64,000 bases of DNA. Origin: an uncultured Clostridia bacterium (GTDB taxonomy: Bacteria; Bacillota; Clostridia; Oscillospirales; Acutalibacteraceae). This document shows positions 1-64,000 of this stretch, piece by piece. Every line of letters begins with the position of its first letter. The stretch's first letter is position 1. The position numbers and the translations under genes were made by a program. The stretch covers positions 248,001 to 312,000 of the forward strand of contig CALWIK010000002.1 of NCBI GenBank assembly GCA_944380725.1, read 5' to 3'. The notes beneath the pieces were generated by a model. It was not told the DNA's origin. It ran no database searches and worked only from the letters and a program-made list of their open reading frames with translations.

Positions 1-1601
1 TTTATTCCAGCATTTTTGCATTCGTTTACAGCCATTTTAACTTGAGGCCGCGGAGGATCTATTATTCCAATTAATCCACAAAAGTTCAGTTTGTTTTCTA
101 TGTTACTTTGAGCATTTGGCAATTCTGATACATCTTTATATGCTATTGCAAGGACACGCAATGCAGCTTTTGCCATTGTTTCGTTTTGGATTTTTATTTT
201 TCTTTTTAGATATTCAGAAAGATATTTTCCGTTGCACATGGATGACCTTTCTAAAAGAAAATCTGGAGCACCTTTTGTAATGATTCTATATTCCCCATTA
301 TTCAATTTATGGACAGTTGTCATGAGCTTTCTTGCTGAATCAAATGGGATTTCATATTTTTTAGGAAATTTTTTATCTAGATCAGACTTTAGTTTACCAT
401 TTTCGGCTGCAGCCAAAACAAGTGCATTCTCTGTAGGTTCACCTACAGCACGAAATTCATTTTTGTAGTATGTAAGAGAAGAATTATTACATAAAGTTCC
501 CAACGTTAATATCTTTTGACCTAGTTCAGAAGAAAGGCTTATTTTACCGTCTTCATTACAAATTTGTGTAACTGTCATCTTGTTTTGAGTCAATGTTCCA
601 GTTTTGTCAGAACAAATTACAGTAGCGTTGCCAAGCGTTTCTACTGCAGGGAGTTTTCTTATTACTGCTCGGTTGGCCGCCATTTTACGTACTCCCATAG
701 CTAAAACAATAGTAACAACGGCTGGCAAGCCTTCAGGAATAGCTGCAACAGCTAAACTTATTGCAATCATAAACATTTCTAAAGGAGGAACACTTTCGGC
801 CACACCGAGTACAAAAATTACTGCACATATTGCAATCGCGCATATGCCCAAAATTTTGCTTGTTTTCTCTAATTTTAATTGAAGTGGAGTTTGAAATGAA
901 TTTTCGTTTATTATCATCCCGGCAATTTTTCCTACTTGAGTATTCATTCCTGTTTCAACAACAATTGCCTTAGCGTGACCGGATGTAATTGTGCTTGTAG
1001 AAAACACCATATTCCGTTGTTCCGCTAGATTAGAATTTATAGAAAAAATTTTTGTAGCATCCTTTTCTACCGCTACTGACTCGCCAGTTAAAGAAGATTC
1101 TTCTACTTTTAGATTATAACTTTCAAGCAGCCTTGCATCGGCTGGAACTAAATCGCCCGCATGAAGCAAAATAATATCTCCAGGAACTAATTCTTCTGAC
1201 GGTACAAGCAATTTTTTTTCGCCTCTAATTACAGTTGCTTTTGGCGATGATAGTTTTTTTAACGCATCTATTGCTTTTTCTGCTTTGTTTTCCTGAATAA
1301 CACCAATAATCGCATTCATAATCACAATAAATATGATTATTACTGAATCTATATAATTTTTATTTCCCTCTAGCTCAGAAGTTATAAATGATATTATTGC
1401 AGCTATTAGCAAAACAATTACCGTAAAATCCGAAAATTGTTCAAAAAATTTGGCGCAAATACCTTTAGATTTTTTTTCTTTTAAAATGTTTTTGCCAATT
1501 TTCTCCTGCTTTTGCTGAACAGACACGTTATTTAACCCTATATTTTCATTAACTTTAAATTTTTTTAGAACTTCTTGTGCATTTAAATTCTGCCAATTCA
1601 T
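1..1601 (-). CDS. Cation-transporting P-type ATPase (type II), 3' end beyond window
   Basis: P-type ATPase that would move a cation (Ca2+-like by family) across the membrane using ATP. About 533 residues are visible from ATG 1601, preceded by an AAGGAG site; the C-terminal membrane half lies beyond base 1. Visible order: cation-ATPase N-terminal domain, first membrane helices, actuator TGES at about residues 172-175, PEGLPA in the fourth helix at about 289 (type II signature), phosphorylation motif DKTGTLT with Asp at about 332, then the nucleotide-binding domain. No frameshift is seen. It is divergent from the MntP-related ytaF gene. Ion specificity cannot be settled without the missing helices 5-6. 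Confidence 0.93.
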   Translation of the reverse strand, partial: MNWQNLNAQEVLKKFKVNENIGLNNVSVQQKQEKIGKNILKEKKSKGICAKFFEQFSDFTVIVLLIAAIISFITSELEGNKNYIDSVIIIFIVIMNAIIGVIQENKAEKAIDALKKLSSPKATVIRGEKKLLVPSEELVPGDIILLHAGDLVPADARLLESYNLKVEESSLTGESVAVEKDATKIFSINSNLAEQRNMVFSTSTITSGHAKAIVVETGMNTQVGKIAGMIINENSFQTPLQLKLEKTSKILGICAIAICAVIFVLGVAESVPPLEMFMIAISLAVAAIPEGLPAVVTIVLAMGVRKMAANRAVIRKLPAVETLGNATVICSDKTGTLTQNKMTVTQICNEDGKISLSSELGQKILTLGTLCNNSSLTYYKNEFRAVGEPTENALVLAAAENGKLKSDLDKKFPKKYEIPFDSARKLMTTVHKLNNGEYRIITKGAPDFLLERSSMCNGKYLSEYLKRKIKIQNETMAKAALRVLAIAYKDVSELPNAQSNIENKLNFCGLIGIIDPPRPQVKMAVNECKNAGI

Positions 1602-1732
1602 CAAAGTCAACTCCTTAAATTTGTTGTCCATGATGAATTTATATTCACTGGTCTACAGAGTTATGAGTTAGAAAATAAACAATATCTGTCGAAACCGCAT
1701 ATATTAATAAAAATACATTTGAGGTGAAAAAA

Positions 1733-2383
1733 GTGTGGTTTTTATCGGGGACACTCTTAGCAATTTCGCTCAGCATGGACGCTTTAGGAATTGGTATTTC
1801 TTATGGTTTACGAAATATAAAAATATCTTTTGTGCCTAAATTTATAATTAGTTTTATTTCTTTATTGTTTACAGCTGCTGCCATTGGTATTGGGAGTATA
1901 ATCTTGTCATTTTTGCCAGACTATCTTGCAAAGCTTCTTGGCTCTGGAATGTTAGCTATGTTAGGCATAGGTGTGATATTTCAGGCATTACACCAAAATA
2001 ATAAAGATAAGCCTCAAAAAGAAAAAACTCTTCACTCATGGTGTTTAGATTTTAAATCTCTAGGTATTTCTTTTAAAATTATTTATGACTCAAGTAAAAA
2101 TTTTGAAAGAAAAAAATTAAATAGTATCGGCATAAAAGAAGCCCTCTATTTAGGTGTCGCACTTTCGATCGATTCTTTTGGGGCCGGAATAAGTACTGCT
2201 GTTTCTGGTGTTAATAATTTTTTTGTACCAATTATGGTAGGTGTGTGCCAATTTATATTTTTAAGTTTAGGCCTTTTGGGCGGGAAAAAATTAACTTTAT
2301 TTAAAAAGATTAACGCTAAAGTTTTTATGATTCTATCCGGAATAATTTTAATATCATTGGCTTGTATCAGATATTTTTTATAA
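1733..2383 (+). CDS. ytaF: YtaF-like sporulation membrane protein (MntP-related family)
   Basis: Polytopic membrane protein of about 216 residues, all of it hydrophobic helices apart from a polar mid-region (about residues 90-130). Two symmetric acidic motifs, SMDALGIGIS near the start and SIDSFGAGIS near residue 145, are the hallmark of the MntP/YtaF inverted-repeat fold; the long cytoplasmic loop and length favour YtaF, which belongs to the sporulation gene set, over the manganese exporter MntP. GTG 1733 is preferred: GAGGTG at 1721-1726 lies six bases upstream, whereas an in-frame GTG at 1724 falls inside that ribosome site. Its function in sporulation is not defined biochemically. Confidence 0.82.
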   Translation: MWFLSGTLLAISLSMDALGIGISYGLRNIKISFVPKFIISFISLLFTAAAIGIGSIILSFLPDYLAKLLGSGMLAMLGIGVIFQALHQNNKDKPQKEKTLHSWCLDFKSLGISFKIIYDSSKNFERKKLNSIGIKEALYLGVALSIDSFGAGISTAVSGVNNFFVPIMVGVCQFIFLSLGLLGGKKLTLFKKINAKVFMILSGIILISLACIRYFL

Positions 2384-2663
2384 GTGCCAAATTTAATTTA
2401 TAAATGCTTTTTTTATCTTTTAACATTGTCCAAAATTTTTCTCGCTATTTATTTAAATATGCTTCATCAATGTTGATGTAAATACAAGAACTATAAAGAT
2501 CTGTTAAGAGTAAGTTTCTAGTTTTTAATTGCAAATCGCTTTGTAAAAATAAAAACAATTTTCACGCTTTATATTTTTTAAAAAATCGTTCCAAGTTAAT
2601 TTTAAGTCAAAAACACCATAATACCAATAGGTCAAATATATCATAATATTTATGGTGATAATA

Positions 2664-2880
2664 ATGAACAGGTTAAAAAATTTAAGAAAAAAAGAGGTTT
2701 TACGCAGTTAAAAGTTCCGCACCTTATAGAAATAACCCAGATTGGTTATTTTAAATTAGAAAATAGACTTAGACACCTTACTTTTGAACAGTGTAAAAGA
2801 TTAGCTCTTGCATTAAGCACAATTAGGGATTATTTAACCGGGTTAACAGATAATCCTGCGTCACATCTCGTAAGGTCTAA
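2664..2880 (+). pseudogene. Frameshifted Xre/Cro-type helix-turn-helix regulator
   Basis: From ATG 2664 the frame encodes MNRLKNLRKK and then hits a stop at 2709. Restoring one A in the seven-A run at 2687-2693 continues into RGFTQLK, then a helix-turn-helix-like stretch and YLTGLTDN, the typical end of a small Xre-family repressor domain. The intact protein would have been about 70-90 residues. The lesion is a single-base homopolymer change, so a sequencing error is possible. No other decay is obvious. The exact 3' limit is uncertain. Confidence 0.6.
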
Positions 2881-2892
2881 TTGCATTAGGTC

Positions 2893-2930
2893 AAAATGGA
2901 GCAATGTAAACCCACTTGCTCCATTTTTTT
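2893..2930. terminator. Bidirectional hairpin terminator downstream of lysS
   Basis: A twelve-base stem (aaaatggagcaa paired with ttgctccatttt) encloses an eleven-base loop, with a T run on the plus side and T residues on the minus side. It lies 35 bases beyond the lysS stop on the minus strand and also closes the plus-strand regulator remnant. Confidence 0.75.
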
Positions 2931-2964
2931 ACATATTAGGCACACTATAAAGCACGCATTTTTA

Positions 2965-4473
2965 TTATTCTTTTGGCTTTATTGTCGGGAAGAGTAAAAC
3001 ATCACGAATAGAAGCACTGTCAGTTAGCAGCATAACCAAACGATCAATACCGATTCCAAGCCCACCAGTAGGTGGCATGCCATATTCAAGAGCACGAATA
3101 AAATCCTCATCTATCAAATTAGCTTCATCATCGCCGGCCTCACGCAGTTTCATTTGATGTGAAAATCTTTCTCGTTGATCTATTGGATCATTCAGTTCTG
3201 AATATGCATTGGCCATTTCTCGACGTGTTATAAATAGCTCAAAGCGTTCAACTAACCTGGGATTATCTTTTTTGCGCTTAGTAAGAGGAGAAACTTCAAC
3301 AGGATAGTCATAAATAAACGTTGGCTGGACTAAAGTTTCTTCTACTTTTTCTTCGAATGTCAAATTTAAAATCTCTCCCCAAGTATTCTTGCCATTAGTT
3401 TCAAAACCAAATTGCTTAGCAACTTTTAAAGCTTTTGCATCATCACCAATAAATTCTGCAAAATCAATCCCAGTGGCCTCTTTAACAGCGTCAATCATAG
3501 TAATTCGTTTGAAAGGTTTGCTAAGATTAATTTTTTCCCCCTGATAATTAATTATATTGGAATCTCCAATAGCTTTAGCACATTCATAAATAATGTTTTC
3601 GGTATATTCCATCATAGAATTGTAATCTACATAAGCTTCGTACAATTCTATAGAAGTAAATTCTGGATTATGCTTAATATCCATGCCTTCATTTCTAAAA
3701 AGACGACCTATCTCGTAAACTTTTTCCATTCCACCAACAATCAGGCGCTTCAGATATAATTCAGGAGCAATACGCAAATACAGATCCATATTTAGCGTAT
3801 TGTGATGCGTAATAAATGGACGAGCAGCTGCACCTCCAGCTATCGTATTTAAAATAGGAGTCTCGACCTCTATGAAACCTTTATTATCAAGATAATTTCG
3901 AATAGTTCTAATTATAATACTACGTTTTACAAAGGTATCCTTCACATCTGGGTTAACTATCAAATCAACATAACGCTGACGGTAGCGCAAGTCGGTATCT
4001 TTTAAGCCATGGAACTTATCTGGTAGTGGCAATAAAGATTTTGCTAACAGCGTTAATTTTTGTGCATGTATAGATATTTCTCCTCTTCTGGTTTTAAAAA
4101 CAAAACCGTCTACACAAATTATATCTCCGATATCCCACCTAGATAACTCATTATAAAGAGTCTCTCCAACGTCATTTATCTTAATATAAACCTGAATCCG
4201 ACCAGTTCCATCGAGCACATCGATAAAGCAGGCCTTGCCCATATCGCGCCAACTCATAATTCTGCCTGCAATAATTACATTTTTATTCTCGAATTTTTCA
4301 AAACTTTCAACTATTTGCTTATTATAAGCGGTACGGTTACAAACTGTAATTTCAAAAGGATCCTTATTGTTCTGCTGCAGATAATATAATTTATCTCTAC
4401 GAATTTGTAATAATTCTTTAATGTTTTGCTCATTAGAGTTATTCATCGCAGAATTTTCATTATTTTCGTTCAT
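2965..4473 (-). CDS. lysS: Lysyl-tRNA synthetase, class II
   Basis: Charges tRNA-Lys with lysine using ATP in the cytoplasm. The 502-residue length is normal for bacterial LysRS. After a short Asn-rich N-terminus there is an OB-fold anticodon-binding domain (about residues 65-150, with [18 protein letters not shown]) and the class II catalytic core: motif 2 around [15 protein letters not shown] and motif 3 [15 protein letters not shown] near the C-terminus. ATG 4473 follows a GAGGAG site. It is downstream of greA on the same strand, a common arrangement in Clostridia, with a hairpin between them. Confidence 0.97.
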
Positions 4474-4495
4474 CCATAAACTCTCCTCAATTTTA

Positions 4496-4535
4496 TAAAA
4501 AGTGGGCAGATTTTTAAATATAAACTGCCCTTAAA
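4496..4535 (-). terminator. Hairpin between greA and lysS (terminator or attenuator)
   Basis: On the minus strand GGGCAG pairs with CTGCCC (arms 4525-4530 and 4504-4509) around an AT-rich loop and is followed by ACTTTTT. It sits directly after the greA stop and 25-30 bases before lysS, so it should trim or regulate read-through into lysS. Confidence 0.55.
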
Positions 4536-4537
4536 TG

Positions 4538-5011
4538 TTATTTAGAAATTTCTAAAATTTCGTAAGACATTGAACCGGCTGGTGTTTCTATTTCTACCAT
4601 ATCACCAACTTTATGCCCAATTAATCCTTTGCCCACAGGCGATTCATCCGAAATTCGCCCATTAACAGGGTCAGCCTCGCTAGAACCTACAATTTTGTAA
4701 TCGCATATATCGTCAAAATCAATATCACGTACTTTAACTTTTGAACCAACATGGATAATTTCTGTGCTAAGTTCATCTTCATTAATTATTTGTACATTTT
4801 TCAACATGTTTTCGATAGCAGCTATTCTAGCTTCTACAATTGCCTGCTCATTTTTGGCCTCATCGTACTCGCTATTTTCAGATAAATCACCAAAAGATAA
4901 TGCAACCTTTATTTTTTCGGCAATTTCTTTACGTTTAACAGTCTTTAATTCTTCAAGTTCCGCTTCTAAATTTTTAAGTCCTTCATCAGTAAGCAAGACC
5001 TGTTTAGTCAT
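4538..5011 (-). CDS. greA: Transcription elongation factor GreA
   Basis: Rescues backtracked RNA polymerase by stimulating transcript cleavage through the secondary channel. From ATG 5011 it is 157 residues, the standard GreA length: an N-terminal coiled coil with tip acidic residues ([14 protein letters not shown] at about 40-55) and a C-terminal FKBP-like domain ending [26 protein letters not shown] about ten bases upstream supports this start; a longer reading from 5062 adds 17 unrelated residues and lacks a ribosome site. It is first gene of a greA-lysS pair. Confidence 0.96.
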
Positions 5012-5283
5012 TTTTACACAAACCACCTTTTTAATTAAGATTATTTCTAAACAACATACCAATTATAATGTAGTTGTTATGTTGTGTCAAGACAGATTTT
5101 TTAAATCAAAGCAAATTTTTGGAAATAAAATTTTAGAATACACCATCTAGTTTATTAAAAGATCTTATACAAAAATATTCAAAATTAACAACTAAGTTTC
5201 TACAAACTTTTTCTTTTGCCTCCGTTACAATAAAAAATACGAACAGCAAACGTGCCATTCGCATTTTTAAATTTATATTATAC

Positions 5284-6540
5284 TTAATATTCATTCATAG
5301 GGTTATAATCTACACCATTATATTTTGTTTGAAAATGCAGATGCGGTCCAGTAGAGTAACCTGTGCTTCCTACTTCTCCGATTTTATCTCCTTTTTTTAC
5401 TTCTTGTCCTTTAGTGACATAGACTACAGATAAATGCCCATAAATTGAAACTTTGCCATTTCTGTGAGATATAATAACATAATTACCGTATCCTCCTCCA
5501 CAACCGCAGCTGCGCAATTTCCCATAATCATGTTTGCATCCACTAAAAGATGTTATAACCACTCCATCATCAACAGCAACTACACTTTCGCCATAAATTC
5601 CAAGTCCAGCAATATCTATTCCTTTATGATATACGCTCCCACGTTTTTCATTGTATTTAGAAGACAAAGTTCTGCAGCTAGGAACAGGCCAAATAAAATT
5701 CCCTTTTTCTATTGATACATTAGAACTAACACTTAATTTTAGAGCGTTAACCTCTGATCCTTTTCGAATTTCTTCTTTGCGTTTTTTCTCTGCCTCTTCT
5801 GCTAAATATTTATCAATTTCATTCTGTATTTTTTTATACTCAGCGTCCGTTTCATCTAGTTCTGCCTGGAGTAATGATTGTTCACCCTCTAGTTTTTTTA
5901 ATAGAGATTCGTTTTCAGATAAAAGTTCTTTTAATTTAGCTTCTGTTTTATTTAAACTTTCCAGCTCAGATGCAAGTTTGTTTTCTTCTTCAGACAAAGA
6001 ATTTTTCATGTCCTCCCAATATTTAACATCAGACTTCAAAGAATTTAATAGCCGATTATCATGTTCACCAACTTTAGAAATTATCTCAGCTTTGTCAATA
6101 AAATCCTCAAATGTTTTGGCATTAAGAACCAAGTCTATCAAATGGACTTCGCCTGCTTTATATACAGCAACTAATCTTTGTTTAAGAATTTCCGTTCCTT
6201 CAGCTATAGATTTTTCTTTATCAGCAATATTGTTTTTTATTTGATTTATTTGCGTTTTTAAACTATTAATATTTTCGCTTAATTTAACTTTTTTTTCTTT
6301 AGTTTCCAAAATTTGATTATTAACAAGATCGTATTGTTGTCGTGTGTTTTCATTCTTTTTTTGAGTTTCTTTTAACGTTTTTTCTATGCTTCTCTGCTTA
6401 GACTTTAACTTATCTTTTTTAGACTTATGTTGATTTATGTCAAAAAGAGAAGTAGAGCAAGATCCAAGGTAAAAAAAGTAGTTGCTGGTAAAGAAAAAAT
6501 TTGCACAGATTAATAGTGAAAAAATTTTCTTACCATCCAA
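5284..6540 (-). CDS. Secreted coiled-coil M23 peptidase, EnvC-like murein hydrolase partner of FtsEX
   Basis: Probable FtsEX-controlled murein hydrolase or activator acting in the cell wall at division. The 418 residues hold an N-terminal hydrophobic export signal (about 1-35), a long charged coiled coil (about 40-265), and a C-terminal LytM/M23 domain (about 300-410) with HKGIDIAG and GPHLHFQ zinc-ligand motifs, so catalysis is likely intact. A Cys-rich insert (CKHDYGKLRSCGCGGG) interrupts the M23 domain. The start overlaps the end of ftsX by 11 bases and ftsE lies upstream, giving a tight ftsE-ftsX-peptidase operon, the arrangement expected of an EnvC/PcsB-type partner. Confidence 0.9.
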   Translation of the reverse strand: MDGKKIFSLLICANFFFTSNYFFYLGSCSTSLFDINQHKSKKDKLKSKQRSIEKTLKETQKKNENTRQQYDLVNNQILETKEKKVKLSENINSLKTQINQIKNNIADKEKSIAEGTEILKQRLVAVYKAGEVHLIDLVLNAKTFEDFIDKAEIISKVGEHDNRLLNSLKSDVKYWEDMKNSLSEEENKLASELESLNKTEAKLKELLSENESLLKKLEGEQSLLQAELDETDAEYKKIQNEIDKYLAEEAEKKRKEEIRKGSEVNALKLSVSSNVSIEKGNFIWPVPSCRTLSSKYNEKRGSVYHKGIDIAGLGIYGESVVAVDDGVVITSFSGCKHDYGKLRSCGCGGGYGNYVIISHRNGKVSIYGHLSVVYVTKGQEVKKGDKIGEVGSTGYSTGPHLHFQTKYNGVDYNPMNEY

Positions 6541-7429
6541 GAATTTCTCCCCCTTCTTTTTTCAAATATTTACTTATAGAAATAAGGCCCCCAATCAAAC
6601 CAAAAGCAATGCCTGCAGCAACAAAAGCTAAAAATATAGGAAACGAAACACTGCTAAACGGAATATGTGAAAATGGTATCATATTGTTTATGTAACCAAT
6701 CAGAATATCGTATATAAACTTTAAAGCAGTTGCCGATATAAATGCAGAAATAATTCCAATAATAATTCCCTCAACGATGAAAGGAATTCGTACAAACCAA
6801 TCCGTAGCGCCAACAGACTTCATTATACTAATCTCGAATCTTCGGCTATACATAGTCAGCCGGATTGTGTTTGATAATATAAACAAAGAAACCAACCCAA
6901 GCACAATCACAATAAAGATTCCACTAATAGAAATTAATCTATCGAACTTTGTCAATTTTTCAAACAATTCACTTCGGTTAACAACGCTATCTATTCCATC
7001 GATTTGTTTTATTTTTTCAACAGTTTCATTATATTTAGAAATATCTGCCAAAGTAACATGAAAAGCATGTGGAAAAGGGTTATTATCTTTTATTCCATCA
7101 AATATCGAGCCTAATTCATCTCGAAATTTTTCTACAGCTTCCTCTTTAGAATAAAATTTACATTCAGCAATATTAGCAATCTCTTTAATTTTTTCTCCGA
7201 TTTCTAATGCCGCTCCAGTTTCTATATCATCATTTAAATATATAGTAACGCTATTTTTGGCCTCAATAGATTTTAGTGCATTGCTAATATTCATAGAAAA
7301 TAAAGCCGCAGCACCAGTAAGCAATAAACAAAGAACTAAAACGCCTATAGACGCTACCGACATCATCCAGTTCTTCCATACATTTTTAAATCCTTCAGTC
7401 AATAAATATTTTAACGAACTAAGCCTCAT
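6530..7429 (-). CDS. ftsX: Cell division ABC transporter permease FtsX
   Basis: Membrane subunit of FtsEX, which passes the ATPase cycle of FtsE to extracellular murein hydrolases. It is 299 residues with one N-terminal helix (about 20-45), a large extracellular loop (about 50-165, containing the NPFPHAFHVTL region typical of FtsX), and three C-terminal helices within a MacB/FtsX permease domain (RRFEISIMKSVGATDWFVR). It lies two bases after ftsE and overlaps the M23 gene, so the three are co-transcribed and probably translationally coupled. Confidence 0.96.
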   Translation of the reverse strand: MRLSSLKYLLTEGFKNVWKNWMMSVASIGVLVLCLLLTGAAALFSMNISNALKSIEAKNSVTIYLNDDIETGAALEIGEKIKEIANIAECKFYSKEEAVEKFRDELGSIFDGIKDNNPFPHAFHVTLADISKYNETVEKIKQIDGIDSVVNRSELFEKLTKFDRLISISGIFIVIVLGLVSLFILSNTIRLTMYSRRFEISIMKSVGATDWFVRIPFIVEGIIIGIISAFISATALKFIYDILIGYINNMIPFSHIPFSSVSFPIFLAFVAAGIAFGLIGGLISISKYLKKEGGEILGW

Positions 7430-7431
7430 AT

Positions 7432-8106
7432 CTACACCTCCGGACTTTCGCTATCAGAAATAATCTTACCACTATTTATTTCTATTACTCTCTTACCAAA
7501 ATGTTTAACCAAGTCATGCTCGTGAGTTACCATCAAAATAGTAGTCCCTCGTTTATTTATTTCTGTCAACAATTCAACAATTTCATATGACATTTCTGGA
7601 TCTATATTTCCGGTAGGCTCATCCGCAATAATAATAGATGGGTTATTAACGAGGGCTCTTGCCAAGCTTACTCGTTGCTGTTCTCCTCCCGAAAGCTCTG
7701 CCGGGCGCCTATTAGCCTTGCCCTGTAATTCTACCAAATTTAAAATATAAGGAACTCTCTTTCTAACATCTCGCTCCGAAGCTCCAGTAACGCGCATAGC
7801 AAATGCAACATTATCAAAAACCGTCATTTTATCAATAAGACGAAAGTCCTGAAATACTATTCCCATTTTTCTTCGTATGTACGGAACTTCTTTTTTTGTT
7901 ATATGAGAAATATTTATCCCATCAAGATATATAGTACCCTGCGAAGGGAGCTCTTCATGCATTATGAGTTTTAAGAATGTACTCTTACCTGAACCAGAAG
8001 AACCAACTATGAATACAAATTCACCCTTTTTTATATGCAAATTTATATCTTTAAGAGCACTCGTACCATTAGAATAAACTTTTGATACGTTCTTGAACTC
8101 TATCAT
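7432..8106 (-). CDS. ftsE: Cell division ATP-binding protein FtsE
   Basis: ABC ATPase of the FtsEX complex. Normal length of 224 residues with Walker A GSSGSGKST (about 36-44), a Q-loop in VFQDFRLI, signature LSGGEQQR, Walker B IIIADEPTG and the switch His in MVTHEHDLV. ATG 8106 has a GGAG site upstream. The stop is two bases before ftsX. First gene of the ftsE-ftsX-M23 operon and downstream of the CdaR-like regulator on the same strand, which may or may not share its transcript. Confidence 0.97.
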   Translation of the reverse strand: MIEFKNVSKVYSNGTSALKDINLHIKKGEFVFIVGSSGSGKSTFLKLIMHEELPSQGTIYLDGINISHITKKEVPYIRRKMGIVFQDFRLIDKMTVFDNVAFAMRVTGASERDVRKRVPYILNLVELQGKANRRPAELSGGEQQRVSLARALVNNPSIIIADEPTGNIDPEMSYEIVELLTEINKRGTTILMVTHEHDLVKHFGKRVIEINSGKIISDSESPEV

Positions 8107-8144
8107 GGTTTTTACTCCTTTTTAATTTTCTAGTTTTTTATTTT

Positions 8145-9230
8145 TTAGTATTTAACCGGATTTGAAGATAAATACTTCTTGACCATCAATGCTACTTTAA
8201 ATACAATAGCATCTTCAAATTCACGCATGTCGAGGCCGGTTAATTTTTTAATTTTTTCTAATCGGTAAACTAAAGTATTTCTATGAACAAACAGCTTACG
8301 AGAAGTTTCTGAAACATTAAGATTATTTTCAAAAAAGCGCTGTATTGTAAACAATGTCTCTTGATCTAAGCTATCAATTGACCCCCGCTTAAATACTTCA
8401 CTCAAAAACATCTCACATAAAGTTATTGGTAGTTGATATATAAGACGAGCGATACCAAGATTATCATAACTTATAATAACCTTTTCCGTATCAAAAACCT
8501 TACCAACTTCCAGCGCAATTTGAGATTCTTTAAATGAGGAAGCCAAGCCTTTAATATTAGAAACGGTACTACCAATTCCCACCGAACAGTGGATATAAAA
8601 TTCACTTGTTAAAGTATCAACAATAGACTGAGCTAATTGTTCAAGATCTTCTCGTTCGATATCTTCTTTAACTTCTTTTATTACAGCAATTTCGCTCTCA
8701 TTTATATTGATAACAAAATCTTTATTTTTATCCGGAAACAGGCTTTGCAAAACATCATAAGCAGAGACTTCTGTTTTAGAATGTATCTTAATCAACATAC
8801 AAACTCGTGTGGCATCCACATTAAAATGCAATTCACGTGCTTTTAGGTAAATATCTCCTGGCAGAATGTTGTCTAAAATAACATTCTTGATAAAATTTCC
8901 CCTATCATATTTTTCGTCATAAAACTGTTTGATGTTTCCAAAAGATATTGATAAAATTGACGCATAACGCTGTGCAATTTCATCGTCTCCTTTTACAAAA
9001 ACAGCATACTCAGCACTAGATTTGCTATCTAGTGACTTATAAGTATAACCATTAATAATAAATGTAGAAGCTGGTTTAAAAAAGTCTGAAGTAACATTTC
9101 CTCTAACTTCGCCAATTTTATCCAAGTCGCTACAAGCAACAACAACAGAAGCTTCATCAATTACTCCAATAGTTCTTCCTATTGCATCGTGCATTTGATA
9201 GACGATTCCTTGAAATAATCTGTTAGACAT
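8145..9230 (-). CDS. CdaR/PucR-family transcriptional regulator
   Basis: DNA-binding regulator of 361 residues. The N-terminus (QGIVYQMHDAIGRTIGVIDE) matches the putative sugar-diacid recognition domain of CdaR-like proteins, the centre resembles a degenerate GGDEF-like domain, and the C-terminus (LNVSETSRKLFVHRNTLVYRLEKIKKLTG, about 305-335) is the PucR-type helix-turn-helix. The start has a clear TAAGGAG site. The ligand and targets are unknown; no sugar-diacid genes are nearby, and in Clostridia such a gene commonly stands next to ftsEX, so the name should not be read as a function. Confidence 0.88.
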   Translation of the reverse strand: MSNRLFQGIVYQMHDAIGRTIGVIDEASVVVACSDLDKIGEVRGNVTSDFFKPASTFIINGYTYKSLDSKSSAEYAVFVKGDDEIAQRYASILSISFGNIKQFYDEKYDRGNFIKNVILDNILPGDIYLKARELHFNVDATRVCMLIKIHSKTEVSAYDVLQSLFPDKNKDFVININESEIAVIKEVKEDIEREDLEQLAQSIVDTLTSEFYIHCSVGIGSTVSNIKGLASSFKESQIALEVGKVFDTEKVIISYDNLGIARLIYQLPITLCEMFLSEVFKRGSIDSLDQETLFTIQRFFENNLNVSETSRKLFVHRNTLVYRLEKIKKLTGLDMREFEDAIVFKVALMVKKYLSSNPVKY

Positions 9231-9670
9231 AAAAAAACTCCTTACTGTTTAAAAATTAATGCTTATTTTTTAGCATTTTTACAAATAAATTAATAATAAA
9301 AATAAACATAACTATATTTTACATAAATATTGAGAATATTGCAACTATTTTATAGAAAAAATTTGTTTATTTTATAGATATGGAGTGTATTTTTTTACAA
9401 AATATATCGTAAAAATATGTTTTTGCTCATTTTTACCTGTTTATTTGGCTAGTATTTTAAATTAAATATATAAACTAAATTAATGTTCAGATGTTTAAAA
9501 TTTTTTAAAATTTTAATAGCAATTACGAAATTAATTGTTGCTCCCTATTTATTTTTATTTAACTATAAGACTTACATGAATTTTTGTTAAAAATATAAAA
9601 TCAAATATCCAAAAAATTGATTAGCGAGATTATGATATTTAAAAATTTTATTTTTATAAAAGTCACTTGT
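9231..9670. other. Gene-free AT-rich spacer
   Basis: About 440 bases of very AT-rich sequence between the CdaR-like start and the end of the multidrug-export family gene. I see no open frame with a ribosome site, no RNA gene and no convincing hairpin. It probably contains the promoter of the regulator and 3' untranslated sequence. Confidence 0.5.
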
Positions 9671-10174
9671 TTAAAAATTATACAAAAAATAAGGAACCAC
9701 ATAAGATACAAATGACATAATTAATCCTGCAGCTAAAACCCCCAAAATTATAGGTGAAAAGGCTTCTTTTATTTTCATCCTGAGAATAGAAGCAATTAAA
9801 GCAGCTGTCCAAGCTCCAGTGCCCGGAAGCGGAATAGCAACAAACAGAAAGAGCCCAAACTTTCTGTGTTTTGTCACAGAACTACTTTTTGCTGTTGCTC
9901 TTTTTTCAAAATGTTCAATAGTCTTTTTTAGTTTTGTCTTTTTTAAAACCGCAAATATTTTGTCTATAAACAATAAAATAATTGGTATAGGCAATAAATT
10001 TCCTACAATACAAATTGGAAAAGCATAAACCCAATTTACTTTGAGTAAACTAGCGGCAATAAGTCCACCACGTAATTCTAAAACTGGCAGTAAAGATACT
10101 ATAAAAATTATAATTTCAGCAGGAATAAATTTAGTTAGTCCACTTGTTATAGAAGTTATAATAGACTCTGCCAA
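9671..10174 (-). CDS. Small multidrug-export family membrane protein (COG2426 type)
   Basis: Integral membrane protein of 167 residues from TTG 10174, chosen because AAGGAGG lies about nine bases upstream; a longer frame from 10219 has no such site. It has four to five hydrophobic helices, a basic central loop (FEKRATAKSSSVTKHRKFG) and the family motif VAIPLPGTGAWTAALIAS. Members of this family are called small multidrug exporters, but transport has rarely been shown, so the substrate is unknown. It is divergent from recA with about 175 bases between the starts. Confidence 0.82.
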   Translation of the reverse strand: MAESIITSITSGLTKFIPAEIIIFIVSLLPVLELRGGLIAASLLKVNWVYAFPICIVGNLLPIPIILLFIDKIFAVLKKTKLKKTIEHFEKRATAKSSSVTKHRKFGLFLFVAIPLPGTGAWTAALIASILRMKIKEAFSPIILGVLAAGLIMSFVSYVVPYFLYNF

Positions 10175-10288
10175 AACTGGTACCTCCTTTTTTGCTTTTA
10201 AATGAATTATATTATACAATAATATTTTATCATCATCAATTAAATTAAGACCTATTTTTTAATAAAGACGAGATAAGCTGGATTTTTA

Positions 10289-10317
10289 TTGATTTAAATG
10301 TAAAAAAAAGTTATAAT
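10289..10317 (+). promoter_or_regulatory. Sigma-A-type promoter of recA
   Basis: TTGATT (10289-10294), a 17-base spacer and TATAAT (10312-10317), about 30 bases before the recA start. No LexA box could be recognised with confidence. Confidence 0.65.
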
Positions 10318-10349
10318 AAAAAAAACATATTAAACTCAGGAGGACTAAA

Positions 10350-11456
10350 ATGGCACTCGACAAAAAAAAAGCGTTGGAAACAGCGTTAGGTCAAATAGAA
10401 AAGCAATTTGGGAAGGGCGCAGTAATGCGATTAGGGCAGAGTCAAACACTGCATGTGGATGCAATTCCAACCGGTTCACTTTCGCTGGACTTGGCTCTTG
10501 GAATTGGTGGACTGCCAAGGGGTAGAATTATTGAAATTTATGGTCCAGAATCTTCAGGAAAAACTACACTATCTTTGCACTGCATTGCCCAAGGGCAAAA
10601 AAATGGTGGCAATGTAGCTTTTATTGACGTCGAACATGCGTTGGATCCTGGATACGCTGCAGCTTTAGGAGTTGATGTTGACTCTTTACTTGTTTCTCAG
10701 CCAGATACCGGAGAACAAGCACTCGAAATTACTGAGTCTTTGGTACGATCCGGTGCAATTGACGTTATAGTTGTCGACTCTGTAGCAGCATTGGTTCCAA
10801 AAGCAGAAATTGAAGGAGAAATGGGTGATGCTCATGTTGGGCTTCAGGCGAGATTAATGTCTCAGGCTTTGCGAAAATTAGCTGGAGCTATTTCAAAGTC
10901 TAATTGTACCGCAATATTTATAAATCAACTCCGCGAAAAAGTAGGCATAGTTTATGGTAATCCGGAAGTTACTCCCGGCGGACGTGCTTTGAAATTTTAT
11001 TCTTCTGTAAGAATTGAAGTAAGAAGAGTTGAAACACTAAAAAATGGTAACGAAATTATTGGTGCTAGAACTAGAGCAAAAGTAGTAAAAAATAAAATTG
11101 CACCACCATTTAGAGAGGCCGAATTCGATATTATGTATGGCACGGGAATTTCACGTGAAGGAGAACTCCTAGATTTGGCCGTTAAGCTGGATATAGTAAA
11201 AAAGAGCGGTGCTTGGTTTTCTTATAAAGATCAAAAACTGGGACAGGGTAGAGACAAAGTAAAAGAACTTTTTAAGGAAAATAAAAAATTAGCTGAAGAA
11301 ATAGAAAAAAGAGTTAATGAAAATGTAAATACGCTGCATGGAAAATCGAGCTTGAGAACGGTATCAAGATCCGTAGCAACTGAAATCGAATTGCCGGAAA
11401 CAGAGAAAGTAGAAAAAGATATTAGAGCTAATATTGATATTACGGTGGATGATTAG
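10350..11456 (+). CDS. recA: Recombinase A
   Basis: Forms ATP-dependent filaments on single-stranded DNA for strand exchange and SOS induction. It is 368 residues with Walker A GPESSGKT at 65-72, Walker [11 protein letters not shown], the loop [22 protein letters not shown], and an acidic C-terminal tail. AGGAGG before ATG 10350 fixes the start. recX follows after two bases, a widespread pairing. No intein or truncation. Confidence 0.99.
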
Positions 11457-11458
11457 TT

Positions 11459-12058
11459 GTGTACATAACGGATTTAAAAAAAGAACGTAAATTAATGCAC
11501 TCCGTGTATGTTGATGGGGAATTTTGGGCAAAGATAAATAATGAAATTTTAGCACAAAATGGAGTAAAAATTGGATTAGAGATTGAAGATAATTTTTTAA
11601 ATAAACTAAAATTAGATTCTGATTATAAAAATGCTAAAAATAAAGCCTTATATTTGCTATCTATTAAAGACTATACTAAAAAAGAATTGTTTGATAAATT
11701 AAAAAAGTTTTTTTGCATAGAATCGGTTGAAAAAACTATTGAAAAAATGGAAGACTTAGGTTTAGTTAATGACCAAATTTTTGCGCATAAATATGCTAAA
11801 TATTTGATATTTAATAAGTATTTCTCAAAAAATAGAGCTGCTTTTGAAATGCGTAAAAGAAGGCTTTCTAAAGAAATTATTTCAGCAACTCTTTTGGACA
11901 TAGAATATGATGAAAAAGAACATATTAAGTTTTTAATTGATAAAAAATATAAAAATGCATATTTTGATCAAAAGATAAAAGACAATGCTATTGCTTTTTT
12001 ACAGAGATATGGATACAATTGGAATGACATAAAAAGTTTCTTCGATGAATATAGATAA
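11459..12058 (+). CDS. recX: Regulatory protein RecX
   Basis: Modulates RecA filament extension. The 199-residue protein has the three tandem three-helix repeats of RecX (ALYLLSIKDYTKKELFDKL, then DLGLVNDQIFAHKYAKY, then a C-terminal repeat ending YGYNWNDIKSFFDEY). It starts with GTG 11459, two bases after the recA stop, so it relies on coupling or a ribosome site inside the recA end. Length and repeat order are normal for Firmicutes. Confidence 0.92.
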   Translation: MYITDLKKERKLMHSVYVDGEFWAKINNEILAQNGVKIGLEIEDNFLNKLKLDSDYKNAKNKALYLLSIKDYTKKELFDKLKKFFCIESVEKTIEKMEDLGLVNDQIFAHKYAKYLIFNKYFSKNRAAFEMRKRRLSKEIISATLLDIEYDEKEHIKFLIDKKYKNAYFDQKIKDNAIAFLQRYGYNWNDIKSFFDEYR

Positions 12059-12154
12059 TTATGTCTATATCGGATCCGTTCAGATTTTTACTAAGCCAGG
12101 TTAAAAAAGAAAAAATTATTCAGTATTAGAGCTTTTTAATAGGGGCAAATTTTT

Positions 12155-12730
12155 ATGAATACAGCAAATAAAATTACAGTTTTTAGAGTATTATTGATAC
12201 CAATATTAATATGGTTTTTACTTGATGGCAGAGTCTATAACCGATTTTTGTTTGCCTTGTGTGTATTTATATTTGCCGCTATTACAGATCATTTAGATGG
12301 CAAACTAGCAAGAAAGTATAACGAGACAACTAATTTGGGGAAATTTTTAGACCCACTTGCAGATAAAATGCTCGTTATGTCTTCTTTTATATGTTTTATA
12401 GAACTAAATTTAGTTAGTTCCGTTCCGATATTGATTATTTTATTTCGCGACTTTTTAGTCACATCTATACGCCTAGTTGCAGCTATTTCTGGAAGAATTG
12501 TATCTGCAAATATTTTTGGAAAAATAAAAACAGCAACACAAATGTTTGCGATCACCATGATTTTATTATTACAGTGTTTGGCAGAAAATAAAATATATTT
12601 ATTGGGCTATAATATTAAAGATGCAAACCTAATTAATAATGTGATTGTCTGGATAGCAGCAATTCTTACTATATGTTCTGGCTATATATATCTAAAAGAT
12701 AATATTGATTTTATAAAAATTTCAAAATAA
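12155..12730 (+). CDS. pgsA: CDP-diacylglycerol-glycerol-3-phosphate 3-phosphatidyltransferase
   Basis: Makes phosphatidylglycerol phosphate from CDP-diacylglycerol and glycerol 3-phosphate at the membrane, the committed step to phosphatidylglycerol. It is 191 residues with several membrane helices and the CDP-alcohol phosphotransferase motif spread over DHLDGKLAR and GKFLDPLADK (about residues 46-70), with all four conserved acidic residues. The start is preceded by a weak AGGGG site. It lies after recX with a 96-base gap and may be the last gene of that transcript. Confidence 0.93.
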   Translation: MNTANKITVFRVLLIPILIWFLLDGRVYNRFLFALCVFIFAAITDHLDGKLARKYNETTNLGKFLDPLADKMLVMSSFICFIELNLVSSVPILIILFRDFLVTSIRLVAAISGRIVSANIFGKIKTATQMFAITMILLLQCLAENKIYLLGYNIKDANLINNVIVWIAAILTICSGYIYLKDNIDFIKISK

Positions 12731-12786
12731 TGTTGCTTTATATTAACTTTTTGTATATAATATTATTAAATTTAAAAATCTAAATG

Positions 12787-13056
12787 CGTTGAGGAAGATT
12801 AGTATTCAGTCTTTTTTAATATTAGAGAGAAAGTATATTAGCTGAGAATACTTTTTATTAAAGGGCTGAAGAATGCACTTTTGAGCTTATAGAAGGAACC
12901 AATTTTAGGCTTTTTGCCTGATTTTAAAGTATTTCTATACGGATGACTACCGTTATCTAGTTTTTGAGCGATAAATCGGAGTGGGACCGTGGCAAAGGAA
13001 ATTTGTTGCCGCCTCTGTATTTCTAGTTTCAGAAATATAGGGGCTTTTGTTTTTGC
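12787..13056 (+). promoter_or_regulatory. T-box riboswitch, cysteine specifier, upstream of cysS
   Basis: Leader that senses uncharged tRNA-Cys. Visible parts in order: stem I start GAGGAAGATTAGTA, the AAAGTATAT bulge region, a specifier loop GAATGCAC with UGC (Cys) at 12874-12876, the T-box TGGGACCGTGGCA at about 12982-12994, and an intrinsic terminator (13011-13055) whose arm GCCTCTGTATTTCT pairs with AGAAATATAGGGGC before a T-rich run. Binding of uncharged tRNA at the T-box should disrupt the terminator. Specifier identity agrees with the downstream gene. Confidence 0.93.
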
Positions 13057-13113
13057 TGAAAATATTTTTATTTTTTAAATTTAAAAAATTTATATGAATA
13101 AAGGAGCCTAGAA

Positions 13114-14535
13114 ATGAAAATTTATAACACCATGACGCGAAAAAAAGAGGAGTTTTTGCCAATAAAGCAAGGAACAGTCAAAATATATTCTTGCGGACCT
13201 ACGGTTTATAATTATATTCATATAGGAAACTCCAGGCCACTTTGTGTTTTTGATGTTTTAAGAAGATATCTTGAATATAGAGGAATGAAGGTTGACTTTG
13301 TTCAAAACTTTACGGATATTGATGATAAAATAATAAAAAAAGCAAACGAAGAAGAAACAGATTATAAAATTATAGCTCAAAAATATATAGAAGAATATAA
13401 AATTGATGCTAAAGGTCTTAATATAAAAGAGGCAACAATGCATCCTAAAGTTACTGAGAACATCGAAGAGATTATCGCGGTAATAAAACATTTAATAGAA
13501 AATGGGTCGGCTTATAAAACAAAAAATGGAGACGTATATTTTAGAACCAGACGTTTTAAGCAATATGGAAAATTATCTCATCAACCACTAGAAGAGTTAG
13601 AAGCAGGAGCTAGGATAGCTGTCGAAGAACTAAAGGAAGATCCTATGGACTTTGCGTTGTGGAAAGCTAAAAAAGCTGGAGAACCTTACTGGATCTCTCC
13701 ATGGAGTGAGGGTCGACCTGGGTGGCATATTGAATGTTCTGCAATGGCTAATAAGTATCTTGGCAAGACTATAGATATACATTGTGGTGGGCAGGATTTG
13801 ATTTTCCCACATCATGAGAACGAAATTGCGCAAAGTGAGTGCTGCAATGGTGTCACGTTTGCAAACTACTGGATGCATAACGGATATATTAATGTGGATA
13901 ACAAAAAAATGTCCAAATCACTCAATAATTTCTTTACCGTACGAGAAGTTGCTAAAAAATATGGTTACGAGCCGATTAGATTTTTGATGTTGTCTGCCCA
14001 CTATAGAAGTCCTATAAATTATAGCAAGGAAATTATCGAACAATGCATTGCTTCTTTAGAAAGATTGTATGCTTGCAGAAATAATCTAAAATTTATTTTA
14101 GAAAAGTCAAAGATTGATGAGTCAGCATATGAAATGAAACTACGAGGAAAGTTACTGTCGTATAAATTTAAATTTATTGAGGCAATGGATGATGATCTAA
14201 ACACAGCAGATGCTTTGTCGATTTTATTTGATTTAGTACGTGAAATAAATGCAAACATTAATATGAAGGCAAATACGTCAAAATCGACAATTAAGTTTGC
14301 GCTAGATTTGTTTGATGAATTGGCAGATGTTTTAGGTTTGGTATATAATAAAAAAGAAGAATCTTTAAATTATGAGATTGAACAATTAATAGAAAAAAGA
14401 CAATTAGCACGTAAAAATAAAGATTGGTCAACTGCAGATAAAATACGTGACGAATTAAAAAATAGAAATGTTGTACTTGAAGATACTCCTCAAGGTATAA
14501 AATGGAGATTTATAAAAAGTGTTACTAAAGTATGA
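13114..14535 (+). CDS. cysS: Cysteinyl-tRNA synthetase
   Basis: Class I synthetase that charges tRNA-Cys. The 473 residues contain the zinc Cys of SCGPTVYN (about 27), HIGN at 36-39, the WHIECSAM zinc/substrate motif, GGQDLIFPHHENEIAQ, and KMSKS at about 266-270, followed by the helical anticodon-binding domain. AAAGGAG precedes ATG 13114. It is regulated by the upstream Cys T-box and is followed by mnmA 32 bases later, a sulfur-linked pairing. Confidence 0.98.
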   Translation: MKIYNTMTRKKEEFLPIKQGTVKIYSCGPTVYNYIHIGNSRPLCVFDVLRRYLEYRGMKVDFVQNFTDIDDKIIKKANEEETDYKIIAQKYIEEYKIDAKGLNIKEATMHPKVTENIEEIIAVIKHLIENGSAYKTKNGDVYFRTRRFKQYGKLSHQPLEELEAGARIAVEELKEDPMDFALWKAKKAGEPYWISPWSEGRPGWHIECSAMANKYLGKTIDIHCGGQDLIFPHHENEIAQSECCNGVTFANYWMHNGYINVDNKKMSKSLNNFFTVREVAKKYGYEPIRFLMLSAHYRSPINYSKEIIEQCIASLERLYACRNNLKFILEKSKIDESAYEMKLRGKLLSYKFKFIEAMDDDLNTADALSILFDLVREINANINMKANTSKSTIKFALDLFDELADVLGLVYNKKEESLNYEIEQLIEKRQLARKNKDWSTADKIRDELKNRNVVLEDTPQGIKWRFIKSVTKV

Positions 14536-14567
14536 TTGAGAGGGTTGGAGCAAAAGCTTAAAAATTT

Positions 14568-15638
14568 ATGAATAAAAAAGTTATGGTAGGCATGAGTGGT
14601 GGAGTTGATTCTGCTGTTGCAGCTTTGCTCTTAAAACAACAAGGTTATGACGTTACTGGAGTTACTTTAAAATTGCAACCAGAAAATTATTTAAATCATA
14701 GAAATCAAAGTGACTACGTTTATTCTGAAGATGTTAAAGATGCAAAACTTGTAGCTAAAAAACTTAATATAAATCATGTCGTTTTGGATTTTACGCAGAT
14801 TTTTGAAGAAAATGTGATTGAAAATTTTGTAGCTGAATATTGTATTGGACGGACTCCGAACCCGTGTGTTGTGTGTAACAAGTTTTTAAAGTTTGGCGCG
14901 ATGTTTGAATACGCTATGGATAACGGGTTTGATTATATTGCAACAGGTCACTATGCTATTAATGAATTTGATAAAATTAAGAATAGATGGCTTTTAAAAC
15001 GTGCCAAGAGCTCTAAAGACCAAAGTTATGTTTTATATAATTTGACGCAGAATCATTTAGCTCATACATTATTTCCGCTAGGAAAATTAGAAAAGTCAGA
15101 GATTAGAAATATTGCAAAAAAATTTGGACTAATTGTTGCCGAAAAACCAGAAAGTCAAGAAATTTGCTTTGTCAAAAACGAAACATATAAGGACTTCATT
15201 AATAAAAATTTTAAAATAACAAATACTATAGGAAACTTTATCGACAAAAATGGAAATATTTTGGGCCAACATATTGGACTATTAAATTATACTATTGGTC
15301 AGAGAAAAGGCCTGGGGGGTACTTTTGGTAAGCCTATGTACGTAACAAAAATAAATTCTAAAGATAATACCGTAGTTCTTGGTGAAAACATAGATTTATA
15401 TCATAATGAATTAATTGCCAAAGATGTTAATTTTATTCCTTTTGAAGGTTTCATTGAAAATATGGATGTAACTGCACAGGTTAGATACAAAGCAAAACCA
15501 GAAAAAGCAAAAATAACTTCTTTACCTCACAACAAAGTTAAGGCCGTTTTTGAATTAAGTCAACGAGCAATCACTCCAGGACAGTCCGTTGTTTTTTACA
15601 AAGAAGATATAGTAATTGGTGGCGGAATAATAGTTTAG
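14568..15638 (+). CDS. mnmA: tRNA-specific 2-thiouridylase MnmA
   Basis: Installs 2-thiouridine at U34 of tRNA-Lys, -Glu and -Gln using ATP and a persulfide donor. The 356-residue protein has the N-type PP-loop GMSGGVDSAVA (about 5-15), the first catalytic Cys in GRTPNPCVVCNKFLKFG, the second in SQEICFVKN, and a C-terminal beta-barrel. ATG 14568 lies after a poor ribosome site, so translation may be coupled with cysS. The cysteine T-box probably controls both genes. Confidence 0.95.
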   Translation: MNKKVMVGMSGGVDSAVAALLLKQQGYDVTGVTLKLQPENYLNHRNQSDYVYSEDVKDAKLVAKKLNINHVVLDFTQIFEENVIENFVAEYCIGRTPNPCVVCNKFLKFGAMFEYAMDNGFDYIATGHYAINEFDKIKNRWLLKRAKSSKDQSYVLYNLTQNHLAHTLFPLGKLEKSEIRNIAKKFGLIVAEKPESQEICFVKNETYKDFINKNFKITNTIGNFIDKNGNILGQHIGLLNYTIGQRKGLGGTFGKPMYVTKINSKDNTVVLGENIDLYHNELIAKDVNFIPFEGFIENMDVTAQVRYKAKPEKAKITSLPHNKVKAVFELSQRAITPGQSVVFYKEDIVIGGGIIV

Positions 15639-15667
15639 TTCTTATATAAAAATATGAATTTTATAAA

Positions 15668-15706
15668 TAAAAAAAGAGCCGCGCAGGTATGCTGCGGTTC
15701 CTTTTT
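15668..15706 (+). terminator. Intrinsic terminator after mnmA
   Basis: GAGCCGCGCAG pairs imperfectly with CTGCGGTTC around a short loop and is followed by a T run; A residues upstream let it also function for the minus-strand small gene at 15733. Confidence 0.8.
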
Positions 15707-15732
15707 TATTTATGCAAATAAAATCAACAGAA

Positions 15733-15885
15733 TTATTGGATAGAACAATTTAAATAATGCTTTAAATCTTCATCGTCTTTTCTTCTTTTTTCAAAATAAA
15801 CAATAGCAGTAGCAACAGCTGCAGCTATTGTAGCTGCAGTAGCAACGATTGCAATAATGACTCCCAAATTATTGTTACGTTTCAT
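15733..15885 (-). CDS. Small single-span membrane protein (50 residues), unknown function
   Basis: A 50-codon frame from ATG 15885 with a strong GGAGGT site eight bases upstream. It reads a basic N-terminus (MKRNNNLG), an Ala/Val/Ile-rich membrane helix (about residues 8-31) and a charged tail (FEKRRKDDEDLKHYL). No cleavage site is obvious. It faces mnmA tail to tail and shares a terminator with it. I do not recognise the family; the regular codon pattern and ribosome site argue that it is expressed. Confidence 0.6.
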   Translation of the reverse strand: MKRNNNLGVIIAIVATAATIAAAVATAIVYFEKRRKDDEDLKHYLNCSIQ

Positions 15886-15959
15886 AGAGTACCTCCATAA
15901 TATATCGTTCCCACGGACATTATACTAGGAAAATATTAAAATGTCAATAAAAACGAAGA

Positions 15960-16119
15960 ACTAAATTAAAATATAAATTACATGTAAAGAAAGCTTATTA
16001 TAGATAAAAATCAGTAAAAAATGAGAAATTAAATTACCATATAGTGAAGAATAATAAAAAATCGGTAAAATATGAGTAAAAATATAGAATCTAGCAGGTT
16101 AAAGGCTTTAATTAAACGT
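15960..16119. other. Decayed AT-rich sequence upstream of the recombinase remnant
   Basis: No open frame of useful length. The plus strand has frequent stops and short integrase-like fragments may extend into it, but I could not align any. Confidence 0.3.
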
Positions 16120-16543
16120 CAACCATAGCAATATGGACATTAAAAAATCATTGTAGAAAAAGATAGCCCAAAAACCATATCAAGCAAAAGAGAATATGGC
16201 ATTTTGCCGAAAATTAGAGAATTTTTATTTAAAAATTAGGGCTAGAACAAAAACATAACAAAAAACTTTTTGGGAAGTAATATCACAACAGTGATTATGT
16301 GTCTTCACCTATAAAGGCAGAATAGCAATATGGCTCGGATTACATAATAAATTCATTTTAAAAAATCTTAGAAAAAATAATTTCCCAAAAATGCGTTTTC
16401 ATGATACGCGACACAGTCTTGCAAATATATTGTACGACAACGGTTAGGAATTGAAAGATATTTAAACGATAGCCAACATTTATACTTTATCAAATCTAAA
16501 AAAATTCATTGCAAAAGATTTAGAAAATACTTTTGCAATGTGA
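16120..16543 (+). pseudogene. Remnant of a tyrosine recombinase (phage-type integrase)
   Basis: Several stop codons break a reading that still shows integrase pieces in order. Around 16150-16235 one frame gives KDSPKTISSKREYGILP, the strand after the first catalytic Arg in many integrases. Around 16392-16470 another gives KMRFHDTRHSLANILYDNG, the His-x-x-Arg box, then ELKDI and an IYTLSNL end where the family has the catalytic Tyr; the fragment ends at TGA 16543. At least four in-frame stops and a frame change make it non-functional. It abuts two tRNA-Thr genes, typical integration targets. Confidence 0.72.
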
Positions 16544-16642
16544 AAAAACTTTTTTGAAAGTTTGGTAGAAAAACATATTTGGGGACACAATCTTCAAAAA
16601 ACATTGAACGTATAAAACCTAGTAAACAAGCGGCTTTGAAGG

Positions 16643-16718
16643 TGGAGCTGGAGAAGAGATTTGAACTCTCGACTTCATCATTACGAGTGATGTACTCTAC
16701 CAACTGAGTTACTCCAGC
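16643..16718 (-). tRNA. tRNA-Thr(CGT)
   Basis: A 76-base cloverleaf on the minus strand: acceptor GCTGGAG/CTCCAGC, D loop AGTTGGTAGA, anticodon stem CATCA/TGATG around loop CTCGTAA (anticodon CGT, codon ACG), T arm with GTTCAAATC, and an encoded CCA end. Confidence 0.95.
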
Positions 16719-16847
16719 AAAAATAGACCAGCTTGAATACAACGAAATTTATATTTTATAGTTTACCATTTTTATTTTTGATAGTCAATAATCGAATTGC
16801 ACTATTTTTATTTAAGGTAAGGTGAAAATTTGTGCAAAAATTTTCTA

Positions 16848-16923
16848 TGGAGCTGATAACCGGATTCTAACCGGTGACATTATCCTTACCAAGGATGTGC
16901 TCTGCCTACTGAGCTATATCAGC
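16848..16923 (-). tRNA. tRNA-Thr(GGT)
   Basis: A 76-base cloverleaf on the minus strand: acceptor GCTGATA/TATCAGC, anticodon stem ATCCT/AGGAT with loop TGGTA centred on GGT (codon ACC), T loop GTTAGAATC, encoded CCA. It lies 129 bases upstream of the tRNA-Thr(CGT) gene in the same orientation. Confidence 0.94.
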
Positions 16924-17121
16924 ATACTTTTTCGGATAAGTACTAGTATAGCACAAAAAGAGAAAATATCAAGTTCTAGGGAAAATAAATTTGAGAAATA
17001 TATTTAAAATTTTGTTAGCAGATTGGCAGAAATTTTTTATCAGATTATGTGGACTAAATTCTTTTTATGCTTTAAAATATAATAAATTATCGCTTATATG
17101 GGAGTGGACGTTTTTTTAATT

Positions 17122-17688
17122 ATGGTAGATGAAAAAAAAATAGAAAAAGCTGTGTATGACCTATTGGTAGCTTTTGGGGAGGACATAAATAGAGAAGGCC
17201 TTCGTGAAACACCAAAAAGAATTGCTAATATATATTTGGAGCTTTTGTCTGGAATGGATAATGACCCTTGCAAACATTTGAAATTTTTTAGCGAACAGGC
17301 TTGTGAATCTGAGACAATAATGATTAAAGATATCCCTATATATTCAATTTGTGAGCATCATCTTTTGCCATTTGTAGGAACTGTTAGTATTTCTTACATT
17401 CCTGATGAAGGAAAAATTCTTGGCCTTTCTAAATTTGCTAGAATTATTGATTGTTTTGCAAAAAGACTTCAAGTTCAAGAGCGGTTAACTGATCAGATCG
17501 CAAAATTCTTTTATCAAAAAGCTAAGGCTAAGGGCGTAATGGTTATGATAGAGGCAGAACATTTATGCATGACTATGAGAGGGGTTAAGGCCGCTGGATC
17601 AAAAACAAAAACTCTAGCTTGTTATGGAATTTTTAAAGAAGATTTGCAAAAAAGAAACGAAGCTTTAAATATGCTTGATGGAGATTAA
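17122..17688 (+). CDS. folE: GTP cyclohydrolase I
   Basis: Converts GTP to 7,8-dihydroneopterin triphosphate, first step of folate synthesis. From ATG 17122 (MVDEKK) it is 188 residues; an in-frame ATG at 17098 would add eight residues but has no ribosome site, whereas GGGAGTGG lies upstream of 17122, though at a long spacing. Motifs include the zinc/GTP site [11 protein letters not shown] (about 77-87), the QVQERLT(D)QIA helix and [12 protein letters not shown]. It heads folE-folP-folB-folK. Confidence 0.96.
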
Positions 17689-17694
17689 ATTCAG

Positions 17695-18504
17695 ATGAAT
17701 AAAATTTTTAGAGCCGGTAACTTTGTTTTTGATTTAGAAGCAAAAACTTATGTTATGGGGATTTTAAATGTGACGCCAGATTCATTTTCTGATGGCAACA
17801 AATGGTTTGGTGTTGATTCAGCTGTGGCTCATGCTATAGAAATGCAAAATGATGGTGCAGATATAATAGATATTGGAGCTCAATCAACTAGACCTGGATA
17901 CATAAAAATATCTGCTAAAGAGGAATTAAAAAGGTTAGTTCCTGTTTTGATGGCTTTAAAAGGCAAAATCTTTGTTCCAATTTCTGTAGATACTTTTTAT
18001 CCTGAAGTTGCACAAGAGGCTATAAAATATGGTGTTAGCATTATAAATGATGTTAGTGGCTTTACGAGTGAAAAAATGTTGACTATCGCAAGTAAAAGCG
18101 ACTGTGGATGCGTTGTTATGTATGATGGCAAGATATCTAATATAAAAAGTTTTTTCGAAACTCAAGTTAGCAAAATGCAAGATAAAAATATTAAAAAAGA
18201 GAGAATTTGTCTAGACCCTGGTATTGGATTTGGCAAAAACAATATGGAAAATATATACATAATAAAAAATTTTAAAAAATATTTACCAAATAATTTTGCA
18301 ACTTTGATTGCAGCTTCGAAAAAAAGCTTTATTGGCATGATTTGTGGGAATCCACCCGTTGAACAAAGGCTTGCCGGAACGATTGCAGCACACACAATTG
18401 CTATTTTAAATGGAGCTAATATTATAAGAGTTCATGATGTGAAAGAAGCTGTTCAGGCAGCGAAAATTGCGGATGCTATTTTAAAGTCAAACTTGGAGGG
18501 GTAA
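17695..18504 (+). CDS. folP: Dihydropteroate synthase
   Basis: Joins p-aminobenzoate to the pterin pyrophosphate. The 269-residue TIM barrel has MGILNVTPDSFSDG (about 19-32), DIGAQSTRPGY, INDVSGF, DPGIGFGK, and the C-terminal RVHDV. It begins seven bases after folE and its stop overlaps or abuts folB. Together with folE, folB and folK this shows a route from GTP to dihydropteroate, if a p-aminobenzoate source exists elsewhere. Confidence 0.96.
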   Translation: MNKIFRAGNFVFDLEAKTYVMGILNVTPDSFSDGNKWFGVDSAVAHAIEMQNDGADIIDIGAQSTRPGYIKISAKEELKRLVPVLMALKGKIFVPISVDTFYPEVAQEAIKYGVSIINDVSGFTSEKMLTIASKSDCGCVVMYDGKISNIKSFFETQVSKMQDKNIKKERICLDPGIGFGKNNMENIYIIKNFKKYLPNNFATLIAASKKSFIGMICGNPPVEQRLAGTIAAHTIAILNGANIIRVHDVKEAVQAAKIADAILKSNLEG

Positions 18505-18506
18505 TT

Positions 18507-18878
18507 ATAGATAAAATTATTATTAAAGGACTAAAAGTTTTTGCATATCATGGAGTAAATCCAGAAGAAAAAGTGGACGGCCAAAATTTTGTTTTAGATT
18601 TAACTGTATATAGATCCTTAAAAGAGGCCGGTTGCTCTGATAATCTTGAAGATACTGTGAGTTATGCTAAAATATTAAAAACTGCAGTTAGAGTTATGAA
18701 TGAAAATAAATATGATTTATTAGAAAGGGCTGCTCATAGAGTTGTTGAACAAATTTTTTTAGATTTTGATTCTATTCAAAAGATTGATATTTGTTTAAAA
18801 AAGCCTGATGCTCCAATAAAAGCAAACTTTGATTATGTTGGAGTAGAGTTTTCTAGATCTAGAGGAGATTTTGAATGA
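18507..18878 (+). CDS. folB: Dihydroneopterin aldolase with an apparent non-AUG start
   Basis: Cleaves 7,8-dihydroneopterin to 6-hydroxymethyl-dihydropterin. The conserved N-terminus (DKIIIKGLKVFAYHGVNPEE) is present, but no ATG, GTG or TTG occurs in frame between the upstream stop at 18435 and GTG 18573; starting there would remove the AYHGV motif that the family needs. A GGAGGGG site at 18495-18501 points to ATA 18507 or ATT 18504 as the start, overlapping or abutting the folP stop. The rest (about 123 residues) is normal and ends by overlapping folK with ATGA. Confidence 0.85.
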   Translation: MDKIIIKGLKVFAYHGVNPEEKVDGQNFVLDLTVYRSLKEAGCSDNLEDTVSYAKILKTAVRVMNENKYDLLERAAHRVVEQIFLDFDSIQKIDICLKKPDAPIKANFDYVGVEFSRSRGDFE

Positions 18879-19366
18879 AAGAAGCTGTACTTTCACTTGG
18901 AAGCAATATGTTAAATAGAGAAGAAAATTTGAAAAATGCAATAAGTGCATTAAAAAAATTGCCTGGTACAGTTGTAAAAAAAATATCCTCAATTTATGAG
19001 ACAAAACCTTTTCAAGTTGCAGAAGAACAGGCGGACTATCTGAATTGTTGTGTAAAATTAGTAACAGAACTATCGCCACAAATATTGCTTGGCGCCTGCT
19101 TAGGAATAGAAGCTTCAATGGGTAGATTGCGGCCATATAAAAACGCTTCTCGCATAATAGATTTAGATTTACTTTTATATCAAGACTATTCAGTGTGCTC
19201 TAAGCTCTTAACTCTGCCGCATCCTAAAATAAAAGAACGAGCGTTTGTCATGGTTCCCTTAAGTGATTTGTATGAAAATAAAATTGCATTGGGACTAGAC
19301 TTTAATAAAGCTTTTAGTAAAGTTGGTACAAACAGCGTTATTGTTTATAATAAAATTTTAAATTAA
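18875..19366 (+). CDS. folK: 2-amino-4-hydroxy-6-hydroxymethyldihydropteridine pyrophosphokinase
   Basis: Transfers pyrophosphate from ATP to hydroxymethyl-dihydropterin. The 163 residues contain the usual HPPK features: LSLGSNMLNREENL near the start, SIYETKPF, and the signature RIIDLDLLLY (about 88-97), then LPHPKIKERAFVMVPL. The start overlaps the folB stop by four bases, implying translational coupling. Last gene of the folate operon; aspS follows after 86 bases. Confidence 0.96.
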   Translation: MKEAVLSLGSNMLNREENLKNAISALKKLPGTVVKKISSIYETKPFQVAEEQADYLNCCVKLVTELSPQILLGACLGIEASMGRLRPYKNASRIIDLDLLLYQDYSVCSKLLTLPHPKIKERAFVMVPLSDLYENKIALGLDFNKAFSKVGTNSVIVYNKILN

Positions 19367-19452
19367 CTACAGTTTAACAATAAATTTGAAACTTTACTTA
19401 TGCGGTGTATTGAGGTATCATTTATATTATGACTTAACTGAGGAGCATAAAA

Positions 19453-21237
19453 ATGATAGAAACAATTAAAAACTTTAAGAGGACTAAATATTGCGGAGAT
19501 TTTAGTGTAAATGATATTGGCAAAGAAGTTACCGTGTGTGGTTGGGTTCAACGTCAACGTGACTTGGGACATCTTATTTTTATTGATCTGCGAGATAGGA
19601 CGGGTGTTGTTCAATTGGCGTTTGACGAGCAGACAGATAAAAAGATTTTTCAAAAAGCTTTTGAAGTACGCTCCGAATTTGTTTTGTCTGCAAAAGGAAT
19701 TATTAGAGAACGTTCTTCAAAAAATATGCAGATAAAAACCGGAGAAATCGAAATTGCTGTTTCAGAATTGGATGTTTTATCTGAGGCAGAAACTACTCCA
19801 TTTGAAATAGTTGAAAATTCTAATGCAAATGAAGAACTCCGGCTAAAATATCGATATCTCGACTTGCGCAGACCGGATGTGCAGGACAAAATTATAATTA
19901 GACATAAAATAGTGAAAATTGCACATGATTATTTTAACGAAAATGGCTTTATTGAAGTAGAAACACCTATGCTTATAAGATCCACTCCAGAGGGCGCAAG
20001 AGATTATCTTGTTCCGTCGAGAATATTTCGTGGAAGCTTTTTTGCATTACCACAATCTCCTCAATTATATAAACAATTGCTTATGTTGGCTGGGTTCGAC
20101 AGGTACTTTCAGGTAGCCAGGTGTTTTAGAGACGAAGATTTAAGAGCTGACAGGCAACCAGAATTTACTCAGCTTGATTTTGAGATGTCTTTTGTTGATG
20201 AAAATGATGTTATTTCTATAACCGAAGGATTTATAAAAAAAGTCTTTAAAAAGATTTTAAATGAGGACATAACCGTTCCGCTAAAAAGATTAACATATTT
20301 TGAAGCAATGAACCGGTTCGGTACGGATAAACCAGATCTAAGATTTGGCATGGAAATTGTAGATTTAACTGAAACTTTAAAGAATTCGGAATTTAAAGTT
20401 TTTTCTGACACTATTGCATCGGGTGGAACAGTTAGAGCAATAAATGCTAAGGGAATCGCCTCAAGGCTGCCTCGCAAAGAAATAGACCGACTTGCAGAAT
20501 GGATTAAAGACTATGGTGCTAAAGGTTTAGCATGGACAAAAATTAATTTTGATTTGTCATCTAGTTCTTCTTATGAAAAATTTTTGAATGAAAACGAAAT
20601 TATAAAAGTCCGAAAAACTGTGGGCGCCCAAAATGATGATGCAATATTCATTGTTGCAGATAATGATATTAAAATTGTTTTAGAAAGCTTAGGCGCCCTT
20701 CGTTGTGAACTCGCTAACAAGTTTGAATTTATTAAAACGTCTGAACCAAATTTATTGTGGATTACGGATTTTCCTCTATTTGAATTTGATAAAGACGAAA
20801 ATCGTTATGTGGCGATGCATCATCCGTTTACTGCGCCTAGATTTAAAGACATTAGCAAATTAACCTCTGAACCGCAAAATGTTTATGCTAGAGCTTACGA
20901 CCTTGTTTTTAACGGAAATGAAATTGGTGGAGGCTCAATTAGAATTAATGATCTTGAGTTGCAAAATAAAATGTTTAAAGCTTTAGGATTTTCTGAAGAG
21001 GAAGCTCAGAATAAATTTGGTTTTTTGCTTGAAGCTTTTAAATACGGAGTTCCTCCGCATGGTGGTTTGGCTTTTGGACTTGACAGGCTAATTATGTTGA
21101 TGCTAAAATGTAAAAGTATTCGAGATGTTATTGCATTTCCAAAGGTTGCTAGTTCGGCAGAACTTATGTCTGCTTCGCCGAATCTTGTAAATAAAAAGCA
21201 GCTTGATGAGTTATCTATTAGATTAAATTTTAATTAA
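19453..21237 (+). CDS. aspS: Aspartyl-tRNA synthetase, bacterial type
   Basis: Class II synthetase for tRNA-Asp. At 594 residues it has the bacterial layout: N-terminal OB fold (VTVCGWVQRQRDLGHLIFIDLRDR), catalytic motif 2 (FRDEDLRADRQPEFTQLD), the GAD insertion domain (about 280-420), and motif 3 GGLAFGLDRLIMLM near the C-terminus. TGAGGAG precedes ATG 19453. I cannot tell from the sequence whether it is discriminating or also charges tRNA-Asn. Confidence 0.97.
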   Translation: MIETIKNFKRTKYCGDFSVNDIGKEVTVCGWVQRQRDLGHLIFIDLRDRTGVVQLAFDEQTDKKIFQKAFEVRSEFVLSAKGIIRERSSKNMQIKTGEIEIAVSELDVLSEAETTPFEIVENSNANEELRLKYRYLDLRRPDVQDKIIIRHKIVKIAHDYFNENGFIEVETPMLIRSTPEGARDYLVPSRIFRGSFFALPQSPQLYKQLLMLAGFDRYFQVARCFRDEDLRADRQPEFTQLDFEMSFVDENDVISITEGFIKKVFKKILNEDITVPLKRLTYFEAMNRFGTDKPDLRFGMEIVDLTETLKNSEFKVFSDTIASGGTVRAINAKGIASRLPRKEIDRLAEWIKDYGAKGLAWTKINFDLSSSSSYEKFLNENEIIKVRKTVGAQNDDAIFIVADNDIKIVLESLGALRCELANKFEFIKTSEPNLLWITDFPLFEFDKDENRYVAMHHPFTAPRFKDISKLTSEPQNVYARAYDLVFNGNEIGGGSIRINDLELQNKMFKALGFSEEEAQNKFGFLLEAFKYGVPPHGGLAFGLDRLIMLMLKCKSIRDVIAFPKVASSAELMSASPNLVNKKQLDELSIRLNFN

Positions 21238-21604
21238 TATTTTTTATTAAATTTAAAACATTAAGTTTGTATTTGAGGTTGTTATTAAAAATTATTTTAA
21301 TATAATAAATAAATTTAACGTTTTATTATTTATTCTAATAAAAGTTATCATAACAAATTAATTTTATAAATATCAAAACTTAATACTCTTCTTTCATTAA
21401 TATTTGAACTAAATTAAATTTATTTAAGTCATGTTAAATTAATGGGTCAAAAATCAGCCGCAAAGGCTGTTTTTTTTTGAATTGTTATTTTCGTATACGG
21501 CTTTTTGTTTAAAGAGTTGATTATGGAGGTGATGGTTAGACTTTTTATTTGTGATGGTTTTTCTTTGGTTTAAAGGATTTACATTTGAAAGAAGGTTTTT
21601 TATT
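21238..21604 (+). terminator. Post-aspS spacer with a terminator at 21448-21478
   Basis: AT-rich sequence without a credible gene. At 21455-21469 CAGCC pairs with GGCTG around GCAAA, followed by nine T residues: an intrinsic terminator. A 16-codon frame at 21522 starting MEVMVRLF has no support and is not called. Confidence 0.7.
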
Positions 21605-21817
21605 TTGAAAAGAATTTTTTGTGTACTTATGGTTTTAGGAACTCTAGTTGGAGTCAATTTGTTTGATTGTGTAAAAATAGGATATACAACTCCACCAAGA
21701 TCATCAAAAGCTTGGAGTAAACGACACAGAAACGAATCTCGTAAAAAAGAGAAAAATCTTCGAAAAGAAATAGTAATGAAAAAATACAAAACTTCCCCCA
21801 AAAAAATAATAAAATAA
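21605..21817 (+). CDS. Small secreted basic protein A, unknown function
   Basis: About 70 residues from TTG 21605, with GAAGG nine bases upstream. The N-terminus (LKRIFCVLMVLGTLVGVNLF) is a signal peptide or membrane anchor, with a Cys soon after (FDCVKIGY). The remainder is strongly basic and low in hydrophobic residues (SKAWSKRHRNESRKKEKN, ending KKYKTSPKKIIK). It is followed 16 bases later by a second gene of the same design. I do not recognise the family. Export and a highly cationic mature part could suit binding to nucleic acid, wall polymers or membranes, but nothing in the sequence chooses among these. Confidence 0.5.
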   Translation: MKRIFCVLMVLGTLVGVNLFDCVKIGYTTPPRSSKAWSKRHRNESRKKEKNLRKEIVMKKYKTSPKKIIK

Positions 21818-21833
21818 AAAAGGAATGATTGCT

Positions 21834-22010
21834 TTGAAAAAAATATGTAGTATCTTAGTATTGATATCGATGTTAATTAGTAGTAGTGCAAACTACAATT
21901 GTTATGGGTTCAATAAAAAAAATGGCAAAAATATGCCATTTAGCTTTAACAAAAAATACAAAAAAAGAAAAGTAAAAAATCGGCAAAAAAAGAGATTGAT
22001 TCCTTTGTAA
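21834..22010 (+). CDS. Small secreted basic protein B, unknown function
   Basis: About 58 residues from TTG 21834; AAAGGA lies nine bases upstream, which makes this start better than the ATG at 21825 that abuts the same site. A signal peptide (LKKICSILVLISMLISSSANYN) is followed by a short basic chain rich in Lys and Asn, ending KKRKVKNRQKKRLIPL. Same architecture and strand as the gene just upstream, so they are probably one transcript, perhaps diverged duplicates, although identity is low. Confidence 0.5.
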   Translation: MKKICSILVLISMLISSSANYNCYGFNKKNGKNMPFSFNKKYKKRKVKNRQKKRLIPL

Positions 22011-22124
22011 AATATTTAGTTTCAAAAGAGAACAAGGATAAAAGGGAACAAAATAGAGAGAATTAATAGTGAAATTAATTATAATTACATAATTTAAACA
22101 AATAAAAATTATCTGTATTTTTTT

Positions 22125-22160
22125 ACTATCAGCAAATTTTTTAGCTGGTAGTATTTTTTA
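22125..22160 (+). terminator. Intrinsic terminator after the small secreted genes
   Basis: ACTATCAGC (22125-22133) pairs over nine bases with GCTGGTAGT (22144-22152), loop of about ten bases, followed by a T run. Confidence 0.8.
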
Positions 22161-22216
22161 TGTTAATTCATATATAAATAAAATTAATGTTATATACTTT
22201 TTAAATTTTTGCAAAG

Positions 22217-22245
22217 TTGCATACAGTTTATATTTACATTATAAT
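22217..22245 (+). promoter_or_regulatory. Promoter of the sodium symporter gene
   Basis: TTGCAT at 22217-22222, 17-base spacer, TATAAT at 22240-22245, 24 bases before the start codon. Confidence 0.55.
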
Positions 22246-22268
22246 AGAAAAAAAGAGGTGACTAAATA

Positions 22269-23609
22269 ATGTCAAAAATAGAAGTTGCTCCCACAAAAAA
22301 CAAACAAAGAGAAACTTTTAAAACTAAATTCGGTTTTATTTGGGCATGTGTCGGATCTGCTGTAGGAATTGGAACTGTTTGGATGTTTCCGTACAGGTTA
22401 GCCCAATATGGTGGCGCAGTATTTTTAGTAGAATACATTATTTTTACAATGTTACTAGGGCTATCTGGAGTTATTGGAGAGACGGCGTTTGGCAGAGCGA
22501 TGAAAGCTGGACCTGTGGGAGCCTTTGCAAAAGCAACAAAGATGAGATTTAAAAACTCTTTTGGTAAATATTTGGGAGCTATACCGGTACTTGGTTCATG
22601 GGTTATTGCAATTGGATATTCGGTTGTAATAGGATGGGTAATTAGATTTTTAATTTTTAGTTTTTCTGGAGAACTGTTAAAAGAAGATTTAGCCTTTTTA
22701 TTTTTAAATATTTCTGGAAACTTTAGTAATGTAACCTGTCATTTGATAGGTCTTTTATTGATATTTTTAATTATGACTAGTGGAATTTCTAAAGGAATAG
22801 AAAAATTAAATAAATTTTTGATGCCAATTTTTTTTATACTTTTTATAATTTTAGCAATAAATGTTGCTTTTCTACCAGAGGCGCTTAAAGGATATACATA
22901 TTTATTTAGATTTAATTTAGAGCAGTTTTTTGTGGTAAAAAATTGGATTTATGCATTGGGGCAATCTTTTTTTTCACTTTCGTTAGCAGGCTCTGGCACG
23001 TTGATATACGGAAGTTATTTAAAAAACGATGAGGATATAATTTATTGTGCAAAAAATGTAATAATCTTTGACATCTTGGCTGGCATTATAGTTGCACTGG
23101 CAATTATTCCCGCAATGTTTTCATTTGGATTAGAAGCACAAGCAGGTCCCTCCCTACTATTTGTAGCTATGCCGAAAATTTTTTTCGGCATGCCTTTTGG
23201 GAGCCTATTTGAAATAATTTTTTTTATAGCCACATTGTTTGCTACATTGACATCAATTATAAATCTTTTTGAAGTTCCTATAGAAGAAATTCAAAATCGT
23301 CTTAAATTATCTAGAAATATGTCTGTTACGGCTGTAATTGCAATTTCTACTATAATAAGTTTATTTATTGAAAATGCAAAAATTGTTGAAATGTGGATGG
23401 ATGTTGTATCTATTTACATAATACCACTCGGTGCATTGCTTGCTGGAGTAATGTTCTTTTGGGTTTGTGGCGAAGAATTTGTTTTAGAAAATGTAAACAT
23501 GGGAGCCAAAAAAAAGCTTGGCAGGTGGTTTATTCCTGTATCAAAATATATTTTTACTATAATTACTTTAATTATTTTTATTTGTGGAATATTTTTTGGA
23601 TTGAATTAA
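22269..23609 (+). CDS. Sodium-dependent transporter, NSS/SNF family
   Basis: Secondary transporter of the neurotransmitter:sodium symporter family, which in bacteria takes up amino acids or related amines with Na+. The 446 residues form about eleven to twelve helices; the first holds the unwound sodium site (WACVGSAVGIGTVWMFPYRL, about residues 25-44). AAAGAGGTG precedes ATG 22269. It stands alone between two terminators, with its own promoter. Substrate cannot be inferred from sequence alone; amino acid uptake would suit a host-dependent cell. Confidence 0.93.
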   Translation: MSKIEVAPTKNKQRETFKTKFGFIWACVGSAVGIGTVWMFPYRLAQYGGAVFLVEYIIFTMLLGLSGVIGETAFGRAMKAGPVGAFAKATKMRFKNSFGKYLGAIPVLGSWVIAIGYSVVIGWVIRFLIFSFSGELLKEDLAFLFLNISGNFSNVTCHLIGLLLIFLIMTSGISKGIEKLNKFLMPIFFILFIILAINVAFLPEALKGYTYLFRFNLEQFFVVKNWIYALGQSFFSLSLAGSGTLIYGSYLKNDEDIIYCAKNVIIFDILAGIIVALAIIPAMFSFGLEAQAGPSLLFVAMPKIFFGMPFGSLFEIIFFIATLFATLTSIINLFEVPIEEIQNRLKLSRNMSVTAVIAISTIISLFIENAKIVEMWMDVVSIYIIPLGALLAGVMFFWVCGEEFVLENVNMGAKKKLGRWFIPVSKYIFTIITLIIFICGIFFGLN

Positions 23610-23628
23610 TCTTAAAACTTCTACAAAA

Positions 23629-23668
23629 TAGCGCTCCACTAAATCGCGGGGCGCTAGATTTTTATTTT
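23629..23668. terminator. Bidirectional terminator between the symporter and TSUP genes
   Basis: TAGCGCTCC pairs with GGGGCGCTA (nine bases with one G-T), with T-rich flanks on both strands. It separates the convergent transcripts and overlaps the stop of the minus-strand gene. Confidence 0.75.
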
Positions 23669-24015
23669 GATCTAAATTGCATGATGCCCATAATTAAAAG
23701 AAGAACTGCAAATATTTTAGAAAGAATTTTGCTATCGATAAAGCATGCCAAATATGAGCCTATTATAGCTCCAAATAAGCCTAGTAATGAAAAAGTTATA
23801 GCGAGTTTAAAGTTAATAAGCCTTTTTTTTGAGTAGATTATAATCGCAACAACAGCAGAAGGAATAAAAAATATTAAATTGATACCTTGAGCAAGAGTTT
23901 GAGAGACTTGTGTAAACAAATTGAAATAAATAATTAAGACTCCACCTCCACCAAGCCCCATAGAACCGATTATTGCAGATAATGTCCCTGATATTGCGGC
24001 GATTCCCCAGCTCAT
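23662..24015 (-). CDS. Half-size TSUP (TauE/SafE) permease, second of a pair
   Basis: A 117-residue membrane protein with about four helices. The N-terminal motif SGTLSAIIGSMGLGGGGVLII is the TSUP repeat motif. Usual TauE/SafE proteins carry two such repeats in about 250 residues; here one repeat per gene. Its start overlaps the stop of the preceding half (ATGA at 24012-24015), so the two subunits should be made together and pair as a heterodimer. Family substrates are sulfur anions or organic anions; substrate here is unknown. Confidence 0.85.
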   Translation of the reverse strand: MSWGIAAISGTLSAIIGSMGLGGGGVLIIYFNLFTQVSQTLAQGINLIFFIPSAVVAIIIYSKKRLINFKLAITFSLLGLFGAIIGSYLACFIDSKILSKIFAVLLLIMGIMQFRSK

Positions 24016-24365
24016 CTAAAAAGCAGCTGAATAGCTGCCCATAACATGAAGCCACCAAAAAATTTACGAAGAAGTTCTTGGTTTATTCTAGATAAAACTA
24101 AAGACCCGACAATAGAGCCCAATACGCTAAAAGGAAGGTAGGGTAGAGCGTCGTAAAAAGTAACTTTGCCATTAATAAGATACATAATAGCACTCACCAT
24201 ACAAATTGGCAAGATAATGCATACAGAAGTTGCGTGAGTAGTACGTTGATCAAGACCATATTTTTTTAATATAGGAACAATTAGCATGCCGCCGCCCGCA
24301 CCCAAAAGACCATTTACAACTCCAGCAATTACTGCTAATACAGGATATACATATTTTTTCAACAC
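24012..24365 (-). CDS. Half-size TSUP (TauE/SafE) permease, first of a pair
   Basis: A 117-residue membrane protein with about four helices and the repeat motif AGVVNGLLGAGGGMLIVPIL near its N-terminus, the counterpart of the one in the next gene. The TSUP motif residues are intact in both, so this looks like a natural split and not a broken full-length gene. ATG 24365 follows an AGAGGTG site. Four-base overlap with the downstream half. Confidence 0.86.
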   Translation of the reverse strand: MLKKYVYPVLAVIAGVVNGLLGAGGGMLIVPILKKYGLDQRTTHATSVCIILPICMVSAIMYLINGKVTFYDALPYLPFSVLGSIVGSLVLSRINQELLRKFFGGFMLWAAIQLLFR

Positions 24366-24403
24366 TTAGTAAACACCTCTAAAACGGATGCTAAAATTTT
24401 TAG

Positions 24404-24865
24404 TTAAACATTTGCAACCTCATAAGCTTTGCCTAAAAATTTTCTACATTCTTCAACATTATGCTGTTCGGTAGATAATAACTTTTCAGCAAATCTTTGA
24501 ACACTTTTGTCAAGGCTACCCTGATAATCTTTTAATCTTCTAGTTATTTGAATTATTCCCATAGTACTTCCTTGAATCAACATTTCGGCTACATGGTCGG
24601 GTGTTTTATCATTTAGAGTTTTGATATCTATCATCATATAAGTTTCAAATTTTTGAATAGCACTTGTTCCTTTCGCCTCATATCCCAACTTATTTAATGC
24701 TTTTTCAGCTGTATCAAAAATATCTTTATACTCTTTGAACTGACTTTCTAGCAAGTTTCTAAACTTAGAATCATTTTTAATGATATCTAAAAGATGGTTT
24801 ATGGAATTTTGTCCCATTTGTGCGTTTTTATAAATATAATTTAACATTTCGATATTAGCGTTCAT
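24404..24865 (-). CDS. Conserved clostridial helical-bundle protein, unknown function
   Basis: Cytoplasmic protein of 153 residues, entirely helical by composition, with two repeating blocks (SINHLLDIIKNDSKFRNLLESQFKEYKDI and a similar DKSVQRFAEKLLSTEQHNVEECRKFL end). The pattern resembles ferritin-like or DUF2383-type four-helix bundles, but the di-iron ligands cannot be assigned. The sequence AEMLIQGSTMGIIQITR is a highly conserved-looking centre. Start has AAGGAGGTAAT upstream. I know of similar unnamed proteins in Clostridia but no function. Confidence 0.7.
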   Translation of the reverse strand: MNANIEMLNYIYKNAQMGQNSINHLLDIIKNDSKFRNLLESQFKEYKDIFDTAEKALNKLGYEAKGTSAIQKFETYMMIDIKTLNDKTPDHVAEMLIQGSTMGIIQITRRLKDYQGSLDKSVQRFAEKLLSTEQHNVEECRKFLGKAYEVANV

Positions 24866-24925
24866 TTTATTACCTCCTTGGTTATTAGTATTTTCAATAT
24901 CTTTAAAAATATTTATAAAAAATAA

Positions 24926-24953
24926 AAAAGCTAGTTTAATAAAAACTAGCTCC
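24926..24953 (-). terminator. Terminator of the cohesin-like surface gene
   Basis: On the minus strand GAGCTAGTTTT pairs with AAACTAGCTTT, followed by a T-rich tract, immediately past the stop at 24954. Confidence 0.75.
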
Positions 24954-26003
24954 TCATTTAGACAATATATTTTTTTGTTTTATAATAAAAATACAAAGGA
25001 TAGTAAGAATTATTGTAGCGGCAAAAAATAAAATAAAGTTAAAAGAATTTTCTTTAATTACAAGTGGTGCAGAAGAGTTCTGCAATTCGACACTATTATT
25101 TTGAGCAACATCTTTATTTAACAGCTCATCGGTGTAATTTTTATTATCATTAGTACTTATACTTTCATCTAAAGCATTAATATCGGTGTATTTATCATGC
25201 TCAGCGTCATTGGAAGCATTTTTACTTAGCCTATTAACTGTTACAGTATAAACTTTTTTAGATTTTTTATCTGCAGAAGTAACAGTCAAATTGATATCTG
25301 TAGTGGTGCCAGCACTTTTTAAAGTTTTTCTATTAGCCTTAACAGTTGCTTCCTGGTCCAGAGGAATCGCTTCAAATTCCATAGTACTTTTTGAATATGG
25401 CACTTCAACGGAATATTTAGTGATATCTGAAGAAAAAACCGGAGATAATTTATATTCTGCAGTAGAAAGTACAGCAAGATCGCAATTTCCCTCACCAGAT
25501 TGAGCAACATTGATCGTTACAGGATCGATTTCTGGCAAAGGAATAGCCTCAGCCTCATAATTACATATACCATCGATTACAGCAGATATACTATTAGTGC
25601 CAACTTCACAATTTGACAACACTTTAAAATTTAGCTCTAAAACAATTTTAGACTCGCCAATACTTAAATCAATCCCGCGTTCAGAAGTTACATATAAAAT
25701 AGTTAGGTTATTCCCATCCGTATAACTTTCGAAATCGTCATTATTTATGTAAGAATAAAGCCCTTTGTATGTTAATTTTGAGCTATCAAATTTGACTTTT
25801 AACCTATAAGCAGAAATATTTATAGGCTCGTTAGCAACTGAAAAGTTCAAACTAACAGTGAATTCTTCTCCACTAACAGGAAAAATATTATCACAAAGTA
25901 AAGATATCTCCAGAGCACCATCATTATAAGCTAGCCCTTTTTGAGATAAAAAAAAGCAAGCTATAAAACATAAATATAACATAATTTTTAGTCGGTTCAA
26001 CAA
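24954..26003 (-). CDS. Membrane-anchored surface protein with cohesin-like and cadherin-like domains
   Basis: About 349 residues from TTG 26003, which sits ten bases after an AAAAGGG site (an in-frame TTG at 26012 touches that site). Order: signal peptide (RLKIMLYLCFIACFFLSQKGLA), a cohesin-type beta sandwich (about 30-165, with VKFDSSKLTYKG and LNFKVL), a cadherin-like beta-sandwich domain (about 175-260, CDLAVLSTAEYKLSPVF to KVYTVTVNR), an Asn/Asp-rich linker, and a C-terminal helix with a KQK tail. No LPXTG motif, so it is held by the helix. Cohesin-like domains can bind dockerins; no dockerin is visible in the window, so the partner is unknown. Confidence 0.75.
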   Translation of the reverse strand: MLNRLKIMLYLCFIACFFLSQKGLAYNDGALEISLLCDNIFPVSGEEFTVSLNFSVANEPINISAYRLKVKFDSSKLTYKGLYSYINNDDFESYTDGNNLTILYVTSERGIDLSIGESKIVLELNFKVLSNCEVGTNSISAVIDGICNYEAEAIPLPEIDPVTINVAQSGEGNCDLAVLSTAEYKLSPVFSSDITKYSVEVPYSKSTMEFEAIPLDQEATVKANRKTLKSAGTTTDINLTVTSADKKSKKVYTVTVNRLSKNASNDAEHDKYTDINALDESISTNDNKNYTDELLNKDVAQNNSVELQNSSAPLVIKENSFNFILFFAATIILTILCIFIIKQKNILSK

Positions 26004-26121
26004 AATTACCAATCCCTTTTTATTTTTAATCTAATAAATTATATCATATTCCCATGGAACTGCTCAATATTTGATTAATTTTAAATTATTAGAAAAATAT
26101 TTTTAAAAATTATATAACTTG

Positions 26122-27303
26122 CTACAAAGTTTTATTTTTTTTCTTTTTAACCAAAAAAACTATTAAATATAGCAAAATAAATCCAATCAAAACGGTAATC
26201 AACGCATAAGGATTGTTTTGTTCCCCAGTTTTTACATTTACCCAAAGAGAATCAATAAATGAATTTAATTCATCAGGTAAAGCTGTAAATAACTGAGTAT
26301 TTTTTAATATTTGCTCATCAGGATAACATATTTTATTGTTCGCAACTTTTTTGTCAAGTTGATTTTTCACTACAGATTCTGGAGACGAATACCCAATATA
26401 CTTTATATTCTCTGCCGCAATTTTAGGTTCGCACATAAAATTTATATAAGTCAAAGCTTCGGCTGGATGCTCGGCGTTTTTAGGAATACACATAGCGTCA
26501 ACAAATTTATTGGAGCCTTCTTTCGGAATAACAAAACCAATTTCTTTGTTACGCTCCAACAAAGTTGCGGCATCACCGTTATAATATGGAGCCAATGCAG
26601 CTTCTCCGTTAGCCATTTTATCAAAAATCTGGTCCATAACATAAGCTTGCACAAGTGGTTTTTGCAGCTTTAAATCTTCTGCTGCCTTTATCCAGTCACT
26701 TTTATTTCTAGAGTTCAGCGAGATTCCTAGCCTAATTTGAGAAATTGCGAAAGCATCCCTAGGATTGTCAAACATCAATATTTTGCCTGAGTATTTTTTA
26801 TTCCACAATATATTCCAATTTATATCTTTTTCTTCTTCAGCAACCAGGTTTTTATTATAAAATATTCCGACTAGCCCCCAAGTATATGGTACAGAATATT
26901 CATTTGTAGGGTCATACGCTGGATATTTAAAAGAATCGTCTACATAAGAATAGTTGGAAATTTTTTTAAAATCAAGCTTTTGTAGCATATCCATTTTAAT
27001 CATTTTAGATACCATATAATCAGAAGGTATAATTACATCGTATTTGGCTCCACCATTTTGTATTTTTGCAAAAAGCGATTCATTACTTTGAAATGTGCTA
27101 TAATTTACGTATATTCCAGTTCTTTTTGTAAATTCTTCGTTTACATTTAAAGACCCATTTGTACCGTCAGAAATATATTCGCCCCAATTATAAACATTTA
27201 TTATGATTTTGGATTTCTTATTATTTTTGTATAAAACAAAGCTCAAAATAATAATAGAAAACAAAAAAAATATAACTATAAAAAAAATTAACTTTTTTTT
27301 CAA
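26122..27303 (-). CDS. potD: Spermidine/putrescine-binding protein PotD, anchored by helices
   Basis: Extracytoplasmic binding subunit of the polyamine ABC importer. The 393 residues match PotD (NVYNWGEYISDG near the start, YDVIIPSDYMVSKMI, VPYTWGLVGIFYN). Two oddities are visible: the N-terminal hydrophobic stretch has no lipobox Cys, and the C-terminus adds a second helix with a KKKKNKTL tail (about residues 365-393). It is therefore likely tethered at both ends and not a lipoprotein. TTG 27303 follows AGGTGA by eight bases. Last gene of potA-potB-potC-potD. Confidence 0.93.
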   Translation of the reverse strand: MKKKLIFFIVIFFLFSIIILSFVLYKNNKKSKIIINVYNWGEYISDGTNGSLNVNEEFTKRTGIYVNYSTFQSNESLFAKIQNGGAKYDVIIPSDYMVSKMIKMDMLQKLDFKKISNYSYVDDSFKYPAYDPTNEYSVPYTWGLVGIFYNKNLVAEEEKDINWNILWNKKYSGKILMFDNPRDAFAISQIRLGISLNSRNKSDWIKAAEDLKLQKPLVQAYVMDQIFDKMANGEAALAPYYNGDAATLLERNKEIGFVIPKEGSNKFVDAMCIPKNAEHPAEALTYINFMCEPKIAAENIKYIGYSSPESVVKNQLDKKVANNKICYPDEQILKNTQLFTALPDELNSFIDSLWVNVKTGEQNNPYALITVLIGFILLYLIVFLVKKKKNKTL

Positions 27304-27332
27304 CCTTTATTTCACCTGATTTCGTAGAAAAA

Positions 27333-28130
27333 TTATTTATGAGTTTTAATCTGTTTAAAATTTGCTGCCAGTAGCAACAAAAACACAACCGCAAATAAAA
27401 TTGTAGATATGGCATTTATTTCCGGACTAACCACTTTTCTAGTCATAGAATATATCGCAATCGGCAAAGTTTGCACTGTTCCGCTTGTAAAATAGCTTAT
27501 AACGAAATCATCCATCGACAGTGTAAAAGCCATAACCATTCCACTTGAGATCCCTGGCATAATATCTGGCAAAACAACCTTTAAAAAAGCTCTAAAAGGG
27601 TTGCAACCTAAATCTTGAGCGGCTTCATAAATATATGGATTAATTTGACGAAGTTTTGGCAAAACAGACAAAACAACATAAGGCAAACAAAATGTTGTGT
27701 GAGCCAAAATTAGTGTAAAAATTCCTGGCCTAAAAATTTTAAAATTATTATAAGAAAAAACAAACAGCAACATTAGTCCCACACCAGTAACGATTTCTGG
27801 ATTCACTATAGGAATATTATTTATATTCATAACCAATTTTTTTGAAAGTTTCTTCATTTTTAAAATGCCCAAACAAGCAATTGTTCCAATAACAGTAGCT
27901 AAAATAGAAGCTGCCGTAGCAACGATTATAGTATTAAAAATAGCGTGTAAAATTTCTTTGTCCGAAAATAATTTTATATACCACTTTAAAGAAAATCCAT
28001 TCCAAACGCTGCGGCTTTTTGAATCATTAAAAGAGAAAATAATTAAAACTGCGAGCGGAGAATATAAAAAAAAGAAAATCAAGCTCATATATATCTTATA
28101 TATTAATTTAGATTTCAAATTTAACAACAT
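27333..28130 (-). CDS. potC: Spermidine/putrescine ABC transporter permease PotC
   Basis: Membrane subunit of the polyamine importer, 265 residues with six helices and the EAA loop YEAAQDLGCNPFRAFLKVVLPDIMPGI (about 160-190) that docks on PotA. The exact start is unsure: ATG 28130 touches an AAAAAGGA site, and in-frame TTG codons follow within 12 bases. It is 29 bases upstream of potD and 18 bases after potB. Confidence 0.94.
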   Translation of the reverse strand: MLLNLKSKLIYKIYMSLIFFFLYSPLAVLIIFSFNDSKSRSVWNGFSLKWYIKLFSDKEILHAIFNTIIVATAASILATVIGTIACLGILKMKKLSKKLVMNINNIPIVNPEIVTGVGLMLLFVFSYNNFKIFRPGIFTLILAHTTFCLPYVVLSVLPKLRQINPYIYEAAQDLGCNPFRAFLKVVLPDIMPGISSGMVMAFTLSMDDFVISYFTSGTVQTLPIAIYSMTRKVVSPEINAISTILFAVVFLLLLAANFKQIKTHK

Positions 28131-28148
28131 TCCTTTTTTATTTTTTCA

Positions 28149-28970
28149 CTATTTAAGCTTAACTCCATCAAAATTTTCGTCAGAATCATCAAATTGGTTC
28201 ATGATTCCTATAGAAATAAAAATAAGAACCATCAACACAAAAGAAATTGCCGAGCCAAGATTGGGGTTATATGTACTACCTAAAAACTGCATTTCAATAA
28301 GGTCTCCAATTAAAATATTTGAACCGCCACCAAGCATTTTAGATATAATAAAAGTGCTAACAGCCGGCACAAAAACCATAGTAATCCCAGATATAACTCC
28401 CGGCAAACTAAGTGGTGCTAATACTTTAAGAAACACATTACGCTTACCAGCACCTAGGTCCTGTGCAGCCTCAACAATACGCTTATCTATTTTTACTATA
28501 GCAGCGTAAATAGGTAAAATCATATACGGCAAAAAGTTGTATATCATTCCTAAAACAACTGCGCCAGAGGTATTTATAAACGAAATCGGTTTAATGCCGA
28601 ATATTGACAAAAATTTATTTAAAAGGCCATTATTTTCTAAAATTGTCATCCAAGCGTAAGTTCTGAGCAAAAAATTTATCCACATAGGCAGCATTATAAG
28701 CATAATGACGATATTTTGTTTACTTGATGAGATTTTTGATATAATATAGGCCAATGGATATCCAAGAATAAGACAAATAATGGTAGAAATAGCTCCTAAG
28801 CCAATGGAAAGTAAAAATACATTCGAATAACGGCCAACATTAAGGATATTTTCTAAGGTAAAGTTTCCAGATTTATCGGTAAAAGCAAAAATAAAAATTA
28901 AAGCTAAAGGAATTATCGTAAAAATGAACATCCATATTATATAAATTATCGAAAAGTTTTTTATTTTCAT
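28149..28970 (-). CDS. potB: Spermidine/putrescine ABC transporter permease PotB
   Basis: Second membrane subunit, 273 residues, six helices, with [13 protein letters not shown] (characteristic of PotB) and the EAA loop [27 protein letters not shown]. The C-terminus carries an acidic tail ([16 protein letters not shown]). Its start overlaps the potA stop by four bases, so potA and potB are translationally coupled. Confidence 0.94.
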
Positions 28971-30115
28971 TTTTTTTCACTCACATTACAACTACAGTCA
29001 TACAGCAAATTTTCTTCATAAATTTCATACATTTCATCACTAAAAGCACTGTAGTCACCGTATTCTCCTGAATGCTCAGATTTTTTCATTATATGTATAT
29101 CATCTGGCTGCAAAATAAGACCGATAACATCTCCAGGTTTTTGACTGTCTGTTGATTGAATCATCCACTTAAATCCATCAATGTCTACGATAATTTCGTA
29201 GTGTACCCCAATAAAAGTAACAGATGTAACGGTGCCAGAGATATGGCCATTTTCTGGTGAAGTAACCTCGATATCCTCAGGCCGAATAACAACATCAACT
29301 TTTTCGTCTTTAGCAAAACCAGCGTCAAGACATTTAAACTTTCTTCCCGCAAATTCAACCAAATAATCGTCATGCATAATTCCGTCTATAATATTACTTT
29401 CTCCGATAAAGTCTGCAACAAAAGCGTTAGTGGGTTCGTTATAAATATCTTGAGGCGAACCAATTTGCTGTATATTACCGTTATCCATAACAATAACCGT
29501 GTCCGACATAGAAAGCGCCTCCTCTTGATCATGAGTAACGAAAATAAAGGTAATTCCCATCTTTTGTTGAATTTTTTTAAGTTCAACTTGCATATCCTTA
29601 CGCAATTTTAAGTCCAAAGCACCTAGGGGTTCATCCAACAGTAGAACTTTGGGATTATTTACAAGTGCTCTAGCAATAGCAACGCGTTGTTGTTGGCCAC
29701 CAGACAAATTCGCGATATTTCTTTTTTCGAATCCAGACAAACTAACCATTTTGAGCATTTCTTGTACTTTGTTTTTTATTTCAGCCTCAGTTTTTTTCTG
29801 TATTCTCATACCAAAAGCGATATTTTCATATACATTTAAATGGGGAAAGAGTGCATAGTTTTGAAAAATAGTATTAACCTCACGTTTATGAGCCGGAAGT
29901 TTAGTAACATCCTTACCGGCAAAAAAAATGCTACCACTATCCGGCTGAACAAACCCTGCAATTATACGTAAAATCGTAGTTTTTCCACAGCCAGATGACC
30001 CAAGAAGTGTAACAAAATCTTTATTTTTTATATCGAGATTTAAATTTTTTAAAATGGTATTTCCATTAAACGAAACTGTAATATTTTTTAAAGAGATTAT
30101 CGTATCTTTTTTCAA
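28967..30115 (-). CDS. potA: Spermidine/putrescine ABC transporter ATP-binding protein PotA
   Basis: ATPase that powers polyamine import. From TTG 30115, preceded by AAAGGGGAT, it is 382 residues; a longer frame to 30160 adds 15 residues without a ribosome site. Walker [18 protein letters not shown] signature, Walker [13 protein letters not shown], switch [14 protein letters not shown], then the C-terminal TOBE regulatory domain (about 270-355). A short acidic, Tyr-rich extension follows ([17 protein letters not shown]). First gene of the operon, divergent from the ATP/ADP translocase. Confidence 0.95.
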
Positions 30116-30296
30116 TTTTTTATCCCCTTTTAGTTTAAGAAAAGCACAGAGTTTAAACACTTATAAAATGATAATTTGAAAATTATAAAATGTCAACATA
30201 AGATATAATGCATTCTCAAAAAAAATAATAAACAAATAAAAATAGGCGAAATTATAGTAGTATTTTACGGAATTATAAGTTGAATTTTAAAAAGAC

Positions 30297-30325
30297 TTGA
30301 ATGTGTTTGAATTTTTTGATATAAT
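30297..30325 (+). promoter_or_regulatory. Promoter of the ATP/ADP translocase gene
   Basis: TTGAAT (30297-30302), exactly 17 bases, then TATAAT (30320-30325). It is 175 bases before the start codon, which implies a long transcribed leader. Confidence 0.7.
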
Positions 30326-30334
30326 TTTTATGTC

Positions 30335-30444
30335 TTGCGGAATAAAATATTGGTATTATTATAATTTTGCAAAGGAGGTATCCCTTTTTTTGATATTTCT
30401 TTGAATTTTATACCAGATTTTTTGATTTTTAATCAAAACCGCAA
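30335..30444 (+). promoter_or_regulatory. Structured 5' leader upstream of the ATP/ADP translocase
   Basis: The transcript can fold as a three-way junction. P1: TTGCGG (30335-30340) pairs with CCGCAA (30439-30444). P2: TGGTAT (30351-30356) pairs with ATACCA (30410-30415). P3: TTTTGATT (30420-30427) pairs with AATCAAAA (30431-30438) and abuts P1. Within P2, AAAGG (30371-30375) can pair with CCTTT before a T run, a terminator-like element that also holds an AAGGAGG tract at 30372-30378 that is followed by no gene, only a possible four-codon frame at 30390. The real ribosome site of the gene is the AAGGAG at 30484. No known riboswitch class is recognised. Confidence 0.45.
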
Positions 30445-30500
30445 AAATTTATAAATATCTAACTTTAAAATAAGTTTTTAAATAAGGAGAATGTAAAAAA

Positions 30501-32015
30501 ATGACAACCCAAGAACAAGCTCAACCTAGAGAGTTTAATAAGTTTCAAGAATTAATTTGGCCTATACATAACTATGAGCTAAAAAAATTCTTGCCGATGA
30601 ACTTTTTAATGTTTTTTATACTTTTTGTATATACTTTGGTCCGAGATTTAAAGGATATTTTTGTCCAGTACCACACCAATATATGGGCTGGAGCTGGCAA
30701 AGCAGATACTGCTCAACTCATTAGCGCACTTAAAGTATGGTATGTTATGCCGGCGGCTTTTTTGGCTGTTATTGCTTTTAACTATTTAATGAATAAATTT
30801 GATTCTCAAAAAACATTTTATATAATAATTTCTTCTTTTATAATCTTTTATATAATATATGGTTTTTTGCTTTATCCTAATCTTGATAACTTGATCATGT
30901 CTTCAGAACAAATTACTGCAATGACTGAAGCTGCACCTTCTTTTTTTAGAACATTTCTTACTTGTTTGGGCAACTGGCCAACTACTATATTTTATATTAT
31001 ATCAGAAATTTGGGGAACAATGGCTATTTCATCATTGTTTTGGCAGTTTGCTAACGCTTCTACCATGAAAAAAGAAGTAAAAAGATTTTTTGGTTTATTT
31101 TCTTTAGTTGGCAACATCGGAACAATTATTGCCGGACTTACTATAAAGACTGCATTAAAAGATGCTTCTGTTTCTAATGTTAGAATGCTTATGATAACTG
31201 TTTTTCTAGTAGGACTAATCATTATGGCTATTTATTGGTATATAAATAATAAAGTCTTAACAGATCCAAGATTTTTTGATGCATCTCAAGTTAAACCTAA
31301 AAAGAAAAAAGAAAAAGTTAGCATGTTTGAAGGTATCAAAATTTTATTTACAAATTCTTATTTACTCTTGATTGGTGTGCTTGTTATAGGTTATGGAATT
31401 GCAATAAATTTTGCAGAAGTCATTATGAAAGCACACATGAAAGAAGCTTTTGATGGCCCAGGATACGCCTCTATGCAGGGTAATATTTCTATATTTACTG
31501 GGATATTTTCAATATTTGTTGTTTTGATAGGTGCCTTTATTTTAAGAACTTGTAAGTGGAGAACCTCTGCAGTTATTACACCTCTAATGTTTTTAATTTT
31601 GGGTGGAATATTCTTTACGTTGGTTCTTTATAGAAAATTTGTTGCAGCAGAGATCTTCGGTATGTCTGCACTTATTTTGGCAACTTGGGTAGGAATTATT
31701 CAGGATGCATTGTGTAAAAGTATTAAATATTCTCTGTTTGATACAACTAAAAGCATGGCGTATCTTCCTCTTGATGAAGATACAAAGACTAAAGGTCAGG
31801 CTGCAGTTGAAGTTATTGGAGGAAGAGCCGGCAAGGCTGGAGCATCTCTTATTCAGCAGATTATGTATGGAATAGTGCCAAACATAATGTATCATATTGT
31901 TCCAATTGTAGGAATTTTTACTGCCACTGTTGTTGCGTGGATATTCTCTGTATTTAAATTGAGCAAAAAATATGAAAAAGCAATCGCTGCTAATAACGAA
32001 GAAGAACTAAAATAA
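30501..32015 (+). CDS. tlc: ATP/ADP translocase, NTT (Tlc) family
   Basis: Nucleotide transporter of 504 residues that, in characterised relatives, exchanges host ATP for bacterial ADP across the membrane; other NTT paralogues import nucleotides or NAD. About eleven to twelve helices. Family motifs seen: the first-helix region FILFVYTLVRDLKDIFV (about 36-52), FWQFANASTMKKEVKRFFGLF (about 178-198), and LFDTTKSMAYLPLDEDTKTKGQAAVEVIGGRAGKAGASLIQQ near 415-455 (shown in the family as the LFDPTKEMAY region). Both halves are intact. AAGGAG lies before ATG 30501; own promoter and terminator. The NTT family is rare outside obligate intracellular bacteria and plastids, so horizontal acquisition is likely. 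ATP/ADP specificity is inferred. Confidence 0.95.
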   Translation: MTTQEQAQPREFNKFQELIWPIHNYELKKFLPMNFLMFFILFVYTLVRDLKDIFVQYHTNIWAGAGKADTAQLISALKVWYVMPAAFLAVIAFNYLMNKFDSQKTFYIIISSFIIFYIIYGFLLYPNLDNLIMSSEQITAMTEAAPSFFRTFLTCLGNWPTTIFYIISEIWGTMAISSLFWQFANASTMKKEVKRFFGLFSLVGNIGTIIAGLTIKTALKDASVSNVRMLMITVFLVGLIIMAIYWYINNKVLTDPRFFDASQVKPKKKKEKVSMFEGIKILFTNSYLLLIGVLVIGYGIAINFAEVIMKAHMKEAFDGPGYASMQGNISIFTGIFSIFVVLIGAFILRTCKWRTSAVITPLMFLILGGIFFTLVLYRKFVAAEIFGMSALILATWVGIIQDALCKSIKYSLFDTTKSMAYLPLDEDTKTKGQAAVEVIGGRAGKAGASLIQQIMYGIVPNIMYHIVPIVGIFTATVVAWIFSVFKLSKKYEKAIAANNEEELK

Positions 32016-32065
32016 ATTTTTATTAATTAAATGTTTTTATATTATTTAACTTTATTTAATTGACT

Positions 32066-32115
32066 AGAAAGAGCTTGCCGATGTTGTTATCGTTAGCAAG
32101 CTCTTGAGTTTTTAT
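32066..32115 (+). terminator. Intrinsic terminator of the translocase gene
   Basis: AAGAGCTTGC pairs with GCAAGCTCTT (ten bases, perfect) around a 17-base loop, followed by GAGTTTTTAT. Confidence 0.88.
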
Positions 32116-33317
32116 AAAAATCTCTACCAGGTAACATTATACAAAAAAATAAAATGTAAAAAAGTATGTGTAGAAATTATATTACTACTTCAATAAGTGT
32201 AGTTACGTTGCGAATTAATGATTGTACTTTTTTACTAACAAAATGGGGTAATGCGAGAAGATTACATTTGAAATTTTAGACCTTTGAAAAATAATATAAC
32301 TTGAACCTTAGTGGTTTCGCTTAATCTAAATAATAAACTTTAATCTATTTTTTACATTTCTGCTTCGCTGCACTGTTTTTCAACTTTTTTCTTACTTTAT
32401 ATTTTGCAGCTTGTTATCTTTTTCCTCTTTGTTCATGCCTGCGCACTGAATTTCTAATTTTTGGCTGCTTCTCTAAATTTCTAACAGTAACACTTTCGTT
32501 ATCATTTTTCAAATGGTCCATAGAGAATCATCAATATTTTGATTTCCATACACAAATCTTTGAAAAACATCAATTCTAGCGCCACTTTGTATGCTTCTAC
32601 TGAGAGATTTTCTATAAATAAAATTTGTGGTCGTTCTATCGATTTTTTTCTTTTGAAGATGTCATAAAAAAGCTGTTTTATAAATTCTGCATGTTTTGTA
32701 TTTTATTTCCCTAATATTAGACCATATAAATTTGAAACATGAAATGGCATGATAGAAAAATTTTGTGAACTTTTGATAAAATGCAACTGCTAAATATATG
32801 CACTCTCTAAAGATAAACAATTGCATACAAACTATAAATCCTAAAAATTCAAATATCTATAACGTAGAGTTTAACATACCTTAAGTGGCATTTAATAAGG
32901 TAATTTAATGCCACTTCTCAGGGATAAAAAATGCTAAAACAGTTTTCACTGTTTGCACAGCACAATGAATATATTATTGTACTTAGCTAGTTAAAAATTA
33001 CGATCAAAGCCCTCATTATGAATTTTTTCATTACTCTGTCTACAAATTTTGGAGCATGAAAATTTGCAGTTTGTCAAAATTTTATAATCTAACCTTTTCA
33101 AGATTTAAGTCTTATAAATAATTATAATAAAGATCTTAAGTATTTTATAACTACTCTAACTGATATGTATAACCAATAGAGAAATTTGAGAAAACTCAGT
33201 AATAATGCAAAAATTTGAGCCAGCTAAAATGTTTACAAAAAAAAGCTATCTAACACATTTTGATAAACTTTAATGAATTAGTATAGCACAAAACTACATG
33301 ATAAGGGTTGTCATAAT
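32116..33317. other. Gene-poor stretch with probable decayed coding sequence
   Basis: About 1.2 kb with no intact gene, RNA gene or repeat that I can support. On the minus strand, 32502-32692 is an open run of about 63 codons without a start, reading FIKQLFYDIFKRKKSIERP and then IENLSVEAYKVALELMFFKDL. The composition is protein-like and frames on either side continue in pieces up to about 32340, which suggests an eroded gene; I cannot name it. The remainder is AT-rich and featureless. Confidence 0.35.
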
Positions 33318-34067
33318 TTAGCCTTGTCTGCCATCTTTGTTTGAAACATATAAATCAAATCCATAAGCTGGCAAAAAAGTTTTTATAAAATATTGCACCG
33401 AGTCGATTTTTATTGATAAAATCTTTTCTGAAATTTCTTCTAATGGCTTATCAAAATCTTTATTTCCTAATTTTTTTTCGCGGAGACATTTTATAAGAGC
33501 AGAAATTTTATCAGCAGCCTTTACTAATTCCACTAATTCTTTATCATTTTCGGTAGGTATCATCAAAGATGCATATACTTGCCTTATTTCAACATCGTCT
33601 ATCAAACTTAACATTTCGCACGATACTTGATTTTCAATTTGTGTATAAAGCGGTTTCATTCCAGAAACACCATACTTTATTGTTGAAGGCATATCTCCCG
33701 TTATTATTTCCGTTATATCATGGAACATGCCTAAAACAGCTGCTCGCTCGGCATTTAAATGTCCACCGAATTTAATATTGGTTATAATTGCTAAAGTATA
33801 TGCTATCATACTTACTTCAAAACTATGGTGTTCTAAGTCTTCCCTTTCTAAATTTTGCAAAAGTGACCACCTATATACATATCTTAATCTTGAAATCAAA
33901 CTAAAAAAAGAATTATTGGGAGGCAAACTCTTGTCGTAAACCGTATTTATAGTGTCTGTCAAATTAATTTCAGATTTTTGAATCTCTTTTGCGACAACTA
34001 AATCACTGAATAATCCCATAACGAAACTAAATGACAAAAGCCCTACAATAAACCTATATTTTTTCAT
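33318..34067 (-). CDS. YfbR-like HD-domain 5'-nucleotidase with an N-terminal signal peptide
   Basis: HD-domain phosphohydrolase of 249 residues. Residues about 55-245 match the YfbR 5'-deoxynucleotidase fold (FSLISRLRYVYRWSLLQN, HHSFEVSMIAYTLAII with metal His near 81, and HD at 116-117 in FHDITEIITGDMPS), and the metal ligands look intact. Ordinary YfbR is a cytoplasmic enzyme of about 195 residues. This one has about 50 extra N-terminal residues that start MKKYRFIVGLLSFSFVMG and read as a signal peptide with an LVVAKE cleavage-like site. It would therefore act outside the cytoplasm, on nucleoside monophosphates. It lies close to the ATP/ADP translocase; a shared role is inference. Confidence 0.85.
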   Translation of the reverse strand: MKKYRFIVGLLSFSFVMGLFSDLVVAKEIQKSEINLTDTINTVYDKSLPPNNSFFSLISRLRYVYRWSLLQNLEREDLEHHSFEVSMIAYTLAIITNIKFGGHLNAERAAVLGMFHDITEIITGDMPSTIKYGVSGMKPLYTQIENQVSCEMLSLIDDVEIRQVYASLMIPTENDKELVELVKAADKISALIKCLREKKLGNKDFDKPLEEISEKILSIKIDSVQYFIKTFLPAYGFDLYVSNKDGRQG

Positions 34068-34101
34068 TAAAAAACCACCTTGATTTGATCAAATTATTAA
34101 A

Positions 34102-34188
34102 TGGTGCGGATAGCAGGACTTGAACCTGCATGAAATATTTTTCATATGGACCTGAACCATACGCGTCTGCCAATTTCGCCATATCCGC
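34102..34188 (-). tRNA. tRNA-Leu(CAG)
   Basis: An 87-base class II tRNA: acceptor GCGGATA/TATCCGC, D loop AATTGGCAGA, anticodon stem TATGG/CCATA with loop TTCAGGT (anticodon CAG, codon CUG), long variable arm, GTTCAAGTC T loop, encoded CCA. Confidence 0.95.
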
Positions 34189-34233
34189 ACAAAAATTTTA
34201 AGTCAACACGAAATTGAATAAAGCTAAAATTGC

Positions 34234-34323
34234 TGGCGGAGAAAGAGGGATTTGAACCCTCGCGCCGGTTACCCGACCTACTCCCTTAGCAGGGGAGCCC
34301 CTTCACCACTTGGGTATTTCTCC
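34234..34323 (-). tRNA. tRNA-Ser(GCT)
   Basis: A 90-base class II tRNA: acceptor GGAGAAA/TTTCTCC, anticodon stem CTCCC/GGGAG with loop CTGCTAA (anticodon GCT, codon AGC), long variable arm, GTTCAAATC T loop, encoded CCA. Confidence 0.95.
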
Positions 34324-34355
34324 AAAAATATTCACAATCAAAATCTAAACAAAAA

Positions 34356-34444
34356 TGGCGGAGGGGAAGGGATTCGAACCCTTGGTCCCTCGCGGGATCA
34401 CTAGTTTTCAAGACTAGCTCCTTAAACCACTCGGACACCCCTCC
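34356..34444 (-). tRNA. tRNA-Ser(TGA)
   Basis: An 89-base class II tRNA: acceptor GGAGGGG/CCCCTCC, anticodon stem CTAGT/ACTAG with loop CTTGAAA (anticodon TGA, codon UCA), long variable arm, GTTCGAATC T loop, encoded CCA. Three tRNA genes stand in one minus-strand cluster, TGA-Ser first in transcription order. Confidence 0.95.
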
Positions 34445-34528
34445 AAAAGCTTTTTCACCGTGTTTTATACAATATCATATAAAAAAATATTTGTCAACAA
34501 GAAAAAAATATATTTTTATCGAAAAATG

Positions 34529-34557
34529 TTGAATTTTTTTCACTATATGTTTATAAT
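34529..34557 (+). promoter_or_regulatory. Promoter of the DUF6514-like gene
   Basis: TTGAAT (34529-34534), 17-base spacer, TATAAT (34552-34557), about 49 bases before the start codon. Confidence 0.6.
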
Positions 34558-34605
34558 AAAAATGTAAAATAAAATCACAACATAATCTGAAGGGAGACTT
34601 TTTCA

Positions 34606-34905
34606 ATGACGTGTATTACTAACATTTATAAAAAAGAATATTCCGAAATTGAGGGCATACAAACTCACAAAAATATTTATTATAATCTAGTAAAAACTGT
34701 TTCAGATAATTTAACTTATTTTGGAATTGAAATTATTTTAAAAAGCGACGTGAATGTTCCGGAAAAAGTACTATTTGACGGCATTTCTGAATCCGAGATC
34801 TATGTTAGAAATATAATAAAATTTTTATACGAAAATTCGATAAAACCAGATGTTTCTTTAGAAATAATAAGCGATCTCGTCTCTGCAATAGAATATATCA
34901 GCTAA
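34606..34905 (+). CDS. Small cytoplasmic protein, DUF6514-like
   Basis: A 99-residue protein without a signal peptide or membrane helix. The centre (YYNLVKTVSDNLTYFGIEIIL) and C-terminus (FLYENSIKPDVSLEIISDLVSAI) follow the pattern of a small Clostridia family I know as DUF6514, whose members have a Y-G-I strand followed by a helical end. AAGGGAG precedes ATG 34606. Function unknown; the assignment is a resemblance by eye. Confidence 0.7.
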   Translation: MTCITNIYKKEYSEIEGIQTHKNIYYNLVKTVSDNLTYFGIEIILKSDVNVPEKVLFDGISESEIYVRNIIKFLYENSIKPDVSLEIISDLVSAIEYIS

Positions 34906-34954
34906 AATATTAATATCTACCTTTTTTTAAAATTATACAGAAAAATTCTTCACA

Positions 34955-35055
34955 CTATTTTTGTATTGCAAGTTGAATAATTTTCACGAATTCCTCTTCC
35001 AGTATTTTTAAATCTGGCAAAGGAATTTTTCTTTCGTCCCCTAATTTAATATTCT
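34955..35055 (-). pseudogene. Possible C-terminal remnant of an unidentified gene
   Basis: Between 34906 and 35128 the minus strand carries an open fragment of about 33 codons reading NIKLGDERKIPLPDLKILEE and then EFVKIIQLAIQK followed by a stop. It has no start and a stop lies just upstream. The residues look like a real helical C-terminus, but I cannot name the parent protein. Confidence 0.25.
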
Positions 35056-35128
35056 ATATATTTAAAGATAAAAATATACTGATGTTCAAATAATTTATGA
35101 AAAAACTTAATTATTCTTAACTAAATAT

Positions 35129-36307
35129 CTAAAGAACATTTTTTAATCTACCGGCGGCATTTAAAATGTCTGTTCTTTCGCCAAATGAAGTAAGCCTAAA
35201 AAAGCTCTCACCATTTTTGCCAAATCCGGATCCTGGCGTACCTATGACATATGCTTTTTCTAATAAAAAGTCGAAAAACTCCCAAGAAGTTATACCATCC
35301 GGGCATTTAAACCATATATATGGAGAATTTTTACCTCCAACAAAATATATTTTTCTTTCAGTCAACACCTTAGCAATAAGTTTTGCATTTTCTTTATAAT
35401 AATTTATGTTCTCTTTAACTTGATTCATTCCTTCGCTTGAGAAAACTGCTGCTGCACCTCTTTGCACCACATAAGATACCCCATTAAATTTTGTGGACTG
35501 CCGTCTAAACCACAAATTGTTTATTGAATTCCCTTCAAAAGTTAATTCTGTAGGAACTATTGTATATCCGCACCTGACTCCAGTAAAGCCTGCTGTCTTT
35601 GAAAAAGAGCAGAATTCTATTGCGCATTTGTTTGCTCCTTCAATTTCAAAAATACTTCGTGGCAAACTATCATCAGAAATAAAGGCCTCATACGCTGAAT
35701 CAAACAAGATTATTGCTTTGTTATCTAAAGCATAGTCTACCCATTGCTTAAGTTGTTTATAATTGTAAACAGCTCCAGTGGGATTGTTTGGCGAGCACAA
35801 ATAAATTATGTCTGAATGAATAGACTTATCCGGCAGCGGCAAAAAATCATTTTCTTCATTGGCATTTATATATTGTATCTTTCTGCCATCCATTACGTTA
35901 GTATCTACATACACGGGATACACTGGGTCTGGCACCATAACAGAATTTTCTTTTGAAAATACATCCAAAATATTAGAAACGTCACTTTTTGCTCCATCAC
36001 TTACAAAAATTTCGTCAAGATCTAGCTCTACATTTCTTCTAGCATAATAATTTTTTATTTCAGAACGCAAAAAATCGTACCCCTGATATGGCCCGTACCC
36101 TTTAAATGTTTCTTTTTTACCCATTTCTAAAACAGCATACTGCATAGCTTTAACAACTTCAGGACACAACGGCAATGTTACATCTCCAATGCCTAGATTG
36201 ATTACTTTTACTGTTGGATTTTTTTCTGCAAATTCGCTAGATTTCTTGGCAACATCCGCAAAAAGATAGTTGTCTTTAAGATTTAAATAATTTGAATTTA
36301 TTTTCAT
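35129..36307 (-). CDS. dapL: LL-diaminopimelate aminotransferase
   Basis: PLP enzyme that makes LL-diaminopimelate in one step from tetrahydrodipicolinate and glutamate, for lysine and peptidoglycan. The 392 residues are the family length, with INLGIGDVTLPLCPEV near the start, GYGPYQGYDFLR, the SPNNPTGAVY motif, DSAYEAFI and the PLP lysine in SFSKTAGFTGVRCGY. GAAAGGAC precedes ATG 36307. It is third in dapF-pyrG-dapL, which links both dap enzymes. Confidence 0.97.
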   Translation of the reverse strand: MKINSNYLNLKDNYLFADVAKKSSEFAEKNPTVKVINLGIGDVTLPLCPEVVKAMQYAVLEMGKKETFKGYGPYQGYDFLRSEIKNYYARRNVELDLDEIFVSDGAKSDVSNILDVFSKENSVMVPDPVYPVYVDTNVMDGRKIQYINANEENDFLPLPDKSIHSDIIYLCSPNNPTGAVYNYKQLKQWVDYALDNKAIILFDSAYEAFISDDSLPRSIFEIEGANKCAIEFCSFSKTAGFTGVRCGYTIVPTELTFEGNSINNLWFRRQSTKFNGVSYVVQRGAAAVFSSEGMNQVKENINYYKENAKLIAKVLTERKIYFVGGKNSPYIWFKCPDGITSWEFFDFLLEKAYVIGTPGSGFGKNGESFFRLTSFGERTDILNAAGRLKNVL

Positions 36308-36326
36308 TGTAAATGTCCTTTCAAAT

Positions 36327-38764
<2,438 letters not shown>

Positions 38765-38924
38765 CTTATCCCCTCGTTTTTAGCTGATATTAAATTAATA
38801 TATTATACTTCAACTTCTCATTTTTTTCAATACGAGCAGCCTTAAAAACATTGAATAAACTTTTTGAATAATTAAAAAAGCATTTGTCCATAATTTTAAC
38901 AAAAATTTAAATGGACGGTGTTTT

Positions 38925-39530
38925 ATGTTAAACTTTATAGAAAAATCTTTAATTTCTGGACTTTTGATAGTTCTTCTTCTTAACCTAACAACCTTCGCTA
39001 ATAATTGTGACGATCTTAGTACAAAAGTTTTGCGGTTGCACATTATTGCAAACTCCGACTCTAAAGATGACCAGGAGCTTAAAATAAAAGTTCGAGATAA
39101 AATCATTGAAAAATCAGGAAATTTTTTGAGCAGCGCTAAAGATAAAGAATCTGCGCAGAATTTGGTTCTAAATAATTTAGAAAATCTAAAAGAAATTGCA
39201 GAATCTGAAATAAAACATCAAGGATTCAATTATTCGGTAAACTCAGAAGTTACCAATATGTACTTTCCGACCCGAAAATACGACTACATTACTCTGCCTG
39301 CAGGCCATTACGACGCATTGAGACTTATAATAGGTGAAGGCAAAGGCAAAAATTGGTGGTGCGTGATCTTTCCTCAAATGTGTTTGGGTTGTGCAAAAAA
39401 ATATACAGACACCGATACTGTTTTTAATAGTTCAGAAAAGGATATAATCAGCAATAGCGAAAAATACGAAATTAAATTTAAAATCGTTGAATGGTTTTAC
39501 TCGTTAAAAGATAAAATATCAAGTTTATAA
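38925..39530 (+). CDS. spoIIR: Stage II sporulation protein R
   Basis: Forespore-made signalling protein that, in endospore formers, triggers SpoIIGA to process pro-sigma-E. The 201 residues carry a signal-peptide helix (about 8-26), then LRLHIIANSDSKDDQELKIKVRD (family signature, about 36-58), and LPAGHYDALRLIIGEGKGKNWWCVIFP (about 125-150). The C-terminus is as in other SpoIIR. Its presence shows an endospore-forming ancestry and, if the rest of the pathway exists elsewhere, possible sporulation. No sigma-F promoter was recognised with confidence. Confidence 0.95.
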   Translation: MLNFIEKSLISGLLIVLLLNLTTFANNCDDLSTKVLRLHIIANSDSKDDQELKIKVRDKIIEKSGNFLSSAKDKESAQNLVLNNLENLKEIAESEIKHQGFNYSVNSEVTNMYFPTRKYDYITLPAGHYDALRLIIGEGKGKNWWCVIFPQMCLGCAKKYTDTDTVFNSSEKDIISNSEKYEIKFKIVEWFYSLKDKISSL

Positions 39531-39539
39531 AAATAGTTT

Positions 39540-40274
39540 TTATTCTTTTGGGTTCTCCCAATTGTGCCAAACGTTTTGTATATCGTCGTTGTCTTCTAGC
39601 GCATCAAGCAATTTTTGCATTTTTGTTGCCGCTTCATCATCATTAATTGAAACATAGGTTTGTGGAACCATTTCAATCTCAGCAGAAACAAATTCATATC
39701 CTTTTTGTGCAAGAAAATCTCGAATGCTCCCCAAATCTTCAGGCTCGGTATGTATTTCAAAAATTTCATCATCAGATAAAAAGTCGGTAGCACCCTGCTC
39801 TAGTGCATCTTCCATAACTTTGTCTTCAGTTAAGTTGGCTTTTTCAATAATTATCACTCCATTTTTTGAGAATAAAAAAGACACACATCCTGGTGTTCCG
39901 AGGTTGCCACCAAATTTATCAAAATAATGACGCAGATCTCCTGCGGTACGATTTCTATTATCAGTCAAAGCTTCTGCAATAACGGCAACTCCGCAAGGCC
40001 CATAGCCTTCATATGTAATTGATTCATATTGTTCGTTATTATTTGCTCCGGCTGCTTTTTTTATAATTCTTTCTATATTATCATTTGGCACATTGTTAGC
40101 TTTTGCTTTGGCTACACATTCTTTTAGCTTTGAATTTGTTGCTGGGTCGGCTCCCCCGCCTTCTTTTACGGCTACTATTAATTCTCTGCCTATTTTTGTA
40201 AAAATTTTAGCGCGTGCCCCGTCTGCTTTTTCTTTTTTCCTTTTAATATTGCTCCATTTTGAATGTCCAGACAT
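39540..40274 (-). CDS. yebC: YebC/PmpR-family protein
   Basis: Conserved cytoplasmic protein of 244 residues from ATG 40274 (MSGHSKWSNIKRKK), preceded by GGAGGATTC; a longer frame to 40325 lacks a ribosome site. Family members act as transcriptional regulators and, in some bacteria, as ribosome-associated factors easing translation of proline-rich stretches. Motifs KIGRELIVAVKEGG, GYGPCGVAVIAEALTDNRNRT and the C-terminal DDIQNVWHNWE are as expected. Convergent with spoIIR. Confidence 0.95.
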   Translation of the reverse strand: MSGHSKWSNIKRKKEKADGARAKIFTKIGRELIVAVKEGGGADPATNSKLKECVAKAKANNVPNDNIERIIKKAAGANNNEQYESITYEGYGPCGVAVIAEALTDNRNRTAGDLRHYFDKFGGNLGTPGCVSFLFSKNGVIIIEKANLTEDKVMEDALEQGATDFLSDDEIFEIHTEPEDLGSIRDFLAQKGYEFVSAEIEMVPQTYVSINDDEAATKMQKLLDALEDNDDIQNVWHNWENPKE

Positions 40275-40413
40275 ATAGAATCCTCCAAAAACAATCTTTG
40301 AATATTTTATCACATTATATGCCACATATCAATGATAAGAATTCGCTGGATTTTATCGGGTGTGATTTTATATTGAAAATGATATTTTTGTGTGTTATAA
40401 TAATCTGGTATTT

Positions 40414-40490
40414 CCGCTCGTAGCGCAGCTGGATAGCGCAACAGATTCCGATTCTGGAGGTCGGGGGTTCAAATCCCTTCGAGCGGGCCA
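40414..40490 (+). tRNA. tRNA-Arg(CCG)
   Basis: A 77-base cloverleaf: acceptor CCGCTCG/CGAGCGG (starts with C), D loop AGCTGGATA, anticodon loop TTCCGAT (anticodon CCG, codon CGG), T loop GTTCAAATC, encoded CCA. The anticodon stem has one mismatch at its outer pair. Confidence 0.9.
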
Positions 40491-40599
40491 AAAATTAATT
40501 TTTATGTTTATTGTTTACCTATAAATGCACACACCTTATTTTATATCGATTGATTTTGGGTGGGCTTTTTATTTTTTTATTATTTTTCCTTTTTATTGG

Positions 40600-41148
40600 T
40601 CAAAATTTATACCCATTTTGAGATGGTACATCTGACAGAAGAAGCACTCCACTGATTATTAATAAAACATTTGGATCATATGGTTTAGAAAAATTTAAAA
40701 TGAATTCATGTGGTTCTATTATTTTTCCTTTTTTGTTTAAATATCTTTGTAGTGTAACAACTGCTTCGGTATCTGAAATGCTAGAAAAACTTATTGTATT
40801 TTTGTCAGAAAGTCCACAAGTTACCGTAATTTTACCTATTTTTTCTAAGCATTTTATTGCGTTTATATTTTGCTCATCAACTATTGGCAAAAATTTTTCT
40901 GGAAACTTTTCTCGGCTTAAATCTTTAAATAATTTTTTAAAAATAAATAATCCTTCGCAGTCAATATTTAAAGGGAGATTATCTAGTTCATATATAAAAA
41001 ATCTAGCATTGTAACTTCGTGAATGCTCAGAAATATACTTTATTTTATTAGCACTATAAAAATTAATTTCTCCATACCTTGCTAAAACTTTTAACAACAC
41101 TTTGCTGAAAGTCGTATCCTCATTGCTTCCATAAATAATAATTGTCAT
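40600..41148 (-). CDS. Conserved Ruminococcaceae-type protein, unknown function
   Basis: A 182-residue protein from ATG 41148, preceded by GAGAGGGAAC; the in-frame extension to 41229 lacks a ribosome site. No signal peptide or membrane helix apart from a hydrophobic strand near the C-terminus (VLLIISGVLLLSDV). The mid-region ITVTCGLSDKNTISFSSISD followed by EAVVTLQRYL resembles unnamed proteins I know from Ruminococcaceae genomes. Fold and function are unknown. It stands alone between tRNA-Arg and comEA. Confidence 0.65.
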   Translation of the reverse strand: MTIIIYGSNEDTTFSKVLLKVLARYGEINFYSANKIKYISEHSRSYNARFFIYELDNLPLNIDCEGLFIFKKLFKDLSREKFPEKFLPIVDEQNINAIKCLEKIGKITVTCGLSDKNTISFSSISDTEAVVTLQRYLNKKGKIIEPHEFILNFSKPYDPNVLLIISGVLLLSDVPSQNGYKF

Positions 41149-41308
41149 TACCGTTCCCTCTCTTTTATGAAAGATATAAATAGCCCCATAATAAAAATAT
41201 TTTTGTCTGGTTAAATAAATCATATTCATACTTAATTATTGTTTTTATTTACAAATTTTTTAAATTATTGTAAAATTATGTTGAAAAATGTTTTTTGAGA
41301 GGATGTTT

Positions 41309-41755
41309 ATGGATATTAAATATGACCATGAAAAAATATTAATAATTGTTGCTCTTATATTTTGTGCGGGAATATTATTTTATAACGCATTTTTTATTCC
41401 AGATATCTCTATCCCATCAGTAATTTATGTTGATTCTACTACCGATGAGATTTCTTCTGCAGAAAATCCTACAAGTGCGCCAGGTTCTGAAAAATACTCT
41501 TCAGCAGGCTCTTCCTCTACATCCAACTCAACAAGTGAGCCCTCAACGGGCAGCTCCAGTGGCAAGGTTAACATCAATACGGCAACCGCTGAAGAGTTGG
41601 ACGAAAAATTGACCGGCGTTGGGCCTGCTATTGCTAAAAGAATTGTTGATTATAGAAACTCTGTTGGCAAATTTAATTCTATAGAAGAAATAATGAATGT
41701 TTCGGGAATTGGTGAAAAAACTTTTGAAAAATTTAAAGACCTGATTTTTGTTTAA
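41309..41755 (+). CDS. comEA: ComEA-like helix-hairpin-helix DNA-binding protein
   Basis: Membrane-anchored DNA receptor family, used in DNA uptake. From ATG 41309 it is 148 residues; GAGAGG lies six bases upstream, which favours it over earlier in-frame ATGs at 41288 and 41303. Order: helix (about 7-27), a Ser/Thr-rich linker (about 45-80), and two helix-hairpin-helix motifs (VNINTATAEELDEKLTGVGPAIAKRIVDYR and IEEIMNVSGIGEKTFEKF). Together with comF at 62329 it hints at retained competence machinery, though comEC is not in the window. Confidence 0.9.
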   Translation: MDIKYDHEKILIIVALIFCAGILFYNAFFIPDISIPSVIYVDSTTDEISSAENPTSAPGSEKYSSAGSSSTSNSTSEPSTGSSSGKVNINTATAEELDEKLTGVGPAIAKRIVDYRNSVGKFNSIEEIMNVSGIGEKTFEKFKDLIFV

Positions 41756-41884
41756 CTTTATGTCATTAGCAAACATTTTATAAAATATGCTGATTCTTTA
41801 ATCTTCCATTAATTAAAATTTTTATTCTTTAACGCATACTGCTCCATCTTTTAGGTAATTATAAACTTGGAGGTGCAGTTTGAC

Positions 41885-42613
41885 ATGAACGAATTAAAAA
41901 CAAAAAATCCAAAAGAAAAAAATAAAAAGAAAGGTTTGCACTTTTATGTGGCTTTAGGAATTTGCATATTGGCAGTTGGCGTTGCGGCTTATACTACCTA
42001 CGACAGTATTGTGAGATTTGCCGGAGTTGAAGAGGACTTGACTGCTTCTAAAACTCAGCAAAAATATCAGGCTTATTCCGAAAATTCAGCTAAGAGTTCT
42101 CCAAACGCAAAACACGAAAAAAATTTTATTCCTTCTCAAGCAAAAACTAACGTTCAAAGAAAAACTTCTGCTAAAACTCAAGAAACTATATCTACAAATG
42201 CCAAAGCTAAAGGAGTTATAGTTTATCCTACTTCTAAAAATATTATTAAAAAGTACAGTGGAGAAAATCCTGTATTTTCTAAAACTTTAAATGATTGGCG
42301 CGTTCACAATGGGGTCGATCTTGCAGCTGAACAAGGAAGTAAAATAAAAGCTATTACAAACGGTAAGGTTAAAGAAATATTTAACGATGCTATGTTTGGT
42401 ACTACTATGGTTATTGAGCATGATGGCAGATTCACTGCATATTATTCTGGCTTGGGCGAAACCACTTTAGTCAATGTTGATGACAAGGTAGAGTCCGGTC
42501 AAGAAATTGCTTCAATTAACAATATTCCTAGCGAATCGGCTGATGGCTCCCATCTACATCTATCTATAAAAAAAGATGGCAAATTTATTGATCCTGTTGA
42601 AATTTTAGGCTAA
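41885..42613 (+). CDS. SpoIIQ-like membrane-anchored M23 peptidase
   Basis: From ATG 41885 (GGAGGTG nine bases upstream) it is 242 residues: a Lys-rich cytoplasmic start, one membrane helix (about 18-37), a low-complexity linker and a LytM/M23 domain (about 130-240). The zinc-ligand motifs HNGVDLAA and HLHLSI are present, so it may be catalytic, as in clostridial SpoIIQ. The position near spoIIR fits a sporulation role in forespore-mother cell signalling, but an ordinary cell-wall M23 cannot be excluded. Confidence 0.83.
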   Translation: MNELKTKNPKEKNKKKGLHFYVALGICILAVGVAAYTTYDSIVRFAGVEEDLTASKTQQKYQAYSENSAKSSPNAKHEKNFIPSQAKTNVQRKTSAKTQETISTNAKAKGVIVYPTSKNIIKKYSGENPVFSKTLNDWRVHNGVDLAAEQGSKIKAITNGKVKEIFNDAMFGTTMVIEHDGRFTAYYSGLGETTLVNVDDKVESGQEIASINNIPSESADGSHLHLSIKKDGKFIDPVEILG

Positions 42614-42644
42614 AACCTCTATCTTTTAATTCATTTATAAAAAT

Positions 42645-42679
42645 AAAGGTATCATCTAACTTTGATGGTACCTTTTTTT
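42645..42679. terminator. Bidirectional terminator
   Basis: AAAGGTATCATC pairs with GATGGTACCTTT around a short loop, T run on the plus side and A run that reads as T on the minus side. It ends both the SpoIIQ-like and the galU transcripts. Confidence 0.85.
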
Positions 42680-42684
42680 AATTT

Positions 42685-43554
42685 TTATATTTCGTTTGCT
42701 ATCTTTTTTAAATATTTTTTAAAATCCGATCCGATTTCCGGATGGTTTAAAGCTACTTCTATGCAAGCCTTCATAATACCTAATTTATTGCCCATATCAT
42801 AACGGACTCCAGTAAATTCAACCGCCGTCATGCCCGCAGTATTGGCCAGGACTTTCAATGCATCTGTCAGCTGAATTTCTCCTCCTATTCCGGGCTTAAT
42901 CGTCTTGAGAATCTCAAAAATATCTGGCGTTAAAATGCATCGACCCAATATAGAATACAGCGACATAACTTCATCTTTGTTAGGTTTTTCAATCATATCT
43001 GAACAATAATAAATGTTTTCTTTAATGCTTTTTACCTTTAATGAGCTATATTTTGTTATGTCTTTACGAGATACTTTGTTTATTCCCAAAACTGCCCGAT
43101 TATATTTCTCATAAGCTTGCATAAGTTGAGCACAAGCTGGTTCTTCTCCGATAATCACGTCGTCACCATAAAGCACAGCAAAAGGCTCGTTACCCACAAA
43201 AGAACGTGCACAACTTATCGCATGTCCTAACCCCAATGTTTCTTTCTGACGTATAAAATATATATTTGCAAGTTTAGAGATGTTTACAACCTCATTTAGC
43301 ATCGCAATTTTATTATTTTGCAAAAGACGTTGTTCTAGTTCTGGTTCTCTATCGAAGTGATTTTCTATTAGCTCTTTTCCTCGATTTGTAACTATTAATA
43401 TATCGGTTATTCCAGAGGCAACTGCTTCTTCTACTATATACTGAATTGCTGGCTTATCTACTATAGGAAACATTTCTTTTGGTATAGCTTTGGTTGCAGG
43501 CAAAACTCGCGTTCCTAGGCCGGCAGCAGGTATTACAGCTTTAGTTATCTTCAC
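42685..43554 (-). CDS. galU: UTP-glucose-1-phosphate uridylyltransferase
   Basis: Makes UDP-glucose from UTP and glucose 1-phosphate for envelope polymers. From GTG 43554 it is about 289 residues, with GGAGG five bases upstream (an in-frame TTG at 43566 overlaps that site). Motifs: AVIPAAGLGTRVLPATKAIPKEMFP near the start, YGDDVI for sugar binding, and EKPNKDEVMS. Isolated gene with its own transcript. Confidence 0.95.
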   Translation of the reverse strand: MKITKAVIPAAGLGTRVLPATKAIPKEMFPIVDKPAIQYIVEEAVASGITDILIVTNRGKELIENHFDREPELEQRLLQNNKIAMLNEVVNISKLANIYFIRQKETLGLGHAISCARSFVGNEPFAVLYGDDVIIGEEPACAQLMQAYEKYNRAVLGINKVSRKDITKYSSLKVKSIKENIYYCSDMIEKPNKDEVMSLYSILGRCILTPDIFEILKTIKPGIGGEIQLTDALKVLANTAGMTAVEFTGVRYDMGNKLGIMKACIEVALNHPEIGSDFKKYLKKIANEI

Positions 43555-43636
43555 ATGGTCCTCCAATTTAATAATAAATTTTTTAACAGTATGTAAAAAG
43601 AATTATAAATCAATTTTAAAGTTAACGTCAACTGCG

Positions 43637-44131
43637 CTAACCCTTTATGCTATGCTTTACAAAAGTAAATCTATTTACTAGCATAGCCACAACGATTCCC
43701 ATACTTGTGTCAAGCACCCGGTTTACGACGTATAAAAAAGAATCAGAAATATTGCCATTCGGCCACATTACAACGCTCAAAACCACTATGCAAGATATGC
43801 TCACAGAAGAAGGCTGATTTACTACATTACAAACGTAAATAACAGTCAAAATAGCAATTGGGGCAACAAACAGTGTGTTTATCTCTTTAAACGGCAATTT
43901 GTAAATTGCTAAAAGTATCAAATATCCAACTACGCCTCCAATTAATGTGCCTACAAGACGTTGTAGGCCGGATTTAAATGTTTCATTATAAGTTGGCTGC
44001 AAGCAAATTATTGCTGCAATACTTGCAAATAAAGTATCTGTGCGGTTAAAAATGAATGCAATTAACAAACACAAAAATACTGATATTGCTGTTTTTATTG
44101 CTCTTAGCCCCAACTTATAGTTTTTGTTCAT
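43637..44131 (-). CDS. FUSC/ArAE-family membrane protein
   Basis: A 164-residue membrane protein with about four to five helices, matching the N-terminal membrane domain of the aromatic acid exporter/FUSC family (LRAIKTAISVFLCLLIAFIF, IICLQPTYNETFKSGLQRLVGTLIGG, VNRVLDTSMGIVVAMLVN). The soluble domain of longer relatives is absent; short forms of this size are common in Firmicutes. Substrate unknown. Confidence 0.8.
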   Translation of the reverse strand: MNKNYKLGLRAIKTAISVFLCLLIAFIFNRTDTLFASIAAIICLQPTYNETFKSGLQRLVGTLIGGVVGYLILLAIYKLPFKEINTLFVAPIAILTVIYVCNVVNQPSSVSISCIVVLSVVMWPNGNISDSFLYVVNRVLDTSMGIVVAMLVNRFTFVKHSIKG

Positions 44132-44154
44132 AAAAAAACTCCTACAAAAAACAA

Positions 44155-44649
44155 TTAATATCCTTTTTTTCCTATCAAAGATTCATCCTCTTTTACCCAG
44201 TCGTTTACATCGATTATTTTAAAATTTGTTTTATCTATGCGAACAACAACATTACTAATTCCAGCGTTTATAATGAGCCTCTTGCACATGGAACACGAAC
44301 AGGTATTTTTTACATATTCTCCAGTATTAACCTCTTTGCCAACAAGATATAGCGTTGAACCTAACATATCATTTCTTGCTGCGTGAATAATTGCATTAGC
44401 TTCAGCATGAACCGATCGACATAATTCATATCTTTCTCCTCGAGGGATCTGCAGAACTTCTCGGGTACATCTGCCTATATCTATACAATTTTGACGCCCT
44501 CTTGGTGCTCCCGTATATCCAGACGATATTATTTGATCATTTTTTACTATAATTGCACCAAAATTTCTTCTTAGACAGGTTCCTCGTTCTAGAACTGTTT
44601 GAGCAATATCCAAATAATAATTTTCTTTATTGATTCTATTCATTGTCAA
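44155..44649 (-). CDS. comEB: dCMP deaminase (ComEB-like cytidine/deoxycytidylate deaminase)
   Basis: Zinc enzyme that converts dCMP to dUMP for thymidylate synthesis. The 164 residues have the zinc motif CRSVHAEANAIIHAA and CSCSMCKRLIINAG. GGAGGG lies six bases before TTG 44649 and twelve before ATG 44643; either start is possible. Length and motifs are normal. Divergent from rsmA. Confidence 0.93.
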   Translation of the reverse strand: MTMNRINKENYYLDIAQTVLERGTCLRRNFGAIIVKNDQIISSGYTGAPRGRQNCIDIGRCTREVLQIPRGERYELCRSVHAEANAIIHAARNDMLGSTLYLVGKEVNTGEYVKNTCSCSMCKRLIINAGISNVVVRIDKTNFKIIDVNDWVKEDESLIGKKGY

Positions 44650-44745
44650 AAATTTCCCTCCTGATGTAATATTATAGATTATTTTTTTATTTTAATCAAA
44701 TTATTTTTATGCTATAATGTAAGTAATTTTTTTCGGAGAGAAAAC

Positions 44746-45621
44746 ATGAAAAGATTAACGGATATTGGAACTATTAGACGAACATTAATTAAATATGATT
44801 TTAATTTCTCTAAGGGCTTGGGACAGAATTTTTTAATTAATCCTAGTGTTTGTCCTAAAATGGCAAGAATGTGCGGTATAGAAGAAAATACGGCTGTTCT
44901 CGAAATTGGTCCCGGTATTGGCGTTTTAACTTGTGAACTTGCTAAAAAAGCAAAAAAAGTTGTGGCAATAGAAATCGATAATCGCTTAATTCCGGTTTTA
45001 AACGAGACTTTATCCGATTTTGACAATGTAAAAATTATTAACGACGATATCATGAAAATCAATCTAAAAAATTTGTTTGATAGTGAATTTGCCAGCATGG
45101 ATGTAGTTGTTTGTGCAAATTTGCCGTATTACATAACATCTCCGGTTTTAATGAGACTGCTAGAAACAAAATTAACTTTAAATTCGATTACTGTTATGGT
45201 TCAAAAAGAAGTTGCTCAGCGAATTTGTGCTGGAGCTGGCCAAAAGAACTCTAGCAGCATAAGTGTTGCAATTAATTATTATACAAAACCAGAATTCCTT
45301 TTTTGTGTAAAAAGAGGTAGCTTTATGCCTATTCCAAAAGTAGATTCTGCTGTTATAAAGTTGATTATAAGAAAAACTCCAGTTTGTAAAGTTCTAAGTG
45401 AAGAACTATTTTTCAAAATTATAAAAAGTGCTTTTTTGCAACGAAGGAAAACTTTAATTAACTCGTTAAACCATAATTTAAAATTATCAAAAGATATTCT
45501 TATAAACGCCTTTGAAAATTTAAATATTTTACTATCCAGTAGAGCTGAGAATTTGTCTATTGAACAGTTTGCTAGCCTGTCGAATTTTCTTTATGAACAT
45601 TTTAAGCAGATAAATGTATAA
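44746..45621 (+). CDS. rsmA: 16S rRNA dimethyladenosine transferase RsmA
   Basis: Dimethylates two adjacent adenosines near the 3' end of 16S rRNA. The 291 residues show GQNFLINPSVCPKMA, the S-adenosylmethionine loop VLEIGPGIGVLT (about 46-57), catalytic NLPYYITSPVLM (about 125-136) and the C-terminal helical domain with FLQRRKTLINSL. GGAG before ATG 44746. Confidence 0.97.
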   Translation: MKRLTDIGTIRRTLIKYDFNFSKGLGQNFLINPSVCPKMARMCGIEENTAVLEIGPGIGVLTCELAKKAKKVVAIEIDNRLIPVLNETLSDFDNVKIINDDIMKINLKNLFDSEFASMDVVVCANLPYYITSPVLMRLLETKLTLNSITVMVQKEVAQRICAGAGQKNSSSISVAINYYTKPEFLFCVKRGSFMPIPKVDSAVIKLIIRKTPVCKVLSEELFFKIIKSAFLQRRKTLINSLNHNLKLSKDILINAFENLNILLSSRAENLSIEQFASLSNFLYEHFKQINV

Positions 45622-45771
45622 AACGTGAAAATTTTACACAGATTTATTTGTAAAATGGCTTTTATGATAAATTAAGAATAAATGTTTTAATGTTTAATTT
45701 ATACTAATTGTGAGCGAAAAACATTTTTTTCTTAGACATTTATTCCTCACTAAAAAGGAGCCTTTTGCATT

Positions 45772-46548
45772 ATGAAAGTTGTTATTTTAGCCGGGGGATT
45801 CGGAACTAGAATTTCTGAAGAGAGCCACCTGCGACCTAAGCCTATGATAGAAATAGGTGGTAAGCCTATTCTTTGGCATATAATGAAGTTATACTCTAAG
45901 CATAATTTCAACGAATTTATTATTTGTTGTGGATACAAGGCTCATATGATAAAAGAGTATTTTGCAAACTATTATTTGCACTCAAGCGATGTAACCTTCG
46001 ACTTTGTTAATAATAACGACATGATATTGCATAATAACTTTGCTGAACCATGGAAGGTTACTCTAGTAGACACTGGGCTTAACACAATGACTGGAGGCAG
46101 AATTAAACGTATAGAAAAATATGTTGGCAGCGAGCCTTTTATGCTTACTTATGGCGATGGCGTTTCTGACGTTAATATATCTGAGCTCGTTAAGTTTCAT
46201 AAATCTCACGGAAAAATGGCCACTATGACAGCTGTAAATGTCGGACAGAGGTTCGGAATTTTGGATATTGATGAAAAAGAAAATATGATTAGATCATTTC
46301 GAGAAAAAAAATACGACGACGGAAGCGTGATAAATGGAGGGTTTATGGTGCTTAACCCTCAGATTTTTGACTTTATTGATGGAGATAGCACCGTTTTTGA
46401 ACAGAAGCCGCTAGAAACAGTAGCTCATCTAGGAGAACTAAAGGCTTTTAGACATAATGGATTTTGGCAGTGCATGGATACTCAGAGGGATAAATATCAG
46501 CTAGAAGAACTGTGGTCTAGTGGCAACGCACCGTGGAAGGTTTGGTGA
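45772..46548 (+). CDS. rfbF: Glucose-1-phosphate cytidylyltransferase
   Basis: Makes CDP-glucose from CTP and glucose 1-phosphate, first step of CDP-dideoxyhexose synthesis. The 258 residues have VVILAGGFGTRISEESHLRPKPMIEIGG, the nucleotidyltransferase signature, and YGDGVSDV metal-binding Asp. AAAAAGGAG precedes ATG 45772. First gene of a nine-gene cluster, all on the plus strand with gaps of roughly 5-75 bases. Confidence 0.96.
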   Translation: MKVVILAGGFGTRISEESHLRPKPMIEIGGKPILWHIMKLYSKHNFNEFIICCGYKAHMIKEYFANYYLHSSDVTFDFVNNNDMILHNNFAEPWKVTLVDTGLNTMTGGRIKRIEKYVGSEPFMLTYGDGVSDVNISELVKFHKSHGKMATMTAVNVGQRFGILDIDEKENMIRSFREKKYDDGSVINGGFMVLNPQIFDFIDGDSTVFEQKPLETVAHLGELKAFRHNGFWQCMDTQRDKYQLEELWSSGNAPWKVW

Positions 46549-46556
46549 TGTTATAA

Positions 46557-47615
46557 TTGTTTGAGGATTTGAATTTTTATAACGGAAAAAATGTTTTTAT
46601 AACAGGTCATACTGGATTTAAGGGTGCTTGGCTTTGCAAAATTCTTGTGGACCTTGGCGCAAACGTTACAGGTTATTCCCTTTTACCACCAACACAACCT
46701 AATCTTTTTGACTTGGTTAAAATTAAATCTAGGATAAATTCTATTGTTGGAGATATTAGAGATTTTTCTTCACTTTATGTTTCTTTTAAAAAGGCAAAAC
46801 CTGAAATTGTATTTCATTTGGCAGCTCAGCCCATTGTTCGCGATGGGTACAAAAAACCTCGGTATACTTATGAGACAAATACGATGGGTACCGTTAACAT
46901 ATTGGAATGTGTCCGGATGTCTGAAACGGTTAAATCTTTTGTTAATGTTACGACAGATAAGGTTTATAAAAATAATGAATGGGAGTGGGGCTATCGAGAA
47001 AATGAGCCACTGGATGGATTCGATCCTTATTCTAATTCAAAATCTTGTTCGGAGTTAGTTACTCATAGCTACAAATCTTCGTTTTTTTCTAATGGTAACG
47101 TTGCTATATCTACTGCAAGAGCCGGAAATGTTATTGGTGGCGGTGATTTTGCACCCGACAGAATTATTCCGGACTGCGTTAGAGCTGCTATTAAAAATGA
47201 AGAGGTTTTTATTAGAAATCCAAATTCAATTCGGCCTTATCAGCATGTTTTGGAACCTCTTTTTGTTTACTTGATGATTGCTCAAAAACAATTTGAAAAT
47301 GAAATTTATTCTGGATATTACAACGTTGGCCCCGATGAGTGCGACTGCATAACTACAGGAGAATTGGTTCGTCTATTTTGTAATAAAATGGATAATAAAA
47401 TAAAGACTAAAGTACAACCTTCTGAAGGCCCACATGAGGCAAACTTTTTAAAATTGGATTGCTCAAAATTAAAAAAGGTATTTAATTGGCAGCCTAGGTG
47501 GAAAATTGAATCGGCTGTAGAAAAAACTGCTGATTGGACTAAAGCGTATATTTTTGGAGAAAATATTGTAAAAGTTATGGATGCACAAATTTGTGAGTTT
47601 TTAAATAAAAAATAG
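46557..47615 (+). CDS. rfbG: CDP-glucose 4,6-dehydratase
   Basis: Converts CDP-glucose to CDP-4-keto-6-deoxyglucose. The 352-residue extended SDR has GHTGFKGAWL (nucleotide-binding), the catalytic Tyr-x3-Lys in DPYSNSKSCSE, VTTDKVYKN and the C-terminal substrate domain ending NWQPRWKIESAVEKTADWTKAY, as in RfbG. TTG 46557 lies after a GGTGATG site. The 8-base gap to rfbF suggests coupling. Confidence 0.95.
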   Translation: MFEDLNFYNGKNVFITGHTGFKGAWLCKILVDLGANVTGYSLLPPTQPNLFDLVKIKSRINSIVGDIRDFSSLYVSFKKAKPEIVFHLAAQPIVRDGYKKPRYTYETNTMGTVNILECVRMSETVKSFVNVTTDKVYKNNEWEWGYRENEPLDGFDPYSNSKSCSELVTHSYKSSFFSNGNVAISTARAGNVIGGGDFAPDRIIPDCVRAAIKNEEVFIRNPNSIRPYQHVLEPLFVYLMIAQKQFENEIYSGYYNVGPDECDCITTGELVRLFCNKMDNKIKTKVQPSEGPHEANFLKLDCSKLKKVFNWQPRWKIESAVEKTADWTKAYIFGENIVKVMDAQICEFLNKK

Positions 47616-47623
47616 GAGTTTTT

Positions 47624-48961
47624 ATGTTTGATAATATGCCTGAACAACAAGCTAGAGAAAAAATTTTAGATATGGTTGATATTTATTGCAAGACCTATCA
47701 TAATAAAAAAACTTTTGATGAGTCAAACCCTAAAATATCGTACTCTAAAAGAATTTACGATAATAGCGAGATGGTAAATCTTGTAGACAGTGCTTTGGAG
47801 TTTTGGTTAACTTCGGGAAGATATACTGAAAAATTTGAGCATAAGTTGGCTAAATTCTTAGGTGTAAAGTTTTGTTCGCTTGTAAATTCTGGATCCTCGG
47901 CTAACCTGCTTGCTTTCATGACGTTAACCTCTCCGCTTTTAGGGCACAGAGCTATTAAGCGTGGAAACGAAGTTATTACTTTGGCAGCAGGATTCCCTAC
48001 TACCATTACACCTATTATTCAATTTGGTGCTGTACCTGTTTTTGTTGATGTAAATATTCCGCAGTATAATATAGAGGTATCTATGCTCGAAAAGGCTTTA
48101 TCTTCAAAAACAAAAGCAGTTATGCTGGCTCACACTTTAGGCAATCCTTTTGACTTGAAAACTGTAAAGTCTTTCTGCGATAAGCATAATCTTTGGTTAA
48201 TTGAAGATAATTGTGACGCTTTAGGTTCAAAATATACTATAGATGGAGAAGAAAAACTTACTGGTTCAATCGGAGATATCGGGACTTCGAGCTTTTATCC
48301 TCCGCATCACATGACTATGGGAGAGGGTGGTGCTGTTTATACCAATGATCCCCTGCTTGCCAAAATAATCCGATCTATGCGCGACTGGGGGCGTGACTGC
48401 ATATGTAAGTCTGGCATGGACAATATGTGTAATCACCGCTTTGATAGACAGTACGGAGAATTGCCTTTTGGTTATGACCACAAGTATGTGTATTCTCATT
48501 TTGGATATAACCTTAAAGTTACTGATATGCAGGCCGCTATCGGTTGCGCTCAGTTAGAAAAATTGCCCCGATTTGTTGAACGTAGAAAGCATAATTTTGA
48601 ACGGCTAAAAAATGCTTTGAGTCCAACAACAAATAAATTAATTTTGCCAGAACCTGCTCCAAACTCTGACCCAAGTTGGTTTGGTTTTTTGATAACTTGC
48701 AAAGAGGGTGTAGATCGAAACGCCCTTGTCAATTATATTGAAAGTCACGGCGTACAAACAAGAATGTTATTTGCTGGAAATATCATAAAACATCCTTGCT
48801 TTGACGAGCTTAGAAAAGCTAAACGTGGCTATAGGGTTGTAGGAGATCTTAAAAATACCGACAGAATTATGTATGACACTTTTTGGGTAGGAGTTTACCC
48901 CGGAATGACGGATATCATGATTGACTATATAGCAAAAACAATTATTGATGGAGTAAAATAA
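47624..48961 (+). CDS. rfbH: CDP-4-keto-6-deoxyglucose 3-dehydrase (E1, RfbH/DdhC)
   Basis: PMP and [2Fe-2S]-dependent enzyme that removes the C3 hydroxyl. The 445 residues fit the family. Where aminotransferases have the PLP lysine this has SFYPPHHMTMGEGG (His at about 228/229), the E1 hallmark. The iron-sulfur cysteines C-x-C-x7-C are in DCICKSGMDNMC, with another Cys about 62 residues earlier (DNCDALGSK). AGGAG before ATG 47624. The partner reductase (E3) is not seen in the window. Confidence 0.94.
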   Translation: MFDNMPEQQAREKILDMVDIYCKTYHNKKTFDESNPKISYSKRIYDNSEMVNLVDSALEFWLTSGRYTEKFEHKLAKFLGVKFCSLVNSGSSANLLAFMTLTSPLLGHRAIKRGNEVITLAAGFPTTITPIIQFGAVPVFVDVNIPQYNIEVSMLEKALSSKTKAVMLAHTLGNPFDLKTVKSFCDKHNLWLIEDNCDALGSKYTIDGEEKLTGSIGDIGTSSFYPPHHMTMGEGGAVYTNDPLLAKIIRSMRDWGRDCICKSGMDNMCNHRFDRQYGELPFGYDHKYVYSHFGYNLKVTDMQAAIGCAQLEKLPRFVERRKHNFERLKNALSPTTNKLILPEPAPNSDPSWFGFLITCKEGVDRNALVNYIESHGVQTRMLFAGNIIKHPCFDELRKAKRGYRVVGDLKNTDRIMYDTFWVGVYPGMTDIMIDYIAKTIIDGVK

Positions 48962-48975
48962 GAGGGAATGTTTTT

Positions 48976-49362
48976 ATGCATAATTTTATTCCGATAGCTA
49001 AGCAATTTATAAAATTTGGCTTAGTAGGAGTTTCTAATACTTTAATCTCATTAGGAACGTATTATTTATTATATTTTTGGGGCGTTAATTATTTAATTGC
49101 AAACACTATAGGTTTTATTATAAGCGTTTTGAATTCATATTACTGGAACAACAAGTATGTATTTAAAAAAACTCAGGTAGGAAATTTAAAACCACTTATT
49201 AAAACTTTTATATCTTATGGTTTTACATTTTTTATCTCCACTGTGCTACTTTTTGTTATGGTGCAACTTGCTAAAATTTCTGAGATCATTGCTCCGGTCG
49301 TTACGCTAATAATTACGATTCCGATAAATTTTATCATGAACAAATTTTGGGCTTTTAAATAG
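48976..49362 (+). CDS. GtrA-family membrane protein
   Basis: A 128-residue, four-helix protein of the GtrA family, often implicated in translocating lipid-linked sugars or in their glycosylation. The motif FGLVGVSNTLISLGTYYLLYF and NSYYWNNKYVFKK are typical. GAGGGAATG precedes ATG 48976. With the GtrB-like transferase at the cluster end it would form a lipid-phosphate sugar donor module. Confidence 0.9.
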   Translation: MHNFIPIAKQFIKFGLVGVSNTLISLGTYYLLYFWGVNYLIANTIGFIISVLNSYYWNNKYVFKKTQVGNLKPLIKTFISYGFTFFISTVLLFVMVQLAKISEIIAPVVTLIITIPINFIMNKFWAFK

Positions 49363-49372
49363 GGAGGTTTTT

Positions 49373-50287
49373 ATGAAAAAAGTTATTATTACCGGCCCTA
49401 CCGGAACTATTGGGGTTGCCCTTGCAGATATTTTAACAAAAGAAAAGTGCGAAGTTTATACAGTTTGTCGCCCTAATTCTTCTAATATAAAAAATTTAAA
49501 GCAAAACAAATTCCTTCACGTTGTTGAATGTGATATTGCTAACTTGTCTACATTAAAAAATAAATTACCTAAAAACTTCGATGCTTTTTATCATTTTGCG
49601 TGGAACGGAACTTTCGGATCCGAAAGAAACGCTGTTGAACTGCAGATTAATAATATAAAACATACTTTGGAAGCAGTGGAATTAGCTAAAAACTTAAATT
49701 GTAAAATATTTGTTGGTGCTGGATCTCAAGCCGAATATGGGCACTACTGCATTCCTGCAAACGAAAATACACAAACCTGCCCATTTACCCTTTATGGCGC
49801 CGCTAAGTTATCTGCCGGCCAAATGAGTAGAGTTTATGCAAATAATTTGAGCTTAAAACATGTCTGGGTTCGAATTTTTAGCGTTTTTGGCCCGTGTGAT
49901 GATTCACGTACGTTAATTTCTTATGTTATAAATGAACTAAAACAAGGTAAAATGCCAGAATTAACAAAAGGTGATCAAGTCTGGGATTATCTTTATAGCT
50001 ACGACGCTGCACAGGCTATGATAAAAATTGCTCAAAATGGCAAAAACGGTGAAGTTTATTGTTTAGGCAGTGGACAAAAAAGACTTCTTAAGGAGTATAT
50101 TAAGGAAATTGTCGACGTGGTTACACCAAATGCAACGCTAACTTTTGGTCAAAAACCTTACGGAGAGAACCAAATCATGTTTTTAGCAGCCAATATAAAC
50201 AAGTTAAAAAATGAAGTCGGCTTCGTACCAAAGTATAACTTTAAGCAGGCTATAAATGAAATTATTGCCAAAATAACTAGTGATTGA
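49373..50287 (+). CDS. NAD-dependent epimerase/reductase (SDR), abequose-synthase or YerF-like
   Basis: Extended SDR of 304 residues. GPTGTIG for the nucleotide-binding loop (about 7-13), then YGAAK with the catalytic Tyr-x3-Lys, and the family-specific GAGSQAEYG. In dideoxyhexose clusters this type reduces C4 of CDP-4-keto-3,6-dideoxyhexose or reduces the acetyl branch. Because a ThDP enzyme follows, a YerF-like branch reductase is the preferred hypothesis, but an abequose-type synthase fits equally by sequence. AGGGAGG before ATG 49373. Confidence 0.8.
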   Translation: MKKVIITGPTGTIGVALADILTKEKCEVYTVCRPNSSNIKNLKQNKFLHVVECDIANLSTLKNKLPKNFDAFYHFAWNGTFGSERNAVELQINNIKHTLEAVELAKNLNCKIFVGAGSQAEYGHYCIPANENTQTCPFTLYGAAKLSAGQMSRVYANNLSLKHVWVRIFSVFGPCDDSRTLISYVINELKQGKMPELTKGDQVWDYLYSYDAAQAMIKIAQNGKNGEVYCLGSGQKRLLKEYIKEIVDVVTPNATLTFGQKPYGENQIMFLAANINKLKNEVGFVPKYNFKQAINEIIAKITSD

Positions 50288-50315
50288 TAAAATTGTCAAA
50301 ATGGAGTGGTGATTT

Positions 50316-52112
50316 TTGAAAATAAAACTATCGGAATATGTTGCAAGTTTTTTGAATGAAAATGAGATTCGAGATGTTTTTATGGTTACTGGCGGCGGCG
50401 CTATGCATCTTGACGACGCTTTAGGACATCATCCAAAACTCAAGTGCATGTATAATCACCATGAGCAAGCTTGTGCTATGGCTGCCGAAGGTTATACAAG
50501 ATATTCTGGAAAGCTAGCTGCAGTTTGCGTTACAAGCGGGCCGGGAGGAACTAATGCAATAACCGGCGTTCTTGGCGGGTGGCTTGATTCGATTCCTATG
50601 TTTATTTTATCTGGTCAGGTTAAACGCGAAACTACAGTAGCTTCAACAAATTTGCCCCTAAGACAACTAGGCGATCAGGAATTTAATATTGTTGAATGCG
50701 TAAAAACAATGACAAAATATGCTATAATGATTACAAACCCAAATGAAATTGCTTATCATTTAGAAAAAGCGTTGTATCTTGCTACTTTTGGCAGAGGTGG
50801 CCCGGTTTGGTTGGATATTCCTCTGGATGTTCAGGGGACTTTTGTGGAAACTGAAAAGCTAATTCATTTTAATAAAAATGAAATGAACTTGCCGGCGGCT
50901 CCTAGAATAGATGATAGTGTAGCTTATGAGATTATAAATAAAATTAAAGACGCAAAACGTCCAGTGATAATCGCTGGAACAGGAATTCGCTTGAGTGGAG
51001 CTTACAAAAAATTCTTATCGCTAATAGAACAGCTAAATATTCCTGTGGTTACGGCTTGGAATGCACATGATTTGTTGTGGAATGACCATCATCTTTTTTG
51101 TGGCAAGCCTAGTACTGTTGGCACGCGTGGCGGAAATTTTGTTGTAGAAAATAGCGATTTATTAATTTCACTTGGATGCAGACTAAATATTCGGCAGATT
51201 AGTTATAATTATAAAAATTTTGCTAAAAATGCATATAAAATAATTGTCGATATTGATAAGGCTGAACTGCAAAAACCAACTTTAAAACCAGATATGCCGG
51301 TTCATGCGAATGTTAAAAATGTTATAGAAAAATTGTTGGCAACTAATTTTGAAAATAAAAATCCTGATCACAAAAAATGGCTCGATTGGTGTAAGAGTGT
51401 AAATTTGAAGTATCCTGCGTGTCTGCCACGATATTATGAGAAAAATAAGCCCATGAATCCATATGCTTTTATCGATACGCTTTTCAAAATTTTGCCTGAG
51501 GAAGAACCTATTATCTGTGGCAACGGGAGTGCTTGTGTTATTACATTTCAGGCGGGAAAGATAAAAAAAGGACAACGGTTATTTACAAATTCTGGTTGTG
51601 CTAGCATGGGATATGGCTTTCCTGCGGCTATTGGAGTGGCTGTTTGTTTGGGCGGCAAACGAGTTGTTTGTATTGATGGCGACGGAAGTTTTCAGATGAA
51701 CTTGCAAGAACTGCAGACTGTTGTATACAATAAGTTAAATTTAAAAATTATAATTCTTAACAACAATGGATATCATTCTATTCGTCAGACTCAACGAAAT
51801 GTTTTTTCTGATCATGCTTTGATCGGTGTTTCGGAAGACTGCGGGATCAGCTTTCCTCAATGCAAAAAGTTGGCAGAATGCTATGGGTTGGGCTATATAA
51901 AAATAGATGATATCTCGGATGCAGATCAAAAAATTAAAGCTTTTTTGAATTTTAATGGTCCTATAATCTGTGAGGCCGTAGTTGATGAATCACAAAACTT
52001 TGAACCTAAGTTGTCTTCTAAAGTCTTGCCGGACGGAAAAATTATTTCACCAGCTATTGATGATATGTTTCCGTTTTTGCCAAAAGATGAGTATGAGAGC
52101 AATAAATTTTAA
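50316..52112 (+). CDS. Thiamine-diphosphate-dependent enzyme, acetolactate-synthase-like (YerE-type candidate)
   Basis: A 598-residue member of the acetolactate synthase fold. The cofactor-activating Glu is at about 50 (MYNHHEQACAMAAEGY), GDGS of the ThDP site at about 455-458 with a following NNNGYHSIRQTQ, and the central domain that binds FAD in relatives is present. TTG 50316 follows a GGAG(TGG) site. In Yersinia the homologous YerE attaches a two-carbon unit from pyruvate to C4 of CDP-4-keto-3,6-dideoxyglucose; the location here after rfbFGH and an SDR supports that. Real donor and acceptor are inferred. Confidence 0.85.
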   Translation: MKIKLSEYVASFLNENEIRDVFMVTGGGAMHLDDALGHHPKLKCMYNHHEQACAMAAEGYTRYSGKLAAVCVTSGPGGTNAITGVLGGWLDSIPMFILSGQVKRETTVASTNLPLRQLGDQEFNIVECVKTMTKYAIMITNPNEIAYHLEKALYLATFGRGGPVWLDIPLDVQGTFVETEKLIHFNKNEMNLPAAPRIDDSVAYEIINKIKDAKRPVIIAGTGIRLSGAYKKFLSLIEQLNIPVVTAWNAHDLLWNDHHLFCGKPSTVGTRGGNFVVENSDLLISLGCRLNIRQISYNYKNFAKNAYKIIVDIDKAELQKPTLKPDMPVHANVKNVIEKLLATNFENKNPDHKKWLDWCKSVNLKYPACLPRYYEKNKPMNPYAFIDTLFKILPEEEPIICGNGSACVITFQAGKIKKGQRLFTNSGCASMGYGFPAAIGVAVCLGGKRVVCIDGDGSFQMNLQELQTVVYNKLNLKIIILNNNGYHSIRQTQRNVFSDHALIGVSEDCGISFPQCKKLAECYGLGYIKIDDISDADQKIKAFLNFNGPIICEAVVDESQNFEPKLSSKVLPDGKIISPAIDDMFPFLPKDEYESNKF

Positions 52113-52132
52113 ATTATAAGGAGAAAATAGTT

Positions 52133-52927
52133 ATGAATAAAATTGAGAAAAGAATGTTTGAAATCTTAAAAGAACTAAAAAATGACTACAACGTTATTGC
52201 AGTAAAGGCCGAATTCGAAGCCGAAGGTTCTCGTACAGATGAATTGGTTAAACTTAATGAGATCGTTTTTCGTGCTGATATGAATCTATTTATAAAAATC
52301 GGTGGTTGCGAGGCTGTTCGCGATCTTGATCAATGCAGATTGCTCAGCGCTAGCGGAATTATGGCACCTATGATAGAAACTTCCTTTGCTATGAAAAAAT
52401 TTGTTGGAGCTGCTAAAAAAGTTTATGGCAATGAAATTTCAAATATTGAGTGGATTATAAATGCCGAAACCAAAACTTGCAGACAAAATTTTGAGGATAT
52501 TTTAAACGAGGGTAAAGGCTTTTTAAATACAATTTCAATAGGAAGAGTAGATCTTTCAACATCTATGGGGCTTACCAGAGAACTTATAGATGGAGCTGAG
52601 GTGCTGGATACGGCAAAATTCTTTGCTCAAAAAGCTAAAGCCGCAGGGATTGTAGTTGGATTCGGCGGAGGAATCTCTTTTGATACAATAGATTTTATAA
52701 AAAATATGAAAGGTCTTGCTGATAAATTTGAAACGAGAAAAATTGTGTTTAAATATTATGATGACGAAAAACGTCTAAAAGAAGGCCTCCTTAAGGCTAT
52801 GGAATTTGAAGTGTTATATCTGCAAAATAAATGCGATTTCTACGACAGGATGGCTAATGAGGATAAGGCTAGAATGGTTATGCTTATGGATAGATTCGAA
52901 ACAGCAAAAGCTAAACTGGGTAAATAG
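52133..52927 (+). CDS. HpcH/HpaI aldolase family protein
   Basis: A 264-residue TIM-barrel protein of the HpcH/HpaI/citrate-lyase-beta family, with LFIKIGGCEAVRDL (Arg for carboxylate/enolate binding), metal-binding Glu in APMIETSFAMKKF and Asp in SIGRVDLSTSMG. AAGGAG before ATG 52133. Family members cleave or form C-C bonds with pyruvate or acetyl-CoA-type partners; the reaction in a surface-sugar cluster is not defined. Similar aldolases occur next to ThDP enzymes in other polysaccharide loci I recall. Confidence 0.8.
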   Translation: MNKIEKRMFEILKELKNDYNVIAVKAEFEAEGSRTDELVKLNEIVFRADMNLFIKIGGCEAVRDLDQCRLLSASGIMAPMIETSFAMKKFVGAAKKVYGNEISNIEWIINAETKTCRQNFEDILNEGKGFLNTISIGRVDLSTSMGLTRELIDGAEVLDTAKFFAQKAKAAGIVVGFGGGISFDTIDFIKNMKGLADKFETRKIVFKYYDDEKRLKEGLLKAMEFEVLYLQNKCDFYDRMANEDKARMVMLMDRFETAKAKLGK

Positions 52928-52930
52928 ATT

Positions 52931-53581
52931 ATGAAAAAATTGGTTATATTTGATCTAGACGGAACTTTGATAGACACTATTATAGATGCTAGTCGGTGCT
53001 TTAATAAGACCTTAGAATATTTTGGCCTTAAAACTCATCCTTTAGAACAGTATATTTGTTTGGTGGGCGGCAATTTAGAAGTGATTTTTTCTAGTCTTTT
53101 AGAAGAAAAATTTCGCACGTCTGAAATGATCGCAAAATTAAAAAATAAGTATCGAGAAGTTTATTCTTTGGACGAAAAGCCAAATACCAAACCTTTTGCT
53201 GGCGTCTTAGGTTTATTAAAAAAATTAAATGAAGATAAAATTTTGGTTTCAGTAAATACTAATAAATCACAAAAGTTAGCGGAGGAACTTTGTAAAAAAA
53301 TGTTTGGCTGCATTCCTTTTTCTGGCATATTTGGATATTGCGAAGAACGGCCTTCAAAACCTGATCCTTTTGCTGCAAATGAATTGATGCGGATGAATCA
53401 TGTTTTGCCAAAAGATACCATATATGTTGGCGACAGCATAACAGATATTGAAACAGCCAAAAATGCAGGAATCGATTTCGTATTTGTAAACTGGCTAAAT
53501 GCTGATGTAACAAATTTTTTAATTAAAAATAACGTAAAATTTGTGGCAAATTCTCCGGATGATATATTTAAATTTTTATAA
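52931..53581 (+). CDS. HAD-family phosphatase, Gph-like
   Basis: A 216-residue HAD hydrolase with motif I FDLDGTLIDT (about 7-16), the cap domain, motif II around VSVNTNKSQ, and motif III/IV YVGDSITDIETAKNAG. Likely removes a phosphate from a small sugar or organic phosphate. Its position, three bases after the aldolase, links it to the same pathway. Confidence 0.85.
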   Translation: MKKLVIFDLDGTLIDTIIDASRCFNKTLEYFGLKTHPLEQYICLVGGNLEVIFSSLLEEKFRTSEMIAKLKNKYREVYSLDEKPNTKPFAGVLGLLKKLNEDKILVSVNTNKSQKLAEELCKKMFGCIPFSGIFGYCEERPSKPDPFAANELMRMNHVLPKDTIYVGDSITDIETAKNAGIDFVFVNWLNADVTNFLIKNNVKFVANSPDDIFKFL

Positions 53582-53596
53582 TTATTTTGAATAATG

Positions 53597-53640
53597 GTGC
53601 TTCGAAAGTAAAAAATTTATTTGAAGCACTTAATTTTTAT
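53597..53640 (+). terminator. Partial terminator between the HAD gene and the GT2 gene
   Basis: GTGCTTC (53597-53603) pairs with GAAGCAC (53623-53629) and is followed by TTAATTTTTAT. It may end or attenuate the transcript before the last gene. Confidence 0.5.
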
Positions 53641-53657
53641 CTTGAGGACTGAAAAAA

Positions 53658-54593
53658 ATGAAGAAAATTAGCGTATTAGTACCCTGTTACAACGAAGAAG
53701 AAAATGTTGAACCGCTAAGTATAGCTATAATTAATCAATTAGAACATTTAAAACATTATGATTGGGAACTTATATTCATAGATAATTGCTCTACTGACAA
53801 CACTCGGAAAATTTTAGAGGATTTATGCGATAAAAATAAAAAAATTAAAGCTATTTTTAATGCGAAAAATTTTGGTCAGTTTAATTCTCCGTACTATGGG
53901 CTACTGCAAACTTCTGGAGATTGCGCCATAAGTATGTGTGCCGATTTTCAGGACCCTGTTGAGATGATTCCTAAATTTGTAAAAGAATGGGAAAATGGAT
54001 ACAAAATAGTCTGTGCGATTAAAACTACTAGTAAAGAAAATAAAATTATGTTTTTTCTAAGATCTTGCTACTATTCTATTATTAAAAAAATGAGTGACGT
54101 TGAGCAAATCGAACATTTTACTGGGTTTGGTCTTTATGATCGCTCGTTTATCGAGACTTTAAGAACTCTTGATGATCCTTCTCCATTTTTGCGCGGAATA
54201 GTGGCAGAGCTCGGTTATAGACGAAAGAATATCCCTTATGAGCAGGCTAAAAGACGTGCTGGTAAAACTAGTAATAATTGGTATAAACTCTACGACGCCG
54301 CAATGTTAAGTTTTACTTCATATACAAAAATTGGGATTCGAATTGCCACTATAACTGGATTTATTTTCTCATTTTTTAGTCTTTTTACTGCACTTATTTA
54401 TTTAATTTTAAAATTGCTCAATTGGAATACCTTTGCTGCCGGCACTACTCCCATTTTGATAGGCGTCTTTTTGTTTGGCTCAATTCAACTATTTTTTATT
54501 GGACTCATAGGTGAATACATTTTAAACATCAACACTCGAGTTATGCACAGACCTCTAGTTATAGAAGAAAAACGTATTAATTTTGATAATTAA
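53658..54593 (+). CDS. GT2 glycosyltransferase, GtrB/DPM1-like
   Basis: A 311-residue family 2 glycosyltransferase: SVLVPCYNEEENVEPL near the start, D-x-D-like CADFQDP (about 92-98), QIEHFTGFGLYDRSF, and two C-terminal helices (about 228-255 and 265-290) as in undecaprenyl-phosphate sugar synthases. It would load a nucleotide sugar on undecaprenyl phosphate for GtrA-dependent flipping. GAGG before ATG 53658. Confidence 0.9.
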   Translation: MKKISVLVPCYNEEENVEPLSIAIINQLEHLKHYDWELIFIDNCSTDNTRKILEDLCDKNKKIKAIFNAKNFGQFNSPYYGLLQTSGDCAISMCADFQDPVEMIPKFVKEWENGYKIVCAIKTTSKENKIMFFLRSCYYSIIKKMSDVEQIEHFTGFGLYDRSFIETLRTLDDPSPFLRGIVAELGYRRKNIPYEQAKRRAGKTSNNWYKLYDAAMLSFTSYTKIGIRIATITGFIFSFFSLFTALIYLILKLLNWNTFAAGTTPILIGVFLFGSIQLFFIGLIGEYILNINTRVMHRPLVIEEKRINFDN

Positions 54594-54725
54594 ATATATT
54601 GATTAGAGCAAGAAGCATATTTCACAACAAAAAACTGGTATTGTGCGCATACCTTATTTTTTAACTTTCAGCAAAAATTAGTTATTATTAACAAAAACAA
54701 TGTTAAAAATTTTCCTTTTTTATTG

Positions 54726-54755
54726 TTGACTTTGTGGCAACAAGTATAATATAAT
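54726..54755 (+). promoter_or_regulatory. Promoter of the surface protein gene
   Basis: TTGACT (54726-54731), 18-base spacer, TATAAT (54750-54755). It implies a leader of nearly 300 bases before the start at 55052. Confidence 0.65.
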
Positions 54756-55051
54756 AATTGCATAAAACATAAAATTAAAGTTATATTTTTTAGTAGATTA
54801 TTAATGATTTGAAATAATAATGTAAAAAATATACGTTTTTCATATCATTATTTATAGCACAAAACAAAATTACATATTATTACATGTTTATATAAGGTGT
54901 TTATAGCTAAAAATACAATTAAACAACTTTTTGTTTATCAAATTCTATATTATATAGTTTAAATACAATCATTATTTTAGGAGGTGAGGCCGAGGGGCAG
55001 TGAGTTCATTTTTTACTTTATTAAAATTTTAAATAAAAAAGGAGAGTTAAC
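54756..55051 (+). promoter_or_regulatory. Long 5' leader with a GC-rich ribosome-site-like island
   Basis: AT-rich leader apart from a sudden GC-rich island at 54979-55004 (AGGAGGTGAGGCCGAGGGGC). A 23-codon frame begins with GTG 54984 inside it and stops with TGA overlapping the surface protein ATG (ATGA at 55052-55055), which would allow translational coupling. The GTG abuts its ribosome site too closely, so the small frame may not be translated. No known riboswitch class is recognised. Confidence 0.4.
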
Positions 55052-56950
55052 ATGAAAAAAATAATCAAAACTCAAATATTAAAAAAGTTATTTTCAAGTG
55101 TTTTGCCTTTGGCATTTTTATTTGTAACAACGTGCCAAGGCAACATTGCCCACGCTGCATTTAGCACAGTTAACGCTTTACCTGATTCTACAGATGGATC
55201 TCTAACAGATATAAAGTCTGGCGGAACAAGAAATTTTACTGGATATAATAATAGCACTGGTAAATCCGGCGGTAAAGGTATGCTTGCTTACAACAATGAT
55301 ACAAGCACGTTGACTTTAACCGATATCGATATATCTACAACAAATGGCTTGTTTGAAGCTACTGGTAGCGGTGCTGAGGATATTCTTATTATTAACTTGG
55401 TTGGTGAAAATAAAATCTCTTCCTCAAAAGCGACTATTAAACTAACTTCTGGCAGCATTAAATTCACCGGTTCTGGTTCTTTGACTATTAATCAAACTGG
55501 TGCTTATAGTGCTATCTCTACTGTAACTGCTGGAAATATAGAGTTCGCTCAAGCTGGTAAAATTGCCATTACTCATGGATCTAACTCAGCTGCTATAGCT
55601 ACTGCAGCGGCTACTGACTCAATTACGATTACCTCTGGTTCGTTATCTGTTACTAAGAGTGACCAAGGATCAGCCATAGACTCGAAAGGTCCTTTCAATT
55701 TAAATGGCGGAACCGTTAGCTTGACTGAGTCTTCTGGTACTTCTGGTGAGGCTCTGTCCGTAGCGAAAAAATGTAATTTAAACAGCGGGTCGTTAACTAT
55801 TATTCAAAAAAGTAATAATTCGGCGCTTAAGGTAACCGAAGCTTTCAAAATGTCTGGCGGAACCGTTAAGATTGAACAGACTGGTGATGCTATTGCAGTT
55901 GACTTGTCCGGTGCGGTTACTGTTAGTGGCGGTACTTTAACTGTTTCTCAGTCTGCCGCTAAGAATGCTATAAAATCTGCTTCTACTTACACTCAAACTC
56001 TTGGATCCATTATTGTAAACCAAAATGGTGGCGATAATGCGATGAGTTTCGAAGGTGTTTTCACCATGGAGGGTGGCTATATAGAATCAATTAACACATC
56101 TGATACTCAAGGTGCTCTGCACTTCAAGGATAATGCGTCGATCTCAGGTGGCCGTATAAAAGCTCGAATTAATAATGAAACAAATACGAATTCTCCAATT
56201 TATGTTGACGCAAGCAAGGAACTTACTGTGTCTAATGCAGTTATCTCTTCTCTAGGAGGTGCACAGAGTGCATACGGCATTGGTTTGGCTTCTGATGCTA
56301 AAATTGTAGTAAATTCAGGCCAACTTGAAGCTTTCGGTAATAGCAATGGTATTAACACAAGCCTTCTCACACTTGCTTCGAATGTCGAATGGACTGCTTT
56401 AGTTGGAGCCTCTGCTTCTAACACTAAACAAATTAATCCAAAAATTGCAACCGACCTTGGCACATTTGACTACGTTAAACTCTACAATGCATCTTCCTTA
56501 GCTCCTGCTACTTCAGTGTTCGACAAAAATACTAATGCTAAAGAGCACACTGAGATCACTGTTAAACTTAATCTCAACGGTAATAAATTAACTGGAATCT
56601 CTCTTGGCAAAACTCAGCTGACTTCTGGTAAAGAGTTTACCGAAAATATGGTTTCTGGTTCTTCAGACATTGAGTCAGTTACCTTAGAGGTTAGAGAGTT
56701 TTTAGATAGTTTGGCAGTTGGAACTCATACTTTAACTTTTGCCTTCGATAACGGAACTTCTGCCGCTTTTACTCTTGAAGTGGTTGATACTGCTCAGTCT
56801 AGTGACACAACACAATCTAATGACGCAACTCAAAAAGATGATGTTCCAAAAACTGGAGATCAGTCTAATGTAATGCTCTATGTTCTATTGCTTAGCGCCG
56901 GATTGTTCTCAATTATTTTGGCTAACAAGAAAAAACTTTTTAATAAATAA
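55052..56950 (+). CDS. Large secreted beta-helix surface protein with a sortase signal
   Basis: A 632-residue extracellular protein. Signal peptide (about 1-36, ending AHAAF), a repeat region (about 60-470) of units like SGSLTINQTG and SGGTVKIEQTG that matches a parallel beta-helix or carbohydrate-binding repeat, an X2-like carbohydrate-binding domain (about 505-580), a Asp/Ser/Gln-rich linker, then the sorting signal VPKTGD at 598-603, a hydrophobic span and a KKKLFNK tail. The strong GGAGAG site is upstream. The sortase gene directly downstream is probably dedicated to it. A role in adhesion or in binding host glycans is inferred. Confidence 0.87.
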   Translation: MKKIIKTQILKKLFSSVLPLAFLFVTTCQGNIAHAAFSTVNALPDSTDGSLTDIKSGGTRNFTGYNNSTGKSGGKGMLAYNNDTSTLTLTDIDISTTNGLFEATGSGAEDILIINLVGENKISSSKATIKLTSGSIKFTGSGSLTINQTGAYSAISTVTAGNIEFAQAGKIAITHGSNSAAIATAAATDSITITSGSLSVTKSDQGSAIDSKGPFNLNGGTVSLTESSGTSGEALSVAKKCNLNSGSLTIIQKSNNSALKVTEAFKMSGGTVKIEQTGDAIAVDLSGAVTVSGGTLTVSQSAAKNAIKSASTYTQTLGSIIVNQNGGDNAMSFEGVFTMEGGYIESINTSDTQGALHFKDNASISGGRIKARINNETNTNSPIYVDASKELTVSNAVISSLGGAQSAYGIGLASDAKIVVNSGQLEAFGNSNGINTSLLTLASNVEWTALVGASASNTKQINPKIATDLGTFDYVKLYNASSLAPATSVFDKNTNAKEHTEITVKLNLNGNKLTGISLGKTQLTSGKEFTENMVSGSSDIESVTLEVREFLDSLAVGTHTLTFAFDNGTSAAFTLEVVDTAQSSDTTQSNDATQKDDVPKTGDQSNVMLYVLLLSAGLFSIILANKKKLFNK

Positions 56951-56976
56951 TTTTGCCATTTTAATATATAATAATT

Positions 56977-57017
56977 AAAGAGTACAGGATAATTCGTTCT
57001 GTACTCTTTATTCTTTT
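56977..57017 (+). terminator. Terminator between the surface protein and the sortase
   Basis: AAAGAGTACAG pairs with CTGTACTCTTT (eleven bases, perfect) around a ten-base loop and is followed by ATTCTTTT, so the surface gene should be expressed more than the sortase. Confidence 0.85.
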
Positions 57018-57043
57018 GTTAAAAAGTTAAGGAATGATATTCT

Positions 57044-57835
57044 ATGGAAAAACCAGATTTTGATGAAAAAAAATTTTTAAAACTAGCTCTTATTATGGCT
57101 GGTATCGCTATGATTTTCTCCTCTATAAATTCAATTTTTTTAATATATAGTAAGCCTAAAATTCCTTATAAAAGCGAAGCAGCTAATGAGTTTATTTATA
57201 AAAAAGATAGTAAACCGATTTCTGCTGCTGAATCTACTGTTTGCGAGCAGTCTACTAAAAACATGATGCCTAATATGCAAGATCTACACGAAAAAAATAA
57301 TGACATAGTTGGCTGGATAAAAATAGAAGACACAATTATAGATTATCCTGTTATGTTTACACCAGATGATGCGTTTTATCTTTACCGAAATTTTTATAAA
57401 AATAAAGACATAAACGGCAGTATTTTTATTGATAAGCATTGCCACTTGTCCCCAAGAGACACTAACCTTATCTTTCATGGACATAATATGAATAATGGTT
57501 CAATGTTTGGTGCTCTTATAAAATATAAATCAAAAAATTTTTATGCTTCTCATCGGCAGATCTTATTCGATACTCTATATGAAAATCAGGTTTATGAAAT
57601 TGTCTCGGTGTTTATTTCAAAAGTTTATAATGTAAGTGACAACGTTTTTAAGTACTATCGGTTTTATAATGCTAAAAATCAGGAAGAGTTTGACTATTTT
57701 TATAATAATATAAAGCAGATGTCGCTTTACGATATCGATATTAAGGCCCAGTTTGGTGACGAATTTATTACTCTCTCTACCTGTGAAAATTCCATTAAAA
57801 ATGGACGCTTCGTTGTTGTTGCAAAAAAAATATAG
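57044..57835 (+). CDS. Class B sortase
   Basis: Membrane transpeptidase that would link the upstream surface protein to the wall. The 263 residues start with a helix (about 12-34), followed by the sortase beta barrel with NNDIVGWIKIEDTIIDYPVM (typical of class B), catalytic His at about 145/147 in FHGHNMNNGSMFG, Cys at 247 in TLSTC and Arg in NGRFVVVAK. AAGGAATG precedes ATG 57044. Usual class B substrates carry NPQTN-like signals; VPKTG would be atypical. Confidence 0.94.
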   Translation: MEKPDFDEKKFLKLALIMAGIAMIFSSINSIFLIYSKPKIPYKSEAANEFIYKKDSKPISAAESTVCEQSTKNMMPNMQDLHEKNNDIVGWIKIEDTIIDYPVMFTPDDAFYLYRNFYKNKDINGSIFIDKHCHLSPRDTNLIFHGHNMNNGSMFGALIKYKSKNFYASHRQILFDTLYENQVYEIVSVFISKVYNVSDNVFKYYRFYNAKNQEEFDYFYNNIKQMSLYDIDIKAQFGDEFITLSTCENSIKNGRFVVVAKKI

Positions 57836-57878
57836 CCATACTTAATTTCAAGCATGGCTAATTTTGATTTTTCTAAAA
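57833..57878 (+). terminator. Terminator after the sortase gene
   Basis: TAGCCATACTT, which includes the stop codon, pairs with AAGCATGGCTA, followed by ATTTTGATTTTT. Confidence 0.75.
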
Positions 57879-57883
57879 TTATT

Positions 57884-59800
57884 TTAATTTAAAGTTTTTT
57901 CTGCAATTTCTTTTTGAGCTTTCTTAACAAAGGCTCCTAAATCCATTGTGTCAAGATCTCCTTTGCTTCTAGAGCGGACCGACACTGTGTTTGTTTGTAA
58001 TTCTTTATCTCCTACCACCAGCATGTATGGAATTTTCTTCAGTTGCGCTTCTCGTATTTTATATCCTATTTTTTCATTTCTTAAATCTGTTGTGACTCGA
58101 AATTTATGATCTTTTAATTTTTGTTCAATTTTAAGCGCGGTTTCATGAAATCTTTCGCTAAGAGGCAAAATTCTTATTTGTTCTGGTGCTAACCATAGCG
58201 GAAATGCCCCAGCAAAATGTTCTGTTAAGATTCCTATAAAGCGCTCAATACTTCCCAAAATTACTCTATGAAGCATCACTGGCCTATGTTTTTCTCCGTC
58301 TTCACCAATATAAGTCAAATCGAATCTTTCTGGCATCTGAAAGTCAAGCTGAATTGTTCCACACTGCCAAGTTCTTCCTAAACAGTCCTCTAAATGAAAG
58401 TCTATTTTCGGGCCATAAAATGCTCCATCTCCCTCATTTATTTTATATTTTTTATCCATTCGCTCAAGAGCATTTTTTAAAGCCGTTGTGGCATCATCCC
58501 ACTGTTCGTCTGTGCCCAAAGAATTCTCCGGACGTGTAGATAGTTCAACATAATATTTAAATCCAAAAGTAGAATAAAATTTATCTATCAAGTTCATAAC
58601 GCCTATGATCTCTTGTTCGATCTGGTCTGGTGTCATAAATATATGCGCATCATCTTGAGTAAAGCAGCGGACTCTCATCAACCCGTGTAAAGCCCCCGAC
58701 AATTCATGTCTATGCACTAGTCCAAGTTCTGCCACACGCAATGGCAGTTCACGATAAGAGTGGGGTCGGCTTTTATATACCAACATCCCTCCAGGACAAT
58801 TCATCGGTTTTATAGCATACTCCTGTTCATCTATCACAGTTGTATACATATTGTCCTTATAATGATCCCAATGCCCCGACCGTAGCCATAATTCTTTATT
58901 AAGTATCATAGGGGTTTTTATTTCTACATAACCAGCTTTTTCGTGTTCTTCGTGCCAAAAGTCTAGCAGAGCGTTGCGCAATTTCATGCCGTTCGGAAAG
59001 AAAAATGGAAATCCCTGCCCCTCATCAAATAAATCAAAAAGATCAAGTTCTCTTCCGAGCTTTCTATGGTCACGCTTTTTAGCTTCTTCAATAGTTTTTA
59101 AATACTCCTCTAAATCTGAGTTCTTTGGAAATGATATCCCATAAATACGTTGAAGCATAGGTCCTTTTGAATCGCCACGCCAATAGGCGCCTGTACAATT
59201 TAACAATTTAAACGCTTTTTGTTGTCCGGTCGACATCAAGTGCGGGCCTGCACACAGATCTATAAAATCGCCTTGCTTATAAAAAGACAAACTCTCCCCC
59301 TTACCTGCATGTTTTTCTATTAGTTCAATCTTATATTTTTGATTTTTCTCTTTCATCAAAGCGACTGCTTCATCGTAAGGTAATTCAAAGTGCTCGAGAG
59401 TAAGATCTTCTTTTATAATTTTTTTTATCTCAGCTTCTATTTGGTCAAGATCATTAGAACTAAGCGGATTTGGAAGATCGAAGTCGTAGTAAAAACCTTT
59501 ATCTATGGCGGGGCCTATTGCCAATTTTGCTTCTGGAATAAGTCTCTTTACCGCTTGGGCCAAGACATGTGCAGAGGTATGCCAATAAACTTTTTTGCAA
59601 AAATCATCATCGTCAAATGACAAAATTTCCAACGACGAATCCTCTATTATAGGTGTTCTTAAATCTACCAGTTTACCGTTTAATCGGGCTGCACAGACAG
59701 ATTTATAAATACTCGTACCTAACGTTTTGGCAATCTGCGCCACTGTTGTATTTTTTTCATACTGTCTTATATCGCCATTTTTTAATCTTACATTTATCAT
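57884..59800 (-). CDS. thrS: Threonyl-tRNA synthetase
   Basis: Charges tRNA-Thr. From ATG 59800 it is 638 residues; AAAGGTGAG precedes it and the longer frame to 59866 has no ribosome site. Order: TGS domain, editing domain with the HTSAHVLAQAVKRL zinc-like HxxxH site, then class II core with FRDE-like MRVRCFTQDDAHIF, and RDSIGTE-type RLVHRHELSG, and the C-terminal anticodon domain. Two tRNA-Thr genes are in the same window. No T-box is seen in the leader between 59801 and 59983. Confidence 0.97.
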   Translation of the reverse strand: MINVRLKNGDIRQYEKNTTVAQIAKTLGTSIYKSVCAARLNGKLVDLRTPIIEDSSLEILSFDDDDFCKKVYWHTSAHVLAQAVKRLIPEAKLAIGPAIDKGFYYDFDLPNPLSSNDLDQIEAEIKKIIKEDLTLEHFELPYDEAVALMKEKNQKYKIELIEKHAGKGESLSFYKQGDFIDLCAGPHLMSTGQQKAFKLLNCTGAYWRGDSKGPMLQRIYGISFPKNSDLEEYLKTIEEAKKRDHRKLGRELDLFDLFDEGQGFPFFFPNGMKLRNALLDFWHEEHEKAGYVEIKTPMILNKELWLRSGHWDHYKDNMYTTVIDEQEYAIKPMNCPGGMLVYKSRPHSYRELPLRVAELGLVHRHELSGALHGLMRVRCFTQDDAHIFMTPDQIEQEIIGVMNLIDKFYSTFGFKYYVELSTRPENSLGTDEQWDDATTALKNALERMDKKYKINEGDGAFYGPKIDFHLEDCLGRTWQCGTIQLDFQMPERFDLTYIGEDGEKHRPVMLHRVILGSIERFIGILTEHFAGAFPLWLAPEQIRILPLSERFHETALKIEQKLKDHKFRVTTDLRNEKIGYKIREAQLKKIPYMLVVGDKELQTNTVSVRSRSKGDLDTMDLGAFVKKAQKEIAEKTLN

Positions 59801-60001
59801 AAATTCACTCACCTTTTTAACTATATTAATTATAGCACCAGCCAAAATCAAAGTCAAATCGTGCATAAATTGCTTGACAACCGCACTCTAAAAGTAATAA
59901 AATATTAATTGAAGTTATTCTAAAGTATAAACTAAAAAGATGAAATTGACTTTAAATTTCTTTTTAATATCCCCTAAAAATCATTGAGGAGGTGCCCACT
60001 T

Positions 60002-61555
60002 TTGGATTTTGGATTAGTTATACTATCTGTTATAATTGTTGCTACTATTACTGCTATTGTTTCTTTTAACTTGGGTGTCTTACATCGTAAAAAAACTGCA
60101 GAATCTACTATTAGCTCTGCTGAGCAAGAGGCTAAAAAAATTTTGAGCGAAGCTATAAGTAATGCTCAGGCTAAAAAAAATTCTATAATAGTTGAGGGCA
60201 AAGACGAAATACATAAACTCCGTGAGGATTCTGAAAAAGAATTTGCAGAAAAACGTAAGGATCTTCAACGGCAAGAAAGAAGAATTTTGCAACGAGAAGA
60301 ATCTCTTGATAAGAAAATCGATAACCTAGAGGCTAAAAATGAAGAGCTGAATAATAAATCTAAACTTGTTGACGAAAAATTAAATGAGCTCAAAGAGATT
60401 AAACAAAAAGAGTTTGAGGCTCTTGAAAAAATCTCTGGCTTCACTTTGCAGCAAGCAAAAGAATTTTTACTTAAAAATCTAGACGATGAATTAACTCACG
60501 AAAAAGCCATTAAAATTATGGAGTTTGAACAGAAAACTAAAGATGAATCTGAAAAAAAAGCCAGAGAAATTATCTCTCTGGCAATTCAACGCTGTGCTTC
60601 GGAACACGTTGCTGAAGCTACTGTGAGTGTTGTTCCTTTACCAAATGATGAAATGAAAGGTCGGATTATCGGTCGTGAAGGTAGAAACATTCGTGCGATC
60701 GAAACCTTGACCGGAGTGGATTTAATTATCGACGACACTCCAGAAGCTATTACAATATCTAGTTTTGATCCTATTCGCCGCGAAATTGCAAGAATATCTC
60801 TTGAAAATCTCATTAACGATGGCAGAATTCATCCTGCCAGAATAGAAGAAACAGTCGACCGTGCTAAGAACGAAGTTGATAAATGTATTAAAGACGAAGG
60901 TGAACGCGCCGTTATTGAATCGGGTATAAATTCCATTCATCCGGAACTCATTAAATTACTTGGTCGACTAAGATACCGCACTAGTTATGGCCAAAACGTT
61001 TTAGAGCATTCTTTAGAAGTAGCTAATCTTGCTGGCCTTATGGCTTCAGAACTTGGCCTTGACCCTACTTTAGCAAAGCGCGCAGGCCTTTTGCACGATA
61101 TCGGGAAAGCAATTGACCACGAAGTTGAGGGCTCTCATATAGAAATAGGTGTGGATTTGGCCAAAAAATATCACGAAAGCGAGGCTGTGATTCACGCTAT
61201 TCAGTCTCATCATGGAGATGTTGAAGCAAAAACCGTTATCGCTTGTTTGGTTCAAGCTGCGGATGCTATTTCTGCCGCTAGACCTGGTGCTAGGCGTGAA
61301 AATATCGAAAATTATATTAAACGTTTAGAAAAACTAGAAGAAGTTGCATCATCGTTCAAAGGCGTAGAAAGTTGCTATGCTATTCAGGCCGGACGTGAAA
61401 TTAGAATAATGGTTAAACCCGATGTAATAAATGATGATTATATGGTTACATTGGCTCGCAAAATCTGTAAAAAAATTGAAGATGAGCTTGATTATCCTGG
61501 CCAAATTAAAGTGAATATTATTAGAGAAAGCAGAATTATTGAGTACGCTAGATGA
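60002..61555 (+). CDS. rny: Ribonuclease Y
   Basis: Membrane-bound endoribonuclease that starts mRNA decay in Firmicutes. From TTG 60002, with GAGGAGGTG upstream, it is 517 residues: an N-terminal helix (about 1-24), a coiled coil (about 30-180), KH domain ([22 protein letters not shown], about 210-231) and HD domain ([17 protein letters not shown] and [10 protein letters not shown]). All metal ligands look intact. Longer frame from 59984 adds six residues and lacks a site. Confidence 0.97.
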
Positions 61556-61580
61556 CAATAAAATTATTAGAAAATAAATT

Positions 61581-61615
61581 AAACGGTACCATAAAGATAC
61601 CGTTTTTCTTTTTTT
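61581..61615 (+). terminator. Terminator after rny
   Basis: AAACGGTA pairs with TACCGTTT around a short loop, then TTCTTTTTT. Confidence 0.85.
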
Positions 61616-61710
61616 GCTCTGAAAATTAATATTTTAAAATCAAATCAGTCTGCGACTGTATTCTCTTCTGACGCATTTTTATTTTCTATACCTGAATCTG
61701 TATCCTGGCC

Positions 61711-62154
61711 TTACTCCTTTTCATTTTTGATAATACCCAGTTTTATTAGGTTTTCTTTAATATGTGGGTGACTTTCAATAAATTCGTTTACATAATTTTG
61801 CGCAATACCTAACTTTTCTTTTAGCATATTAATATTTGTTTCTATAGCCTCATTAACTACTGGATATTTACAGTATGCTAGGCCTCCTAATGTACCCGCA
61901 CATAGGCAAAGACCAAGCCATAAGCAGCCTTTTATAAAATTTATTATTTTTGTTCCAAAGCTTGATGATTTTTGTGCTTTATAAGTGTTAACCCTTTGTT
62001 GACATCCATAAAAATCTTTTTCTTGATTGTAATCTTCATCTTGGATATACCAAACTTCCGAAGTGCAACCATTATAATTGTTGCAAGCGTTACCTTTCAT
62101 GCCTGTACTAAAAATCATGCTAAAAGCAAGTAGCGCAGATAATAATTTTTTCAT
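61711..62154 (-). CDS. Small secreted Cys-rich membrane protein, unknown function
   Basis: A 147-residue protein with a signal peptide (MKKLLSALLAFSMIFSTGMKG), a Cys-containing polar segment (about 23-55, three Cys), a hydrophobic helix with two more Cys near residues 75-100 (WLGLCLCAGTLGGLAYC), and a charged helical end. No homologue recognised. AAGGAG precedes ATG 62154. In frame after the TAA stop a further 20 acidic codons run to TGA 61645 (reading GQDTDSGIENKNASEE), so a CAA-to-TAA change may have removed a tail. Could be a host-interacting factor, but that is speculation. Confidence 0.55.
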   Translation of the reverse strand: MKKLLSALLAFSMIFSTGMKGNACNNYNGCTSEVWYIQDEDYNQEKDFYGCQQRVNTYKAQKSSSFGTKIINFIKGCLWLGLCLCAGTLGGLAYCKYPVVNEAIETNINMLKEKLGIAQNYVNEFIESHPHIKENLIKLGIIKNEKE

Positions 62155-62328
62155 ATAAAAATCTCCTTTAATGTAATTTTATTTAAAATGTTAAAGCTTA
62201 TATTATTAAGCTTAATTTTAAGTGTAAATTTGTGTAGCTCCTTTCTTTTTTATTATACCACAAATATGTGATTTTGTAAATAGTATGAAATAAAACTCAT
62301 TATTTTGTAGGTTTATAACAAAATATTT

Positions 62329-63012
62329 CTAATGCATCTCATTTTTTATCGATTTTTTGCTTTCAACGTTTGCAATCGTTGCTCCTATTACCTCTTTTGC
62401 TCCGGTTTCAAAAAGCATGTTTGCACATTCTGCCATTGTATTACCTGTGGTTAAAATGTCGTCACAAAGTATTATTTTTTTATCTGACACTAGCGTTTTG
62501 TCTAAAACGGCATAAACGTTTTTTACATTTTCTGAGCGTTGATCTAAACTAAGCTCATGCTGAATTTTATTATTTTTTACTTTTTTCAGCGTCTCTACAT
62601 ATTTTATGCCGGTTATTTTACTTATTTCTCTTGAAAATATTTCAGACTGATTAAATCCTCTTTCTCTTAATCTCGCTTTATTCAGAGGCACACTAGTTAT
62701 AAGATCCATTTTAGTTATATCCACTACTTCACGCAAAACATCTGAAATATATCTTCCAAAAGGAAGTGCGAAACTTTTGGCTCCGCGAAACTTATAATCG
62801 TGTATGGCTGAACGAATTGGTTCAACGTATGAAAATGGAGCCACTGATAAAAAATTTTTTCCGTTGCGAGTATGAAGTGTATTTTTGATTTTTTGTAGAT
62901 TTATCTTTTTTTGACAAACCCTGCACACAATTTCTTCAGATACAATAATTTCGCCACAAAATGGACATCTAGCCGGAAAGAAAATCGATAATATTCTTTT
63001 TAAATTTATCAT
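62329..63012 (-). CDS. comF: ComF-family phosphoribosyltransferase-like protein
   Basis: Member of the ComF family tied to DNA uptake. The 227-residue protein has an N-terminal zinc ribbon (CPFCGEIIVSEEIVCRVC), then a type I phosphoribosyltransferase domain with RGFNQSEIFSREIS and the PRPP loop ILCDDILTTGNTM. ATG 63012 overlaps the recD2 stop by one base (TAATG), so the two are coupled. Confidence 0.93.
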   Translation of the reverse strand: MINLKRILSIFFPARCPFCGEIIVSEEIVCRVCQKKINLQKIKNTLHTRNGKNFLSVAPFSYVEPIRSAIHDYKFRGAKSFALPFGRYISDVLREVVDITKMDLITSVPLNKARLRERGFNQSEIFSREISKITGIKYVETLKKVKNNKIQHELSLDQRSENVKNVYAVLDKTLVSDKKIILCDDILTTGNTMAECANMLFETGAKEVIGATIANVESKKSIKNEMH

Positions 63013-64000
63013 TATGTTTCGCTTCCTTTAATAAGAAAATTGCATAAACCAGAATATCGCTTTGTTTTTTTATTGTTTTCCACCATTTTTCGCACAGTCC
63101 ACGCGGTTCCTACCATAACCAACAAAGATTTAGCTCTAGTTACTGCTGTATACAGAAGATTTCTGTAGTAAAGCTGTGGTGCACCGAAATACATAGGCAT
63201 AACTACCGCTTCAAACTCACTGCCCTGACTTTTATGCACGGTAATTGCGTAGGCTAGATCTAAGTCTGCAGCATTTTCCTGTTCATATTTCGCGTATTTA
63301 TCATCAAACTGCACTATTAGCGTTGACTCCAATTTGTCTATGCTTAAAATTATTCCTATGTCTCCATTAAAAATGCCCTCGCCACTTGATCCATCTTCGC
63401 GTGCAAAAATAATGTTATAATTATTTCTTATCTGCATAACTTTATCTCCCTCGCGAAAGACTGTTCCATTTATATTTATCTCTTTTTTTATTTTATCGGC
63501 AGGATTTATTGCTTCCTGCAAAATTTTGTTTATACTAATCGTCCCTAATGGTCCCTTTTTGCCCGGCGCAATTACTTGGATATCAAACAGAGGTGAATAT
63601 CCGTATGTTTTGGGCAAGCGTTTTATGCAAATATCTCTTATTGTACTACTTATTACCTGTGGATCATGCCCATCTATAAAAAAGAAATCATTATTGCGAA
63701 CTGAAAGTTCTGGTAACTCTCCGTTTACAATTTTATGCGCATTTGTAACAATCAAACTTCTGAGTGACTGTCTAAATATTTCTTTTAACTCAACTGTAGG
63801 AATAACTTTTGAATTTATTAAGTCCGAAAGAACATTTCCTGCCCCCACCGATGGTAATTGATCTCTATCGCCAACCATAATAAGTCGGCTACCTAATGGC
63901 ATTGCTCTAAGAACGCTCTCAAACAAACTTGAATCTACCATAGAAAGCTCATCCAAAATTAATGCATCACAATTTAATAAATTTTTTTCATTTCGCTTAA
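63012..64000 (-). CDS. recD2: RecD2-type ATP-dependent DNA helicase, 5' part beyond window
   Basis: DNA helicase. The visible 329 residues are the C-terminal half: Walker B region DALILDELSMVDSSL, motif III GDRDQLPSVGAGNVL, REGDKVMQIRNNYN, and the motif V/VI AYAITVHKSQGSEFE and LLYTAVTRAKSLLV. The frame is open to base 64000, so the N-terminal half lies outside. RecD2 proteins are about 740 residues. Next to comF, as in several Clostridia. Confidence 0.93.
   Translation of the reverse strand, partial: KRNEKNLLNCDALILDELSMVDSSLFESVLRAMPLGSRLIMVGDRDQLPSVGAGNVLSDLINSKVIPTVELKEIFRQSLRSLIVTNAHKIVNGELPELSVRNNDFFFIDGHDPQVISSTIRDICIKRLPKTYGYSPLFDIQVIAPGKKGPLGTISINKILQEAINPADKIKKEININGTVFREGDKVMQIRNNYNIIFAREDGSSGEGIFNGDIGIILSIDKLESTLIVQFDDKYAKYEQENAADLDLAYAITVHKSQGSEFEAVVMPMYFGAPQLYYRNLLYTAVTRAKSLLVMVGTAWTVRKMVENNKKTKRYSGLCNFLIKGSET

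Follow-up and report, generated by a model that had tools for sequence, protein, structure and literature searches.

The window, that is, the whole stretch of 64,000 nucleotides analysed here (C2:248001-312000 of the genome G000), harbours an intact open reading frame with an ATG start and 0 internal stops (Table 1). In the profile search against the NTT family that an earlier note on this DNA had proposed, the encoded protein passed Pfam PF03219 (TLC) with 450.8 bits at a cut-off of 21, matching positions 4-491 of the 491 in the profile, and missed NCBIfam TIGR00769 by 4 bits; since its score of 383.2 bits is below the curated cut-off of 387.2 bits, it is not filed under the latter label. Near end-to-end matches were obtained to two NTT proteins of solved structure, 9j3n, described as 'ADP,ATP carrier protein 1' and taken by us to be NTT1 of Chlamydia pneumoniae (E 2.9e-96, residues 8-496, 37.1% identity over aligned positions), and the chloroplastic 9j3j, presumably NTT1 of Arabidopsis (E 1.1e-77, residues 23-492, 33.8% identity over aligned positions). 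Together with the PF03219 score, these matches confirmed the note's claim of a full-length NTT gene.

A crude hydropathy count gave 11 transmembrane segments for the protein; members of the NTT family have about 12 transmembrane helices. The residues K155, E245, E385 (which we take to be functionally important) and K527 of AtNTT1 correspond to K78, E169, E306 and K445 of the window's NTT (numbering offset 84 throughout), and K445 is kept in 32 of the 32 rows of the NTT alignment. With both the Chlamydia and the Arabidopsis proteins the homology extends over nearly the full length and the K/E/E/K set is shared; the sequences are far diverged. An excerpt of PMC3306366 links K155 of AtNTT1 with the binding of ADP, K527 with that of ATP and E245 with translocation. 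Comparison with the sister species G002, which together with G001 represents two other species of the genus, gave a dN of 0.020 and a dS of 0.51 (NG86), and we therefore concluded that the gene is under purifying selection. Judged by its sequence, the product is a genuine member of the NTT family and probably an exchanger.

Table 1. Features of the window (positions within the window) and of the remainder of its contig (positions preceded by C2)
Feature	Position	Strand	Basis and remarks
T-box leader before cysS	12780..13019	+	RF00230, 99 bits (gathering 93)
cysS	13114-14535		TIGR00435 match
potD-C-B-A-like spermidine/putrescine ABC transporter	26122..30160	-	divergent neighbour of NTT
Candidate sigma-70-type promoter, TTGAAT-17-TATAAT with extended TG (-10)	30297..30325	+	pattern match
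Ribosome-binding site AAGGAG	30484..30489	+	sequence; 11 bases 5' of the NTT start
NTT/TLC-type nucleotide transporter	30501..32015	+	504 aa; profile matches, solved homologues, conserved residues
Predicted intrinsic terminator, hairpin (32069-32105) and T-rich tail	32069..32114	+	folding
dapL	35129..36307	-	TIGR03542, 532.1 bits (cut-off 364.7)
spoIIR	38925..39530	+	PF09551, 166.8 bits
A/V-type ATPase operon 1	C2:171879-180479		smaller subunits by eye
A/V-type ATPase operon 2	C2:323208-331839		smaller subunits by eye

The gene had also been credited with a promoter and a terminator of its own. The terminator was corroborated: a hairpin followed by a T-rich stretch is predicted downstream of the gene (stretch 32062-32122, -20 kcal/mol, z -4.2, with 1 of 200 shuffles equally good), and it is a hairpin that a simple motif scan does not list. 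For the promoter, a candidate site is present; however, the region 30100-32400 has no clear excess of such sites (15 observed versus 12.8 expected by chance, sd 4.1), and because of this a promoter of NTT's own at the candidate site is rated as plausible. Among the pot-like genes on the other strand, potA was assigned by TIGR01187 (378.9 bits, cut-off 355.6), potD as an extracellular solute-binding protein, and potB and potC by eye and by synteny. Profile matches for spoIIR, dapL and the T-box before cysS bore out the Clostridia setting described in the note, and dapF was also found by profile search.

Several other genes of the window were observed. A YfbR-like 5'-deoxynucleotidase (33318-34067, minus strand, 203.6 bits) is encoded near NTT and carries an N-terminal extension of 52 residues resembling a signal peptide; it is possibly an exported nucleotidase. 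Beside the pot genes there is a gene for a protein that combines a cohesin domain and a cadherin-like domain (24954-26012, minus strand), and a gene for a CBM_X2 protein (55052-56950, plus strand) is followed by one for a sortase-domain protein (57044-57835, plus strand).

NTT matches were found in 23 of 398 genomes sampled from the family, belonging to 10 of 135 genera, and in 0 of the 14 control genomes. The NTT-bearing genomes range from 0.8 to 2.0 Mb, and G000 has one match only. The phylogeny with outside references that the note had suggested placed the window's protein among its Clostridia relatives: in a tree with three non-clostridial references, of which 10 of the 29 inner branches are open, it grouped with the proteins of G002, G001, G066, G071 and G189 and with the second copies of G382 and G205 (100/100), and the sequences of Chlamydia, Arabidopsis and a Ca. 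Megaera plasmid stood together outside (95/85). The Ca. Megaera sequence was the one match of a plasmid search; no NTT relatives were found in viral contigs or phages at the settings used. A free quick tree of RpoB from 30 genomes (21 NTT-positive and 9 NTT-negative, G345 being left out) broke the NTT-positive rows up into two sets that were separated by NTT-negative genomes; when the 21 rows were constrained to one clade, lnL was 12 higher and the arrangement was not rejected (p-AU 0.818). Because some places in the NTT tree, such as that of G066, disagree with RpoB, partial transfer or paralogy of NTT is possible. G092 (L022, contig C36) and G337 (L030, contig C86) encode NTT-like proteins, about 450-460 residues long, that are divergent and lie on a very long branch (3.5 changes per column); they may represent a separate family.

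Small-genome Clostridia bearing NTT are already known. Takahashi et al. 2023 (PMC10579323) reported three clostridial endosymbionts of termite-gut flagellates together with 23 MAGs, and described a small-genome clade of Acutalibacteraceae, including Ca. Improbicoccus and Ca. Paraimprobicoccus, in which NTT is present in all but one and part of the clade has two NTT types, I and II. According to the same paper (PMC10579323), the clade MAGs are 0.86-1.4 Mb in size with one exception of 1.9 Mb and have a GC content of 30-39%, endospores were seen by microscopy in two, eukaryote-like proteins are encoded in clade genomes, and the three endosymbiont genomes have no enolase, no Rnf and no other net ATP-generating system. 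Words that start with acetate, ferredoxin or ATPase do not occur in its main text. NTT in these Acutalibacteraceae is also mentioned in an excerpt of PMC11257099; beyond PMC10579323, no further paper naming the genus was found in the collection of papers that was searched.

The genome G000 (23 contigs, 100% complete, 3.17% contamination) has a size of 1,076,667 bases and the window a GC content of 32.5%, both within the published ranges. Since size, GC content, a full-length NTT, the missing enolase and a sporulation gene, set beside the endospores of the published clade, all match in this AT-rich Clostridia genome of about 1 Mb, G000 is most probably a further member of the published group, and the link to an energy-parasitic clade that the note had drawn is upheld. 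Downstream of NTT on contig C7 of G007, a genome of a related genus, two small GTPases of the Ras family are encoded (L062:3620-4249 and 4797-5504) whose N-termini look signal-like by eye; this resembles the eukaryote-like genes in the genomes of PMC10579323. Unlike the three published genomes, which have no Rnf, G000 retains Rnf together with PFOR, PduL, acetate kinase (AckA) and two operons for A/V-ATPases, and it also has dapL, dapF and three shikimate genes (the latter by eye).

The rnfCDGEAB set of G000 is complete and is accompanied by apbE on C12, a short contig of 16.9 kb in a MAG with the contamination given above; six of the six subunits scored over their subfamily cut-offs, RnfA narrowly (236.6 versus 229.3). 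The rnf genes of G001 show the same order, with nth (by eye) as neighbour. Of the two A/V-type ATPase operons on C2, operon 2 showed no F subunit. The proteolipid of operon 1 (C2:177628-178233) has two ATP-synt_C stretches, and by eye each of its double hairpins bears only one ion-binding carboxylate, a pump-like ATPase design, whereas that of operon 2 (C2:328038-328490) has a single ATP-synt_C stretch; the two forms are a hint at different ions or directions. PFOR (1794.6 bits), a serine-dehydratase-family protein, PFK and aldolase are encoded on C2, TPI on C18, AckA on C20 and PduL on C22. A nucleoside operon (C2:313284-323044) comprises pyrimidine-nucleoside phosphorylase, deoC, deoD and deoB, together with genes that were assigned by eye to ABC transporters and to a protein resembling cytidine deaminase. 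Neither enolase nor a match to classic Pta (PF01515) was found in G000.

Gene counts were compared between 22 NTT-positive genomes, from which G325 (24 bits) was excluded, and 14 NTT-negative genomes, which were picked by hand and are not a random sample. PFOR was over the cut-off in 22/22 of the NTT-positive and 12/14 of the NTT-negative genomes, AckA was found in 21/22 and 14/14 (the gene being split or interrupted by stops in G189 and G337), PduL in 20/22 and 14/14, PGK in 22/22 and 14/14 (fragmentary in G289 and G337) and ATP-synt_ab in 22/22 and 14/14. Enolase was present in 3/22 versus 8/14 (Fisher p 0.01, ignoring kinship), and RnfD, counted by PF03116, which also covers NqrB, in 3/22 (G000, G001 and G189) versus 13/14 (Fisher p 3e-6, ignoring kinship); the match of G000 alone was confirmed by RnfD's own model. 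G092 was counted as NTT-positive although the one match it has is an NTT-like protein of divergent sequence (52.6 bits, open frame of 452 aa); when G092 is left out, the counts become 21/21 for PFOR, 20/21 for AckA, 19/21 for PduL, 3/21 for enolase and 3/21 for RnfD. Single gene absences can be explained by MAG incompleteness. Classic Pta matched in 8 of the 36 genomes, always weakly (18-28 bits) and in 4 of them over the family cut-off, and a PduL-type phosphotransacylase occurs in 34 of the 36; annotation by Pta alone would overlook the acetate route, for which PduL is present instead. As a sign of energy parasitism the loss of enolase proved to be weak, because enolase was also undetected in 6 of the 14 NTT-negative relatives (G003, G008, G023, G024, G025 and G029, of 1.1-2.3 Mb) and, as an excerpt of PMC6118326 states, its loss is known from rumen bacteria.

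The distribution of Rnf is patchy: RnfD is absent from the sister species G002 and from G071, which is of the genus of G189, and RpoB indicates at least 3 Rnf changes, either gains or losses, among nine NTT-positive genomes, those that surround the genus of the window. The RnfD sequences of G000, G001 and G189 cluster in a single clade (96/95) that groups with the NTT-negative G018, G022 and G032 (80/87), as expected from inheritance; within this clade, G189 groups with G000 and not with G001 (94/91), unlike in RpoB.

We consider it probable that the NTT is an exchanger in a clade of the published type whose member here is a part-way energy parasite, keeping ATP routes of its own, and that NTT came before the losses of Rnf. 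The bacterium would reside in or on a protist, and NTT would swap host ATP for bacterial ADP and phosphate; we infer the substrate, the direction of transport and the intracellular location. Some ATP would be gained from pyruvate, probably supplied by a serine/cysteine dehydratase and flowing through PFOR, PduL and acetate kinase; PduL and AckA would yield one ATP per acetate. Further ATP could be obtained from reduced ferredoxin by Rnf and an A/V-type ATPase, and perhaps also from host nucleosides by phosphorylases, deoB, deoC and PGK, a route that would need no prior spending of ATP since nucleoside phosphorolysis consumes phosphate. In the presumed order of events, NTT would have been gained first and Rnf then lost several times. 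Against such a part-way state stand the sister species G002, whose NTT is 96% identical and which is without RnfD, the absence of enolase from G000 as from the published parasites (although 6 of the 14 NTT-negative relatives are without it too), the position of Rnf on the short 16.9-kb contig of a MAG with 3.17% contamination, the grouping of G189 with G000 inside the RnfD clade, the narrow miss of TIGR00769, and the splitting of the NTT-positive rows in the free RpoB tree. Moreover, the presence of a gene is not the same as flux, and the A/V-ATPases may be pumps only.

The note had taken the window for a Clostridia member drawing ATP from a eukaryotic cell. The transporter and the clade link of that reading stood, with the qualification that the genome has genes for generating ATP of its own: where a strict parasite would have 'no net ATP-generating system', G000 has the genes for PFOR, PduL, AckA, Rnf and A/V-ATPases. 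More tentatively, the NTT-bearing Clostridia could be a lineage in mid-transition and not parasites devoid of ATP generation, having gained NTT while the full pyruvate-to-acetate route and Rnf with A/V-ATPase still worked and now losing both piecemeal. If so, the window's genus would be among the few still holding Rnf, and the lack of net ATP generation in the published account would reflect a late stage, or else a route overlooked because PduL has taken the place of Pta. Whether energy parasitism starts with the gain of the transporter or with the loss of the ATP supply can hardly be discerned in Chlamydiae and Rickettsiales because the steps are ancient; the order is readable in this clade because NTT is near-universal (PMC10579323) and Rnf and enolase differ between close species. 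NTT, a small genome and a missing enolase together are insufficient proof of dependence on host ATP.

It is unlikely, in our judgement, that the bacterium is a strict energy parasite in which all net ATP comes through NTT, the A/V-ATPases pump, Rnf runs backwards to reduced ferredoxin, and PFOR-PduL-AckA serves the supply of acetyl-CoA or acetyl-phosphate. The operon-1 proteolipid with its pump-like carboxylate arrangement and the 1.08-Mb genome lacking enolase would suit such a life, but the pyruvate-to-acetate and Rnf genes are intact in G000, the NTT-positive genomes have kept PFOR, PduL and AckA at the frequencies given above, and the operon-2 proteolipid has the single stretch. The published reading of three relatives is also that of strict parasites (PMC10579323). 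An import of nucleotides as building blocks, by net uptake or by another NTP/NDP exchange and not as a trade in energy, appears rather improbable: four of the four AtNTT1 residues are conserved, the top match among solved structures bears the name of an ADP,ATP carrier, and G000 has its own nucleoside salvage operon and pyrG. The substrate nevertheless varies within the NTT family, some chlamydial and rickettsial paralogues (Rickettsia Tlc4 and Tlc5) moving nucleotides as building blocks, and sequence does not settle it; TIGR00769 was just missed, and G000 has one NTT match as against the two types in part of the published clade (PMC10579323).

Export of ATP to the host through NTT is a further alternative, which we regard as very unlikely. 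It has a precedent, in an excerpt of PMC7969357, in Ca. Azoamicus ciliaticola, a reduced symbiont that likewise combines an NTT (TlcA) with ATP-generating genes and for which such a donation has been proposed; that bacterium, however, is a gammaproteobacterial denitrifier, and here a fermentative member of the Clostridia is concerned. Rnf, the A/V-ATPases, PFOR, PduL and AckA would be a possible source of the ATP, but fermentation yields little ATP, 19 of the 22 NTT-positive genomes have no RnfD, and it is as parasites that the relatives have been described. That the NTT is foreign and came to lie in a Clostridia contig by contamination or by a chimeric assembly, the circumstance that the note had named as counting against its reading, is hardly credible. 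A joint of this kind does exist on the contig, about 26.7 kb at its start (C2:1-26700; L036 and L037) having 61% GC versus 30-36% in 20-kb steps beyond, and this block is foreign or misjoined and perhaps part of the 3.17% contamination. The joint is, however, about 250 kb away from NTT, and neither the GC nor the GC3 of NTT deviates by more than 0.5 s.d. from the average of 52 ORFs of the window. NTT and the pot genes are likewise arranged divergently in G001 and G002 (3 of the 3 genomes examined in the genus), with NTT identities to the window's protein of 68.6% and 96.0%, respectively. The same pot neighbours in two other species and the completeness of the genome make a chimera unlikely, and the GC profile and synteny gave no sign of one near NTT.

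Two further observations were made by eye outside the window. Phage tail and terminase-like genes at C2:96000-108500 (L040 and L041) form an apparent prophage in this reduced genome. L055 encodes a pair of leader peptides of the Nif11-like type, each with a GG motif (508-801 and 828-1121), and C39-peptidase-like ABC exporters are encoded elsewhere, at G000:C2:143656-148700; together they may constitute a peptide natural product system.
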